From an uncultured Coriobacteriaceae bacterium (GTDB lineage: Bacteria > Actinomycetota > Coriobacteriia > Coriobacteriales > Atopobiaceae): 64,000 nt of DNA. The notes under the pieces were generated by a model, which was given only the letters and a program-made list of their open reading frames with translations, did no database searches and was not told the DNA's origin. The DNA lies in the NCBI GenBank assembly GCA_902790135.1, contig CADAQM010000008.1:62001-126000 (forward strand), read 5' to 3'. Below are positions 1 to 64,000 of the stretch, piece by piece (the stretch's first letter is position 1; the number at the start of each line of letters is the position of its first letter). A program made the position numbers and the translations under genes.

Positions 1-1
1 C

Positions 2-724
2 CTGACCGACGGCCTCGCGGAGCATTGCGACGAGCGCCTGAGCGACGTGTGCCTCGCCTTTGCCGAGACGCTCGTGCGCATGGCTGGGGGAGTGATCGCG
101 GGCATCAAGCCCTCCGCCATCTTCAGCATCCCCATGCGCGCCTACTGCGTGGGGCGCTGGCGCCAGTTGGAGCGTCGGGCCCTGGATGAGGCGCTCCGGG
201 CCTATGCACGCGTGCTCCCCAGCTACGGCGTGGCGCTTGCGGTGCTCTACCGCAACGACCGTCGCGTCTACCTGATGATCTGGCGTCCCGACATGATTGA
301 GGTGGCGCTTGCGGACGCGGATGCCGCTGCCATCCTGCAGCAGGAGGGCTACGCGTCGGCGTCTGCGGACGAGCAGGTCATGGAGCTGCGGCGCCGTCTG
401 GCTGCGTACTACCGCCGCGACGAGGGTGCGGAGTTCCCGCACGAGATCGGACTCTTTCTGGGCTACCCGCCCGAGGACGTGCGCGGCTTCATGGCGGGGG
501 AGGAGGCGACCTGCGTCGGTCCGTGGTGTGCCTATGGCGACGCCGAGGCGGCGCAGCGCCGATTTGATGCACTGGAGAGGCAGGAGCGTCGCTGCCGCAA
601 GGCGCTTTGCGCGGGGAGAGTCGCTCGGTGCGCTCTTCTCCATGAGCGGCATCGCATGAGTTTTGCAACAGAGCCCGCACAAGGGAAGGCGGGCCAAAAC
701 CTATCCAAGGAGGATATGACATGA
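2..724 (+). CDS. DUF3793 family protein, 5' end outside window
   Basis: The reading frame is open from the first bases of the window, so the true start is upstream; an internal GTG at 47 is not convincing. The visible protein contains AGIKPSAIFSI near its start and a C-terminal half with HEIGLFLGYPPEDVRGF, which I recognise as the DUF3793 pattern. The family has no established biochemical role, but in anaerobic Firmicutes and Actinobacteria it is commonly found next to small flavodoxins, as here. Its stop overlaps the flavodoxin start (ATGA at 721-724), and the flavodoxin ribosome-binding site AAGGAGG lies inside its 3' end, so the two are translationally coupled. The last ~30 residues are polar and look like run-on sequence. 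A role in iron or redox metabolism is only inferred from context. Confidence 0.8.
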   Translation: MTDGLAEHCDERLSDVCLAFAETLVRMAGGVIAGIKPSAIFSIPMRAYCVGRWRQLERRALDEALRAYARVLPSYGVALAVLYRNDRRVYLMIWRPDMIEVALADADAAAILQQEGYASASADEQVMELRRRLAAYYRRDEGAEFPHEIGLFLGYPPEDVRGFMAGEEATCVGPWCAYGDAEAAQRRFDALERQERRCRKALCAGRVARCALLHERHRMSFATEPAQGKAGQNLSKEDMT

Positions 725-1119
725 GCGTTGCAGTTGTGTATTGGTCCCAGACCGGCAACACCGAGGCCATGGCCAACATTCTGGCCGATGCGGCATCTGG
801 CGAGGCCATCAACTGGGAGGATTTCTCTGCCGATAAGTGCGCCGATTACGACGCGTTCGCATTCGGTTGTCCCGCAATGGGCGCCGAGGAGCTCGACCCG
901 GATTTCGAGGAGCTCTGGGACGCCTGCAAGGGCGAGCTGGGTGACAAGCCCGTCGTGCTGTTCGGCTCTTATGACTGGGGCACGGGCGAGTGGATGGACA
1001 CTTGGAAGGACGCTGCCGAGGGCGACGGCGTCAACGTCGTGGAGACCGTCATCGCCAACCTCGAGCCCGACGACGAGGCCGAGGAGGCCCTGAAGGTTGC
1101 TGCCGCCAAGCTGGCCTAG
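721..1119 (+). CDS. Flavodoxin (short-chain)
   Basis: This 132-residue protein begins MSVAVVYWSQTGNTEAMA; the SQTGNT segment (residues 9-14) is the FMN phosphate-binding loop of flavodoxins. Later segments (AFGCPAMGAEELD and LFGSYDWGTGEWMD) match the two loops that pack on the isoalloxazine ring. Flavodoxins are cytoplasmic one-electron carriers that replace ferredoxin when iron is scarce. The length is typical of short-chain flavodoxins. The start is fixed by AAGGAGG upstream and by the 4-base overlap with the DUF3793 gene. A strong terminator follows directly, so the two genes probably form the end of one transcript. Confidence 0.93.
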   Translation: MSVAVVYWSQTGNTEAMANILADAASGEAINWEDFSADKCADYDAFAFGCPAMGAEELDPDFEELWDACKGELGDKPVVLFGSYDWGTGEWMDTWKDAAEGDGVNVVETVIANLEPDDEAEEALKVAAAKLA

Positions 1120-1144
1120 TCTCGCCTATAGCTTATAGGGAGCA

Positions 1145-1185
1145 AAGCGCGCCCCAGCGGACTGCATCCGCTGGGGCGCGCTTTT
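1145..1185 (+). terminator. Rho-independent terminator after the flavodoxin gene
   Basis: A 16-bp perfect stem (AAGCGCGCCCCAGCGG paired with its complement at 1168-1183) encloses a 7-base loop and ends in a short T run. Confidence 0.9.
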
Positions 1186-1198
1186 GGATGAGAGCTAC

Positions 1199-1566
1199 TG
1201 GTTCGCTGGCAGAGCCGCAACGGGCATCGGTTCCGTCTCCAGCGACGGACGTGTCACCACCGGTCCGCTGCCAGAGCCGCAAGGCTGGTTCGTTCCGTCC
1301 CGTTCGACGGACCAGTCGCCACCGGTCCGCTCTGGGAGCCGCAACGGGCATCGGTTCCGTCCCCAGCGACGGACGGGTCGCCACTGGTCCGCCCCGGGAG
1401 CCGCAACGGGGCCCGGTTCCGTCCCCAGCGACGGACCGGTCGCCACTGGTCCGCTGGCAGAGCCGCAACGGGCATCGGTTCCGTCCCCAGCGACGGACGG
1501 GTCGCCACTGGTCCGTCCCGGGGGACGCAACGGGGCTGGTTCCGTCCCCGCCGACGGACGGGTGGC
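1199..1566. repeat. 62-bp GC-rich tandem repeat array A (6 units)
   Basis: The marker GCCGCAA recurs at 1214, 1276, 1338, 1400 and 1462, with a variant GACGCAA at 1524, i.e. every 62 bp exactly. Each unit carries TCCGTC-N6-GACGGA (6-bp hairpin), then a CGGAC...GTCCG inverted pair, then GAGCCGCAACGGG. The unit length is not a multiple of three and the unit lacks stop codons in most frames, so several overlapping open frames on both strands are artefacts. The array lies between the converging 3' ends of the flavodoxin and gpmA genes, inside their two terminators. The same unit forms a second array at 42879-43232. Confidence 0.95.
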
Positions 1567-1579
1567 TATCCTGCCCATG

Positions 1580-1610
1580 AAAACGCCCGCCCCTGGCGGG
1601 ACGGGCGTGC
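1580..1610 (-). terminator. Terminator of gpmA (minus strand)
   Basis: Read on the minus strand, ACGCCCG and CGGGCGT (1583-1589 and 1602-1608) form a stem followed by TTTT. A second GCCGCC/GGCGGC hairpin lies just before it at 1613-1636. Confidence 0.75.
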
Positions 1611-1653
1611 GCCGCCAAGATCGCTCCCGGCGGCAGGTCTATGCGACGTGAAA

Positions 1654-2421
1654 CTACTTCTTGGCCTTGCCCTGGTTGGCGACGGCGTCGATCTTGGCGG
1701 CGATGACCTCGGGGTCGCCAATGTAGTGCTTGTCGACGACGTTCCAGTCCTGGTCGAAGGTGTAGGACAGCGGCACGGCGGTCGGGATGTTGACCTCGAG
1801 GATCTCCTCCGGGGTGAGGTGCTCGAACATCATGACGAGGGAGCGCAGGCTGTTGCCGTGGGCGGCGATGAGGACGCGCTTGCCGGCCTTGAGCTGCGGG
1901 GCGATCTCGTCCTGGAAGTACGGCCATGCGCGGGCGATGCAGTCCTTCAGGCACTCGGTGTAGGGGAGCTGGTCCTTCATGGCAACGTCGCGGTACTCCT
2001 CGGCGATCTGGGCGCAGCGCTCGTCGCCGGGCTCGAGGGCCTTGGCGGGCACGTCGAAGGAGCGACGCCAGATCTTGACCTGCTCGTCACCGTACTTGGC
2101 AGCGGTCTCGGCCTTGTTCATGCCCTGCAGGGCGCCATAGTGACGCTCGTTGAGCTTCCAGGTCTTGATGACAGGCAGCCACTCGCGGTCCATCGCGAAC
2201 AGGACGTTGTTCAGGGTGTGGATGGCGCGCTTGAGGTAAGAGGTGTAGCAGATGTCGAAGTCGTAGCCGGCCTCCTTGAGGGCCTTGCCGCCGTCGAGGG
2301 CTTCCTGCACGCCAGCCTCAGAGAGATCCACGTCGGTCCAGCCAGTAAAGAGGTTTGCCTTGTTCCACTCGCTCTCGCCGTGACGGATGATAACAAGGTG
2401 CATCAGGTTGTCTTCGGCCAT
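1654..2421 (-). CDS. gpmA: 2,3-bisphosphoglycerate-dependent phosphoglycerate mutase
   Basis: The protein (255 residues) interconverts 3- and 2-phosphoglycerate in glycolysis and gluconeogenesis in the cytoplasm. It has the phosphohistidine motif [10 protein letters not shown] (His14), the dPGM segment [18 protein letters not shown], and the second active-site histidine in [10 protein letters not shown], so it is the cofactor-dependent histidine phosphatase type. The frame is open ~150 bp further upstream, but the start at 2421 is chosen because it has GAAAGGA seven bases upstream and gives the family's usual N-terminus. It is divergent from glnA, with a 297-bp gap between them. Confidence 0.97.
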
Positions 2422-2529
2422 GGGTAGGTCCTTTCTCGTTGCCGTAATGTATACACGTACATGCAATGATTCTACCGCACAAGAAAGGCTCGACTTTGAC
2501 AAAGGCTGGCAACGGTAGGTCTTGAGTCG

Positions 2530-2557
2530 TTGGGGGTTTCTTAGCCTCTGGTATAGT
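2530..2557 (+). promoter_or_regulatory. Possible upstream promoter in the gpmA-glnA gap
   Basis: TTGGGG and TATAGT are separated by 16 bases. The -10 is good and the -35 weak, so this is tentative. Confidence 0.35.
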
Positions 2558-2617
2558 GTGTGCGCACGCATCATTTGTCAGCGCTTCGTCCGGCTTTTGT
2601 CTTCCACCCGCAAAGGG

Positions 2618-2633
2618 GTAACAGAGGTGAAAC
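2618..2633 (+). promoter_or_regulatory. GlnR-type box upstream of glnA
   Basis: The sequence is GTAAC-AGAGGT-GAAAC, an exact match to the GTNAC-N6-GAAAC pattern known for actinobacterial GlnR. It lies about 85 bp before the glnA start and just upstream of a plausible promoter (TTGCAA at 2642-2647, 16 bases, TACGTA at 2664-2669), which is where an activator would sit. On the opposite strand GTAAC-AATAAT-TGCAA (2640s-2650s) may be a second, weaker half-site. Confidence 0.6.
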
Positions 2634-2718
2634 CGCAAACCTTGCAATTATTGTTACTCTAGATACGTATGTGAAAAGAGGGACGCGTGCGGTGCGTCAG
2701 TCAAAGGGAGGTTGTCAC

Positions 2719-4059
2719 ATGAGCGGCGACCACGAGATTGATTTCGTCCTGAGGACGGTCGAGAAGCGGGACATCCGCTTCATCAGGCTTTGGTTTACCG
2801 ATGTGCTCGGAAACCTCAAGTCGTTCTCCATCTCCTCCGAGGAGCTGGAGGAGGCCTTCGAGGAGGGCATCGGCTTTGATGGGTCGTCCATCGAGGGCTT
2901 CACCCCGATGGAGGAGTCCGACATGCTGGCCTATCCCGATCCCAGCACCTTCGCGATTCTCCCTTGGCGTCCCAAGGAGAAGGGTGTCGCGCGCATGTTC
3001 TGCGACATCCGTACCCCCTCGCGCGAGCCCTTTGACGGCGACCCGCGCTCCTGCCTCCGCAACCTCTTCCGCAAGGTGGACGAGAAGGGCTACGTGCTCA
3101 ACGTCGGTCCCAAGATCGAGTACTTCTACTTCGGCAACAACATCGACCCGGTGCCGCTGGACTTTGCGGGCTACTTCGACCTCACGTCTTCCGACGTCTC
3201 AACCGACCTCAGGCGCGAGACCACGCTCATGCTCGAGCGCATGTCCATCCCCGTGGAGTACTCCTTCCACTCCAACGCGCCGTCGCAGAACTCCGTCGAG
3301 CTGCGCTACGCCGAAGCCCTGAGCTGTGCGGACAACATCATGACCGCGCGCCTGGTCATCCGCCAGGAGGCCTTTGCCAACGACATGTTCGCCTCGTTCA
3401 TGCCCAAGCCGCTCACCGAGTACTCGGGCTCCGGCATGTTCCTGTATCAGTCGCTCTTTGACCACGAGGGCAACAACCTCTTCTGGGCGCCCAAGGAGTA
3501 TCACCCCGCGCACCTGTCCGACATCGGACAGCACTATGTGGCCGGCCTGCTCAAGTACGCGCCGGAGTTCGCGATGGTCACCAACCCCACCGTCAACTCC
3601 TACAAGCGCCTGGTCAACAACGGCGAGGTGCCGGTCTATGCCACCTGGGGCATCAAGAACCGCTCCGCTCTGGTGCGCATCCCCACGCACAAGCCGGGCA
3701 AGCATAACTCTACCCGTGTCGAGCTGCGCAACCCCGACCCGACGGCCAACCCCTACCTCGCGCTGGCAGCCACGCTGGCAGCGGGCGTACGTGGCATCGA
3801 GGAGGGCCTGCCCCTGCCCAAGGAGATGAGTGGCAACTACCTCGACCTCTCCGAGTCCGAGGCCGCCGCGCGTGGCATCGCGCGCCTGCCTCACACGTTG
3901 GGTGAGGCCATCGAGCGCTTCGAGAAGAGCGACCTCATGCGCGAGGCTCTGGGCGAGCACATCTTCGAGTACCTCATCGCGGCAAAGCGTCGCGAGTGGA
4001 ACGAGTACTGCACGACGGTCACCGACTGGGAGCGCAAGCGCTACTACAGCGGCCTGTAG
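2719..4059 (+). CDS. glnA: Glutamine synthetase, type I (alpha subtype)
   Basis: The 446-residue enzyme condenses glutamate and ammonia to glutamine with ATP. Recognisable parts are the beta-Grasp N-domain with WFTDVLGNLKS and GFDGSSIEGF, and the catalytic region with KIEYFYF, the NPTVNSYKRL stretch and the NRSALVRIP loop. The classical adenylylation segment (NLYDLPPE) of the beta subtype is absent; the aligned place reads GNYLDLSESEA. The enzyme should therefore not be controlled by GlnE and is more likely feedback-inhibited or transcriptionally controlled. The start follows AAAGGGAGG; a longer upstream open frame lacks family similarity. A GlnR-like box precedes the gene and a strong terminator follows. 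A second, type III synthetase is encoded at 22.6 kb. Confidence 0.96.
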   Translation: MSGDHEIDFVLRTVEKRDIRFIRLWFTDVLGNLKSFSISSEELEEAFEEGIGFDGSSIEGFTPMEESDMLAYPDPSTFAILPWRPKEKGVARMFCDIRTPSREPFDGDPRSCLRNLFRKVDEKGYVLNVGPKIEYFYFGNNIDPVPLDFAGYFDLTSSDVSTDLRRETTLMLERMSIPVEYSFHSNAPSQNSVELRYAEALSCADNIMTARLVIRQEAFANDMFASFMPKPLTEYSGSGMFLYQSLFDHEGNNLFWAPKEYHPAHLSDIGQHYVAGLLKYAPEFAMVTNPTVNSYKRLVNNGEVPVYATWGIKNRSALVRIPTHKPGKHNSTRVELRNPDPTANPYLALAATLAAGVRGIEEGLPLPKEMSGNYLDLSESEAAARGIARLPHTLGEAIERFEKSDLMREALGEHIFEYLIAAKRREWNEYCTTVTDWERKRYYSGL

Positions 4060-4084
4060 GCCCGTTCAAACATGAATCGTTATG

Positions 4085-4122
4085 CGCAGGGGCATCGCGT
4101 TGGCGGTGCCCCTGCGTCATCT
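4085..4122 (+). terminator. Terminator after glnA
   Basis: CGCAGGGGCA pairs perfectly with TGCCCCTGCG (4107-4116) around a 12-base loop; the tail is only weakly T-rich. Confidence 0.75.
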
Positions 4123-4133
4123 TGCGCAATTCC

Positions 4134-4326
4134 GTAACTGATACGTACCGTGTTGGTATGCAAAGCTATGCGCGAAGCATAGCCATGATTTACACTATTA
4201 TGCACAATCAGGTGAGAATCGACCAAACTTATACGATGTTTGTATCCGATTGATAAACACATTCGCAATTTGGCGTGGGTTGTCGGTCAAACCGTCATGA
4301 TAGGAGTCCCCAATGGGGGCATTGGG
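4134..4326 (+). promoter_or_regulatory. Leader region of the amino-acid ABC operon with three inverted repeats
   Basis: This AT-richer gap upstream of the binding-protein gene contains GTAAC-TGATAC-GTACC (4134-4149), a half match to the GlnR box. It also has GCTATGC/GCATAGC (4165-4183) and CCCAATG/CATTGGG with a 4-G loop (4309-4326). No clean -35/-10 pair could be fixed. It probably holds the operon promoter and regulatory sites. Confidence 0.35.
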
Positions 4327-4413
4327 CAAAGCATAGGCTCGAATGCAGGGATTGGTACACCCGCCAACCCGCACGTTAAGAGCCAAAGACCATCTCAAGG
4401 AAGGGGATATTCC

Positions 4414-5244
4414 ATGAGCAACCAGATTACCCGCCGCAGCTTCATTGGTGCCATCTCGGCTTCTGCCGCAACCATTGCGCTGGCCGCCTGTGGCTCTGGT
4501 GCCGCCGAGGGCGACGCTGCTCCAGCCGAGGACGGCTCCTACACCCTGGTCAAGGAAGGCCAGCTCATCAGCGTGTCCGACATGGAGTGCCCGCCGTTCA
4601 GCTCCTACAAGGAGGGCACCTCCGACCCCGAGGGCTTCGAGATCGACATGATGGCCGCCGTCGCCGAGAAGCTCGGCCTCGAGTCGGTCTGGCTGCCCAA
4701 GATGGACTTCGACGGCATCATCCCGCTCATCCAGCAGGGCGGCAAGGCCGACATCGGCGTGGCCAACTTCACCATCACCGACGAGCGCGCCAAGCTCATC
4801 GACTTCACAGACCCGTATTACGTTGCCAACATCGGTTTCGTGTGCCGCGGCGACGCCACCCAGACCTCCACGGACGACTTCAACGCCGCAGGCATCCGCA
4901 TCGGCGCCCAGGGCGGCACCACCGGCGAGGCTTGGGCCAAGGAGAACCTCCCCAACGCCGAGATCGTCACGATGGCGCCCGCCAACGCCATGCTTTCCGT
5001 GCAGGGTGGCGGCGAGGGTTCCGACGCGCTCGACGCCATGGTCGCCGACCTGCCCGTGGTGCAGGGCCTCATCAACAAGTCCTATCCCGACCTGCAGATT
5101 CTTGACGAGATTGCCACGGGCGACGAGTTTGGCATCGTCGTGTCCAAGGACAACCCCGCGCTCACCGAGGCGCTCAACGGCGCCCTGGCGGAACTGCAGG
5201 CGGACGGCACCATGGACAGCCTCGTGGAGAAGTGGCTGGCGTAG
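4414..5244 (+). CDS. Amino-acid ABC transporter substrate-binding lipoprotein
   Basis: The 276-residue precursor has ITRRSF followed by a hydrophobic stretch and the lipobox LAAC (Cys26), so it is exported, possibly by Tat because of the twin arginine, and anchored as a lipoprotein. The mature part has the family-3 solute-binding fold: GFEIDMMAAVAEKLGL, the LIQQGGKADIGVANFTITDERAKLIDFTDPYY signature region, and the second lobe with GGTTGEAWAKENLP. This family binds glutamine, glutamate, arginine or histidine. It is the first gene of an operon with a permease and an ATPase and lies directly downstream of glnA, so a glutamine/glutamate-type substrate is plausible but not proven. The start has AAGGAAGGGG upstream. 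Confidence 0.92.
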   Translation: MSNQITRRSFIGAISASAATIALAACGSGAAEGDAAPAEDGSYTLVKEGQLISVSDMECPPFSSYKEGTSDPEGFEIDMMAAVAEKLGLESVWLPKMDFDGIIPLIQQGGKADIGVANFTITDERAKLIDFTDPYYVANIGFVCRGDATQTSTDDFNAAGIRIGAQGGTTGEAWAKENLPNAEIVTMAPANAMLSVQGGGEGSDALDAMVADLPVVQGLINKSYPDLQILDEIATGDEFGIVVSKDNPALTEALNGALAELQADGTMDSLVEKWLA

Positions 5245-5330
5245 GCATTTTCGATTCCAAGGGACGCGGTCGGGCGGCCGCGTCAAGGCACTGCCGCGGC
5301 CTCGCGTCGCGACCAAGGGCAAGGAGAGAG

Positions 5331-5506
5331 CCGACCTCGCCATCCTGGAGGAGATCCCCACGGGCGAGGAGTACGGCATCGCCGTCTCCAAGGACAACCC
5401 GGCCCTGCTTGCCGCCGTCTACCAGGCGCTCGCCGACATGCAGGAGGACGGCACCCCGCAGGAGATCTGGGACAAGTGGATGGTCAACACCGAGGTCTCC
5501 GAGTAG
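5331..5506 (+). pseudogene. Remnant of a second solute-binding protein (C-terminal 58 residues)
   Basis: The frame reads ADLAILEEIPTGEEYGIAV... and ends ...DKWMVNTEVSE-stop. It aligns with the C-terminus of the preceding binding protein (DLQILDEIATGDEFGIVV ... LVEKWLA), including the shared SKDNPAL. No N-terminal part, start or ribosome-binding site is present; the ~85 bases between the intact gene and this fragment are GC-rich junk. It is best explained as the end of a duplicated or recombined binding-protein gene. The copies have diverged, so the event is not recent. Confidence 0.8.
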
Positions 5507-5636
5507 CGGTAACCTGGCACCTGCAACACCTGCACTAACCCGAGGGCATGTCCCGGACGCGTGCGCACCGCGCGCTCTGGGACGTGTCCTTTATCCCGCA
5601 AGGCATGGCCGCGCGGGACGTTTTGAGGAGCACACC

Positions 5637-7019
5637 ATGATCGATCGACGCATACGCAGGACCGGCCTGCTCATGCTCGTCCTGACCCTCGCCCTGGGGC
5701 TGTTTTCCACCACGGCGCTGGCCATGACCACCGAGAAGGCCACCGCCCGCCCCAACGAGGACGGTGGCAAGCGCGTGATTGGCGGCCTCACCACGCGCCT
5801 CACCTGGGAGGGCATCGTGGGGGAGGGCGAGGAGGTCACCGCCGTCACCCTGCAACTGCCCGAGGGTTCGTCGTTTGACGACGTCACCACCAAGGTGACG
5901 GTCCTCGACGGCCTCGACCGCACGCCCATCAAGGGCGAGGCCACGCCCGACGGCGCCTCGCTGCAGGTGAGCTTCTCCGAGCCCGCCGAGGCCGGCTACC
6001 GCCTGCGCCTCGAGGTGGAGGGCATGAGCTTCCCGGCCGCCGGCGGCGACGTCAGCGTGGTGGGCAGCTACACCACCGCCGACGGCGCCACGCACGACCT
6101 CGATCCCTCCAAGCCCATCGCCACCATCGAGAGCACCTGGCTGCAGCGCACCGTCAACATGCTCGACGAGCAGGAGTGGGTCAAGGCGTGGAACTCCAGC
6201 CAGTTCCTCGGCATGTTCTTTAGGCCGCAGCTGATGCTCACCTCGCTCTTCTCGCTCTTCCCGGGCTGGATCGTGTGCCTGATCATCGTCATCGCGGCCT
6301 ATCCGTTTGCCATCCTCCTGGGCCTCGTCTTCGCGCTCATGAAGATCAGCCACAACCCGCTTATGCGCGCCATCGCCATCGTCTACATCAACTTCCTGCG
6401 CGGCACCCCGCTCTTCCTGCAGATCTACATCATGTTCTTCGGCCTGCCCATGATGCACATCAACATCCCCAACAACACGCTGGGCGTCATCGTGATGGCC
6501 ATCAACTCCTCGGCCTACCTGGCAGAGATCTTCCGTGCCGGCATCGAGTCGATTCCGGTGGGCCAGTACGAGGCGGCCTCGAGCCTGGGCATGGGACACT
6601 TGCAGACCATGACCAGCATCATCCTGCCCCAGACCATCCGCCGCGTGATTCCCACCGTCACGAGCGACTTCATCACCGCCTTCAAGGACACCTCGCTCCT
6701 GTCGTCGGTGGGCGTCATGGAGCTCATGATGTTCTCCAAGAACCTCACGGCGGTCAGCGGCAACATGACCCCGTACGTCACGGCGGCCATCTTCTACCTC
6801 ATCGTCACCCTGCCGCTCATCAAGCTGGTCACCACCGTGGAGAAGCGCATGGCGGCGGCGGAGCGCGGTGGCGGCCCGCGTCCCAAGGGCAAGGCTGCTG
6901 TCTCAAGCGCATCGTCTGGCGGCGAGGTGCTCTCTTCTGAGATGGCGGTCCATGCCGAGGCCCTCTCCCAGGACGGCTATGCGCTTGTCCCCGTCGTCTC
7001 CGGCGCACAGGAGGTGTAA
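5637..7019 (+). CDS. Amino-acid ABC transporter permease with N-terminal secreted domain
   Basis: The protein has 460 residues. Residues 1-28 form a signal peptide ending STTALA. Residues ~30-165 form a polar, beta-rich segment (for example VTAVTLQLPEGSSFDDVTTK) that I do not recognise, predicted outside the cell. From ~residue 195 a standard HisM/GlnQ-type permease follows, with several membrane segments and the cytoplasmic EAA loop around EAASSLGMGHLQTMTSIILP. Ordinary permeases of this family are ~220-240 residues, so about half of this protein is extra. It lies between the binding-protein gene and the ATPase gene (4-base gap). The start has GAGGAG upstream. The N-domain may help dock the lipoprotein or sense substrate; that is inference. 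Confidence 0.88.
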   Translation: MIDRRIRRTGLLMLVLTLALGLFSTTALAMTTEKATARPNEDGGKRVIGGLTTRLTWEGIVGEGEEVTAVTLQLPEGSSFDDVTTKVTVLDGLDRTPIKGEATPDGASLQVSFSEPAEAGYRLRLEVEGMSFPAAGGDVSVVGSYTTADGATHDLDPSKPIATIESTWLQRTVNMLDEQEWVKAWNSSQFLGMFFRPQLMLTSLFSLFPGWIVCLIIVIAAYPFAILLGLVFALMKISHNPLMRAIAIVYINFLRGTPLFLQIYIMFFGLPMMHINIPNNTLGVIVMAINSSAYLAEIFRAGIESIPVGQYEAASSLGMGHLQTMTSIILPQTIRRVIPTVTSDFITAFKDTSLLSSVGVMELMMFSKNLTAVSGNMTPYVTAAIFYLIVTLPLIKLVTTVEKRMAAAERGGGPRPKGKAAVSSASSGGEVLSSEMAVHAEALSQDGYALVPVVSGAQEV

Positions 7020-7022
7020 CCG

Positions 7023-7889
<867 letters not shown>

Positions 7890-7925
7890 TACCGCTACCT
7901 GACCTTTTTTCAAAAACGCGATACC

Positions 7926-7962
7926 AAGGGGCACTCGGACGACGTCTGGGTGCCCCTTGCAC
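7926..7962 (+). terminator. Terminator of the amino-acid ABC operon
   Basis: AAGGGGCAC and GTGCCCCTT (7950-7958) form a perfect 9-bp stem with a 15-base loop. Confidence 0.75.
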
Positions 7963-8040
7963 TTGTACATTTCGTTACATCTGTGTAGGAGCTGCCGCGC
8001 ACATGCATTGTTTGCATGCAAAAAGCTGTTTTGTGATACT

Positions 8041-8060
8041 CTTCTACAGTTGTAGTAGAA
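8041..8060 (+). promoter_or_regulatory. Inverted repeat upstream of the orphan regulator gene
   Basis: TTCTAC and GTAGTAGAA flank a short centre about 40 bp before the gene start. It is a possible operator, perhaps autoregulatory; it has no partner elsewhere in the window. Confidence 0.35.
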
Positions 8061-8096
8061 CTGCCCCTTAGGGGGCCGGTAGGCAAGGAGCAGAGG

Positions 8097-8771
8097 ATGC
8101 ATCATAAGAACATCCTGCTTATCGCCCGTACATCACGCTTCTACGAGCGTATGGGCGAGTTAAAGCACGCGCTCGACGCCTCCATTCTTCCCGCTACACC
8201 GCAGACCTTTCAGCAGGCTATTTCTACCGGTCAGGATTTTGACCTCGTAATTCTCGATCTTGATGGCCTGGAGCAGGAGACCTTGAACGCGGTCGACGCC
8301 TACGTCGCCGACAACGGTTTTATCCCCACGCTGTTCATCCAGGACGAGGACAAGCTATCCAATCTGCATATGCCCGCTCAGGGACGCAACGACTTTGTCC
8401 TGGCATCGGCCGGCAAGGCCGAGTTTGCCGTGCGCTGCGCACTGCTGCTGTGGCCGGGCGAGGAGAGTGCCTCGGCTGACATCGTGACCGTCGACAACAT
8501 GACCATCAACCTGGCCACCTACCAGGTCTATATCGACGGCAGCCCCGTCGACCTGACCCTCATGGAGTACTCGCTGCTCTCCTTCCTGGCGACGCATCCC
8601 TCGCGCGCCTACTCGCGCGAGACCCTGCTGCACCGCGTCTGGGGCTTCGAGTACTGCGGCGGCACCAGGACGGTAGACGTGCACATCCGACGCGTCCGCT
8701 CCAAGGTGGGACCGCAGGTTGCCGCCCATATCGTCACGGTGCGTGGCGTGGGATACCTCTTCAAGCTCTAG
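8097..8771 (+). CDS. Orphan OmpR/PhoB-family regulator, GlnR-like, degenerate receiver
   Basis: The protein has 224 residues. The C-terminal half (from ~130) is an OmpR-type winged helix: LTLMEYSLLSFLATHPSR, then LLHRVWGFEYCGGTRTVDVH and VRGVGYLF. The GGTRTVDVH segment and overall layout are close to actinobacterial GlnR. The N-terminal half keeps a receiver-like aspartate (LVILDLDG) but lacks the acidic pair after strand 1 (reads LLIARTS) and the KP motif, so it is a pseudo-receiver, as in GlnR. No kinase gene is adjacent. The gene sits directly after glnA and a glutamine-type ABC operon. I call the OmpR family with confidence and GlnR function as an inference. It ends in its own terminator. 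Confidence 0.85.
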   Translation: MHHKNILLIARTSRFYERMGELKHALDASILPATPQTFQQAISTGQDFDLVILDLDGLEQETLNAVDAYVADNGFIPTLFIQDEDKLSNLHMPAQGRNDFVLASAGKAEFAVRCALLLWPGEESASADIVTVDNMTINLATYQVYIDGSPVDLTLMEYSLLSFLATHPSRAYSRETLLHRVWGFEYCGGTRTVDVHIRRVRSKVGPQVAAHIVTVRGVGYLFKL

Positions 8772-8777
8772 CGACGC

Positions 8778-8801
8778 AGGCCCTTCGGGGCCTGTCTTTT
8801 T
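8778..8801 (+). terminator. Terminator after the orphan regulator
   Basis: AGGCCC-TTCG-GGGCCT followed by GTCTTTTT: a short tetraloop hairpin with a good T tract. Confidence 0.9.
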
Positions 8802-8965
8802 GCCCCAATGGTCGCCCCATGGTCGGGCGGAGCCTGGTTTTCAGGTAACGATAAAGCTTGTTTTACTTGCGTGACGTTGGACATGACTGACAGAGGCAAC
8901 TTAAAAACGGGTAGAGTCTCATCGTGTCTACGCGCGGGCGTGTCCGCGCAGAAAGAAGGCAAGAT

Positions 8966-10462
<1,497 letters not shown>

Positions 10463-10499
10463 GACGGCCGTCCGTGCGGAGATAGAGCCCGTGAGGTAA

Positions 10500-11110
10500 A
10501 CAGGGGAGGGGTCGCAGCAGTTGGCTGCGGCCCCTTCCTGCCTCTGGGGCCGCGTGCCTGCGCCACGAGCAACGTGGGCAGAAGCAAGGTCGAGGTCATG
10601 GCCGAGCGCATCAGGGACATCAACCCGCAGTGCGAGGTGACGTGCCACACGTGCTTCTATCTGCCAGCGACGGCGGGTCGCTTTGACTTCGCGCGCTACG
10701 ACTATGTGGTGGATGCGGTCGACACGGTGACGGCAAAGCTGCAGCTTGTCAAGGCGGCACAGAGCGCTGGCACGTCCATCATCAGCGCAATGGGCACGGC
10801 CAACAAGTTCGACCCGACCTCCCTTGCAGTGGGCGACATCTATGAGACGAGCATCTGCCCGCTGGCGCGCATCATGCGCAAGGAGTGCCGCAAGCGGGGC
10901 ATCGACCACCTGAAGGTGGTCTTCTCGACCGAGCCGGCGATGCGCCTGGTGGAGGACGTCCCAACCGAAGGCGGTGCCGAAGGTATGCCGTTGGGGGAGC
11001 GTCCGCAGCATGCCGCACGTCGCAATCTGCCTGGCTCGGTCTCGTGGGTTCCCCCGGTTGCGGGCTTCATCATCGCTGGCGAGGTGGTCAAGGACCTCAT
11101 CGGCCGATAG
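10500..11110 (+). pseudogene. tcdA: tcdA-like (ThiF/E1 family) gene with internal deletion
   Basis: TcdA is the ATP-dependent dehydratase that converts tRNA t6A to its cyclic form. From ~10562 the frame reads ATSNVGRSKVEVMAERIRDI and continues to a normal C-terminus (VPPVAGFIIAGEVVKDLIGR), including DAVDTVTAKLQLV and the ICPLARIMRKECRKRGI segment. In the same frame just upstream stands GGVAAVGCGP, which looks like the start of the nucleotide-binding Rossmann motif (VAVVGCGGVG). About 50 residues that should lie between, including the rest of the ATP loop and the Asp/Arg/Gln region, are missing, and there is no proper start. The only start is a GTG at 10574 in the middle of a conserved stretch. 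The product is almost certainly inactive. Confidence 0.75.
10508..10538 (+). terminator. Possible htrA terminator hairpin
   Basis: GGGG-T-CGCAGC pairs with GCTGCG-G-CCCC. It lies in the tcdA remnant (it encodes VAAVGCG), so the hairpin may be incidental to coding sequence. Confidence 0.4.
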
Positions 11111-11145
11111 CTGTCTGTGCGTCCGGATAGACGCCTTCAGTGTGA

Positions 11146-11174
11146 TTGACATATACCCCCTATGGGTATATAGT
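11146..11174 (+). promoter_or_regulatory. csoR-copA promoter with overlapping CsoR operator
   Basis: TTGACA (11146-11151) and TATAGT (11169-11174) are exactly 17 bases apart. The spacer is filled by a perfect palindrome ATATACCC-N5-GGGTATAT (11151-11171), the classical form of a CsoR-type copper operator with G/C runs. Repressor binding would block RNA polymerase directly. It is only ~28 bases before the csoR start. Confidence 0.9.
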
Positions 11175-11201
11175 CCACGTGTCACAAGAAGGGAGCCGAC
11201 C

Positions 11202-11495
11202 TTGTCTGAGCATTGCCACACCAAGCACACCCCTCGCTCTGAGGAGCTGAAGAGAAACGTCACGCGCCGCCTCAACCGCGCCATCGGGCAGCTGGGCGGC
11301 GTCAAGACGATGGTGGAGGATGACCGCTACTGCGGTGACGTGCTCGCCCAGCTTGCGGCTGCCGAGAGCGCCATCAAGTCGGTCCGACGCCTCGTGCTGC
11401 AGGATCATCTGGAGACCTGCGTCGTCGAGCGCGTGCAGCAAGGCGACACCGAGGTCATCGACGAGCTGATGCAGCTGCTCAAGCAGTTCTCATAG
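11202..11495 (+). CDS. csoR: CsoR-family copper-sensing repressor
   Basis: This 97-residue all-helical protein contains RRLNRAIGQLGGVKTMVEDDRYCGDVLAQL and the ligand set Cys44, His69 and Cys73 (DRYC; DHLETC), the C-H-C pattern of Cu(I)-binding CsoR rather than the formaldehyde or nickel types. Without copper it binds the operator; Cu(I) releases it. The start is TTG at 11202 with GGGAG upstream; this places the start just after the promoter/operator, whereas the longer frame would run through the operator. It is co-transcribed with copA, 21 bases downstream. Confidence 0.94.
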   Translation: MSEHCHTKHTPRSEELKRNVTRRLNRAIGQLGGVKTMVEDDRYCGDVLAQLAAAESAIKSVRRLVLQDHLETCVVERVQQGDTEVIDELMQLLKQFS

Positions 11496-11516
11496 GGCAG
11501 AACAAGGACTAATACC

Positions 11517-14078
11517 ATGAAAGAGACCTTTGATATCACCGGTATGAGCTGTGCGGCCTGCTCCGCGCGCGTACAGAAGGCGGCCGGAGAGGTGCCTGGC
11601 GTCACCGACGCCAACGTCAACCTTCTCAAGAACAGCATGGAGCTGGACTACGACGGCAACCCCGAGACGATCGACGCCGTGTGCGCCGCCATCGACCGTG
11701 CTGGCTATGGAGCGCATCCGCGCACGCCGCAGAGCAAGGGTGCGGCTTCCGCACCGACGCAGGATGCGGCGCAGCAGCTCATCGAGGAGCGCCGTCGCCA
11801 GCTCATCGCCTCGGCAATCCTCTCGGTACCCCTCTTCTACATTGCGATGGGTCCGATGTTCGGCTGGCCGCAGATTCCGGTGCTCGCCGGCATGCAGGGC
11901 ATGATGGCCAACGCCCTCACGCAGATGCTGCTCTGCCTGCCCATCCTCTTCATCAACCGCCACTACTTCATCGGTGGCTTCAAGTCGCTCTGGCATCGGG
12001 CTCCCAACATGGACTCGCTCATCGCCATCGGTTCGGCCGCCAGCGCGATCTGGAGCATCGCAGCCACGTATCGGATGTCCTTTGCACTGGGCGCCATGGA
12101 CATGGGGGCTGCGCACCAGGCGCTGCACAGCCTCTACTTTGACTCCGCCGGCATGATCCTCACGCTCATCACGCTGGGCAAGTTCTTTGAGGCGCGCGCC
12201 AAGGGTCGCACCACGAGCGCCATTTCCGCGCTCATGGACTTGGCACCCAAGACCGCAACGGTGGTGCGCGATGGTCGCGAGCAGGTCATCCCAAGCGAGG
12301 ACGTGCAGGTCGGCGACCGCGTGGTCGTGCGTGCGGGCGAGTCGATACCCGTGGACGGCGTGGTGGTCGAGGGCTCTGCCTTTGTAGACGAGAGCGCCAT
12401 CACTGGCGAGTCGGTGCCCGTTGAGAAGGTCGTGGGCAGTCAGGTCACAGGCGCCACGGTCAGCAATCACGGATGGTTTGCCATGGAGGCCCGTGCGGTG
12501 GGCGATGACACCACCCTCGCGGGCATCATTCGCCTGGTGGACGAGGCGACCAGCTCGAAGGCGCCCATCCAGCGGCAAGCCGACGCCATCGCAGGCGTCT
12601 TCGTGCCGGTCGTGCTGGCCATCGCCGCACTCACCTTCGTGGCTTGGATCGCAATCTCGCACGACGTGGCCACGGCACTCACGCATGCCATCTCCGTGCT
12701 GGTCATCTCGTGCCCCTGCGCCCTCGGACTTGCCACGCCGACGGCCATCATGGTCGGAACGGGTAGGGGAGCTGCCAACGGGATTCTCATCAAGGACGCC
12801 GAGGCCCTCGAGACGGCCTGCGGGCTGACGACCGTCGTGCTCGACAAGACCGGCACGCTGACGGAGGGCTCGCCGCGCGTGACCGACGTCGTGCTCGCAG
12901 ATGGTGTGACCGACGTGGAGCTGCTCTATGACGCGGCAGCCATCGAGCGCAAGAGCGAGCACCCGCTGGCGCTTGCCGTGGTGGACTATGTCGACGACTG
13001 CGCGGCGGGTATCGACAAGGCTGCCAAGGTGTCGGGCTTCGAGCAGGTGGAAGGCGGTGGACTCGTCGCCCTCGTCGATGGGCGCGAGGTGCTCGCAGGG
13101 AATGCGAAGCTCATGGCCAAGCGTGGCGTGGACGTGACCGCGCTGGTTGGTCGTGCGGGTGAGCTGGCTGACGAGGCCAAGACCCCGCTCTTCTTTGCCA
13201 CCAAGAGAAAGCCGCTCGGCATGCTGGCCGTCGCCGACGCCATCAAGCCGACGAGCCGCGAGGCCATCGACCGCCTGCGTTCGTTGGGCATCAGGACCGT
13301 CATGCTCACGGGCGACCAGGAGCGTACGGCGGCTGTCGTGGCACGCGCCTGTGGCGTCGACGAGGTGGTGGCGGGCGTGCTTCCCAGCCAGAAAGAACAG
13401 CGCGTGCACGATCTGCAGCGTGGGGGAGAGCATGTGGCGATGGTCGGCGACGGCATCAACGACGCTCCCGCCCTCGCTCGTGCGGACATTGGCGTTGCCA
13501 TTGGCGCAGGAACCGACGTAGCCATCTCGTCGGCAGACATCGTGCTGATGCACTCCGATCCGCGCGATGTGGCGACGGCCGTCGAGCTCAGTCGTGCCAC
13601 CATGCGCACCATCCGCCAGAACCTCTTCTGGGCGCTCTTCTATAACGCAATCTGCATTCCCGTGGCAATGGGTGTCCTCTCGCCCCTGGGCATCACGCTC
13701 AACCCGATGATCGGTGCGGCCGCCATGGGATTCTCTTCGGTGTTCGTCGTGAGCAACGCGTTGAGGTTGCGTACGTGGAAGCCCACGAGTGACAAGGCTG
13801 TGACGAGCCCTGCCGCGACCGTCGTTTCGAAGGACAATGCCTCGGATGAGGTGGAAGGAGATCAGGAGATGAAGGAGAAGAGGCTCAACGTCGAGGGTAT
13901 GATGTGCGAGCACTGCGTGGCGCATGTGACCAAGGCCCTCGAGGGCGTCAAGGGTGTCAAGAACGTGCGCGTGAGTCTCGACGAGGGAACCGCAGTGCTC
14001 GACGCGGGTCTGCTCGTGAGTGACAAGGCGCTCGTCTCTGCGGTGGAAGAGGCCGGGTACAAGGCCACCATGGCCTAG
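11517..14078 (+). CDS. copA: Cu(I)-exporting P1B-type ATPase with fused C-terminal CopZ-like domain
   Basis: The 853-residue membrane pump expels Cu(I). It has an N-terminal metal-binding domain with GMSCAAC (Cys12, Cys15), membrane helices, the actuator TGES loop ([11 protein letters not shown]), the CPC motif (399-401), the phosphorylation site DKTGT (Asp443), and [14 protein letters not shown]. After the last helix and a ~25-residue polar linker, a second metal-binding domain follows with GMMCEHC (794-800), looking like a complete CopZ chaperone. Within the linker codons stands AAGGAG (13855-13860) and an in-frame ATG at 13869, which could start a free 69-residue CopZ. C-terminal placement of such a domain is uncommon. 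It is second in the csoR operon. Confidence 0.95.
13855..14078 (+). other. Internal ribosome-binding site and start for a free CopZ-like chaperone
   Basis: AAGGAG (13855-13860), 8 bases before ATG 13869, is as good as the true start signals in this window and lies in the same frame as copA. Translation from it would give a 69-residue protein beginning [16 protein letters not shown], the normal size and layout of CopZ. Either copA and copZ were once separate genes that fused with the signal left behind, or both products are made. Confidence 0.5.
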
Positions 14079-14140
14079 CCAGCGGGTGAGCGGTGCCTGA
14101 AGCCAAATAAATGCTAGTTGTAGTTCACAATATATCCATT

Positions 14141-14173
14141 TGCAACAATAATGTTGCACATTTGGTGCACAAT
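14141..14173 (+). promoter_or_regulatory. Two overlapping palindromes, candidate operator
   Basis: TGCAAC-N6-GTTGCA (14141-14158) overlaps TGCAC-N5-GTGCA (from 14155). TTGCAC (14154-14159) and TAATGT (14180-14185) could be a -35 and -10, though 20 bases apart. It lies in an AT-rich stretch between copA and the kinase gene. Confidence 0.4.
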
Positions 14174-14185
14174 GGCTGGTAATGT

Positions 14186-14330
14186 GGGCCGCGGCGTCTG
14201 ACATGGCACAGGCGTCGTGTCCCATTCGGCCCCTCACCGGATGAGACTGCGAGTGCCCGGGTAGCCCGACCCGGGTCTCTCGTCGGTTGCGAGGCCGTGC
14301 GCATGCGCATGGCCTCGCATTTTTTCTTGG
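14186..14330 (+). ncRNA. Candidate structured leader or small RNA ending in a terminator
   Basis: Going downstream there is GGGCCG pairing with CGGCCC across ~35 bases. Next comes a CCCGGGT/ACCCGGG hairpin (14257-14276 region). Last is a strong terminator, TGCGAGGCC paired with GGCCTCGCA, followed by TTTTTT (14288-14326). Three consecutive hairpins and a terminator, without an open frame of note, fit a small RNA or an attenuated leader of the kinase operon. I do not recognise a known riboswitch class. It could also simply be the copA terminator region. Confidence 0.4.
14288..14326 (+). terminator. Strong terminator between copA and the kinase gene
   Basis: TGCGAGGCC pairs perfectly with GGCCTCGCA around GTGCGCATGCGCAT (itself self-complementary), then TTTTTTC. 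Confidence 0.9.
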
Positions 14331-14374
14331 TTTGACGGCAGCTCTCTGGGGAACTACCACTATGGGAGGCATGC

Positions 14375-15750
14375 ATGATCCGTTCCTCGGGAGGATTGCT
14401 TGGCGTCACGCCATGGTCCATTATGCTTTGCCTCAAAATGTGTGTGTGGGGGGGGGGGATTCTCTTGACCTCTGGTCAGTACGCTATTGTTGCCATTGCG
14501 GCCGACTCTTTCTCGATAGCGATAGTCCTCGTTCTCATACTCTCACTCCTCCATAAGGTAACCCTGCGCCGACGCAAGGTGCTGATGGTTGGTCTGGTGG
14601 CTCAGCTGATTGCGAGTGCGGGAGAGCTCGTCTGCTTGATCTGGTACGGGCAGCCAGGCGCATCGGCTCACATGGCTCTCGCCCTCGGAGCGTACTTTGG
14701 CTATGCCTTCAAAGTCGCTGTGACCGCGGCCATCGTGGTCTATGTGTACACCGATGCCTCGGTTGAGCCTCTGCGAACTCTCCTCACGAGGCGCGGTATC
14801 CTTGCCCTGCTCTCCCTCTATGTAGCCGACCTGCTGATTTGCCTAATTAATCCTGTCTGTGGCCTCTATTACTCTGTGACCGATGCGAACACCTTCCAGG
14901 CTGGTCCCCTGGTCGGCTTCTACGCGCTCATGATGGTGGCGCAAGCCTTCGCTTTGTTTGCGGCAGTGCCGCGCATGCGTCGGAGGCACGGGAACGGTCC
15001 CGCGCTGCGCCTTGTCGCTGGAGGCACCCTCATTCTGCTGTCCCTGTTGACGGGGTCGTTAACCATGAAGTTGCTCACGACGCCAGCCATAACGCTCGAG
15101 CTGCTGCTCCTCACCGTTGGTGTCCAGCTCCGGCTCGAAGAGGCGCTCATCGAAGCACGAGCCGAGGCAGCCGAGATGCATGCGCGCCTGTTGTCGGGTC
15201 AGATTCGCCCACACTTCATCTTTAACTCACTCAACACCATCAAGATTCTGATACCCGAGGATGCCGCCCTTGCGGAGCGTACGGTGCAGGACTTTGCCGA
15301 CTACCTTCGCAGCCACCTTGACGAGATGTCTTCGGCCTATCTCATCCCCTTTACTGAGGAGATGAGCCACGTGCGGCACTACGTCTCGCTCGAGGCGACG
15401 AGCTCAGAGCGCCCCATCAAGCTGATCACCGACTGTTCCGTGGAGGACTTCTCCCTCCCGCCGCTTACGGTCCAACCACTGGTTGAGAACTCCATTCGCC
15501 ATGGGCTGCGTTCTCGCAGGGATGGCGGCACCATCCTGGTGCGTACGCGCGAGACCAGTGATGCCATCACAATCAGCGTCATCGACGACGGTTGCGGCTT
15601 TGAATCCATAGAGAAGGGGCAGGAGTCTGACCGCCACGTGGGCATTGCGAACGTGCGCGAGCGTCTCGAGCGTCAATGCCATGGGACATTATCCATACAG
15701 TCTGGTTTGCAGGGGACGACGGCGACCATCACCCTGCCCAAGGAGGACCG

Positions 15751-15754
<4 letters not shown>
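14375..15754 (+). CDS. LytS-like membrane sensor histidine kinase
   Basis: The protein has 459 residues. Several hydrophobic segments fill residues ~15-245, followed by a short coil (EARAEAAEMHARLL) and a HisKA_7TM-like/His_kinase domain with QIRPHFIFNSLNTIK (phospho-accepting His280). The ATPase domain shows QPLVENSIRHGL (N box) and DDGCGF (G box). It should phosphorylate the regulator encoded next, whose start overlaps its stop (ATGA). The start at 14375 has GGGAGG 5 bases upstream. Codons 24-28 contain a run of 11 G (14448-14458) directly after a (TG)n stretch, so slippage would shift the frame near the N-terminus. The signal sensed is unknown. Confidence 0.9.
14439..14458 (+). repeat. (TG)n plus 11-G homopolymer inside the kinase gene
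   Basis: Five TG dinucleotides run into GGGGGGGGGGG (14448-14458), coding for CVWGGG. This is the only such mononucleotide run I see in the window. Changes of one or two G would shift the frame and truncate the kinase. Confidence 0.9.
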
Positions 15755-18878
<3,124 letters not shown>

Positions 18879-19022
18879 CCCTGACGCCAGCGGTTTGATG
18901 CCGATCCTTTCAGCTTGCTTTTATACCTGTGGTCGCCCCGTCACATCTGTGGCGGGGCGTCGCTCGCTCAGGGGCTTTTCAGGTTCGGGCCGTATCGTGT
19001 CATTGTCACAAGGAGGTGGCAC

Positions 19023-19817
19023 ATGGCACAGATGGTGTTCAAGCGTTACGAGATCAAGTACCAGCTGACCGATGCCCAGCGCGCGCGTCTGGAGCGCGTG
19101 ATGGCCGGTCATATGGTCCCCGACGAGCATGGTCCGTCGACGGTCCGCAACATCTACTTCGACACGCCCACGTACCTGCTCGCACGCCGCTCGAGCGAGC
19201 ATCCCCACTACAAGGAGAAGATCCGCCTGCGCAGCTACTGCCCCGCGACGGACGAGACGCCCGTCTTCCTGGAGCTCAAGAAGAAGTGCGACGGCATCGT
19301 CTACAAGCGTCGCTGCACGCTTGCGCAGAGGGATGCCCTCGACCTGCTGTCCGGTCGCCGCGAGCCCAAGACGCAGATCGAGCGCGAGATCGCCTTCTCG
19401 GCAGGGCGCTACGAGGGGCTGGCGCCGATGATGATGGTCGCTTACGACCGCGAGGCGTTCTATGCGGCGGATGACCACGAGTTTCGCATGACCTTCGACC
19501 GTGCCGTGCGCTGCCGATGGGACGACGTGAGCCTCGCGGGTTCCACCGACGGTCACGTGCTCACGCCTGCGGACAAGAGCCTGCTCGAGGTCAAGTGCGC
19601 CTCTGGCATGCCGCTCTGGCTGGCCGACTTTCTCTCGGAGGAGGGTATCTTCAAGGCGAGCTTCTCCAAGTACGGCGCCGCAGTGAGCTACCAGATGGGT
19701 GTCAGGCAACTCTACGTGGATCGTTCGCGTATGAGGCACGCGCGCAGACCGCGTCACAGCCTCGAGGTCTTTACAGCAAATCATGGCATGGCCGCAAACC
19801 CTGCGGCATGCGTCTAG
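19023..19817 (+). CDS. VTC-domain polyphosphate polymerase
   Basis: The protein has 264 residues. The N-terminus FKRYEIKYQLTDAQRARL and later RNIYFDTPTYLLARRS, KEKIRLRSYC, VFLELKKKCDGIVYKRR and SLLEVKCASGMPLWLADFL give the tunnel of basic and acidic residues of the VTC/CYTH-like fold. The family makes polyphosphate from ATP; bacterial members commonly pair with a DUF4956 membrane protein, as here (15 bases downstream). The start has AAGGAGG. The C-terminal ~25 residues are low-complexity. The product may be polyphosphate or another nucleotide-derived chain; activity is inferred from the family. Confidence 0.88.
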   Translation: MAQMVFKRYEIKYQLTDAQRARLERVMAGHMVPDEHGPSTVRNIYFDTPTYLLARRSSEHPHYKEKIRLRSYCPATDETPVFLELKKKCDGIVYKRRCTLAQRDALDLLSGRREPKTQIEREIAFSAGRYEGLAPMMMVAYDREAFYAADDHEFRMTFDRAVRCRWDDVSLAGSTDGHVLTPADKSLLEVKCASGMPLWLADFLSEEGIFKASFSKYGAAVSYQMGVRQLYVDRSRMRHARRPRHSLEVFTANHGMAANPAACV

Positions 19818-19832
19818 GGGGGGTACTCAGCA

Positions 19833-20525
19833 ATGTTCGATTCGATCTTCTCAACGTCAGCAACCGCCACGACTGCGTCGACCATCGCGCTCGTCCCGCT
19901 CATGACGGGTGTTGCGGTGGCATTGGCCCTGGGCCTGGCGCTTGCGCTCATCTACTGCTATCGCAGCCGCTACACCAGGAGCTTCCTCATCACGCTGGCA
20001 ACCCTGCCGGCCATCGTGGCGGTCGTCATCATGATGGTCAACGGCAACCTCGGTGCGGGCGTGGCCGTCGCCGGCGCCTTCAGCCTGGTGCGCTTCCGCA
20101 GCGTTCCCGGCCAGGCCCGCGACATCTCCTTCATCTTCCTTGCCATGGCCATCGGCCTTGTGTGCGGCATGGGATACGTGGGCTATGCGGTGCTGATCTG
20201 CGCCATCCTTGGCGGGGCCAACTTTGTCCTGCAGCTCGTGGGCTTTGGCGGGCAGGGCGCACGTCTGGACCGCACCATCCGCATCACGGTGCCCGAGGAC
20301 CTCGACTTCGTGGGCCTCTTTGACGAGGTGCTTGGCGCCTACACCACGAGCTACGACCTCGCCCAGGTAAAGACGACCAACATGGGCAGCCTCTACAAGC
20401 TCGTCTACAACGTGCAGCTGCGCGATGCGGGCAGCGTCCGCAGCCTGATCGATGACCTGCGCTGCCGCAACGGCAACCTCGAGGTTGCGATCTCCTACCA
20501 GGAGACGGTCGCCGACGAGCTTTAA
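19833..20525 (+). CDS. DUF4956 membrane protein, partner of the VTC polymerase
   Basis: The 230-residue protein has four hydrophobic segments (about residues 20-42, 50-66, 88-105, 108-128) with the conserved loop AGAFSLVRFRSVPGQARDI. The C-terminal ~90 residues are soluble, with TIRITVPEDLDFVGLFDEVL, resembling a ferredoxin-like/ACT-type fold. DUF4956 proteins are known neighbours of VTC polymerases; a role in moving or anchoring the polymer is suggested by that pairing but not shown. It ends before a strong hairpin. Confidence 0.85.
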   Translation: MFDSIFSTSATATTASTIALVPLMTGVAVALALGLALALIYCYRSRYTRSFLITLATLPAIVAVVIMMVNGNLGAGVAVAGAFSLVRFRSVPGQARDISFIFLAMAIGLVCGMGYVGYAVLICAILGGANFVLQLVGFGGQGARLDRTIRITVPEDLDFVGLFDEVLGAYTTSYDLAQVKTTNMGSLYKLVYNVQLRDAGSVRSLIDDLRCRNGNLEVAISYQETVADEL

Positions 20526-20556
20526 GCCCGCACGGCTCGAAAAGGACATTCGTGAC

Positions 20557-20595
20557 GGGGAAACAGGGGACAGGTACCTGTTTCCCCACCTGTCG
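20557..20595. repeat. REP-like double inverted repeat, probably a bidirectional terminator
   Basis: GGGGAAACAGG (20557-20567) and CCTGTTTCCCC (20577-20587) form a perfect 11-bp stem. GACAGGT (20569-20575) can alternatively pair with ACCTGTC (20588-20594), and ACAGGTACCTGT is itself palindromic. It lies between converging genes. The AAACAGGGGACAGG type of sequence is familiar from dispersed repeats linked to IS200-like/RAYT transposases. Confidence 0.75.
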
Positions 20596-20607
20596 CAGTG
20601 CGGGTAG

Positions 20608-21531
20608 CTATGCCAGTGTCATGCCGTCGTAGCGGCGCTTGATTGCTGATGCCAGCGCCTCGCGGTCTCCGCCGATGAAGACCTCAACGAGCTCGCTCCA
20701 CTTGTCGAGCGAGTTGTAGAAGACGTCGGGGAAGCTGTCCATGCGCTGCTCTCCGGTTGATGGGTCAACCCAGGGGCGGCAGCCCAGGTTTGCGGAGGGG
20801 CAGTCCTCGCCGGCCTCTGCGGCATGCGAGAGGGCGTCGAGCAGCGAGTAGCGGGTGCCCAACTGCTCGGCGCCAGCGATCATGCGTCCGCGGGGGTTGC
20901 CGGTGGGATCGATGGCGCGATAGACGATCTCGTAGTCGCGCAGGCAGCCCTCGTAGCGTTCGGGGTTTATCGTCATGCCAAACACCTGCCACGCCACCTG
21001 CGAGAAGATCGTGCCCCCCACGCGCGAGACGCGCTTGGTGCGCTTGAGGTCGGCGTGCGCTGGCGCGTCGGCGATGGTCTGCTGGCGTGCGCTCCAGAGC
21101 ATCCAGGTGTCCAGCTCGCTCTCGATGAGGGCATGCACCTGGTCGTGGGCGTCCGCAAGGTCTGGGTCGGCGCTGCAGATGGCATCCTCCTGCACCTGGA
21201 TGAAGGCATGGGCCTCGCTGTCCAGCAGGTAGTGGGCGAGAAGTCCCAGCACAAAGGCCTTGCCAAGGCCCTGATCCTCCTGAGGGAGGTGCGACACGCT
21301 CTCGCGGGCGGCCATGAGGGCATCGACTACGTGGTCCTCGTGCATCTGGGCGGCAAATGCATGGCAGGCTTGGATTGCTATCGGCGTGGCGCTGAAGCAG
21401 AAGTAGTAGGGATCGGGCCCCTGGTTTGCAAGAAGAAACGCGAGGAGCTCCTCCTCGCCAAAGACAAGCCCGGCTGGCAGGCGCCGCGAGGCGTCCTCGC
21501 CAAAGAGGTGATGGGTGATTATGGCAGGCAT
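20608..21531 (-). CDS. Zinc-dependent phospholipase C-like protein
   Basis: The 307-residue protein starts MPAIITHHLFGEDASRRLP. It has histidine/aspartate patterns of the Zn_dep_PLPC family: ITHHLFGED at the N-terminus, NQGPDPYYFCF, and LGLLAHYLLDSEAHAFIQ in the middle, where metal-binding His and Asp residues lie. No signal peptide is visible, so it is probably cytoplasmic and its substrate unclear. The start at 21531 has AAAGGG ~8 bases upstream; the longer frame adds 30 residues without similarity. It stands alone, convergent with the DUF4956 gene. Confidence 0.8.
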   Translation of the reverse strand: MPAIITHHLFGEDASRRLPAGLVFGEEELLAFLLANQGPDPYYFCFSATPIAIQACHAFAAQMHEDHVVDALMAARESVSHLPQEDQGLGKAFVLGLLAHYLLDSEAHAFIQVQEDAICSADPDLADAHDQVHALIESELDTWMLWSARQQTIADAPAHADLKRTKRVSRVGGTIFSQVAWQVFGMTINPERYEGCLRDYEIVYRAIDPTGNPRGRMIAGAEQLGTRYSLLDALSHAAEAGEDCPSANLGCRPWVDPSTGEQRMDSFPDVFYNSLDKWSELVEVFIGGDREALASAIKRRYDGMTLA

Positions 21532-21670
21532 GTCATGCCCTTTCGCTGGGGTGCGGCGGAGTGAAATCCATGTAGGTTTGACTAAAGGGTAGCGCATGGT
21601 GGGCGTCTTTGGGTTGCTCAAGGCAAGATACGCTACACTCTAAAACTCATGTCGAGGGGATGGAGCATAC

Positions 21671-22237
21671 ATGGGTCTTGCGGAGATACTACTACTGGGG
21701 CTTGCCCTGTCTGCGGACGCATTCTCTGTCACGATCTCCAACACCTTTGTCTATGACAACGAGCGGCGCAGGCGTCTGGCACTGATGCCCATCTTCTTTG
21801 GGCTCTTCCAGGGAGGCATGCCGCTCTTCGGCTACTTTCTGGGGAGCGTCGCGGCGGAGCTCATCGAGCGCTACGCAGGCATCGTCACTCTCGTCATCCT
21901 GGGCATCATCGGTGGCAATATGATTCGCGAGGGCGTGGAGGCGCTTCTCGCCCCCGAGGATGAACCCATCGAGCGTCCCAACGCGCGCCTCACCATCGCC
22001 ACGCTGCTCTTTCAGGCGGTGGCAACCGCCATCGACGCCTTTGCTGTCGGCGTGAGCCTGAGGGCCCAGGCCGTCGACATCTGGGCCTCGTCGGCGATCA
22101 TCTGTTGTACGACGGCGCTGTGCTGCGTGGTGGCGCTCTTCATCGGCAAGAAGCTGGGCCGCCTTCTGGGTGACCGCGCCGAGGTGGTGGGCGGCATCGT
22201 GCTGGTGTGCATCGGCCTGCGTGCCTTTCTGAGCTAG
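21671..22237 (+). CDS. mntP: Manganese efflux pump MntP-like
   Basis: The 188-residue protein has six hydrophobic segments and the duplicated signature LSADAFSV (N-terminal half) and TAIDAFAVGVSL (C-terminal half), whose aspartates are needed for Mn2+ export in MntP. It sits in the cytoplasmic membrane and protects against manganese excess. No manganese riboswitch was seen in the 139-bp upstream gap. The small gene at 22246 follows after 8 bases and may be co-transcribed. Confidence 0.88.
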   Translation: MGLAEILLLGLALSADAFSVTISNTFVYDNERRRRLALMPIFFGLFQGGMPLFGYFLGSVAAELIERYAGIVTLVILGIIGGNMIREGVEALLAPEDEPIERPNARLTIATLLFQAVATAIDAFAVGVSLRAQAVDIWASSAIICCTTALCCVVALFIGKKLGRLLGDRAEVVGGIVLVCIGLRAFLS

Positions 22238-22245
22238 GGGCGGTC

Positions 22246-22545
22246 ATGGGAAGCAGGAAGCGCTCAGCCCAGCAGAAGAAGATAGCCGAGTTCAGGGCTC
22301 AGCTTGGCGGCCTGGACGACCTCTATGGTCGCGAGCGGCGCTCCCAGGACAAGCTCTCCGAACGACGCGAGGCTGCCCGTCGCGAGCGTGGCTGCGAGCG
22401 CAAGCAGCGCTATGCCACCCGTGTGGACGCGCTCGAGGCCATCGAGCTCTGTGCCCAGCACGGCACGCGCGGCCTCTCGTGCTACCGCTGCGAGTACTGC
22501 CACGGTTGGCACCTGACCTCGCACCCGCATGCCCAGGGACGCTAG
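22246..22545 (+). CDS. Small basic protein with zinc-knuckle-like motif, unknown function
   Basis: The 99-residue product begins MGSRKRSAQQKKIAEFRAQL, is rich in Arg and Lys, and ends with CYRCEYCHGWHLTSHP, a CxxCxxC/WH pattern seen in small nucleic-acid-binding proteins. The middle (ERKQRYATRVDALEAIELC) is helical. It follows mntP by 8 bases and precedes a strong terminator, so it is the last gene of that transcript. I do not recognise a named family. Confidence 0.75.
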   Translation: MGSRKRSAQQKKIAEFRAQLGGLDDLYGRERRSQDKLSERREAARRERGCERKQRYATRVDALEAIELCAQHGTRGLSCYRCEYCHGWHLTSHPHAQGR

Positions 22546-22566
22546 GCGGACATCAAACCGTACAAA

Positions 22567-22601
22567 AAGCGGGACCCGGTCGTTTGGACTGGGTCCCGCT
22601 T
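22567..22601. terminator. Bidirectional terminator between mntP unit and glnN
   Basis: AAGCGGGACCC and GGGTCCCGCTT form an 11-bp stem; an A run to the left serves the minus-strand transcript and a T-rich stretch to the right the plus strand. Confidence 0.88.
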
Positions 22602-22624
22602 GCGTTTGTCTGCGTTCTTTTGCG

Positions 22625-24715
22625 TTAGACGTAGAAGAGCATGTCGTTGTAGCTGGGGACGGGCCAGTAGTCGCCGCCGCAGATCGTCTCCATCTCGTCC
22701 ACGATCTTGCGCAGGGCGCTCATGGCAGGGATGACCTCGTCGCGGCAAAGTGCGTCCTGCTCGGTGGGGTTGGACTTCGCGTTGGCAACCTTGGCCACCT
22801 TCTCGAGTTCGTCTGCCAGGCGATAGATCTCGTCGAGGCCCGCGGTGAGGCGCTGGATGATGTCCTTCTCGGCGGCGGAGACGATGCCCAACTCGGCCTT
22901 GGTGGCGACGCTGGTCGCCAGGTTGCCCGAGTACTCGGAGATGGCGGGGATGTACAGGTGGCGCGCCATGTGGACCATGGTGTTGGCCTCGATGTTGATG
23001 AGCTTGCCGTACTGCTCCGCCTTGGCGATGTAGCGCGCGTGGCACTCGGGCTCGTTGAGCACGCCATAGCGCTCGAACAGCGCGATGTTATCGGGGTCCA
23101 TGATGGCGCCGATGGCGTCGGGCGTGGTCTTGAGGTTGGGCAGTCCGCGACGCGCGGCCTCGGCCTCCCACTCGTCGGAGTAACCGTTGCCGTCGAAGAT
23201 GATGCGCTGGTGGTCGCGGAAGGTGTGGCGCACGAAGCGCATGGCCACCTGCTTGAAGTCCTCGTCGCTGCGGGCGGCCACGTAGTCCACGAAGCGCTCG
23301 CACTGCTCGGCGACGGCGGTGTTGATGACCACGTTGCAGTCGGAGAGGTTCTGGCGAGAGCCCGGCATGCGGAACTCGAACTTGTTGCCCGTGAAGGCGA
23401 AGGGGCTCGTGCGGTTGCGGTCGGTGTTGTCGCGCAGGACGGCCGGCAGCTGCGGGACGCCCAGGTCCATGAGCTCGGCCTCGGTTGCGGTGGCATGCTC
23501 CTTGTGGATGAGCGCCTCGACGACCGGGGTGAGCGCATCGCCCAAGAAGACCGACACGACCGCCGGAGGAGCCTCGTTGGCACCCAGGCGATGGTCGTTG
23601 CCGGCCGAGGCCACGCTCATGCGCAGCAGGTCGGCGTGGTCGTCGACGGCGGCGATCAGGAACGAGAGGAAGAGCAGGAACTGCAGGTTGTCCTCGGGAT
23701 GCAAGCCCGGCTCGAGCAGGTTCTTGCCATCGGCGGCGATGGACCAGTTGTTGTGCTTGCCCGAGCCGTTGACGTACTCGAAGGGCTTCTCGTGCTGCAG
23801 GCAGACCAGGCCGTGATGGCTGGCCAGAAGCTTCATCTTCTCCATCGTGAGAAGGTTGTCATCGATGGCAGTGGAGCCGTCCTCGTATACGGGCGCGAGC
23901 TCGTGCTGGCAGGGGGCGACCTCGTTGTGCTTGGTCTTGACGGGGATGCCCAGCTTCCACAGCTCGTCGTCGAGCTCCTTCATGAACTCGTTGACCGTGG
24001 GGCGGATGGCGCCAAAGTAGTGCTCGTCAAGCTCCTGGCCCTTGGAGGGCTCCGCGCCAAAGAGCGTGCGGCCGGTGAGGATCAGGTCAGGCCTCGCCTG
24101 GTAGTCCTCCTCCTTGATGAGGAAGTACTCCTGCTCCGGGCCGATGGTGGTCTTCACGCGGTGCGGCTCGTGCCCGAAGAGGGCGAGCACGCGCTTGGCC
24201 TGCACCTCAAGGGCGTTCTGGCTGCGCAGCAACGGCGTCTTCTTGTCGAGCGCCTCGCCGGTGTAGCTGACGAAGGCGGTGGGAATGCAGAGCACCTCGT
24301 CCTTGATGAAGACGGGGCTCATCGGGTCCCATACAGTGTAGCCGCGGGCCTCGAAGGTGGCACGCAGGCCGCCTGAGGGGAAGCTCGAGGCGTCGGGCTC
24401 GCCCTGCACCAGCTCCTTGCCTGAGAAGGCCATGAGGATCGTGCCGTCGCCGTTGGGCGTGAGGAAGCTGTCGTGCTTCTCGCTCGTGATGCCCGTGAGC
24501 GGCTGGAACCAGTGGGTGAAGTGCGTGGCGCCCTTCTCGAGCGCCCACTCCTTCATGGCGTGGGCGACCTCGTTTGCGATGTCGAGGTCGAGCGGCTTGC
24601 CATCCTTGATGACGCGCATCAGCTCCTTGTAGGTGGGCTTGGGCAGGCGCTCCTGCATGTCTTGGTCGTCAAAGAGCAGCTCGCCCCACTCGGCGCTGAC
24701 CTTGTCCTTTGCCAT
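22625..24715 (-). CDS. glnN: Glutamine synthetase, type III
   Basis: The 696-residue enzyme belongs to the large GSIII class, clearly different from the type I enzyme at 2.7 kb. Diagnostic stretches are [61 protein letters not shown] and [18 protein letters not shown]-like text around the ATP site. GSIII is common in anaerobic Bacteroidetes, Firmicutes and some Actinobacteria and supports ammonia capture. The ATG at 24715 is preferred over 24721 because AAAGGAG then has a 6-base spacing. A GlnR-like box stands ~105 bp upstream. Confidence 0.96.
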
Positions 24716-24820
24716 GTGCATCTCCTTTTGCTCGACGCAGTGGGCACTTTTTTGCTATTAGGCACGTACCTTATCAGACACAGGTACTCTGCGGGTATGC
24801 TCCAACCTTATCCGCACAAT

Positions 24821-24836
24821 GTTTCACGAGGGTGAA
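24821..24836 (-). promoter_or_regulatory. GlnR-type box upstream of glnN
   Basis: On the minus strand the sequence is TTCAC-CCTCGT-GAAAC, one mismatch from GTNAC-N6-GAAAC. It is ~105 bp upstream of the glnN start, at a similar distance to the glnA box. Confidence 0.45.
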
Positions 24837-25000
24837 GGGCTGTCCGACACCACAAAAGAGAAACGCGCTCGTTACGACGTGCGTGGGGCGGATGGGCAAG
24901 ACAATCCCGCCCGTGGTGCACTCGACTTGGGGTTGCCGCCCGTGCCATGACGCAGACCGAGCGAAAGGGGTATAAACCACCATAAGAGACTGCGCTCCAG

Positions 25001-25026
25001 TATGATGGTGCCGTCAAACGTTTGAC
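25001..25026 (+). promoter_or_regulatory. Candidate promoter -10 and 14-bp palindrome upstream of the TPM gene
   Basis: TATGAT (25001-25006) could be a -10. The perfect palindrome GTCAAACGTTTGAC (25013-25026) would cover the transcription start, a typical repressor position. The rest of the 346-bp gap (24716-25061) shows only a GGGCGG/CCCGCCC inverted pair near 24890-24920. Confidence 0.45.
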
Positions 25027-25061
25027 TTTGCCCGCGCTGGGCAGGTCCCAAGGAGGTTCTC

Positions 25062-26297
25062 ATGGGAAGAGGCGGAGGTCGCAGCGGCGGAGGCAGCTCG
25101 CATAGCAGCTCACGCGGAGTGACGTCCGGACGCGTCGGCGGAGCGAGCCGCTCGGCAGGCAAGAGCAGCTATCGCAGCAGTAGCAGCAGGGGCTCCTCGG
25201 GATCCTCGATGCATCGCGGTGCCGGTTCGTTCAGCGGTCCGGGTGGTGCGTTTGGCGGTCCGAGCTCACGCCGCAACGACTACGGTGGATACGGGCGTCC
25301 GACCCCGCCGCCCCCGCCACCGCCAAGGCCTCGCCCCTGGTATGGTGGCTACAGGCGCAGGACCTGGTACGGCGGACCCATCTACACCGGTGGTGGATAC
25401 ACTGGTGGCTACAGCTCTGGTGCGGGATTGGGCTGCGGCGGCTTCATGCTCAAGCTCCTGCTGATCCTGATCGTCCTCGCCATCGTCATGGCTCTTGTGC
25501 AGTCGTTTGGGTCGACCTCTGGCTTTGGCGGCGGCGGTTCGTCCTCCCAGATCACGCAGGTGACCCACACCCATGAGAAGCTGGCCAAATCCGAGTGCGA
25601 CCTGTCAAAGAAGTGGATCGACGACCGGGCGGACTGGCTCGACGACGAGTCCGAGGTCGTCTCCGCCATGCGCTACTTCTATAACAAGACTGGCTCGCAG
25701 CCCTACCTCGTCATCGCAAACGACGTGGATGGCGAGACCGACTTCACCGACGAGGAGGCCGAGGACTGGGTCAACGACATCTACGACGAGCAGTTCTCTG
25801 ACGACGGGCACACCGTGGTCGCCTTCGTCGAGTACTCCGAGAGCGAGTACGCCTACTACATCGTGGCCGGCCGCTCGGCGCAGTCGGTCATCGACGAGGA
25901 GGCGCGCAACATCATCGCGGACGAGATCAACCACTGGTACACGGACACGAGCCTCGACGACAGCGAGTACTTTGCCAAGGTCTTCACCGAGTCGGCTGAC
26001 ACCATCATGTTCGACTACGAGGAGACGGCCAAGACCTCCAACAGCAAGGCGCGCGTGCTCGTGCTGGGCCTGACCGCGGCTGGCGCGGCGGTGATCATCG
26101 GCATCGTCGTCTCGCGTACGAGCAGGCGCAAGAAGGAGGAGTACGAGGCCGCCCGCAAACTCGCGGAGACCCCGGTGTCCTCGAGCGCCACCGGCACAAC
26201 GAGCTCGACGGGCACATCGGGCTCGAGCGGTGCGAGCGAGGTGCCGTCGGTGGCCTCCGAGTTGGAGGAGCTCGAGAAGAAGTACGGCACCGACTAG
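25062..26297 (+). CDS. Membrane TPM-domain protein with Gly/Ser/Arg-rich N-terminus
   Basis: The protein has 411 residues. Residues 1-~120 are low-complexity: Gly/Ser/Arg-rich, then a proline run (PPPPPPPRPRP) and YGG repeats. A membrane segment follows (~128-146), then a soluble domain with QPYLVIANDVDGETDF, DDGHTVVAFVEYSESEYAYYIVAGRSA and DEEARNIIADEI that matches the TPM (YgcG/Psb32-like) fold. A second membrane segment is at ~331-352 and a Ser/Thr-rich tail ends the protein. TPM proteins are envelope proteins linked to stress and photosystem repair in other groups. It is followed by a PspA gene 34 bases downstream, with which it likely acts. Confidence 0.82.
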   Translation: MGRGGGRSGGGSSHSSSRGVTSGRVGGASRSAGKSSYRSSSSRGSSGSSMHRGAGSFSGPGGAFGGPSSRRNDYGGYGRPTPPPPPPPRPRPWYGGYRRRTWYGGPIYTGGGYTGGYSSGAGLGCGGFMLKLLLILIVLAIVMALVQSFGSTSGFGGGGSSSQITQVTHTHEKLAKSECDLSKKWIDDRADWLDDESEVVSAMRYFYNKTGSQPYLVIANDVDGETDFTDEEAEDWVNDIYDEQFSDDGHTVVAFVEYSESEYAYYIVAGRSAQSVIDEEARNIIADEINHWYTDTSLDDSEYFAKVFTESADTIMFDYEETAKTSNSKARVLVLGLTAAGAAVIIGIVVSRTSRRKKEEYEAARKLAETPVSSSATGTTSSTGTSGSSGASEVPSVASELEELEKKYGTD

Positions 26298-26331
26298 CTG
26301 CGTGCCGCCCTGCGGACGGAAGGGACATGCA

Positions 26332-27048
26332 ATGGCATCGATTATGGAGCGCATCCGGCTTCTCGCCCGGACCGAGGTGAGCGAGCTGCGCGAGAAGTAC
26401 GAGGACCCCGAGAAGGCCGTGAAGCAGGCCATAGCTGACGCCATGGTCACCTACGCGAGCCTCAAGCGCGACTCGACGGAGGTCTACGAGGCTGAGGCGC
26501 AGGCTCGCTCGCGCGTCGAGCAGCTCGCCCACGAGGCCGAGCGCTGGCACAAGGTCGCGCGCAAGGCCCTGGCCGCCGGCAACGAGGACGATGCACGCTT
26601 GGCCCTGTCGAGACGACAGGACCTGCTCGACCGCCTCAAGGGGCCACAGGAGCTCTATGACCAGGCCCACAAGGTGGCCGATGCCTTCCGGAAGCGCCTG
26701 GCAGAGCTGGAGGACGGCATCAACCAGCTCCAGGCCAAGATGGCGCTCATCAATGCCAAGGAGGTCACGGTGCGCGCGACCGAGGCCGCCGGGGAGGTTT
26801 CGAGCTCGTCGACCGGCGGCGCGGCTGAGTCGCTGCGCAAGCAGGAGGAGCGTCTGGACTGGGATCTCGCCGAGGCCGAGGGCAAGGTCGAGGCGCAGAG
26901 GGTTGCCGAGACCGATCCCTTCGAGGAGCTGCTTGCCGCGACGCAGGCGGCCTCGCAGCAGGCCCCGCAGGCAACCACGCACACCGATACCGACGTGGAC
27001 CGCGCGCTCGCAGCCCTTCGCGAGCAGATCAAGGCCGACCAAGACTAG
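26332..27048 (+). CDS. pspA: PspA/IM30 family membrane-stress protein
   Basis: The 238-residue, almost entirely helical protein begins IMERIRLLARTEVSELREKYEDPEKAVKQAI, the amphipathic membrane-binding helix and first coil of PspA. Long heptad stretches follow (for example RVEQLAHEAERWHKVARKAL). PspA proteins form scaffolds on damaged inner membrane and help keep the proton gradient. The C-terminal ~40 residues are Gln/Ala/Thr-rich and divergent. The start has GGAAGGGA upstream. It forms a two-gene unit with the TPM gene and ends in a terminator. Confidence 0.88.
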   Translation: MASIMERIRLLARTEVSELREKYEDPEKAVKQAIADAMVTYASLKRDSTEVYEAEAQARSRVEQLAHEAERWHKVARKALAAGNEDDARLALSRRQDLLDRLKGPQELYDQAHKVADAFRKRLAELEDGINQLQAKMALINAKEVTVRATEAAGEVSSSSTGGAAESLRKQEERLDWDLAEAEGKVEAQRVAETDPFEELLAATQAASQQAPQATTHTDTDVDRALAALREQIKADQD

Positions 27049-27072
27049 CAGCCACATTTCAAGTGCGACAGG

Positions 27073-27101
27073 GGGGCGACGTCAGGGTGGCGTCGCCCCT
27101 C
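27073..27101 (+). terminator. Terminator after pspA
   Basis: GGGGCGACG and CGTCGCCCC make a 9-bp stem; T-poor tail. Confidence 0.75.
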
Positions 27102-27179
27102 ATGTATTAGCCGTCACGGTCTGACTCTTGTCGGGCGTGCGCGGTACAATCGTGAGCACCCGACTTGAGAGGATCATCC

Positions 27180-29867
27180 ATGTCCGAGACCGCAGCTCCC
27201 GCGCGCCGCACCATCGCCGTCATCGACGGAAACTCGCTCATGCACCGCGCGTTCCATGCCATCCGACAGCCCATGAGCGCTCCGGACGGCCGCGCCACCA
27301 ACGCGCTGTTCGGCTTCTTCAACATGTTCATCAAGCTGGTGGAGACCTTCCAGCCCGACGGCGTCATCTGCGCCTTCGACAAGGGCAAGCCGCAGGTGCG
27401 CATGGACATGCTGCCGCAGTACAAGGCCCAGCGCCCGCCGATGGACCCTGCTCTGCGCGAGCAGTTCCCCATGGTCAAGGAGCTTCTTGGCGCGCTCGAT
27501 GTCCCCGTGGCGGAGCTCGAGGGCTGGGAGGGCGACGACATCCTGGGCACGCTGGCCCGCCGCGGCGAGGCGGCCGGCTACGACATGTACCTCTTCACGG
27601 GCGACCGTGACATGTACCAGCTGGCCACCGAAAACGTCAAGATCGTCTCCACCAAGAAGGGTGTGTCCGACGTGGTGATCATGACGCCGGAGAGCGTCGA
27701 CGACCTCTACCACGGCATCACGCCCGAGCTGGTGCCCGACTTCTACGGCCTCAAGGGCGACACCTCCGACAACATCCCCGGCGTTCCGGGCATCGGTCCC
27801 AAGAAGGCGTCGCAGCTCATCGTGCAGTACGGCAGCCTGGACGAGGTCATCGCCCACGCCGACGAGGTCAAGGGCAAGATGGGCGAGAACCTGCGCGCAC
27901 ACATCGATGACGCGCTGCTCTCGCGCAAGGTTGCCACCATCCGCACGGACGCACCCATCGAGCTCGAGCTTGCGGACGCGAAGTTCCCCACCTTCGACCC
28001 GGCAGACGTGGTCGCGGCCTTTAGTGCGCTCGGGTTCACTGGCATGACCTCGCGCCTCGTGCGCCTCGGTGGGCAGGAGGCTGCCGCTGTGGCACCCTCG
28101 TTCAGTGTCCCCGCCGTGGTGGAGGACACCAACGAGGTGCGTGCGGCCCTGGTCACGGGGAGCTGGGTTGCCGTTGCCGTCGAGGCTCAGGACGCACCCA
28201 AGAAGCGCGGCCAGATGAGTCTGCTTCTGGGTGAGGAGGAGCAGAAGCCCGTGGTGCTCTGGTTTGCCACGCGCGCCTCGCTGGCACGCGCCGAGGGTGA
28301 TGACGCCCTGGCGCTGCTCGCGCGCATCGTGCGCGAGGGCCGCTTGGTTGCGGGCGACGTCAAGGCCGTGCTGCACACGGCTTGCCCGTCCGACTCGTCG
28401 CTTCCGGCGCTCTTTGAGCCGTACGAGGTCTCGCCCGAGCGTATCTTTGACACGGGCGTTGCAGCCTACCTGCTCGATTCCGACCAGGTGCAGGTGGCGT
28501 CCTTCGGCGTGCCCGACCTTGTGAGCCACTATCTGCAGACAACGTTGCCCGAGCCTACCGACGAGCTCCCGCAGGCGGCGCTCGAGGCTGCGGGTGCCTA
28601 TGCCCTGCGTCAGGTGCTGACCGACGCGCTCGAGAAGGACGGCTCGGCCTCCCTCATGAGCGACATCGAGATGCCGCTTCTGCCGGTGCTGCTCGGGATG
28701 GAGCGTACGGGCCTGCATGCCGACGCGAGCGTGCTGCAGGAGCAGTCCGCAGAGCTCGGCATCGAGATTGACCAGATGGTCGCGCGCATCCACGAGGCGG
28801 CGGGGGAGAAGTTCAACATCGACTCCCCGATGCAGCTCTCCCACGTGCTCTTTGACGTGCTCGGGCTTCCGACCTATGGCCTCAAGAAAACCCGCACGGG
28901 CTTCTATTCCACCAACGCCAAGGTGCTCGGCGATTTGAGCTATAACCCCGTGGTGGCCGACGTACTCGACTACCGCGAGCGCGCCAAGATCAGGAGCACG
29001 TACCTCGATGCCCTGCCTACGCTCATCAAGGCCGACGGACGCATCCACACCTCGCTCAACCAGACAGTCGCGGCCACGGGGCGCCTGTCCAGCTCCGAGC
29101 CCAACCTGCAGAACATCCCCACGCGCTCGGCGCTCGGCCATCGCGTGCGCACGGCCTTCACCGTGCCCGAGGGCAGCGTCTTTCTCGCCTGCGACTACTC
29201 GCAGATCGAGCTGCGCCTGCTTGCGCACCTCTCCGCCGACGAGCACCTGGTGGCGGCCTTCAACGAGGGCGAGGACTTCCATGCGGCCACGGCGGCCCGC
29301 GTGTTCGGCGTTCCGGTGGACCAGGTGAGCCCGCAGCTGCGCAGCCGCGCCAAGGCGGTCAACTTTGGCATCGTGTACGGTCAGCAGGCCTTTGGCCTTG
29401 CGAGTTCCCTCAAGATCAGCCGCAACGAGGCGCAGCAGATGATCGACCGCTACTTCGAGGCCTATCCTGGCGTGCGCGCGTTCTTGGATGGGCAGGTGGC
29501 CTTTGCCAAGAAGAACAAGTACGTGTCCACGATGTACGGCCGCAAGCGCTACACCAAGGACATCGACAGCCGCAACTTCCAGCTGCGTTCGTTTGCCGAG
29601 CGCACGGCCATGAACCACCCCATGCAGGGCACCGCCGCCGACATCATCAAGATCGCGATGGTGAGGGTTGCCGAGCGCTTGCACGAGGAGGGCCTAGCGG
29701 CCAAGCTGGTGCTGCAGATTCACGACGAACTGGACTTCGAGGTCCCCGAGACCGAGGTCGAGGCACTGTCGCAGCTGGTGCGCGAGACGATGGAGGGCGT
29801 GGCCGAGCTGCGCGTTCCGCTGGTGGCCGACGTCTCCGTGGGCGCCAACTGGGCGGAGGCCAAGTAG
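27180..29867 (+). CDS. polA: DNA polymerase I
   Basis: The 895-residue enzyme acts in repair and Okazaki-fragment processing. Residues 1-~290 are the 5'-3' exonuclease ([49 protein letters not shown]). The middle domain keeps the fold but lacks the DxE start of a proofreading site (reads [11 protein letters not shown]), so 3'-5' exonuclease is probably absent. The polymerase has motif [16 protein letters not shown], motif [19 protein letters not shown] and motif [12 protein letters not shown]. The start follows GAGAGG. rnhA follows after one base. Confidence 0.97.
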
Positions 29868-29868
29868 C

Positions 29869-30369
29869 GTGGCCGGGGCAGGGCAGAGCCTGCAGCAGGT
29901 GGTGGTGTACACCGATGGCGCCGCACGGGGCAACCCCGGCAACGGAGGCTACGGGGCAGTGCTGCTCTACACCGATCCCGCAGGAGGGGAGCATCGCAAG
30001 GAGCTCTCGGCAGGCTATCGGCTGACCACCAACAACCGCATGGAGCTCTTGGCGGTCATCGTCGCGCTCGAGGCGCTGCTGCGCCCCTGCGCGGTGGAGG
30101 TGCACTCGGACTCGCAGTACGTGGTCAATGCCTTCAAACAGCACTGGATTGAGGGCTGGATCAAGCGTGGCTGGAAGACGGCCAACAAGCAGCCGGTCAA
30201 GAACGTGGACCTCTGGCAGCGTCTGCTCAGTGCCAAGGCACCGCACCAGGTGAGCTGGGTCTGGGTCAAGGGCCACGCCGGCCACGAGCTCAACGAGCGC
30301 TGCGACGAGCTGGCAACCACCGCTGCGGACGGGGGAAACCTGCTCGAGGACGAGGGCTTTGCCGGGTAG
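29869..30369 (+). CDS. rnhA: Ribonuclease HI
   Basis: The 166-residue enzyme cleaves RNA in RNA:DNA hybrids. The four catalytic acids are visible: Asp16 in [11 protein letters not shown], Glu in NNRMELLAV, Asp in [10 protein letters not shown] and Asp in NERCDELA; the basic handle region [14 protein letters not shown] is also present. The GTG start has GGAGG 10 bases upstream within polA, so the two are coupled. Together they fit primer removal at Okazaki fragments. Confidence 0.95.
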
Positions 30370-30487
30370 TACAAGTGCTTGGTGGCTGAAGGGGCTACAG
30401 TGTTTGGTTACTCGGCACTGTCCGTCAAACGGCAAAATGTAACGGTGGTATGGCAGCATCACTTGCATGGCGACCCGAGAAGGTAGG

Positions 30488-32089
30488 ATGGTAGCGACAT
30501 CCCCGACGCGATACCTGCTGTCCACCTCACATGATTGGACGACCATGTCTACCTGCAGCGTTGTCTCCCGTTCCCATGACGCTTCCCAGCTGAGGTGCAA
30601 GATTGCGGCATGCGTTGCCGCGTGCCTCCTGACCCTGCTGACGCTTGCTGGCTGTGCGGGAGCTCAGCAGAAGGAAAGCGCATCGGGCCAGCAGGCGACC
30701 CCGCTCGAGGAGACTCCCTTCATCCAGGCGCGCTACGGCTTCCCAGGCGTCTCCAACGCCATCGTCCTGGACGGAACGATCGAGCTTGTGACCGTTGAGA
30801 TGGATGCCGCTGCCACGGACGCGGCCGATGACGCGACGGCAGAGGCGGAAGAGGCAGCGGAGGTTGAGAAGGCCGCAGAAGCGGAAGCGGCTGCAGAGGC
30901 AGATGCAGCCGCAGATGAGGCTTCCGACGAGCAGCAGACCGCATCGTTCTACGTGCTCAGGCTCGACCAAAAGACCGACTTCAGCATGCTCTACTCGGCG
31001 GCGGGCCTCCACGAGGACAAGGCGACCACTGACGCCGTGGTGCTCTATGCGGGTAACCACAACAGCGACCCTGCCAAGCAGGGCGTGGCGATTGACGACC
31101 AGCTGTGGGGGAGCCTCGTGGGCAGGCACCTCTCGGTCCGCGGCGAGCTCTGGGTGGGATACGACGAGGCGGTGGGTCTCGAGTATCCCCTGGCAGCCGA
31201 TCCGGGCTGCCTGGCCCAGCAGATTGGGGTTACTCCCAATGCCTTGGGTATGGAGAACGCTGCGGATTACGACAAGGAGGGCTACACCTGGCAGCAGCTC
31301 GCCGAGCTCGCGCAGGTGATCGCCGCCACCAAGAACCGCGACTATGGCTTCCGCATCGCGAACGCCTATGGGCTTCTCACCGGCAACGACGATGTCAAGA
31401 CGATAGAGGTGGGCGACCAGACCTGTGAGATGCGCCTGGTGGACGTGATGTCCGACGTCACGACCGACGAGGGGGGAGAGGAGCGCTACGTGGGCATGAC
31501 CTTCATCAGCACGAACGCCTCCTTCGAGTCCGCCTTTGACACGCCCGCGGAGGACTCCACGCGCCTCTCGTTTGCCGGCTCGCAGCTGGCTACCATGCTC
31601 GACAACGACGTGTTCGGGCAGCTCCCCAAGGAGGTCCAGGAGCTGGTGACGCCCGTCAACAAGGCCTGCACCGTGGTGGAGGAGGCGCCGGCCGTCCCGA
31701 CGATCGAGACCAACGCCTACAAGCTTTGGGTACCGTCGGTGGTCGAGTTGGGCGGGGCTCCCGAGTGGGGCTTTGAGAGCGCATGGATGGACGCCGAGGG
31801 AATCATGGCCAGCAACCAGGCCCTCGCGCAGGAGGAGTCCAAGACGCACGGCGCCAGCTCTGCGAAGAAGTACCTCTACTACTATCGCAACGATGTGAGC
31901 AGCGACGACATCGCCAACGACACGCTGGTCCTGAACGACCCGGAGACCGAGGAGGGGTACAGCTGGTGGACCCGCACCGTCGACCCGTCTGGCTATCCCC
32001 ACTACGTGTACGTAGACGGCTCGCTGCAGAACGCCGACGCAAGCCCGGAGACCTCCCTGCACGTGGTGTTCGGGTTCTGTCTGGGCTAG
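30488..32089 (+). CDS. Secreted lipoprotein with DUF6273-like domain
   Basis: The hydrophobic stretch IAACVAACLLTLLTLAGC ends in a lipobox, so the protein is a lipoprotein. A region of ~50 residues rich in Ala, Glu and Asp (EAEEAAEVEKAAEAEAAAEA) is a charged helical spacer. The C-terminal half looks like a DUF6273 domain: MRLVDVMSDV, SRLSF-type region, LWVPSVVELGG and SWWTRTVDPSG ... HVVFGFCL at the end. These domains occur in surface proteins of gut Firmicutes and Coriobacteria, function unknown. The start at 30488 has AGAAGG 5 bases upstream; ATG 30545 would give a shorter signal peptide and is possible. Confidence 0.7.
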   Translation: MVATSPTRYLLSTSHDWTTMSTCSVVSRSHDASQLRCKIAACVAACLLTLLTLAGCAGAQQKESASGQQATPLEETPFIQARYGFPGVSNAIVLDGTIELVTVEMDAAATDAADDATAEAEEAAEVEKAAEAEAAAEADAAADEASDEQQTASFYVLRLDQKTDFSMLYSAAGLHEDKATTDAVVLYAGNHNSDPAKQGVAIDDQLWGSLVGRHLSVRGELWVGYDEAVGLEYPLAADPGCLAQQIGVTPNALGMENAADYDKEGYTWQQLAELAQVIAATKNRDYGFRIANAYGLLTGNDDVKTIEVGDQTCEMRLVDVMSDVTTDEGGEERYVGMTFISTNASFESAFDTPAEDSTRLSFAGSQLATMLDNDVFGQLPKEVQELVTPVNKACTVVEEAPAVPTIETNAYKLWVPSVVELGGAPEWGFESAWMDAEGIMASNQALAQEESKTHGASSAKKYLYYYRNDVSSDDIANDTLVLNDPETEEGYSWWTRTVDPSGYPHYVYVDGSLQNADASPETSLHVVFGFCLG

Positions 32090-32117
32090 CCTTTGCGTCC
32101 CGAGGGCCGAGTTTGTT

Positions 32118-32150
32118 GGGCGGGACAACGATAGCCCCGCCCCGGGCTTT
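32118..32150. terminator. Terminator between the lipoprotein and cysteine desulfidase genes
   Basis: GGGCGGG and CCCGCCC (32136-32142) pair; CCGGGCTTTT follows on the plus strand. Confidence 0.6.
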
Positions 32151-33442
32151 TACACGTCGGTCTTGCCAATCATGATGTTCAGGATCTCCACGTCGGTGGG
32201 ATGCATGCCCACGCGACCCACGTAGCCCATCGCACGGATCGACTCTTCCGGCGTGTCTCCCACCAGGCCGTCGCCGGGCTTGAAGCTCTCGCCGGTCAGC
32301 GCCTGGTCGCAGCCAAGAATGGCTGCGTCGACCGCCGCGCTGATCTTTGCGGCGCAGCTCGGCTTGGCGCCGTCGCACACGATGCCGCCGACGTTGACCA
32401 GCGTGTTGACCACGGTGGCCTCGTACTGCTCGAAGGTGCCGCCGCGCAGCATGCAGATGCCCGCGCCGGCGCCGCAGCTCGCGCTGACCGCGCCACAGAA
32501 GGCCGAGAGCTCACCCACGTAGTACTTGACGTGCACCGCCGTGAGGTCGGAGAGCACCACCGCGCGGACGAGGTCCTCGTGGCTAGCCCAGAGCTCGTGG
32601 GCGTACTCAAGCACCGGCATCGAGCAGGTGATGCCCTGGTTGCCGCTACCGCAGCAGATGACTACGGGCATGGCGCAGCCGCTCATGCGCGCGTCGGAGC
32701 CTGCCGCCGCGCTGGCGCGCGCCTTGCAGGTGATGTCGTTGGAGCGGGTCCTGAGAAGAGTGCTTCCGATGTTGGCACCCCACCTGTTGCGCAGGCCCTC
32801 GTCGGAAATGGCCTTGTTGGTCTCAATCTGCCCGGTGATGAGCTCGTCCACGTCCTCCAGCTTGACGGTGCGTGCGAACTCCCAGATGGAGGCAAGCGAG
32901 ATGGTGGCACGGGGATCGTCGGTGACCTCGGCGTGATAGCTTGCCGGCTGGTACACGTCGCCGAGCGAGACGGGCTTGCCGTCGAGGGTGAGCTCGGTCA
33001 CGTTGGTGTGGCGCTCCTCGATGCAGGCGACGGCTGTGTGGCCGTTTGCGATGGCGACGGTGCGCACGTAGAGGTTGGGCACGTCCTCCACCAGGCTCAC
33101 CGAGCAGATGTCCTCCTCGAGCAGGGCCTTGGTGCGGATGCGGTCGGCCTCGGTCACGGCCTCGAGCACCTCGAGCGCACGGGTCTCCTCGCCACCCACG
33201 ACGCCCAGCAGGGCTGCGGCCTCGATGCCGCGCATGCCCCCGGAGTTGGGGACGGTCACGCTCTTGACGTTCTTGATGATGTTGCCGCTGCAGGCCACGT
33301 TGACATGCTCAGGCACATCTCCCAGCACGGCGCGGGCGAGGGCCGAGGCGTAGGCCACGGCGATGGGCTCGGTGCATCCGAGTGCGCAGACGAGCTCCTC
33401 CTGCAGGATGGCGATGTGCTTGTCGTAAGCGGCGGCGTCCAT
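32150..33442 (-). CDS. L-cysteine desulfidase family protein (CyuA/UPF0597)
   Basis: The 430-residue protein begins YDKHIAILQEELVCALGCTEPIAVAYA, the hallmark of this family, related to the serine dehydratase alpha chain. Further conserved text is VTVPNSGGMRGIEAAALLG, CGSGNQGITCSMPV and GGIVCDGAKPSCAAKI, with several cysteines that probably hold an Fe-S cluster. Family members break L-cysteine into pyruvate, ammonia and sulfide, which fits an amino-acid-fermenting anaerobe. It stands alone. The substrate is assigned by family only; other small amino acids are possible. Confidence 0.85.
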   Translation of the reverse strand: MDAAAYDKHIAILQEELVCALGCTEPIAVAYASALARAVLGDVPEHVNVACSGNIIKNVKSVTVPNSGGMRGIEAAALLGVVGGEETRALEVLEAVTEADRIRTKALLEEDICSVSLVEDVPNLYVRTVAIANGHTAVACIEERHTNVTELTLDGKPVSLGDVYQPASYHAEVTDDPRATISLASIWEFARTVKLEDVDELITGQIETNKAISDEGLRNRWGANIGSTLLRTRSNDITCKARASAAAGSDARMSGCAMPVVICCGSGNQGITCSMPVLEYAHELWASHEDLVRAVVLSDLTAVHVKYYVGELSAFCGAVSASCGAGAGICMLRGGTFEQYEATVVNTLVNVGGIVCDGAKPSCAAKISAAVDAAILGCDQALTGESFKPGDGLVGDTPEESIRAMGYVGRVGMHPTDVEILNIMIGKTDV

Positions 33443-33625
33443 GGTGACTCCCTATGCGAGGTGGTGTTTCGTCCATGATACGGCATGCGTTGCCGCGAGT
33501 TCAAAAGCGGAGAGCATAAGAGGAGCATAGTTCGACTGAGCGACAGCCTTCGCGAATGCGGCGGAACATGGCAAATTTTAGTCGTGTGACAAACCGTCAT
33601 ATCTTAAGAAATCCTAGGCTGATGC

Positions 33626-33655
33626 TTGAAATGTGGAGGTCGAAACGAGTACTCT
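33626..33655 (+). promoter_or_regulatory. Candidate rpsA promoter
   Basis: TTGAAA and TACTCT are 18 bases apart, leaving a ~140-nt leader. The rest of the 359-bp gap (33443-33801) shows short hairpins only (for example GGGGCCCC near 33774-33781). Confidence 0.4.
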
Positions 33656-33801
33656 TAAGAGCGCATGAGTAGGATGCTCATGCAACTGTATCTGTCGGCC
33701 CCCGAGAAGCATGTAAGTTTCCAACCGCGACCGGGCACGAGCCCAACGCCCACGGCAGCCATCATGGTGATCGGGGCCCCGTTTCCGAAAGGGGTCCACC
33801 T

Positions 33802-34968
33802 TTGAGTGAGATTCAGAACTCGTCCATCTTCTCTCTGGACGACGTGTCCGATGAGGAAATGAACCAGCTCATCGACGGCACCATCACCGCATTTGACGAG
33901 GGAGACCTGGTTACTGGTACCGTCGTCAAGATCGAGCACGATGAAGTCCTGCTTGACATCGGCTTCAAGTCTGAGGGCGTCATTCCTTCGCGTGAGCTCT
34001 CCATCCGCAAGGACGTCGACCCGTCCGAGATCGTTGCCCTGGGCGACGAGATCGAGGCGCTCGTCCTGCAGAAGGAGGACAAGGAGGGTCGCCTGATCCT
34101 CTCCAAGAAGCGCGCCGAGTACGAGCGTGCCTGGAACCGCGTCGAGGAGAAGTTCAACGCTGGCGAGAACGTCGAGGGCGAGGTCATCGAGGTTGTCAAG
34201 GGCGGCCTGATTCTTGACATCGGCCTGCGCGGCTTCCTGCCTGCCTCCCTGGTCGACCTTCGTCGCGTCAAGGACCTCACCGCCTACATGGGCACCCGCA
34301 TCGAGGCCCGCGTCATCGAGATGGACCGCAACCGCAACAACGTCGTCCTCTCCCGTCGCGTCGTGCTCGAGGAGGCCCGCAAGGCCGAGCGCTCCGAGAT
34401 CCTCTCCAAGCTGCAGAGCGGCATGAGGCTCAAGGGCGTCGTCTCCTCCATCGTCGACTTCGGCGCATTCGTCGACCTCGGTGGCATCGACGGCCTGATC
34501 CACATCTCCGAGCTCTCCTGGAACCATGTCAACCATCCCTCCGAGGTCGTCAAGGTCGGCCAGGAGGTCGAGGTTCAGGTTCTCGACGTCGACCTCAACC
34601 GCGAGCGTATCTCCCTCGGTCTCAAGCAGACCACCGAGGATCCTTGGCGCACGCTCGTCAAGAAGTACCCGGTCGGCGCTATCGTCGAGGGTACCGTCAC
34701 CAAGCTTGTCACCTTTGGCGCCTTCGTCGACCTCGGCGATGGTGTTGAGGGCCTGGTGCACATCTCCGAGATGGCCAAGCAGCACGTCGACGCTCCCGCG
34801 CAGGTCTGCGCTGTGGGCGACACCGTGCAGGTCAAGGTCATGGAGATCGACCTCGACCGTCGTCGCATCTCCCTGTCGATGAAGGCTGCCGCCGAGACGC
34901 TGGGCGTCGAGGTTGAGGTCAAGCCGATCGACAAGCCCGAGGACGAGGAGGCTCCCGTCGAGGAGTAA
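33802..34968 (+). CDS. rpsA: 30S ribosomal protein S1
   Basis: The 388-residue protein has four S1 RNA-binding domains. The repeats are visible as GDLVTGTVVKIEHDEVLLDIGFKSEG, GENVEGEVIEVVKGGLILDIGLRGF, MRLKGVVSSIVDFGAFVDLGGIDG and GAIVEGTVTKLVTFGAFVDLGDGVEG. This four-domain form is usual outside Proteobacteria, which have six. It helps the ribosome bind mRNA. The start is TTG with AAAGGGG upstream; no better ATG exists at the domain boundary. The acidic tail (PEDEEAPVEE) is normal. Codon use is strongly biased, as for highly expressed genes. Confidence 0.96.
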   Translation: MSEIQNSSIFSLDDVSDEEMNQLIDGTITAFDEGDLVTGTVVKIEHDEVLLDIGFKSEGVIPSRELSIRKDVDPSEIVALGDEIEALVLQKEDKEGRLILSKKRAEYERAWNRVEEKFNAGENVEGEVIEVVKGGLILDIGLRGFLPASLVDLRRVKDLTAYMGTRIEARVIEMDRNRNNVVLSRRVVLEEARKAERSEILSKLQSGMRLKGVVSSIVDFGAFVDLGGIDGLIHISELSWNHVNHPSEVVKVGQEVEVQVLDVDLNRERISLGLKQTTEDPWRTLVKKYPVGAIVEGTVTKLVTFGAFVDLGDGVEGLVHISEMAKQHVDAPAQVCAVGDTVQVKVMEIDLDRRRISLSMKAAAETLGVEVEVKPIDKPEDEEAPVEE

Positions 34969-34993
34969 CTCAGCGTCACATATCGCTTGAGTA

Positions 34994-35022
34994 GGGGGTC
35001 GCCTTCGGGCGGCCCCCTTTTA
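34994..35022 (+). terminator. Terminator after rpsA
   Basis: GGGGGTCGCC-TTCG-GGCGGCCCCC followed by TTTT. Confidence 0.92.
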
Positions 35023-35236
35023 TGACGGGGGACAGATCGCTGTAACATCCTACTACCAACTCGTCGGTTGATGCTCTTCTTGTCCAGCATGTGGCGGGCG
35101 TCGTGCTTCTTTGCGATAATCGCATGTTGCTGCGTATGTTATAGGTTAAAGACGGCCTATATCGGGCAACATAGTTCACATGGTCAAAAGCGCACCAGGC
35201 ACGTGCGTCAGAGCAGAAAGCATCGGGTGGTTGTAT

Positions 35237-35647
35237 ATGGATAAGCAGGCTCTCATCGATCGCATTACCAACTGGATGCGGGGCCGCAATGGCGCCGACG
35301 CGCTGGGCAACTTCGCTCTGGGCGTCTCGGTCGTGCTGCTTGTCATCAACATCTTTGCGCGCAACCAGATCGTGAGCGTGCTTGCCCTGGTGGCAGCTCT
35401 GTACGCCTGCTGGCGCACCTCCTCGAAGAACCTCGCACAGCGTCGTGCTGAGAATCGCGCCTTTCTCAAGATCGTCGCGCCGGTTGCCAGCTGGGTGCGC
35501 AACCCCAAGGCAAGCATCGACGAGACGCGCAACTATCGTCATCTCACCTGCCCCAACTGCGGGCAGAAGGTTCGCGTCCCGCGCGGCAAGGGCAAGATTC
35601 GCGTGACCTGCCCCTCCTGTCACGAGAAGTTTGACGCCCGCTCCTAG
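35237..35647 (+). CDS. Small membrane protein with C-terminal zinc ribbon
   Basis: The 136-residue protein has two membrane segments (about residues 23-41 and 45-60) and a four-cysteine zinc ribbon at the end (LTCPNCGQKVRVPRGKGKIRVTCPSCHEKF is represented by CPNC and CPSC). It is a common but uncharacterised actinobacterial type. The start at 35237 has GGGTGG upstream; an earlier ATG adds 19 residues without a site. The coaE gene starts 10 bases after its stop. Confidence 0.8.
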   Translation: MDKQALIDRITNWMRGRNGADALGNFALGVSVVLLVINIFARNQIVSVLALVAALYACWRTSSKNLAQRRAENRAFLKIVAPVASWVRNPKASIDETRNYRHLTCPNCGQKVRVPRGKGKIRVTCPSCHEKFDARS

Positions 35648-35657
35648 CGGAGGCTTC

Positions 35658-36263
35658 ATGCGCACGGTTTTTCTTGCGGGGGGCATAGGCTCAGGTAAGT
35701 CGACGGTGGCCCATGAGCTGGAGCGGCTCGGTTGTCGTCGCATCGATCTCGACCAGCTCTCGCGGGAGGTCTTGCAGCCTGGCTCGCCGACGACGCTCGA
35801 GGTTGCCCGCGCCTTTGGCATGGATCTTCTCGACGAGAGGGGCGTAATCGACCGTCGCCTGTTGGCGGCGCGCGCGTTTGCTACGAGTGAGGATGCTGCG
35901 CGCCTTGAGCAGATAGAGCTGCCAGCCATCGCGAAGCTCCTCGAGAAGCGCCTTGTCGCTCTTGCTGGCGATCCAGCCGCCCCCGAGATTTGCCTGGTGG
36001 AGATTCCGCTGCTCGACCGTGCCGACGCCATGCGGAGTCTCGCCGATGAGACCGTGCTGGTTGACTGCCCTGTGGAGCTCAGACGCGTGCGTGCGATCGG
36101 GCGAGGCATGACCGGGGAGGACTTTGACGCGCGTGCGGCCAACCAGCCCACCGACGAGTGGCTGCGTGCCCATGCGGACACCATCATCACGAACACAGGA
36201 ACATATGACGAGCTGGTTGCGCAGGTGCATGCCTGGCACGAGGCTCACAAAGGAGGTGAGTGA
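35658..36263 (+). CDS. coaE: Dephospho-CoA kinase
   Basis: The 201-residue enzyme makes the last step of coenzyme A synthesis, phosphorylating dephospho-CoA. Walker A AGGIGSGKSTVA is at residues 7-18, DLDQLSREVLQPG binds the substrate, and EIPLL plus VDCPVELRRVRAI match the lid region. The start has GGAGG; the longer frame overlaps the upstream gene without need. The transglycosylase gene begins one base after its stop. Confidence 0.95.
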   Translation: MRTVFLAGGIGSGKSTVAHELERLGCRRIDLDQLSREVLQPGSPTTLEVARAFGMDLLDERGVIDRRLLAARAFATSEDAARLEQIELPAIAKLLEKRLVALAGDPAAPEICLVEIPLLDRADAMRSLADETVLVDCPVELRRVRAIGRGMTGEDFDARAANQPTDEWLRAHADTIITNTGTYDELVAQVHAWHEAHKGGE

Positions 36264-36264
36264 C

Positions 36265-36852
36265 ATGGCAAAGACGCGTTTTTGGAAGTGGTACCGCACG
36301 ATACCCATCATGACCATGCTGCTCATCGCAGGACTCAGCCTGGGTTTTGTACGTCTGCCCGGTGCGCTCGCACGGCAGTATCTGTATCCGGTGAGCTACG
36401 AACAGGCCATTCTCGAGTCATCCGAGCGCCACGGGGTCGATCCGCTTCTGGTATGCGCGGTCATCAAGTGCGAGTCCAACTGGGACAGCGCGGCCATGTC
36501 GGACGCAGGAGCCGTAGGCCTCATGCAGCTCATGCCTGACACCTCATCCGAGCTTGCCAACTACGGCTATGTGGACGTCTGGGGCTATGACCCGGAGAAC
36601 CTCACCGATCCTGCGACCAACATCGAGTATGGCTGCGCGTACCTCTCCCAGCTGCAGTCACAGCTGGGATCCACGGACGAGGTCATTGCCGCCTACAACG
36701 CAGGCCCCGGGTCGGTCGGGGAGTGGCTCGCCGAGGGCGGAGACATCGCCGAGGCAATCAAGTTTCCCGAGACGGCTCTCTACCTGAAGCGCGTGAACAA
36801 GACCTACGAGCGTTATCAGCAGCTCTACACGTCGACGCTGAGCGAGCGATAG
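36265..36852 (+). CDS. Membrane-anchored lytic transglycosylase (SLT family)
   Basis: The 195-residue protein has one N-terminal membrane helix (residues ~13-35) and an SLT domain outside: CAVIKCESNWDSAAMSDAGAVGLMQLMPDT contains the catalytic Glu (CESNW) and the GLMQLMP motif, then AYNAGPGSV. It cleaves the glycan strands of peptidoglycan. AAAGGAGG precedes the ATG, and the spacing to coaE suggests one transcript. The last 28 bases overlap the convergent gene on the minus strand. Confidence 0.93.
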   Translation: MAKTRFWKWYRTIPIMTMLLIAGLSLGFVRLPGALARQYLYPVSYEQAILESSERHGVDPLLVCAVIKCESNWDSAAMSDAGAVGLMQLMPDTSSELANYGYVDVWGYDPENLTDPATNIEYGCAYLSQLQSQLGSTDEVIAAYNAGPGSVGEWLAEGGDIAEAIKFPETALYLKRVNKTYERYQQLYTSTLSER

Positions 36853-39236
36853 ACGCCCATAACCACGTCGTCACCGTTCATCTCGAAGATCGATGCCATG
36901 ACCGGCTGCGCCGAGTAGAGCGCGCCGTCATCCATGCATGCCACGGCGGCACCAAGCAGGCGCTCGCCGTCACTGCGCACGCAGCCCAGGGGGATGCCCT
37001 CGCGAGCGAGCAGTGCGTCGGCCTGCTCCTCCGTCGGGCGCTCGAGGCTTGGGATGGACTTGACGAGGTCATCGAGCTCTTCGCGTGCCTGAGAGGCCAC
37101 CGGCGAGTTGTGCCAGGTCATGGAGCGCACGTAGCAGGCTGCAGCGAGGTCCTCGCGGCCAAGCTTCCACTCCATGTAGGCAAGGCGGTAGTGGCATACG
37201 GACGCGTCGCGTGGCGTGATCGCATGGTGAAGGGTCTTGATGATGAGGTCGGCCGCCTCGTAGATGCGCGACTCGGACTCGAGCACGCGCACCCTGCGCA
37301 GGGCGGCATAGGTTGACGTGGGAGCGAGGCGTATGCAGGTGTCTGCATGTGCGAGAGCCTCATCGTTCTTGCCCAGCATGCCGAGCGCGATCGAGGCGTT
37401 GGCATGGGCGTTGAAGTAGGCGTCGGGTACCAGACGGATCTCGCGGCCGCCCTCGTCGATGACGAGGTTGTGGTTGATGCGCTCCTGGACGGAGCCGAAG
37501 TAACGGTACACGCAGGCGTCGTCGTCGAGGTAGGCGCCCATGTCGTCGATGGGGGAGAGGGCGTTCTCTAGCAAGGAGAGGGCGGCCTCGGGGTCCTCGT
37601 GTCCGTTCTCGTCGTCCAGCAGGTCGATGGCGCGTGAGACCGCGCGGTCGAGCGACGACCCATCGATGAAGAGCTTGGCCAGGTCGTCGTGGTTCTCCAG
37701 CTCCACCTCGCCGTTGATGAGCGCCTGCATCGTGCGGTTGCAGGCCTCGGCCACGGTGATGTCGGTGGCAGCGTCGCGCGCCGCGACGAGGGCCGAGACG
37801 GCCGTCTCCACCTTGTCGCCGAGCTCGTCGCGAATCTTCTTCCAGCAGGCGATGCGGATGGCGTTCTCGTTGATGCCCAGGTCACAGACGCGCTTTGCCC
37901 CGCAGTTGCGGACGACGGCCTCGGAGGTGGCGCGCGTGTCGAGCTCGGGATAGATCTCTGCGCCGTCGGGCAGCGCCTCCGGCGAACTGAGGGCCACGAA
38001 GGGCTCCACCGGAGCAAGCCATGCCTCGCCATCAATCTGGGCGCGGATGTGCTCGTCGGTGGGGAAGCCCTCGTCGAGGATGGACTTCTTTGTCACCTTG
38101 GTGAGGGATTCGAGCACCTTGGCGGTGATGTCCAGCGAGAGGATCGTCTCCTCGGAGTCATGCTCGTGGCAGTTGACCACCACGCGCGTCACGCGGTCGG
38201 AGGCCTCGAAGGCGTGGGCGGCCAAGAGGGTGGAGAGGCGCAGGGCATAGGCGCGCGCATAGGTGGCCTGCTCCCCCTTGTCGGCTGTGAAGATCGCGAA
38301 GCAAGCGGGACGTGGAGCCTCGAGGCCCAGCACCACGAGACCCCTCCTGATGTTGACGCGCAGGTCGTAGACCACACGGAAGGGGGTCCGCACGCACTCG
38401 GCGGCATTGCAGACGACCGAGCGCACGAGCCAGTCCCCGTTGCCGGTGGCGGTCTCGTCGTGATAGCACGCGCGTAGCCCCTCGGCCGTCAGCGGGCCGT
38501 GGTCGATGCGCTGCGCGACCATCTCGCGCATGAGCTTGAGGCTTGCGTCCTCGGCGGCGGAATCGGTGAGCGGGCGCTTGGCTATGCGCGGCAGATCCTG
38601 GTTGACGTTGAGAGCAGCCTCTGCGGAGATAAGGGTGTCGTAGTTCTCGGCGCTGAGGCCATCGACCGGCATGCGAATCCAGAAGTGCGTGTTGCGCGAG
38701 AGTCTGCCACCCTCGCATGCGGGGGCGTCCTGCCAGTCCATGACGCCGGCCGCCTCGAGCATCGTGGCCAGGTGGTACTTGTCTGAGCGCTCGGACGAGG
38801 CGTGACGCGCGAGGTCGCGCATGGTGGCAAACAGGTCGGTAGACCTGAACACGAGACGGGCCACATCCTCCGCCTCGGAGTTGACGGGGGTGGGGATGTC
38901 GGAGGGCGATGGCGCAGCCTGCTGAGGGTTCCCGGCAATGGGGACCGCGGACACGATGCGCTCGTCATCGGCCTCTGCTGCTGCGGTCTCTTTGTCAGCC
39001 TTGCCGATTTCCGTCTGCTTGATAATGATGAAGATACCGCCGAAGATGGAGGCAATGCTGCCCGGCAGGAGGAACAGGATGCTCATGTCGTCCTCGAGGG
39101 CGATCGCTATCGTGGCGAGGGTTATGACCGTCCCAAAGAGTATGAGGGTCAGGCCGACGATGAAAAGCAAGACGCGCAATGCGACCGATCCGCGCGTTGC
39201 CCTGCCCTGTGCCTGTCCGTCACGTCGCTGTGTCAT
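36825..39236 (-). CDS. Large membrane-anchored protein with TPR-like C-terminal region
   Basis: The protein has 803 residues. Two membrane segments lie near the N-terminus (about residues 18-41 and 48-67), followed by a long soluble part. Residues ~600-740 show helical pairs with TPR character (NAHANASIALGMLGKNDEALAHADTCI; DASVCHYRLAYMEWKLGREDLAAACY). I do not recognise the central ~450 residues, which carry AAECVRTPFRVVYDLRVN and a run of alternating strands and helices. The start has GAGAGG upstream. The 3' end overlaps the transglycosylase gene by 28 bases. It is probably a coriobacterial protein of unknown function. Confidence 0.72.
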   Translation of the reverse strand: MTQRRDGQAQGRATRGSVALRVLLFIVGLTLILFGTVITLATIAIALEDDMSILFLLPGSIASIFGGIFIIIKQTEIGKADKETAAAEADDERIVSAVPIAGNPQQAAPSPSDIPTPVNSEAEDVARLVFRSTDLFATMRDLARHASSERSDKYHLATMLEAAGVMDWQDAPACEGGRLSRNTHFWIRMPVDGLSAENYDTLISAEAALNVNQDLPRIAKRPLTDSAAEDASLKLMREMVAQRIDHGPLTAEGLRACYHDETATGNGDWLVRSVVCNAAECVRTPFRVVYDLRVNIRRGLVVLGLEAPRPACFAIFTADKGEQATYARAYALRLSTLLAAHAFEASDRVTRVVVNCHEHDSEETILSLDITAKVLESLTKVTKKSILDEGFPTDEHIRAQIDGEAWLAPVEPFVALSSPEALPDGAEIYPELDTRATSEAVVRNCGAKRVCDLGINENAIRIACWKKIRDELGDKVETAVSALVAARDAATDITVAEACNRTMQALINGEVELENHDDLAKLFIDGSSLDRAVSRAIDLLDDENGHEDPEAALSLLENALSPIDDMGAYLDDDACVYRYFGSVQERINHNLVIDEGGREIRLVPDAYFNAHANASIALGMLGKNDEALAHADTCIRLAPTSTYAALRRVRVLESESRIYEAADLIIKTLHHAITPRDASVCHYRLAYMEWKLGREDLAAACYVRSMTWHNSPVASQAREELDDLVKSIPSLERPTEEQADALLAREGIPLGCVRSDGERLLGAAVACMDDGALYSAQPVMASIFEMNGDDVVMGVYRSLSVDV

Positions 39237-39356
39237 TAGTGCCTCTCCAAACCATACGATTCCACAATGCTTCCTAGAGCATTCTACCGCGCAGCCCAGA
39301 CACAAGTGCTTGTGGTGACTCACAAAAGGGCGCGACGGTATCCGCAGCTTGCGCTG

Positions 39357-39388
39357 TTGATAGGAGATAGTACACTAGTTCTTACTAG
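39357..39388 (+). promoter_or_regulatory. uvrB upstream region with CTAGT inverted repeat
   Basis: CTAGT-TCTT-ACTAG (39375-39388) is a perfect 5-bp inverted repeat 14 bases before the uvrB start; TTGATA (39357) could be a -35. It does not match the usual Gram-positive LexA box. Confidence 0.35.
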
Positions 39389-39401
39389 ACAAAGGGGGAG
39401 C

Positions 39402-41633
39402 ATGTCAGAGACCTTTCAGCAGATTGAGCATTTTGGCGGCGAGCTGCGCCGCTTTGGCCGCACGACCGGGGACGTCCGTCTCGAGGTGGTGAGTCCCTAT
39501 CAGCCTGCGGGCGACCAGCCCCAGGCAATCGAGAAGCTCGCGCGCGGCGTGGAGGAGGGCCTGCGCTACCAGACGCTTCTGGGCGTCACAGGCTCGGGCA
39601 AGACCTACTCCATGGCAAAGGTGATCGAGGCGACGCAGCGTCCCACGCTCATCATGGAGCCCAACAAGACGCTGGCCGCGCAGGTTGCCAGCGAGATGAA
39701 GGAGCTCTTCCCCAACAACGCCGTGGTCTACTTCGTCAGCTACTACGACTACTACCAGCCCGAGGCCTACGTGCCGCAGACCGACACCTACATCGAGAAG
39801 GATGCCTCGATCAACGAGGAGGTTGAGAAGCTGCGCCACCAGGCCACCTCAAGCCTGCTCTCGCGCCGCGACGTGATCGTGGTCGCCTCGGTGAGCTGCA
39901 TCTACGGCATCGGCAGCCCGCAGGACTACGCGGGCTTGGCGCCCACGGTGAGCAAGGACGAGCCGCTCGAGCGCGACGACCTCATCCATGCGTTGATCGA
40001 CATCCAGTACGACCGCAACGACTACGACCTGCAGCGCGGGCACTTCCGCGTGCGTGGCGACACCGTGGACGTCTTTCCGCCCTACGCCGAGAACCCGCTG
40101 CGCATCTCCTTCTTCGGCGACGAGGTTGAGCTGATTGCCGAGGTTGACATCGTCACCGGCGAGCTCGTGCGCGAGTTTGACGCCATCCCCATCTGGCCGG
40201 CGTCGCACTACGTGACCGAGCGTCCCAAGGTGAGCCACGCCCTCAAGACCATCAGCGAGGAGCTGGAGGCGCGCGTGGCGGAGCTCAAGGCGGCCGACCG
40301 CCTGCTCGAGGCGCAACGCCTCTCGCAGCGCACCGCCTACGACCTTGAGATGCTCGAGACCATGGGCTTCTGCTCGGGCATCGAGAACTACTCCCGCCAC
40401 TTGGATGGCCGCAAGGCCGGCGAGCCGCCCTACACGCTCATCGACTACTTCCCCTCGGACATGCTCTGCTTCATCGACGAGAGCCATGTGACGGTGCCGC
40501 AGATCCGTGGCATGTACGAGGGCGACCGCTCGCGCAAGGTGACGCTCGTGGAGCATGGCTTCCGCCTGCCCTCGGCGCTCGACAACCGACCGCTGCGCTT
40601 TGACGAGTTCGAGCAACGCGTGCCTCAGTACATCTACGTGTCGGCCACGCCCGGCGACTACGAGGAGCGCGTGACCCAGCAGTACGTCGAGCAGGTCATC
40701 CGCCCCACGGGCCTGCTCGATCCCAAGGTGGACGTGCGTCCCGTACGCGGGCAGATCGACGATCTCATCGACGAGATCAAGACGCGCACCGACAAGGGCG
40801 AGCGCGTGCTGGTGACCACGCTCACCAAGCGCATGGCCGAGGACCTCACCGACCATCTGCTCGACGAGGGCGTCAAGGTCAACTACATGCACTCCGACAC
40901 GGCCACGCTCGACCGCGTGGAGATCATCCGCGACCTGCGCGTGGGTAAGATCAGCGTGCTGGTGGGCATCAACCTGCTGCGCGAGGGCCTCGACATTCCC
41001 GAGGTCAGCCTCGTGGCTATTCTCGATGCCGACAAGGAGGGTTTCCTGCGCAACCGTCGCTCGCTCATCCAGACGATGGGCCGCGCGGCACGCAACGCAG
41101 GTGGCGAGGTGATCATGTATGCGGACACGATCACCGACAGCATGCGCGAGGCAATCGACGAGACGGCGCGCCGCCGCTCGATCCAGGAGGCCTTCAACAA
41201 GGAGCATGGCATCGTGCCCAAGACCATCAAGAAGTCGATAACCGACGTCGCGAGCTTTATCGACGAGGCTAACTCGACGCTCGAGGGCAAGGGTCGCAGC
41301 CGTGGTGACTCGCTCGGGCACGGGGCCTTCTACAGTGGTGAGGACGGAGCGCCCGAGGAGCATCGGGATGCCGTGCAGAGCGTGGCGGACGAGCTCTCGC
41401 AACTGCCGCCTGAGGAGGTCTCGCAGGTGCTTTCCGCGCTCGAGGAGGAGATGGCGCAGGCGGCGGCCAGCATGGACTTCGAGCGGGCTGCGCAGCTGCG
41501 TGACCAGGTGGTGGCCCTGCGCGGAGCGCTCGAGGGCGAGAGCGAGGACGACGTCATCGCTCGCCTCAAGCGAACCGACCGCAAGGGTTCCGCGCACGCG
41601 ACCCGTCGTCGCTTCCGCAAGCACAAGAAGTAG
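39402..41633 (+). CDS. uvrB: Excinuclease ABC subunit B
   Basis: The 743-residue helicase-like protein verifies DNA damage in nucleotide excision repair. It shows Walker A GVTGSGKT, the damage-probing hairpin region [44 protein letters not shown] and a C-terminal UVR motif that binds UvrC ([13 protein letters not shown]). It is slightly longer than E. coli UvrB because of a ~40-residue insert before the UVR domain and a basic tail. AAAGGGGGAG precedes the ATG. uvrA and uvrC are not in the window. Confidence 0.96.
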
Positions 41634-41674
41634 AATCAGGTAAGGGGCTATTTGCTGCGGAGGGAAACAGAAGC

Positions 41675-42766
41675 GTGCCGGGGTCTTTCAAGAACATCAT
41701 CGACTACGTGTGGGAGCGCAAGGAGACGTTCGAAGAGCTGCCACTCAACCGAGTTGATAGCCTGGTGCTCTCGCAGTTGTGCTACTTCCAGCTTCCGACG
41801 GCGGCCGAAGACGCCTGGGGCTGGGAGGGGCTGCCGATTCACGACCTATGGCGCTCCGACTGGCTCGACGAGATGTGCGGCCACATGTATGACCCTCCTG
41901 GTGCGAGAAGGCTCGCGTCAGCCCTTGCGGCCAGCCCGCGCTATCGTGACGTCCGGATCTTCTGCTACATCATGCAGATTGACCGCATCAATGAGATGCA
42001 GTTCTCTGCGATGTCCTTCGCGCTCACGCCACAGGACACCTACATCGCCTTCCGCGGCACCGACAACACGATTGTCGGCTGGAAGGAGAACCTCAACATG
42101 GCCTTTCAGGTGCAGGTGCCCTCGCAGGCGCAAGGCCTGCGCTACTTCGAGCGCATCGCCTCGCAGGTGCCGGGGCGCCTCTGGACCGGTGGCCATTCAA
42201 AGGGCGGCAACATCGCCATCTACGTGGGCATGACCTGTGCCCACGAGCTGCGTCGGCGCCTGCAGTGCTGCTTCTCGCACGACGGTCCCGGCTTCACTTC
42301 TACCACCCTCGACGACCTCGAGGACATCGGGATCAGCGTCCCTATCGACAAGACCGTGCCTAAATCCTCGATCTTTGGGATGCTCTTCGAGCAGGACAAC
42401 CAGGATGCCCGCGTGGTGCGCAGCATCAGCAGCGGCTTTGCGCAGCACGACCCGCTGAGCTGGGAAGTCGATGGCTGCGACTTCGTGATCGAGGAGCGCA
42501 TGGGCAGGACCGCAAGCTATGTGGACACCTCGCTCAATGCGTGGATTCGACGGGCGTCGCTGCAGGAGCGGCGGCAGTTTGTGGACGCGATCTTTGCCAT
42601 CATGACCGCCGGTGACGAGAAGTACACCCACGACCTGCGCACCAACTGGCGCGTCACCGCACCGCGCATGGTACGCGCCGCGCTCGACCTCGACCCCGAG
42701 GTGCGCGATGTGCTCGTGCAAGAGGTGCTCGAGCTGGTCAAGGAGCTTGCGCCAGGCGGCGAGTGA
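41675..42766 (+). CDS. Mbeg1-like (DUF2974) alpha/beta-hydrolase
   Basis: The 363-residue protein has the FRGTD strand (TYIAFRGTDNTIVGWKENLNMAF) and the nucleophile elbow GGHSKGGNIA with its Ser, then a later Asp/His-containing region (SHDGPGF). These mark DUF2974, a lipase-like family of gut bacteria. No signal peptide is present, so it should act in the cytoplasm; the substrate is unknown. GTG start with GGAGGG upstream, 41 bases after uvrB. It is followed by the second 62-bp array rather than a standard terminator. Confidence 0.85.
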   Translation: MPGSFKNIIDYVWERKETFEELPLNRVDSLVLSQLCYFQLPTAAEDAWGWEGLPIHDLWRSDWLDEMCGHMYDPPGARRLASALAASPRYRDVRIFCYIMQIDRINEMQFSAMSFALTPQDTYIAFRGTDNTIVGWKENLNMAFQVQVPSQAQGLRYFERIASQVPGRLWTGGHSKGGNIAIYVGMTCAHELRRRLQCCFSHDGPGFTSTTLDDLEDIGISVPIDKTVPKSSIFGMLFEQDNQDARVVRSISSGFAQHDPLSWEVDGCDFVIEERMGRTASYVDTSLNAWIRRASLQERRQFVDAIFAIMTAGDEKYTHDLRTNWRVTAPRMVRAALDLDPEVRDVLVQEVLELVKELAPGGE

Positions 42767-42878
42767 TGGCTCTGATAGCCGAGGCATAGGTTGTGTAGGC
42801 TGGCGGTTGGCATGGGGCTGCTAGGCGCTCTGCCGTGCCCTCGCCTTATGAGGTTGGGAGGAGGGGGCGTGGCTCGCG

Positions 42879-43232
42879 TTCCGTCCCCGGTGACGGACGG
42901 GTCGCAACGGGTCCGCTCGCAGAGCCGCAACGGGGCCAGGTTCCGTCCCCGGCGACGGACGGGTCGCAACGGGTCCGCTCTCAGAGCCGCAACGGGGCCC
43001 GGTTCCGTCCCCGGCGACGGACGGGTCGCCACAGGTCCGCTCGCAGAGCCGCAACGGCGCCCGGTTCCGTCCCCGGCGACGGACGGGTCGCAACGGGTCC
43101 GCTCGCAGAGCCGCAACAGTCCCCGGTTCCGTCCCAATCCGCGGACGGGTCGCCACAGGTCCGCTCGCAGAGCCGCAACGGCGCCCGGTTCTGTCCCCAG
43201 CGACGGACGGGTCGCAACGGGTCCGCTCCGAG
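42879..43232. repeat. 62-bp GC-rich tandem repeat array B (5 full units plus partial)
   Basis: GCCGCAA recurs at 42924, 42986, 43048, 43110 and 43172, again exactly 62 bp apart. A decayed sixth unit is at the right edge (GAGAGACAC). The unit matches array A at 1199-1566: GGTTCCGTCCCC, GACGGACGGGTCGC, GGTCCGCT, CAGAGCCGCAACGG. Units 3 and 5 share GCCACAGG and CGCCCGG while 1, 2, 4 and 6 have GCAACGGG, suggesting duplication of blocks. The array lies between converging genes and no other terminator is obvious there. Confidence 0.95.
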
Positions 43233-43283
43233 AGACACATTTGTCCAATAACCCCATGTCTGAGCGGCTACAGTCCGCGTCCT

Positions 43284-44939
43284 CTACAGACCGAGAACCC
43301 ACTCGGCGCAGCGGATGCCATCGGCGGCAGCCGACATGATGCCTCCCGCATACCCGGCGCCTTCGCCGCAGGGGTAGAGGCCCAGCGTTCTGACCGCCTG
43401 ACCATCGCTTCCGCGCGTGACGCGCACGGGCGAGCTCGAGCGCGTCTCCACGCCCGTGAGCACGGCATCTGCCACGTCAAAGCCGCGCAGACGCCGTCCC
43501 ATGAGAGGGATGGCTGCGCGCAGGGTCTCGCTCACGTAGTCGGGTAGGCAGGGGTCGACCTTGCCCCATGCCACACCGCGGGGGTAGGTGGGGACCACCG
43601 ATCCGCCTGCGTTGGAGGCCACATCCTGCAAGAAGTCTCCCACGAGCTGCGCGGGTGCCACGTAGCCGCCTCCTCCGGCAGCATAGGCGGCCTTCTCGCA
43701 GCTACGCTGTAGCGCAAGGCCAGCAAGCACGTCGTCGCCAGGCAGGTCGTCGGGAAAGACGTTGGCCAGAAGTCCCGCGTTGGCATTGGTCCCGGCGCGG
43801 TCGGAGAGGCTCATGCCGTTGGTAACCACGCCTTCGGGTTCGCTCGCGGCGGCAACCACGTATCCGCCCGGGCACATGCAGAAGCTGAAGGCGCCGCGTC
43901 CGGAGGGCAGGTGCACAGCCAACTTGTAAAGGGCAGCCCCCAATGAAGGGTGTCCTGCGAAGTGCCCATACTGGCTGCGGTCTATGTCTGCCTGCAGGTG
44001 CTCGATGCGCACGCCCATCGCAAAGGTCTTGCGCTCGAGCATGACGTCCCGACGCTTGAGCAGCTCGAAGACGTCACGCGCAGAGTGTCCGCAGGCGATG
44101 ACCAGCTGCGAGCAGCCCAGCTGCTCCTCGCGCAGGATTCCCGTGGCGCGGTCGTGGGACACGAGCGTGACCGACTGCACGCGTCCGCCAGTGACGTCGA
44201 GGTCGCACATGCGCGTGCGCAGGCGCACCTCGCCTCCGAGCTCGGCGATGCGGGCGAGTACGTTCTCGACCACGCGCGGCAGGATGTCGCTTCCCACGTG
44301 GGGCTTTGCGTCCCAGAGGATACGCCTGGGCGCGCCTGCCTCCACCAGCGTCTCGAGGACGAGGCGATGGAAGGGGCTCTTGGTTCCGGTGGAGAGCTTG
44401 CCGTCCGAGAAGGTGCCCGCCCCGCCGAGGCCAAACTGGATGTTGCTCTCGGGGTCAAGCACGCCCGTCTCGTTGAAGGTGGCGATTGCGCGCGTGCGCT
44501 CGCGCGAGCCGTCACCGCGCTCGACCAGGATCGGCGCGCGCCCGGCCTCCGCTAGGGCAAGCGCGCAAAAGAGGCCCGCGCATCCAGCGCCCACCACCAC
44601 GGGTCGGTCGTCGGCGGGCAGCACGGTCGTTCTCTTCCAGGCGACGGGCTTTGCCTCGACGGTCTTGAGCTGCTTGCCCACACGCCACTTTGCGGCCTTC
44701 TTGAGCAGGGTGCGCTCGGCATTCTGGCCGCCGCGCAGCGTGATACGGGCGGTGAAGAGCAGCTGCACCTCGTTCTTCTTGCGGGCATCGATCGAGCGTT
44801 TGCGCAGCTCAAGCGATGCGAGGTCGTCGGGTGCGAGCCGCAGCATCCTCAGCACCGCCTGACGCACGGCGCGCAGGTCGGCGTCGTCCGTGCCGTCCAG
44901 GCGCTCAGGCGCCACGCGTATGCCCGTTATCTCGATCAT
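43284..44939 (-). CDS. FAD-dependent oxidoreductase (COG2509-like)
   Basis: The 551-residue protein has an N-terminal ~105-residue basic domain, then a Rossmann dinucleotide motif VVVGAGCAGLFCALALAEAG, GLGGAGTFSDGKLSTG, VIACGHSARDVFELL and a C-terminal FAD contact GEGAGYAGGIMSAAADGI. This layout fits the uncharacterised FAD-dependent dehydrogenases of anaerobes. Its ATG overlaps the stop of the next flavoprotein gene upstream (ATGA at 44936-44939 on the minus strand), so both are translationally coupled. The substrate is unknown. Confidence 0.85.
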   Translation of the reverse strand: MIEITGIRVAPERLDGTDDADLRAVRQAVLRMLRLAPDDLASLELRKRSIDARKKNEVQLLFTARITLRGGQNAERTLLKKAAKWRVGKQLKTVEAKPVAWKRTTVLPADDRPVVVGAGCAGLFCALALAEAGRAPILVERGDGSRERTRAIATFNETGVLDPESNIQFGLGGAGTFSDGKLSTGTKSPFHRLVLETLVEAGAPRRILWDAKPHVGSDILPRVVENVLARIAELGGEVRLRTRMCDLDVTGGRVQSVTLVSHDRATGILREEQLGCSQLVIACGHSARDVFELLKRRDVMLERKTFAMGVRIEHLQADIDRSQYGHFAGHPSLGAALYKLAVHLPSGRGAFSFCMCPGGYVVAAASEPEGVVTNGMSLSDRAGTNANAGLLANVFPDDLPGDDVLAGLALQRSCEKAAYAAGGGGYVAPAQLVGDFLQDVASNAGGSVVPTYPRGVAWGKVDPCLPDYVSETLRAAIPLMGRRLRGFDVADAVLTGVETRSSSPVRVTRGSDGQAVRTLGLYPCGEGAGYAGGIMSAAADGIRCAEWVLGL

Positions 44940-46282
44940 GAGAGGGCCCACCTTGCCGCAGCCGTGCCGGCCACCATGCCGCTCTTCCAGGCCCAGGCGA
45001 GGTTGAAGCCGCCACAGTCGGCGTCCACGTCGAGGGCCTCGCCGCAGGCGTAGAGCCAGGGCAGCTCGTGGTGGGCCAGGGTCGTGGGGTTAAACTGGTC
45101 GTTGGCAAGGCCACCGCGGGTGACCTGCGCCTTCTCGGTCTCGGCGGGACCCTTCACCACAAAGGGCAGGCGCTTGACCAGCATCATCAGCGTCTCGGAG
45201 TCGCTCTGGGGCTCCTTGCGCTCGTCCCAGTCGATGTGCCAGCGCCTGCGGGCCAGGTGCTCCAGCTGCTCTGCGATGGCAGGATCGAGCACGCCGTCCA
45301 GGCAACCCGCCTCGAAGTCTCCCGAGGCAAAGGGGTCGACCAGCTGGCGCAGCTGCGACTCGTTGAGGTCAGGCGCGAGGTCGAGCTCCACGAGGTCGCC
45401 CGTCCCGGCCCGCCGCGACAGGTTGAATGACACGATGCCCGATATCCCATAGCTGCGCAGGAGCACCTCTCCGCGCTCCTGGTAGCTGGGAAAGAGGCTG
45501 TCCTTCTTGGTGAGACGGGCCAGTACGTGCGCGCGCCGGCCGTCAAGTACGGAGAGGGGAGAGTCCTCGCAGGCGAGGGGGCACAGCACGGGCGTGCGCT
45601 CGACGAGGGAGAGTCCCAGCTCGCCCATGAAGGGCAGCGGCTCTCCGCCGCTGGCGAGCACGACCGCGCGGGCACCAGGTAGGTAGAGCGCGCCGTTCTC
45701 GCTGAGGGGCAGGGTGTGGGCCACCTCGGCCATCCCGGCGGGTTGGGTGGTGCTGGTCTCCGGACGGTAGTGCACGGCATCGTCTATCTCGCCCAGCCAC
45801 TCCGCCTTGATCCAGCTTGCGCTCTGGAACTCGCGCGCCGGGGCCAGAACGACGCCTGCCTTGCGCGCTCGTGCCAAAAGCACGTTGCGCACGCTCGCGG
45901 CCTGGCGACTCATCGGGTAGAGGCGGTCGTCCTCCAGGCACCACCGCATGCCGCAGTCGCGGAAGAATCCCAGCACGTCATCAAGCCATCGCGCACCGCA
46001 GACCTCCGCGACGAAGGACGGGTCGTTGAAGCGACGCGCGTCCAGTTGAACGTTGGCAAAGTTGCAGCGTCCGGCACCCGTGGCCAGAATCGAGCGTCCA
46101 CACTCGAGGTCGCGCTCCAGCACCACCACCGACGCGCCCTCCTCGGCAGCGCAAATGGCGGCAGTGAGGCCGGCCGCGCCTCCGCCTATGACCATGACGT
46201 CGCAGTCGCTTGGAGTCTTGACGTCTGCCGCGGCCTGCAGCAGGCGTTCCCTTTGGGCCGCGCGCGATTCCTTCTTTGCCAT
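44936..46282 (-). CDS. HI0933/BaiN-like flavoprotein
   Basis: The 448-residue protein shows VMVIGGGAAGLTAAICAAEEG for FAD binding, the family signature ILATGAGRCNFAN, VLASGG, and a C-terminal GEALDVDADCGGFNLAWAW segment. HI0933-type flavoproteins include bile-acid oxidoreductase BaiN and others of unknown substrate. A hydrophobic or steroid-like substrate is possible in a gut bacterium but is only speculation here. It is the first of two coupled flavoprotein genes; thrH lies 8 bases upstream, so the flavoproteins may be read from the thr operon. Confidence 0.88.
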   Translation of the reverse strand: MAKKESRAAQRERLLQAAADVKTPSDCDVMVIGGGAAGLTAAICAAEEGASVVVLERDLECGRSILATGAGRCNFANVQLDARRFNDPSFVAEVCGARWLDDVLGFFRDCGMRWCLEDDRLYPMSRQAASVRNVLLARARKAGVVLAPAREFQSASWIKAEWLGEIDDAVHYRPETSTTQPAGMAEVAHTLPLSENGALYLPGARAVVLASGGEPLPFMGELGLSLVERTPVLCPLACEDSPLSVLDGRRAHVLARLTKKDSLFPSYQERGEVLLRSYGISGIVSFNLSRRAGTGDLVELDLAPDLNESQLRQLVDPFASGDFEAGCLDGVLDPAIAEQLEHLARRRWHIDWDERKEPQSDSETLMMLVKRLPFVVKGPAETEKAQVTRGGLANDQFNPTTLAHHELPWLYACGEALDVDADCGGFNLAWAWKSGMVAGTAAARWALS

Positions 46283-46290
46283 GAACTCTC

Positions 46291-46890
46291 CTACAGCGCG
46301 GCCTTGAACGCCTCGAGAAGGTCGTCGAAGTCCTCGTAAGCCGGAAGGTCCGGGTTGTCAGCGATGATCGCCTCGGTGGAACGGAAGAGGAAGCCCGCCT
46401 TGCTGGCGCGGATCATGACGAGGTCGTTGAAGGAGTCACCGACGGCGATGGTGTCAAAGCCGATGGACTGCAGGCCGCGCACCGTGGTCAGCTTGGACTC
46501 GGGGCAGCGCATCTTGAAGTCGGTCACCATGCCGTTCTCGTCGATTACGAGGCTGTTGCAGAAGATGGTCGGCCAGTCGAGCTTCCTCAACAGGGGTTTG
46601 GCGAACTGCTCGAAGGTATCGGAGAGGATGATCACCTGCGTCAGGCTTCGCAGCTCGTCGAGGAACTCCTTGGCGCCGGGGAGCGGGTCGATGGTGGCGA
46701 TTACGTCCTGGATCTCCTTGAGGCCCAGACCATGCTCGCGCAGGATCTCGATGCGGCCGCGCATGAGCTTGTCGTAGTCGGGCTCCTCACGGGTGGTGCG
46801 GCGCAGCTCGGGAATACCGGAGGCCTCGGAGAGCGCAATCCAGATCTCTGGGACAAGCACGCCTTCCATGTCCAGACAGCAGATGTTCAT
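46291..46890 (-). CDS. thrH: ThrH: phosphoserine phosphatase / homoserine phosphotransferase
   Basis: The 199-residue HAD enzyme begins MNICCLDMEGVLVPEIWIAL, the ThrH-specific form of the DxDx(T/V) motif. It keeps IILSDTFEQFAKPL and GDSFNDLVMI. In Pseudomonas, ThrH moves phosphate from phosphoserine to homoserine. Here it stands directly downstream of thrB, so homoserine phosphate could be made by both routes, or ThrH may act mainly as a serine-pathway phosphatase. AAAGGAA precedes the ATG, 44 bases after thrB. Confidence 0.9.
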   Translation of the reverse strand: MNICCLDMEGVLVPEIWIALSEASGIPELRRTTREEPDYDKLMRGRIEILREHGLGLKEIQDVIATIDPLPGAKEFLDELRSLTQVIILSDTFEQFAKPLLRKLDWPTIFCNSLVIDENGMVTDFKMRCPESKLTTVRGLQSIGFDTIAVGDSFNDLVMIRASKAGFLFRSTEAIIADNPDLPAYEDFDDLLEAFKAAL

Positions 46891-46934
46891 GGGGTTCCTT
46901 TCGGTCGAGGTCGAAGACGACGGACGGGTGGAGG

Positions 46935-47831
46935 TCAGATGACGGTGACGCCCTGCTCGCTGGCGCGCATCGTCCGCAACCAGAGCTCGGGCATGAGACT
47001 TGACACGGCCTTCTCCACCTGGGCTGCCGCACGGTCGCCGTCGCAGATGGCGAGCATCGTGGCACCTGAGCCCGAGATGAGGAAGGTGCAGGCTCCCGTC
47101 TCGAGCGCGCAGGTGCGTAGACGCTCGAAGTCGGGGATGAGCGGCATGCGGTAGGGCTCGTGGATGCGGTCGTGACAGCAGGCGGTGATGTCGGCCGCGC
47201 GACCCGAGGCCAGCGCGCTCACCATGGCGAGGCAGCGTCCGACCTGCCAGGAGACCGAGCTCATGGGCACCATGGCGGGAAGCGCCTTGCGCGCGTCGGC
47301 GGTCAGCACCCGATAGGGGGGAGCCATGCACACGAAGCGCAGGTTAGGGGCTACCACCCAGCGCGTGGTGACGGTCTCGTCGCCCTCCACGTAGCTGCTC
47401 ACCAAGCCGCCCATCACGGCAGGGGCCACGTTGTCGGGATGGCCCTCGATGCGTGTCGCGAGGCTTGCGGTGTAGCCGCGGTCGATGTCACGGCCCGCAA
47501 GCGCCTGAGCTGCGGCGATGCCGGCAACCACGCAGGTAGAGCTCGAGCCGAGCCCGCCGGACCTGGGGATGGGACTCTCCTCGTGGACATGCAGCGTCTG
47601 GGGCTCCATCCCCAGGTCGTCGCAAGCGGCGAGGTAGGAGGTCCACACTAGGTTGTCGGGACCACAGAGGCGCTCATCGCAGCCCGTGATCAGGAGCTCG
47701 TCGGCTGGCGTGAAGGTGTAGTTGGCCGCAAGGTCTAGCGCCAGACCCAGCACGTCAAAGCCCACGCCCAGGTTGGCGGTGGTCGCGGGGACGCGTACGG
47801 TTATGCTGCGGGGACGTTCCGCCTGGATCAT
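46935..47831 (-). CDS. thrB: Homoserine kinase
   Basis: The 298-residue GHMP kinase phosphorylates homoserine in threonine synthesis. The ATP motif is PRSGGLGSSSTCVVAG, with VRVPATTANLGVGFDVLGLAL at the start and TFLISGSGATMLAI at the end (motif 3). The start overlaps the thrC stop (ATGA at 47828-47831 on the minus strand). The longer frame continues inside thrC and is not used. Confidence 0.96.
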   Translation of the reverse strand: MIQAERPRSITVRVPATTANLGVGFDVLGLALDLAANYTFTPADELLITGCDERLCGPDNLVWTSYLAACDDLGMEPQTLHVHEESPIPRSGGLGSSSTCVVAGIAAAQALAGRDIDRGYTASLATRIEGHPDNVAPAVMGGLVSSYVEGDETVTTRWVVAPNLRFVCMAPPYRVLTADARKALPAMVPMSSVSWQVGRCLAMVSALASGRAADITACCHDRIHEPYRMPLIPDFERLRTCALETGACTFLISGSGATMLAICDGDRAAAQVEKAVSSLMPELWLRTMRASEQGVTVI

Positions 47832-49312
47832 GCGAAGACCCTCTGGCAGGCAGCCTCGACGAAGCCGGACATCTCGTCCTGGTCGCAGACGTCGGGGTGC
47901 AGCACGGGAGCCGTGCGCAGGCCCGCGAGCTGTGCGGGAGCCTCGACGCCAGTCATCTCCTGCAGGGCGTCCATGCAGGCGAAGCCGTCCATACCGGTGG
48001 TGTCGGTGCCGAGTGCCGCCAGCACGTCGGCGGAGAACTTGTAGGGGTTGGCGGTGGACAGGCACACGCGCTGACGACCCTCGCTCTCGCGACGGTAGGC
48101 CACGCAGGCGCCGACGGCGGTGTGCGGGTCGATCAGGATGCCCAGGTCCTCCCAGACGGAGGCGATGGTCGCACGAGTGTCGTCATCAGTGGCAAACCCG
48201 CAGGCAAAGGTCTCGCGCATGCGGAACATCACGTCTGCGGGCAGCGTGTATACGCCCGTCTGCGAGAGCTCGGCCATCCAAGCGGCCACACGCTCGCAGT
48301 CGCCATCGGTCAGGTAATAGAGCAGGCGCTCGAGGTTGGACGAGATGAGGATGTCCATCGATGGCGAGATGGTCTTGACGAAGTCGCGACGGCGGTCGTA
48401 GGTGCCCGTCTCGATGAAGTCGGTGAGGACCTTGTTGGTGTTGGAGGCAACGATGAGCTTGCCGACGGGAAGGCCCAGCTCCTTGGCGTAGTAGCCGGCG
48501 AGTACATCGCCGAAGTTGCCGGTGGGAACGCAGAAGTCCACGGACTCGCCGAGCTTGATGGCGCCGCGCTTGACGAGCTGCGCGTAGGCGTCCATGTAGT
48601 AGGTGACCTGCGGCACGAGGCGCCCGACGTTGATGGAGTTGGCGCTGGAGAGCACGGTGCCGGACGCGGCGAGGCGCGCCCCCAGCTCGGCGTCGGCAAA
48701 GATGCGCTTGACCTGCGTCTGGGCATCGTCGAAGTTGCCGCGGATGCCGGCAACGGCCACGTTAGCGCCGCGCTGGCAGGCCATCTGCAGGTGCTGGATG
48801 TCGCTGACCTTGCCATCGGGGTAGAAGACGGTCACGCCGGTGCCGGGCACGTCGGCAAAGCCCTCGAGCGCGGCCTTGCCGGTGTCGCCGGAGGTGGCGG
48901 TGACGATCATGATGTTCTGGCCGCGGCCCTCGCGTGCCACGCTCATCAGGCGCGGCAGCATCTGCAGGGCCACGTCCTTGAAGGCGCAGGTAGGGCCATG
49001 GTAGAGCTCGAGCAGCCAGTCGGTGCCCAGCGGGGTGAGCGGGGTCACGGCGGGGGAGTCGAAGTTGGAGCCATAGGCGCCGGCGACGCAGGAGGCGATC
49101 TCGTCGGCGGCGTAGTCGGTGAGCAGCGTGCCCAGCACGTCGCGTGCGGTGGCGTGGTAGTCCTGGCTGGCGATACGGGCCAAGTCAACCTTGGTCTCGC
49201 CGAGCTGGTCGGACACGTACAGGCCGCCGTCGGGGGCGATACCGGTAAGAATTGCTTGCTTGCTTGTTACGACCTCGTTTGCGCTGCGCGTGCTGTGATA
49301 CAACGTTTCCAC
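47828..49312 (-). CDS. thrC: Threonine synthase
   Basis: The 494-residue PLP enzyme turns O-phosphohomoserine into threonine. The PLP lysine lies in YHGPTCAFKDVALQMLPRL, the phosphate loop is TATSGDTGKAALEGF, and VPTGNFGDVLAGYYAKELGLP follows. The length fits the long bacterial type. GTG start with GAGGAG upstream. It is the first gene of thrC-thrB-thrH, divergent from hom. Confidence 0.96.
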   Translation of the reverse strand: METLYHSTRSANEVVTSKQAILTGIAPDGGLYVSDQLGETKVDLARIASQDYHATARDVLGTLLTDYAADEIASCVAGAYGSNFDSPAVTPLTPLGTDWLLELYHGPTCAFKDVALQMLPRLMSVAREGRGQNIMIVTATSGDTGKAALEGFADVPGTGVTVFYPDGKVSDIQHLQMACQRGANVAVAGIRGNFDDAQTQVKRIFADAELGARLAASGTVLSSANSINVGRLVPQVTYYMDAYAQLVKRGAIKLGESVDFCVPTGNFGDVLAGYYAKELGLPVGKLIVASNTNKVLTDFIETGTYDRRRDFVKTISPSMDILISSNLERLLYYLTDGDCERVAAWMAELSQTGVYTLPADVMFRMRETFACGFATDDDTRATIASVWEDLGILIDPHTAVGACVAYRRESEGRQRVCLSTANPYKFSADVLAALGTDTTGMDGFACMDALQEMTGVEAPAQLAGLRTAPVLHPDVCDQDEMSGFVEAACQRVFA

Positions 49313-49331
49313 TGGTCACTCCTCGCGTGTT

Positions 49332-49360
49332 TTGATGGATGTATTGCATGTCAGTATCAT
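49332..49360 (+). promoter_or_regulatory. hom promoter
   Basis: TTGATG (49332-49337) and TATCAT (49355-49360) are 17 bases apart, giving a ~115-nt leader before hom. The leader holds a GGCG...CGCC hairpin; I see no T-box. Confidence 0.55.
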
Positions 49361-49478
49361 AACCTCGCGAAGGCACGTACCATACTCGTGTCACACAAAC
49401 GAAAGAAGCCCTCTCGGCTCTGAGGCGTTGCATGGAGGCATCCGCCCCGGACGAGGTTGCTCGAAAGATTGGATTCTG

Positions 49479-50597
49479 ATGGATATCGCCATCCTGGGCT
49501 ATGGCACCGTCGGTCGTGGCGTCGACCAGATTGTCGCCGATATCGACGGCATCGAGGTCAGGCGCATTCTCGACCTGCCTGACCATTGCGTCGGCCCTCG
49601 CATGACGCCGGACTACGCGCAGATCGTGGGCGATCCCGCCATCGAGGTGGTCGTCGAGTGCATGGGAGGCCTGGAGCCCGCCCACACCTTCATCTTGCAG
49701 GCCCTCGGCGCCGGCAAGAGCGTGGTCACGTCCAACAAGGCCGTGGTTGCCGCCTTCTTCGACGAGTTTGCCCGCACGGCCGAGGCAAACGGGGCCTGCC
49801 TGCTCATCGAGGCCACCTGCGGCGGAGGCATCCCCTGGATCGCCAGCATCGAGAAGGCCCGTCGCATCGACGAGGTTACCCGCTTCTCGGGCATCCTCAA
49901 CGGCACCACCAACTTCATCGTGGACAGCATGCTCAAGAACGGCGCTGACTTTGCCGAGACCCTCGCTCGGGCACAGGAGCTGGGCTATGCGGAGGCAGAC
50001 CCCTCGGCCGACATCGACGGCATCGACGTCAAGAACAAGACCATCATCTCCGCGAGCGTGGCCTTTGACGTGGCCTGCACGGCGGAGTTTCCCGTGACGG
50101 GCATCCGCAGCCTCACCAAGGCGGACCTCGACCTGCTGGGCGCCACGGGCCGCGTGGTCAAGCTGATCGGTCACGGCGTCGCGCGCGACGGCCGCTACGC
50201 GGTGGCGGTGGAGCCCATGGCGCTCCCGGCCGCGTCGCTCGAGGCCAACGTGCCCTCCAACTTCAACCTCGCCACGCTCGAGGGAACCACCATCGGCGAG
50301 CTCAAGTTCTACGGCCAGGGGGCGGGAAGCCTGCCCACCGGCAACGCAATGGTGCAGGACGTGCTCGACTTTGCCGCCGGACGGCGTCCGCACTACGACT
50401 TCTCGCGCGGGCTCACGTACGACCCCGCGCTCCTCACCGGCGACTACGTCTTTCGAACTACCACACCGCCGGAGGGAAGCGAGCCCTTTGGCGAGGGCGC
50501 GTGGCTCGTCAGCGGCATCACTGCCGAGGCCGCCCGTGCCCTGCTCGACAGCATAGTCACCACGGACCAGAACGCGTTCATGGCCCGTCTCGTCTAG
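49479..50597 (+). CDS. hom: Homoserine dehydrogenase (no ACT domain)
   Basis: The 372-residue enzyme reduces aspartate semialdehyde to homoserine. It starts MDIAILGYGTVGRGVDQIV (NAD(P) motif), with LQALGAGKSVVTSNKAVVA and FSGILNGTTNFIVD, and catalytic Lys/Asp in ADPSADIDGIDVKNK. It stops before the C-terminal ACT domain found in many homologues, so feedback control by threonine at this step may be missing or sit in the kinase. The start has only a weak site. It begins the plus-strand hom-lysC-asd operon. Confidence 0.94.
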   Translation: MDIAILGYGTVGRGVDQIVADIDGIEVRRILDLPDHCVGPRMTPDYAQIVGDPAIEVVVECMGGLEPAHTFILQALGAGKSVVTSNKAVVAAFFDEFARTAEANGACLLIEATCGGGIPWIASIEKARRIDEVTRFSGILNGTTNFIVDSMLKNGADFAETLARAQELGYAEADPSADIDGIDVKNKTIISASVAFDVACTAEFPVTGIRSLTKADLDLLGATGRVVKLIGHGVARDGRYAVAVEPMALPAASLEANVPSNFNLATLEGTTIGELKFYGQGAGSLPTGNAMVQDVLDFAAGRRPHYDFSRGLTYDPALLTGDYVFRTTTPPEGSEPFGEGAWLVSGITAEAARALLDSIVTTDQNAFMARLV

Positions 50598-50612
50598 AAG
50601 GAACGACCCCAT

Positions 50613-51962
50613 ATGATCAAAGTCTCTAAGTTTGGCGGGTCCAGCGTCGCTGACGCGGGCCAGTTCAAGAAGGTGCGCGACATCGTTCGCGCGGACCCCG
50701 ACCGCCTGTACGTGGTGGTCTCCGCGTCCGGCAAGCGCTTTGCCGACGACAACAAGATCACCGACCTGCTGCTGCTCGTCAACGCCCACATCGCCTACCA
50801 CGTCGACTGCTCCAGCCTGCTCAAGGACATCGAGGACCGCTTTGTGGCGATTGCCGAGGAGCTGGGCGTCAAGTATCCGGTGAGCGAGAAGTTCGAGGAG
50901 TTCGCCTCCGTCATCAAGAGTCTCTCGCCCGAGTACATCGTAAGCCGCGGCGAGTGGTTCACCGCACGCCTCATGGCCGAATACCTAGGCCTGCCCTTCC
51001 TCGATGCGGCTGACGTCATCGTCTTCCATCACGACGGCTCCGTCGACATGGAGCGCACGCAGATTCGTCTGCGCGACGCGGCGGTGCGCCTCGGCCGCTT
51101 TGTGCTGCCTGGCTTCTATGGCGCCACGGTCGACGGCACCATCAAGCTCTTCAAGCGCGGCGGCGGCGACATCACCGGCGCCATCGTGGCCCGCTGCCTC
51201 GACGCCACCGTCTACGAGAACTGGACCGACGTCTCGGGCTTCCTCTCGGCAGACCCGCGCATCGTGGACAACCCGCGCACCATCCACCGCATCACCTTCG
51301 ACGAGATGCGCGAGCTCTCCTACATGGGCGCCTCGGTGCTGCAAGAGGAGGCCATCTTCCCGGTGCGCGAGGTGGGCATCCCCATCCAGATCAAGAACAC
51401 CAACCTGCCCGAGAAGCGTGGCACCATCATCCGCGAGACCGCCGAGGACAACGAGCGCGAGCACCTCATCACCGGCATCGCCGGCCGCAAGAACTTCATG
51501 GCCGTGCACATCCAGAAGGCGCACATGTCCAACAAGGTGGGCTTCCTGCGCCGCGCGCTCACCATCTTCGAGCGCTACGGGATCTCCATCGAGCATGTGC
51601 CCACTGGCGTCGACTCCTTTGGCGTGGTGGTAAACGGTGCCGACGTCAAGGACACCATCTATTCCATCGTCAACGACCTGCAGCAGGAGCTCAAGCCCGA
51701 CGTGATCAACGTGGTGGACCAGCTGGCGCTCATCAGCGTCGTCGGCCGCAACATGAACCGTCGTGCCGGCACCTCGGGCCGCATCTTCGGCGCGCTTGGT
51801 GAGGCGGGCGTCAACATCCGCATGATCACGCAGAGCTCGCAGGAGATCAGCATCATCATGGGAGTCAACAATGCAGACTTCGACCACGCCATCAACGTGA
51901 TCTACCAGACCTTTGTCGAGGGTGAGATGGTCGAGATTCCGAGCGAGGGGATTACACAATGA
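50613..51962 (+). CDS. lysC: Aspartate kinase
   Basis: The 449-residue enzyme makes aspartyl phosphate, the first step towards lysine, threonine and methionine. It has KFGGSSVADAGQF, GFYGATVDGTIKLFKRGGGDITGAIVA and YENWTDVSGFLSADPRIV in the catalytic part, then two ACT domains (MSNKVGFLRRALTIFERYGIS and ALISVVGRNMNRRAGTSGRIFGALGEAGVNI). The ACT pair is the place for allosteric control. AAGGAACG precedes the ATG, 15 bases after hom. Confidence 0.96.
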   Translation: MIKVSKFGGSSVADAGQFKKVRDIVRADPDRLYVVVSASGKRFADDNKITDLLLLVNAHIAYHVDCSSLLKDIEDRFVAIAEELGVKYPVSEKFEEFASVIKSLSPEYIVSRGEWFTARLMAEYLGLPFLDAADVIVFHHDGSVDMERTQIRLRDAAVRLGRFVLPGFYGATVDGTIKLFKRGGGDITGAIVARCLDATVYENWTDVSGFLSADPRIVDNPRTIHRITFDEMRELSYMGASVLQEEAIFPVREVGIPIQIKNTNLPEKRGTIIRETAEDNEREHLITGIAGRKNFMAVHIQKAHMSNKVGFLRRALTIFERYGISIEHVPTGVDSFGVVVNGADVKDTIYSIVNDLQQELKPDVINVVDQLALISVVGRNMNRRAGTSGRIFGALGEAGVNIRMITQSSQEISIIMGVNNADFDHAINVIYQTFVEGEMVEIPSEGITQ

Positions 51963-52969
51963 GCAAGGTAGTAGCAATTCTGGGTGCCACAGGCGTCGTG
52001 GGCCAGCAGATGCTCCAGTGTCTCGAGGAGCGCAACTATCCGGTCGAGCGCCTCGTGCCGCTGGCAAGCCCGCGCTCGGTTGGCAAGACGATCGCCTTTG
52101 CCGGCGAGCAGGTTCCCGTCCAGCTCGCAGAGCCCGATGCCTTCGAGGGCGTCGACATCGTGCTCGGTGCCGCGGGCGACGGCACGGCCAAGGAGCTGCT
52201 GCCCGAGGCCGTCAAGCGCGGCGCGGTCTGCGTGGACAACAGCCACGCCTTCCGTCTGGAGAAGGACGTGCCCCTGGTCATCCCCGAGATCAACGCCGAC
52301 GACGTCAAGTGGCACAACGGCATCATCTCCAACCCCAACTGCGCTACCATCATCGGCCTCGTGCCGCTGTGGCCGCTGCACCAGGCAGCTGGTCTCAAGC
52401 GCATCATTGCGAGCACCTACCAGGCCGCCTCTGGTGCGGGCAAGCCTGGTCTCGACGAGCTTGTCCGCGAGATGAACTGCGTGGCTGCCGGCGAGCCGGT
52501 GGGGGAGAGCGCGCCGTTCGCCTACCAGCTGGCCGCCAACCTCATCCCGCAGATCGGTGGCGAGAAGGAGGACGCATACACCTCCGAGGAGGTCAAGATG
52601 GGCAACGAGGGGCGCAAGATCATGCACCTGCCCGACCTGCGCGTCAACTGCACCTGCGTGCGTGTGCCCGTCATGCGCTCCCACTCCGAGTCCATCACCG
52701 CCGAGTTCGAGAGGCCCCTCTCGCCTGACGAGGCGCGCGAGATCCTCTCCGCCGCCCCGGGCGTCAAGGTGGTCGACGACCTTTCTGCAGCCCAGTACCC
52801 CATGCCGCTTGACACGAGTGACCAGGACCTGATCTTTGTGGGCCGCATCCGTCGCGACACCTCCGCCCCCGACGACGTCAACGCGCTCACGCTCTTCTGC
52901 TGCGGTGACCAGATCCGCAAGGGTGCCGCCACCAACGCGGTGCAGATCGCCGAGCTGCTGCTGGACTAA
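51959..52969 (+). CDS. asd: Aspartate-semialdehyde dehydrogenase
   Basis: The 336-residue enzyme reduces aspartyl phosphate to the semialdehyde. It shows VVAILGATGVVGQQMLQCLEE for NADP, the catalytic cysteine in SNPNCATIIGLVPLWPLH and the histidine in RVPVMRSHSESI. The ATG overlaps the lysC stop (ATGA). A strong terminator ends the operon. Confidence 0.96.
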   Translation: MSKVVAILGATGVVGQQMLQCLEERNYPVERLVPLASPRSVGKTIAFAGEQVPVQLAEPDAFEGVDIVLGAAGDGTAKELLPEAVKRGAVCVDNSHAFRLEKDVPLVIPEINADDVKWHNGIISNPNCATIIGLVPLWPLHQAAGLKRIIASTYQAASGAGKPGLDELVREMNCVAAGEPVGESAPFAYQLAANLIPQIGGEKEDAYTSEEVKMGNEGRKIMHLPDLRVNCTCVRVPVMRSHSESITAEFERPLSPDEAREILSAAPGVKVVDDLSAAQYPMPLDTSDQDLIFVGRIRRDTSAPDDVNALTLFCCGDQIRKGAATNAVQIAELLLD

Positions 52970-52983
52970 CGGACCGAAACCAT

Positions 52984-53023
52984 GCAGAAAGGGCGCCTGC
53001 GAGAGGGCGGGCGCCCTTTCTGC
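52984..53023 (+). terminator. Terminator of hom-lysC-asd
   Basis: GCAGAAAGGGCGCC pairs with GGCGCCCTTTCTGC (14 bp) around a 12-base loop. Confidence 0.88.
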
Positions 53024-53062
53024 AGGATTCGTACGACATGAAGAGCCAAGAGGAGGCCTCCC

Positions 53063-53938
53063 ATGATCAAGCTCGTGGTCACCGACATCGACGACACCCT
53101 GATTGCCGTGGGACGTCCCCACGCGACCGACCATGCCCGCGCCGCCATCCACGAGCTGCAGGACGCAGGTGTGGAGTTCTCGGTGGTCACGGGCAGGCGC
53201 ATGACGGCCATCCAGCACCTCTTTGACGGGGACGAGCGCTGCTACCAGACGGCGATCACCTCCAACGGCCAGCGCATCTATCTTGATGGCGAGTGCATCC
53301 ACACGCAGTACCTCTCCCATGACGCGCTCGTGCGGGCCGCTGAGGTCATCAAGAACTTCGAGGGCTACGCCATTGGCCTCTACAAGGGTCACGAGGTGGA
53401 GCTTGTGGCAACCTCTGCCGAGGAGGTCGAACACTACGGTCTTGCCTTCTGGAACAAGGCCTACCTCGTGGACGGCGTGTCCGACCATCCGTACTACAAG
53501 GCCAACGTGCGCGTGGGCCACGGCCCTGGCGTCGCGTCGCGCGCCGAGGTGCGCACGGCCATCGCCCGCGTGTGCCCCGAGTTCAGCCTCTTCTATCCCG
53601 GCCCCAACTACATCGACCTGCTGCCCTCCGGATGGGGCAAGGACTCCGCCGTCTGCATGCTGGCGGGCAGGCTCGGCCTGGAGTTCGAGGAGGTTGCGGC
53701 CTTTGGTGACGAGGAGAACGACCTCAACATGCTCTACTCGGTGCCCAACTCGGTGGCCGTGGCAAACGCCGTGCCCGCCGTCAAGCGCGACGCCCGCTGG
53801 CACATCGGCGCCAGCGCCGACGATGCCGTTGCCGACGCGTTCTACGACATTGCCGCGGCGACGCGTGCAGGCCGCATGCCCACCTTCATGAACGAGGAGG
53901 AGCAGTGGGAGGCCGTGCAGGAGCCGCGTGGCTGGTAG
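53063..53938 (+). CDS. Cof-type HAD-IIB phosphatase
   Basis: The 291-residue protein has MIKLVVTDIDDTLIAVG (Asp8 and Asp10), VVTGRRMTAI, ITSNGQRIYLDGE and GDEENDLNML, the motifs of the Cof subfamily with a C2B cap. Such enzymes remove phosphate from sugar phosphates, nucleotides or flavin precursors; the substrate cannot be read from sequence. AAGAGGAGG precedes the ATG. It stands as a single gene with its own terminator. Confidence 0.9.
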   Translation: MIKLVVTDIDDTLIAVGRPHATDHARAAIHELQDAGVEFSVVTGRRMTAIQHLFDGDERCYQTAITSNGQRIYLDGECIHTQYLSHDALVRAAEVIKNFEGYAIGLYKGHEVELVATSAEEVEHYGLAFWNKAYLVDGVSDHPYYKANVRVGHGPGVASRAEVRTAIARVCPEFSLFYPGPNYIDLLPSGWGKDSAVCMLAGRLGLEFEEVAAFGDEENDLNMLYSVPNSVAVANAVPAVKRDARWHIGASADDAVADAFYDIAAATRAGRMPTFMNEEEQWEAVQEPRGW

Positions 53939-53967
53939 GCCTGCGGGAAGAAGACCGTCTGACCGAG

Positions 53968-54000
53968 AAGTCCCCTTTGCGCGCAAAGGGGACTTTCTTT
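53968..54000 (+). terminator. Terminator after the HAD phosphatase gene
   Basis: AAGTCCCCTTTGC and GCAAAGGGGACTT form a 13-bp perfect stem, then TCTTTGT. The sequence resembles dispersed GTCCCCTTTGCG hairpins common in Coriobacteria. Confidence 0.88.
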
Positions 54001-54060
54001 GTGCACAAAATGGTTCATAATTGCCCTGTTAGGCAATCCACAGCAGAAAGGTGGGACATC

Positions 54061-54462
54061 ATGGCAGCAATCGATGAGGTCTGCACGTTCCTGAAGGAAG
54101 CTGGCACCTACTACCTGGCCACCAGCGAGGGCGACCAGCCGCGCGTACGCCCCTTTGGCACCGCCAACATCTTCGAGGGCAAGCTCTACATCCAGACCGG
54201 CAAGGTCAAGGAGGTCGCCAAGCAGATCGCGGCCAACCCCAAGTTCGAGATCTGCGCCTTCGCCAACGGCGAGTGGGTGCGCGTCGCCGGCAAGCTCGTC
54301 GAGGACCCGCGCATCGAGGCCCAGCAGGCCATGCTCGACGCCTATCCCAGTCTGCAGAAGATGTATGCGGCAGGCGACGGCAACACGGTCGTGTACGCGA
54401 TCGAGGACGGGGAGGCCACCTTCTCCAGCTTCACCGCCGCCCCGAGGACCGTCCAGTTCTAG
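54061..54462 (+). CDS. Pyridoxamine 5'-phosphate oxidase-like flavin split-barrel protein
   Basis: The 133-residue protein has YYLATSEGDQPRVRPFGTANIFEGKLYIQTGK and PKFEICAFANGEWVRVAGK, the pattern of the small PNPOx-like/NimA-related family that binds FMN or a deazaflavin. These often reduce small aromatic or nitro compounds. AAAGGTGGG precedes the ATG. It is a single gene between two terminators. Confidence 0.85.
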   Translation: MAAIDEVCTFLKEAGTYYLATSEGDQPRVRPFGTANIFEGKLYIQTGKVKEVAKQIAANPKFEICAFANGEWVRVAGKLVEDPRIEAQQAMLDAYPSLQKMYAAGDGNTVVYAIEDGEATFSSFTAAPRTVQF

Positions 54463-54497
54463 GACTGGCAGCATAACCCAGCAGAATATGCGCATGT

Positions 54498-54545
54498 AAG
54501 AGCAGGTATCGTGCATAAACCGTGCACGATGCCCGCTCTTGTTTC
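54498..54545 (+). terminator. Terminator upstream of secG
   Basis: AAGAGC-A-GGTATCGTGCA pairs with TGCACGATGCC-C-GCTCTT, then TGTTTC. Confidence 0.85.
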
Positions 54546-54631
54546 ACATATGTGAGCAGACGGGCCTGCATTCGGGAATTGTGCTATGGTGTACAGCCGT
54601 ATGTATATCTACCTTTATGCAAGGAGTCATC

Positions 54632-54880
54632 TTGGGTGCTCTCAACGTCATTCTGCTTGTGATCATGTTCCTGTCTGGCATCGCCACCGTCCTTCTGGTG
54701 CTCATGCACTCCGGCAAGGGCACGGGCGTCTCTGACATGATCGCTTCTACCATGTACAACTCTGCCGCGGGCTCGGCCGTCATGGAGAAGAACCTCGACC
54801 GCCTCACCGTCATCACCTCGGTCATCTTTGGCCTGAGCATCATCGTGATGGCGCTGACCTTCCCGCTGGGCACCATCTAG
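54632..54880 (+). CDS. secG: Preprotein translocase subunit SecG
   Basis: The 82-residue protein has two membrane helices (about 2-24 and 55-76) and the SecG loop LVLMHSGKGTGVSDMI. It supports protein export through SecYEG. The TTG at 54632 is preferred because AAGGAG lies 6 bases upstream and the usual N-terminus results; the ATG at 54617 lacks a site. It is followed by a terminator. Confidence 0.85.
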   Translation: MGALNVILLVIMFLSGIATVLLVLMHSGKGTGVSDMIASTMYNSAAGSAVMEKNLDRLTVITSVIFGLSIIVMALTFPLGTI

Positions 54881-54907
54881 GCCAAGCGGCCCTAATCCGC
54901 CTTTCAC

Positions 54908-54950
54908 GAAGCAATGCGGCCCTGTCGCATAGGCTTCGTTGCTTTTGGGG
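54908..54950 (+). terminator. Terminator after secG
   Basis: CACGAAGCAATGCG and CGCATAGGCTTCG form an interrupted stem, followed by TTGCTTTT. Confidence 0.75.
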
Positions 54951-55060
54951 CCACGGTTGCCCCAAGATTGAAAACCGTGTAGTTTCGGCCGATCAAAAGG
55001 GAGAGAGGCCGATGGTGCGATGCGGGACACGACCGCACCGCTTACGTTCGAGGAGGAACA

Positions 55061-56716
55061 ATGGCTGATATGACGATGAATCGTCGCACCTTTGTCTCGG
55101 GTAGCCTCGCTGCCAGCGCTCTGGCTGCACTCGCCGCCTGCGGCAACAATGCCGGTGGCAGCGGCAGCGCCGAGGGTGGCGCCTCTGGTGACAAGGTCAT
55201 CAAGTTCTACATCAACAACCCCGTCGCCATCGATCCGTACAACACCCAGGAGTCCGAGGGCACGCAGGTCGAGCACATCCTGTTCGACGCCCTGACCGAC
55301 TACGACTGGGACAAGGGCGAGATCGTGGGCAAGGCTGCCACGTCTTGGGACGTCAACGACGACGCCACCGAGTTCACCTTCCACCTGGTCGAGGGTGCCA
55401 AGTTCCACAACGGCGACCCCGTCGACGCTGCCAGCTTCAAGCGCGGCTGGGAGCGCATCTGCGACCCGACCATGACCACCCCCTCCGAGATCCGCTACCA
55501 CCTCGACCCCGTCAAGGGTGCCGCCGAGATGGCTGACGGCTCCGCCACCGAGCTCGAGGGTGTCGAGGCTGTTGACGACCTCACCCTCAAGGTGACCCTC
55601 ACCGCCCCCATGGCCGACTTCCCCTACATCTGCGCGCACCCCGCCCTGGCTCCCGTGCCGCAGGCTGCCCTCGACGACCCCGAGAGCTTCCTGGTCGCCC
55701 CGATCGGCAACGGCCCCTTCATGATGGACGGCGAGTGGGTTGCCGACCAGTACATCAACACCGTCCGCTTCGACGACTACTATGGCGAGCCCGCCAAGAT
55801 CGACGGCATCTACTTCTCCATCCAGAAGGACCCGGATACCGCCTTCCGTGAGTTCGAGGCTGGCAACATCGACTTCACCAGCGTGCCCTCCGGCCGCCTG
55901 GGCGAGGTCTCCGACAAGTACGGCGTCTCCGAGGACGGCTACACCGTCACCCCGGGTGCCCAGACCCTGACCGGCGCCGAGGCCTCCATCTACTACCTCT
56001 GCGTCAACGTCGAGGACGAGGTCATGAAGGATCCCGTCGTCCGCAACGCCATCTCCCTGGCCATCAACCGCGAGAACATCTGCGAGACCGTCTTCGAGGG
56101 CACCCGTCAGCCCGCTGACTGCGTCTTCCCGAAGGTCATCGACGACGATCCCTCCAACACCTGGGAGAACAGCCACTACGACCTCGAGGCCGCAGCCGCC
56201 CTGCTCGACGAGAAGTATCCCGCCGACGCCGACGGCAAGCGCGACATCCAGATCAAGCTCTCCTACAACTCCGGTGGCGGCCATGAGGACATCATGTCCA
56301 TCATCCAGGGCGACCTCGAGAAGATCGGCATCACGGTGACCCAGGAGTCCCTCGAGTGGGCTGCCTACCTCGACGCCCTCTCCGACGGCAACTACCAGAT
56401 CGGCCGCCTCGGCTGGATCGCCGACTACCCGACCATGGACAACTTCCTGTATCCCAACTTCCTGTCCACGGCCGAGAACAACTACTCCAAGTATGTCAAC
56501 GAGGACGTCGACAAGGCCCTCGCCGACGCTCGCCAGATCGTTGACGACGAGGAGCGCAAGGAGGCCTACCGCGAGGCCAACCGCATCATCGGCGCTGATA
56601 TGCCCATCATCCCGGTCATGTTCTACAGCCACAACCACGTCGGCTCCGAGCGCCTGAGCAGCTTCTTCTATGACGCTCAGGGGAAGGCCGAGTTCGCCAT
56701 CGCCGAGCTTGCCTAG
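55061..56716 (+). CDS. oppA: Oligopeptide ABC transporter substrate-binding lipoprotein (OppA-like)
   Basis: The 551-residue precursor has NRRTFVSG and a lipobox LAAC in its first 28 residues; it is exported, perhaps by Tat, and lipidated. The mature part matches family 5 binding proteins: EHILFDALTDYDWDKGEIVGKAATSW, FHLVEGAKFHNGDPVDAASFKRGWERI and RNAISLAINRENICETVFEGTRQPADCVFP. It binds peptides of several residues. AGGAGG precedes the ATG. A terminator-like hairpin separates it from oppB, which would let the binding protein be made in excess. Confidence 0.94.
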   Translation: MADMTMNRRTFVSGSLAASALAALAACGNNAGGSGSAEGGASGDKVIKFYINNPVAIDPYNTQESEGTQVEHILFDALTDYDWDKGEIVGKAATSWDVNDDATEFTFHLVEGAKFHNGDPVDAASFKRGWERICDPTMTTPSEIRYHLDPVKGAAEMADGSATELEGVEAVDDLTLKVTLTAPMADFPYICAHPALAPVPQAALDDPESFLVAPIGNGPFMMDGEWVADQYINTVRFDDYYGEPAKIDGIYFSIQKDPDTAFREFEAGNIDFTSVPSGRLGEVSDKYGVSEDGYTVTPGAQTLTGAEASIYYLCVNVEDEVMKDPVVRNAISLAINRENICETVFEGTRQPADCVFPKVIDDDPSNTWENSHYDLEAAAALLDEKYPADADGKRDIQIKLSYNSGGGHEDIMSIIQGDLEKIGITVTQESLEWAAYLDALSDGNYQIGRLGWIADYPTMDNFLYPNFLSTAENNYSKYVNEDVDKALADARQIVDDEERKEAYREANRIIGADMPIIPVMFYSHNHVGSERLSSFFYDAQGKAEFAIAELA

Positions 56717-56743
56717 TCGCATAAGCTCATAGCTAGACCGTCC

Positions 56744-56776
56744 GAGGGGCGCCGAGCAGTCGGCGCCCCTCTTCTG
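56744..56776 (+). terminator. Hairpin between oppA and oppB
   Basis: GAGGGGCGCCGA and TCGGCGCCCCTC form a perfect 12-bp stem with a 4-base loop, then TTCTGTT. The remaining gap to oppB (284 bp in total) shows no clear promoter. Confidence 0.88.
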
Positions 56777-57000
56777 TTGAGGCTCTGACGCGCGCACGGC
56801 GGGCGCGCACGAGCCACCTTTCGGCCGCCGCGCCGCGGCCCATGGGCGCCCACCCTTTTAAATGTGTTTCAGAAAGGTTCCAGAAGTGGCGCATTAGGGC
56901 CTTGCGGGGGTAACGCCATCGTAACTTCGGGTACTATTTGAGCACTGCGCCGCTTGGGTCGGCGCATATCGACAGGGACGAACCAAAGGGGAGTCCAACC

Positions 57001-58038
<1,038 letters not shown>

Positions 58039-58051
58039 GGGAGGAGACATC

Positions 58052-58992
58052 ATGTCAGACAACACCACCCAGCCCGCCGGCGAGCAGGCCGTCGAGCAGG
58101 CGCAGGCGAAGGAGTTCTCCGCGGCTCCGTCGCGCACCCTGTGGGGCGACGCCTTCCAGCGCCTCAGGCGCAACAAGCTCGCCGTGGCAGGCGCCATCTG
58201 GATCATCCTCATGGTCATCATCGCCATCTCCGCCGACCTCTGGGTTCCCCAGACGCTCGGCAACCCCACCCAGACCGACTCGACCACCATGGCCTCGATG
58301 TCGCGCCTACCGCCATCGCTCGAGCACCCCTTCGGCACCGACACGCTCGGCCGTGACGTGCTCTGCCGCGTCATCTACGGCGCGCGCATCTCGCTGGCGG
58401 TCGGCGTCCTGGCGACGGCCATCTCCACGCTCATCGGCCTGGTCATGGGTGCGCTGGCTGCCTACAACGGCGGCATCTGGGACACCATCATCATGCGCTT
58501 CGCCGACATCTTCCTGGCCTTCCCGTACACGCTGTTCGTCATCGCGATGCTGGCCGTCATCGGCCCGGGCATCCAGAACGTGTTCATCGCCATCGGCGTT
58601 TTGGGCTGGCCCTCCATCGCCCGCGTCTTCCGCTCGGCGATCCTGTCGGTCAAGGAGAACGACTACGTCGACGCCGCCCGCGCGATGGGCGCCTCCGACG
58701 CGCGCATCATCGTGCGCCACATCTTCCCCAACTCTGTGGCCTCCATCGTGGTCTACGCCACGATGAACATCGGCGGCGCCATCCTCACCGAGAGCGCGCT
58801 TTCGTTCCTTGGCATGGGCGTCGTGCCGCCCGATCCCTCCTGGGGCATCATGATCCAGGACGGCCAGACCTACCTCGCCACCCAGCCGTGGCTCATGATC
58901 ATGCCGGGCATCGCTATTCTCACCACCGTGCTTGCGTTCACGCTGCTCGGTGACGGCCTGCGCGACGCCCTCGATGTCAAGATGAAGGATGC

Positions 58993-58996
<4 letters not shown>
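58052..58996 (+). CDS. oppC: Oligopeptide ABC transporter permease OppC-like
   Basis: The 314-residue protein has a soluble N-terminal ~45 residues, then [47 protein letters not shown] (the OppC signature) and an EAA loop [31 protein letters not shown]. It forms a heterodimer with OppB. GGGGAGGAG precedes the start. Its stop overlaps the next start. Confidence 0.95.
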
Positions 58997-60141
<1,145 letters not shown>

Positions 60142-60142
60142 G

Positions 60143-61171
60143 ATGGCAGACGCACCCAAGCCCCTGCTCCATGTGGAGCACCTCTGCAAGGAGTTCCCCG
60201 TCGAGAGCGGCCTCATCGCCAGCCACATGAAGAACGCCCGCAAGGTCCATGCGGTCAACGACGTCTCGTTTGACATCATGCCTGGCGAGACCTTCGGTCT
60301 GGTGGGCGAGTCGGGCTGCGGCAAGTCCACGACCGGCCGCTGCATCATGCGCCTCACCGAGCCCACGAGCGGACTGGTGGAGTTCGAGGGCAAGGACGTG
60401 GGCAAGATGAACAAGCGCGAGCTGAAGGCCCTGCGCCGCGACATGCAGTTCATCTTCCAGGACCCCTACGCCTCGCTGAACCCCCGCATGACCATCGGCG
60501 AGATCATCTCCGAGCCGCTCATCATCCACAACGTCATGCCCAATGCCGACGAGCGCATCGCCTTCGTGCGCGAGCTGCTTGACGTGGTGGGCCTCAACCC
60601 CGAGCACATCAACCGCTACCCGCACGAGTTCTCCGGCGGCCAGCGCCAGCGCGTGGGCATTGCCCGCGCCTTCGCGCTGCGACCCAAGCTGATCATCTGC
60701 GACGAGCCGGTCTCGGCGCTCGACGTTTCCATCCAGGCGCAGGTCCTGAACCTGCTCACCGACCTGCAGAAGGAGTACGGCACCGCCTACCTCTTCATCG
60801 CGCATGACCTCTCGGTGGTGCAGCACATATCCGACCGCGTGGCCGTCATGTACCTCGGCTCGATGATGGAGTACTCCGACTGGCGCTCGCTCTACGCCGA
60901 GCCGTGCCACCCCTACACGCAGTCGCTGCTTTCGGCCGTGCCCATCCCAGATCCCGACGTGCAGCACTCGCGCAAGCGCATCATCCTCAAGGGCGATCCG
61001 CCCTCGCCGATCGAGCCGCCCTCGGGCTGCCTGTTCCACACGCGCTGCCCGATCGCGCAGGCGCGCTGCTCGAGCGAGACGCCGCAACTCCGCGAGATTG
61101 CGCCGGGGCACTTCTGCTCGTGCCACTTCGCCGAGCCCAACCCCATCAAGGACGCGTCGATCGAGCTGTAA
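60143..61171 (+). CDS. oppF: Oligopeptide ABC transporter ATPase OppF-like
   Basis: The 342-residue second ATPase has [42 protein letters not shown] and [13 protein letters not shown], and the C-terminal [12 protein letters not shown] motif. It works with OppD. It starts one base after the oppD stop with AAGGAGG inside oppD. A long terminator follows, closing the oppBCDF unit. Confidence 0.95.
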
Positions 61172-61240
61172 GGCCTTGGGCTCCGAGGCCCGTGCGGCTG
61201 GCTTGCCACCCGCACAAGGCGCCCATCCTGGTGACAAGCT

Positions 61241-61280
61241 GGCGGCCTGCTCCGACTGCATCGGAGCAGGCCGCCTTCGT
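61241..61280 (+). terminator. Terminator after oppF
   Basis: GGCGGCCTGCTCCGA pairs perfectly with TCGGAGCAGGCCGCC (15 bp, 5-base loop); T tail short. Confidence 0.88.
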
Positions 61281-61320
61281 CTAGGGTCCTCAACCCTGTG
61301 CCGCGCGGCACGCGCGGCAC

Positions 61321-61950
61321 CAAAACCCACCCGCTACGCGAGTGGATGGCAAAAGGCGCCACACGACAGGAGGCCCTCCCCCTAGGATGGTGATTGTTCA
61401 GGTCGCCAGCCCCTAGGGGGAAGGTGAAAGCCATGGCCCAGAAGGCCAACAGCCTCTCGCACCGGACCTGGGGGAGATCTTCAGGTCGCTTTGCGACTGG
61501 AAGGGGGTCGAGATATTCGAGGGGCACCTGATGCCCGACCACGTCCAAATGCTGGTGAGCATGCCTCCCAAGCTGAGCGGTCGTCCTTTATGGGGTACCT
61601 GAAGGGCAAGAGCTCGCTCATGATGTTCGACTGGCACGCGAACCTCAAGTACAAGTTCGGCAACAGGAAGTTCTGGGCGGAGGGCTACTACGTGTCGACC
61701 GTCGGCCTGAACGAGGCCACGATCGCCAAGTACATCCGCGAGCAGGAGAGGGCCGACATCGCCCTGGACAGGCTGGGCGTCAAGGAGTACGAGGACCCGT
61801 TTAGCAGGTAACCGCGCGGAGCCGGTTCCACCGGCACGCCACGAGTCAAGGGGCTATTGGGCCTGAACGAAGTGAGGGCCAGGGACTTGAGTCCCTGGCC
61901 CGGGGCCCTTAGGGTTACACCCTAAACCACCCGCTATGCGGGTGGTTCTG
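61321..61950 (+). mobile_element. IS200-type insertion element, inactivated
   Basis: The left end CCACCCGCTACGCGAGTGG (61326-61344 region) and right end CCACCCGCTATGCGGGTGG (61927-61945) are the same subterminal hairpin, as in the IS200/IS605 family, which has no inverted terminal repeats. Near the left end, TCCCCCTAG (61377-61385) pairs with CTAGGGGGA (61413-61421), a typical leader hairpin of IS200 that limits transposase expression. At the right a GGCCAGGGACT hairpin (61877-61900) and TTAGGGT/ACCCTAA repeat follow. The transposase frame is broken. Exact ends are uncertain by several bases. Confidence 0.8.
61433..61811 (+). pseudogene. tnpA: Degenerate TnpA (IS200-type Y1 transposase)
   Basis: The ATG at 61433 opens MAQKANSLSH, the usual IS200 start, but ~30 residues that should follow (TKWMCKYHIVF...) are deleted. 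In another frame the sequence continues DLGEIFRSLCDWKGVEIFEG HLMPDHVQMLVSMPPKLS; a one-base loss near 61570-61580 then shifts the frame to SFMGYLKGKSSLMMF, and it ends with GYYVSTVGLNEATIAKYIREQ and EYEDPFSR. The catalytic HUH motif reads HVQ instead of HVH, so even the domain could not cut DNA. The Tyr helix is intact. Confidence 0.85.
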
Positions 61951-62111
61951 ATTGGGGGAGAACTGCATAGGACTTGGTGTATTACTCAAAAGTACTCACG
62001 TTTGAGACCAGCCTTTTACCCTTACGAAACCTAGCGACGAATCGTTTTGCGTACTATCTCTTTTGTCAGTAATCTGGGCAGTTCTTCTGCCCTCAAACAA
62101 GGGAGAGAGCA

Positions 62112-63818
62112 ATGAGCAAGAACATGTTCTCGCGTAGGAACTTCCTCAAGCTCGCAGCAGCCACTGGTTCCGCCAGCATGCTGGCCGCCTGTGGTGGCGG
62201 CTCTGGCAACGGCGGCGGCGACGCAGCCGGCAAGGGCATCGGCGTCATGCTGGGCACCAACGTCATGTCGCTCGACACCGACCTCGCCACCGACGGCGAC
62301 TCCTTCGAGGTCATCGCCGACTGCATCGACGGTCTCATGCAGATGGACGCCGACGGCGCAGCCATCCCCGCTCTCGCCGAGAAGCCCGACGTCTCTGACG
62401 ACGGCTGCAAGTGGACCTTCCACCTGCGTGACGCCAAGTGGTCCAACGGTACGCCCGTCACTGCCAACGACTTCGTCTTCGCATGGCGCCGCATCGTCCA
62501 GAACCAGGGCGAGTATGCCTACATGATGAGCGACATCGGCCAGATCAAGAACGCTCCCGCCCTCGCCAAGGCCATCGTGGCCGGCGAGGATGCCGACGTC
62601 ACCACCCTCGGCGTCACCGCTGTCGACGACAAGACCCTCGAGGTCGAGCTCGAGGTCCCCGTGCCGTACTTCGACTCCCTCATGTACTTCCCGACCTTCT
62701 ATCCCATCAACGAGGAGTTCTACACCAGCCTCGACGACGGCACCTATGGCACCAGCCCGGACACCTTCCTGTCCTGCGGCGCCTTCGTGCTCTCCGACTA
62801 CACCCCCGGCACCGCCAGTCTCACCGTCACCAAGAACGAGGACTACTGGGATGCCGCCAATGTCTCGCTGCCGAGCATCAACTACCAGGTCGTCGGCTCC
62901 TCCGACAACGCCCTGACCGCCTTCAAGAGCGGCTCCCTCGACGTCGTCATGATCGGCGGCAACCAGGTCGCAGCAGCCGAGGAGGACGCTGACCTCGCCG
63001 ACAAGCTCGTCGTCACCGGTGCCGGCTACATGTGGTACCTCACCTTCTCCCAGACCGAGAAGAACGCCCAGGGTGGCATGCTCGCCAACAAGAACCTGCG
63101 TCTGGCCTTCACCAACGCCATCGACCGCGAGGCTCTCGTCGACAACTACGTGATGGATGGCTCGCTGGCCACCTACACCGCCGTTCCGCCCCAGTTCGCC
63201 GCCTCCGCCAGCACCGGCGAGGACTTCTCCGCCGACCAGGAGAAGTTCAAGGACTACATCGGCTACGACGTCGAGAAGGCCCAGAAGTACTTCGAGGATG
63301 CCAAGAAGGAGCTCGGCGTCGACAGCTTCGAGTTCACGCTGATCTTCGGCAACAACGAGGGCGACGAGGTCACCAAGGTCGCTCAGGCCATCAAGGAGCA
63401 GATCGAGGCCAACCTGTCCGGCGTTACCCTGAACCTCCAGGCCATGACTAAGGCCGAGCGTCTCGACAAGATGCAGGAGGACAACTACGACGTGGCGCTC
63501 ACCCGCTGGGGGCCCGACTACGCCGACCCGATGACCTACCTTGGCATGTGGATCACCAACAACGCCAACAACTATGGCTTCTGGAGCAACGAGGAGTACG
63601 ACAAGATCATCGCCGACTGCACCACCGGCGCTTACGTCTCCGACTACGACGCCCGCTGGGCCGCTCTGTACGACGCCGAGACCCTGGTCATGCAGGAGGC
63701 CGTCATCGCCCCGCTGTACACCAAGGCCAACGCCAACCTCATCAACCCCGACGTCCAGGGCATCGAGTTCCACCCGGTCGCGCTGAACCGCGTCTACAAG
63801 AACACCACCGTCGCGTAA
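62112..63818 (+). CDS. Second oligopeptide ABC substrate-binding lipoprotein (OppA-like)
   Basis: The 568-residue precursor starts with SRRNFLKLAAATGSASMLAAC (lipobox, twin arginine). The mature part follows family 5: WTFHLRDAKWSNGTPVTANDFVFAWRRIV, FKSGSLDVVMIGGNQV, LRLAFTNAIDREALVDNYVMDGS and DVALTRWGPDYADPMTYLGMW. It is clearly diverged from the first OppA (55 kb), so a different peptide range is likely. GGGAGAGAG precedes the ATG. A hairpin and another permease gene follow, so it begins a second opp locus. Confidence 0.93.
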   Translation: MSKNMFSRRNFLKLAAATGSASMLAACGGGSGNGGGDAAGKGIGVMLGTNVMSLDTDLATDGDSFEVIADCIDGLMQMDADGAAIPALAEKPDVSDDGCKWTFHLRDAKWSNGTPVTANDFVFAWRRIVQNQGEYAYMMSDIGQIKNAPALAKAIVAGEDADVTTLGVTAVDDKTLEVELEVPVPYFDSLMYFPTFYPINEEFYTSLDDGTYGTSPDTFLSCGAFVLSDYTPGTASLTVTKNEDYWDAANVSLPSINYQVVGSSDNALTAFKSGSLDVVMIGGNQVAAAEEDADLADKLVVTGAGYMWYLTFSQTEKNAQGGMLANKNLRLAFTNAIDREALVDNYVMDGSLATYTAVPPQFAASASTGEDFSADQEKFKDYIGYDVEKAQKYFEDAKKELGVDSFEFTLIFGNNEGDEVTKVAQAIKEQIEANLSGVTLNLQAMTKAERLDKMQEDNYDVALTRWGPDYADPMTYLGMWITNNANNYGFWSNEEYDKIIADCTTGAYVSDYDARWAALYDAETLVMQEAVIAPLYTKANANLINPDVQGIEFHPVALNRVYKNTTVA

Positions 63819-63855
63819 GCTCGAGTAACCTCGATACCTTTCACATGGTGTGACG

Positions 63856-63896
63856 GGCGCTGGGGCGACCCTCAGGGGATGCCCCAGCGCCTGTTT
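63856..63896 (+). terminator. Hairpin between the second OppA gene and the next permease gene
   Basis: GGCGCTGGGGC pairs with GCCCCAGCGCC (11 bp), then TGTTTC; the same layout as between oppA and oppB in the first locus. Confidence 0.85.
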
Positions 63897-63913
63897 CGTG
63901 AGGAAGAGCCTCT

Positions 63914-64000
63914 ATGAAAAAGTACATCCTCAAGCGTGTCGCCATGTCCGTGGCGACGTTGCTGCTCATCATGTTCGTCCTGTTCGTGCTGGTGCGCATC
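63914..64000 (+). CDS. OppB-like permease, 3' part outside window
   Basis: Twenty-nine residues are visible: MKKYILKRVAMSVATLLLIM followed by FVLFVLVRI. This is the first membrane helix typical of OppB/DppB permeases (K-Y-I-x-K-R). GAGGAAGAG precedes the ATG. It follows a second oppA and implies a second peptide transporter continuing to the right. Confidence 0.75.
   Translation, partial: MKKYILKRVAMSVATLLLIMFVLFVLVRI

Follow-up and report, generated by a model that had tools for sequence, protein, structure and literature searches.

Tandem 62-bp arrays of a dispersed BIME-like palindrome in rumen Atopobiaceae: a candidate phased DNA-protein array at gene ends

The stretch of DNA analysed here (64,000 nucleotides, hereafter the window) carries near its start an array of six repeats, array A, which spans positions 1197-1563 and is recovered by TRF with a period of 62 bp and 5.9 copies. 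It occupies the gap between a flavodoxin gene (721-1119, forward strand) and a converging phosphoglycerate mutase-like gene (His_Phos_1; 1654-2421, reverse strand, with its stop at 1654). A terminator-like hairpin stands on either side, namely an 18-bp hairpin at 1144-1184 (forward), which is likely the flavodoxin terminator, and that of the converging gene at 1586-1600 (reverse); the placement of the array between two converging genes, as given in the original prediction, is borne out. The first unit, a 58-bp palindrome at 1197-1254, is followed on the same strand (forward) by units at 1259-1316, 1321-1378, 1383-1440 and 1445-1502, and by a sixth of 57 bp, with a 1-bp deletion, at 1507-1563. 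The marker GCCGCAA falls at 1214, 1276, 1338, 1400 and 1462, and the inverted repeat TCCGTC-N6-GACGGA starts at 1232, 1294, 1356, 1418, 1480 and 1541, the last of these lying 1 bp short of its expected place owing to the base missing from unit six. Hence the 62-bp period and the tandem layout stand as first described, but not the exactness of the period in all six units; likewise, the hairpin assigned to each unit is present at six positions, but is just one of several dyads. The earlier exclusion of a CRISPR array and of a coding repeat also holds: the inter-unit spacer is usually 4 bp and CGCC-like, with no spacers of foreign origin, and the repeat in array A is non-coding.

The window contains a second array of the same 62-bp family, array B (42878-43228, forward), with five full 58-bp units (42907-43212) and partial units at both ends. 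A Mbeg1-like hydrolase gene (41675-42766, forward) lies upstream of it, and a gene for a FAD-dependent oxidoreductase (43284-44951, reverse) converges on it. No terminator-like hairpin was detected flanking array B, and the pattern of an intrinsic terminator, a GC hairpin followed by a T-run, occurs within neither array.

An alignment of 85 units from this genome defines the repeat as a 58-bp imperfect palindrome plus a 4-bp spacer. Each unit comprises four half-sites of alternating orientation, GGTCCG (4-9), CGSAAC (20-25), GTTCCG (34-39) and CGGACC (50-55), which are nearly invariant, while the linkers between them vary in sequence and hardly at all in length. Nearly all the aligned units are 58 bp long, a length held across about 25% divergence. 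The half-sites are spaced by 30-32 bp, or 3 turns of the helix, and the units by 62 bp, or 6 turns. Units are alike without being identical, as had been noted, with 85% identity within loci and 75% between them. Nearly all units inside one array share the same orientation, and with respect to genes units point either way. A strict half-unit (monomer) pattern, run on 914 kb of contigs, matched 70 times within arrays and never outside, and a relaxed one 121 times within arrays and twice outside, both times in coding sequence; as free half-units were not found, the smallest free-standing entity is the whole 58-bp palindrome.

The spaced unit pattern matched 71+54 times in the genome, its reversed control not once, and the array is therefore not a product of chance. 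This genome (G000) has about 25 loci of the 62-bp family, including 22 arrays with 92 units in the 914 kb of contigs and one unit elsewhere, at intergenic sites. A fixed-spacing pattern scan of 84,980 species genomes returned matches only in rumen-type assemblies of this group, and a profile search, both strands counted, gave 159 matches in this genome, 96 in G015, 19 in G013, 7 in G002 and 2 in G014. No convincing match to the 58-bp unit was obtained in the other genera of Atopobiaceae searched with the profile; the unit is limited to rumen Atopobiaceae assemblies of one genus, and its presence in independent assemblies of other species speaks against an artefact of a single assembly. Plasmid, phage and viral-contig collections held no match to the unit, leaving such an origin unsupported, and no account of these arrays turned up in the literature searches.

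Comparison with G015 reveals a rapid turnover of copy number. About 13 arrays are orthologous between the two genomes but vary in how many units they contain, 9 versus 1 and 6 versus 1 being examples; single units occur, and copy number at orthologous loci ranges from 1 to 9 across species. Seven G015 arrays are missing at the orthologous sites in this genome, and at the site of array A G015 retains both genes and the hairpins, with the array reduced to a short remnant, ACTGGTCCGCC. Together with the higher identity within loci, these differences, absences and the remnant establish that single units are gained or lost at sites and that arrays expand or shrink locally. Four of the seven vacant sites hold another palindrome, GTGACACACTAACTCC...GGAGTTAGTGTGTCAC, which at one of them is present as a half only. 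This second palindrome family is mostly intergenic (G000 C3:76247, C12:42917, C29:2168 and 2218, C8:14171, C43:7785 and others). Elsewhere, a 58-bp unit in G013 (L235 2985-3042) is matched in this genome by a RAYT-type palindrome (G000 C3:21751-21823), which sits between apparent remnants of the unit's ends.

Such turnover, the greater likeness of units within loci, and the failure to find a counterpart to arrays A and B when the orthologous sites of other species were inspected would all suit a neutral satellite, generated by slippage and gene conversion in tolerant gaps, whose near-helical periods reflect coincidence or common descent. We consider this origin very doubtful, given half-sites that stay nearly invariant while the linkers vary, the 58-bp length kept despite sequence divergence, and dispersal to some 35 loci, which goes beyond what slippage alone would achieve.

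The original prediction had offered a passive mobile repeat served by a transposase elsewhere. No transposase could be tied to the unit: in the loci searched, no copy of it adjoins a Y1_Tnp gene, one negligible match aside, and the RAYT/Y1_Tnp genes inspected carry their own, different flanking inverted repeats, so that a RAYT as linked mobiliser is unsupported. In G006, G007, G009 and G014, some of which are incomplete assemblies, there was no Y1_Tnp match. Within the window, an IS200-like Y1 transposase match at about 61456-61745 is split over two frames, and this copy is therefore probably broken; it was rejected as a source of the unit, its flanking hairpins CCACCCGC...GCGGGTGG looking unrelated. 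A RAYT-like gene on another contig (L053 1468-2232, G000 C10) is flanked by GGGAAACAGGGGACAGGCACCTGT repeats that are likewise unrelated to the 62-bp unit. A selfish repeat of the REPIN/BIME type, moved by a RAYT or another HUH transposase, could nonetheless explain the geometry as one of transposase recognition, with the arrays lacking any host function. The inverted pairs of hairpin-like monomers, their extragenic location and 3'-end bias, the differences in presence and copy number, and the existence of RAYT-like genes in the genus are all in keeping with it. We nevertheless hold it to be unlikely: besides the missing association with Y1_Tnp genes, G014, G007 and G009 carry the unit or analogous arrays despite giving no Y1_Tnp match, and free monomers were not found, while REP families commonly include singlets (PMC3733652).

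The arrays are not randomly placed with respect to gene orientation. With orthologs merged by hand to 33 loci, and with genes taken from codon-usage predictions, convergent gaps hold 13 of the 33 loci while making up 15% of all intergenic gaps (P 5e-4), an enrichment without restriction to such gaps. Divergent gaps, with 3 of 33 loci, look under-used, though not significantly (P 0.10), and the C17 locus was probably classed as 'divergent' through an error in gene calling, because its ortholog is tandem.

On both sides of several arrays a stop codon is no more than 35 nt away, so that a further terminator would hardly fit, and this is what one would expect of an RNA-level element, in which arrays in 3' untranslated regions form hairpins that stop transcription or protect mRNA ends. 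In the same direction, folding surpasses that of shuffled RNA in many arrays (median z about -4), some of the array-less sites in one species hold another palindrome, and covariation is slight but present in the small monomer hairpins (11 to 17 of 500 shuffles for three of five measures). Against this, covariation in the long hairpin is below that of shuffles (5 doubly changed cells versus 14.8), and its pairs are often non-complementary (19:40 in 40/48 and 22:37 in 35/48). For the transcribed strand, the outer stem prefers G-U to A-C, but the inner stem has more A-C than G-U. In folding, arrays A and B themselves show a modest advantage over shuffles or none, orientation is mixed, no Rfam match was obtained, no T-run terminator pattern was detected in array B and array A has separate hairpins on both sides. 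An action at the level of RNA accordingly appears distinctly improbable.

A different regularity emerges from the spacing of units on double-stranded DNA. In the 62-bp family the spacing is 62 almost everywhere, with deviations of 73 (three independent loci), 82 (one), 83 (two), 90 (once), and 61 and 63 (1-bp indels). Most changes of spacer thus amount to +11 or +20/21 bp, and several of these spacers are unrelated in sequence; the spacing of 90 arises from an inserted partial unit (+28), and one unit of locus L212 has about 5 bp inserted within it, both out of phase. Sister species possess intergenic arrays unrelated in sequence, with periods of 52 (two families in G009, and G017 and G007) or 42 (G008). 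Four unrelated 52-bp arrays are seen at G007 L322, G017 L324 and G009 L247, two being in the G009 gap beside the ortholog of an array-A gene, and in G007 all 29 of 29 same-strand spacings equal 52. In G008, the 42-bp intergenic arrays at L312, L314, L336 and L337 (GGAAAGGnAAAnnnnGAnTTGTG, 247 pattern matches in the genome) run as forward copies and then inverted ones, with spacings of 42 or its multiples, apart from one of 52 and one of 95 that spans a run of N. A further unrelated tandem array, in G015 (L219 7161-7391), has a period of 63.

V-tests gave P about 0.003 for the inserted lengths with the exceptions kept, a figure that includes two 10-bp G008 inserts, one of them taken from a match list (94 = 42+52), and P about 0.0005 for the six family periods, or about 0.01 for the three distinct periods, exact periods within one species being possibly inherited by common descent. 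These statistics are post hoc, on a small sample with few independent events and two out-of-phase inserts. The RAYT-linked repeats of the genus, as a contrast set, show a weak tendency towards helical multiples (P about 0.03-0.05). Altogether, the geometry of the arrays looks to be set by the DNA helix, and this favours a DNA-bound protein over an RNA fold because a fixed length is combined with free linkers, spacer changes are turn-sized and long-hairpin covariation is missing. The whole-turn periods of the sister species likewise suggest a DNA-binding protein on their arrays.

We therefore tentatively read array A, at close to even confidence, as a tandem cluster of a dispersed BIME-like palindrome that forms a phased DNA-protein array, probably an insulator or roadblock. 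Single units appear at intergenic sites and vanish from them, and local tandem duplication expands or contracts arrays, which accounts for the fast change of unit number between species seen by synteny. The property under constraint would be geometry on double-stranded DNA, with half-sites, units and most spacer changes in whole turns, such that a putative sequence-specific protein could bind on one face of the array. The bound array would probably act as an insulator or roadblock for transcription or supercoiling, a role proposed from their preference for the 3' ends of genes and for convergent gaps. Of the options originally listed, a protein-binding array has the best support, although no candidate protein for the 58-bp unit was identified. 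Sister species appear to use other motifs with 42- or 52-bp periods, and it is conceivable, if rather improbable, that the genus as a whole uses fast-evolving, species-specific arrays of 4, 5 or 6 turns per unit, each with a co-evolving binder, as gene-end insulators. Were this true, it would constitute a bacterial counterpart of rapidly evolving satellite/binder pairs. If the phasing holds across a full survey, explanations from DNA geometry would become separable from those invoking RNA hairpins, and the unit would offer a concrete bait for isolating its binder.

Among known systems, the closest in organisation are the BIME and REP clusters of enterobacteria and pseudomonads, which are likewise short extragenic palindromes of alternating orientation forming tandem clusters in gaps downstream of genes. 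BIMEs are bound by gyrase, IHF or Pol I. The 62-bp family, for which neither single REPs nor an associated RAYT were found, differs further in that it keeps to a period of 62 bp, changes its spacers mostly by turn-sized steps and is restricted to one genus. An integron attC site was also considered as a reading; in the 58-bp unit the AAC/GTT boxes are innermost rather than outermost. REPs are extragenic, clustered and prefer gaps downstream of genes (PMC3733652). REPINs, or REP doublets (PMC3116915), share with the 58-bp unit a smallest dispersed entity that is a doublet of inverted hairpin-like monomers, but the unit occurs mostly in tandem arrays, with no cognate RAYT found and no GTAG-type tag recognised. 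CGTC-tagged REPs are also dispersed palindromes without a dedicated transposase; for the most part they form head-head dimers whose CGTC tag is unpaired and whose stems measure 8-9 bp, and they occur mainly in alpha-Proteobacteria (PMC3733652), a tag and stem layout to which the unit was not matched. The RAYT-flanking terminal inverted repeats (PMC3733652) are palindromic intergenic repeats of the same genomes, but they adjoin Y1 transposase genes, often have a 33-bp period in this genus, and are unrelated in sequence to the 62-bp unit. Thus, the element has the many short palindromic extragenic copies typical of REPs and REPINs, but fails as a member of that class on RAYT association, no RAYT being flanked by the repeat, and on dispersed single monomers; in its clusters of alternating inverted palindromic units it is BIME-like in organisation. 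The usual explanation of dispersed palindromes in bacteria is that they are REPs mobilised by a RAYT, and against that background the 62-bp family, with no linked RAYT, stands apart by its constant length and mostly turn-sized spacer changes.
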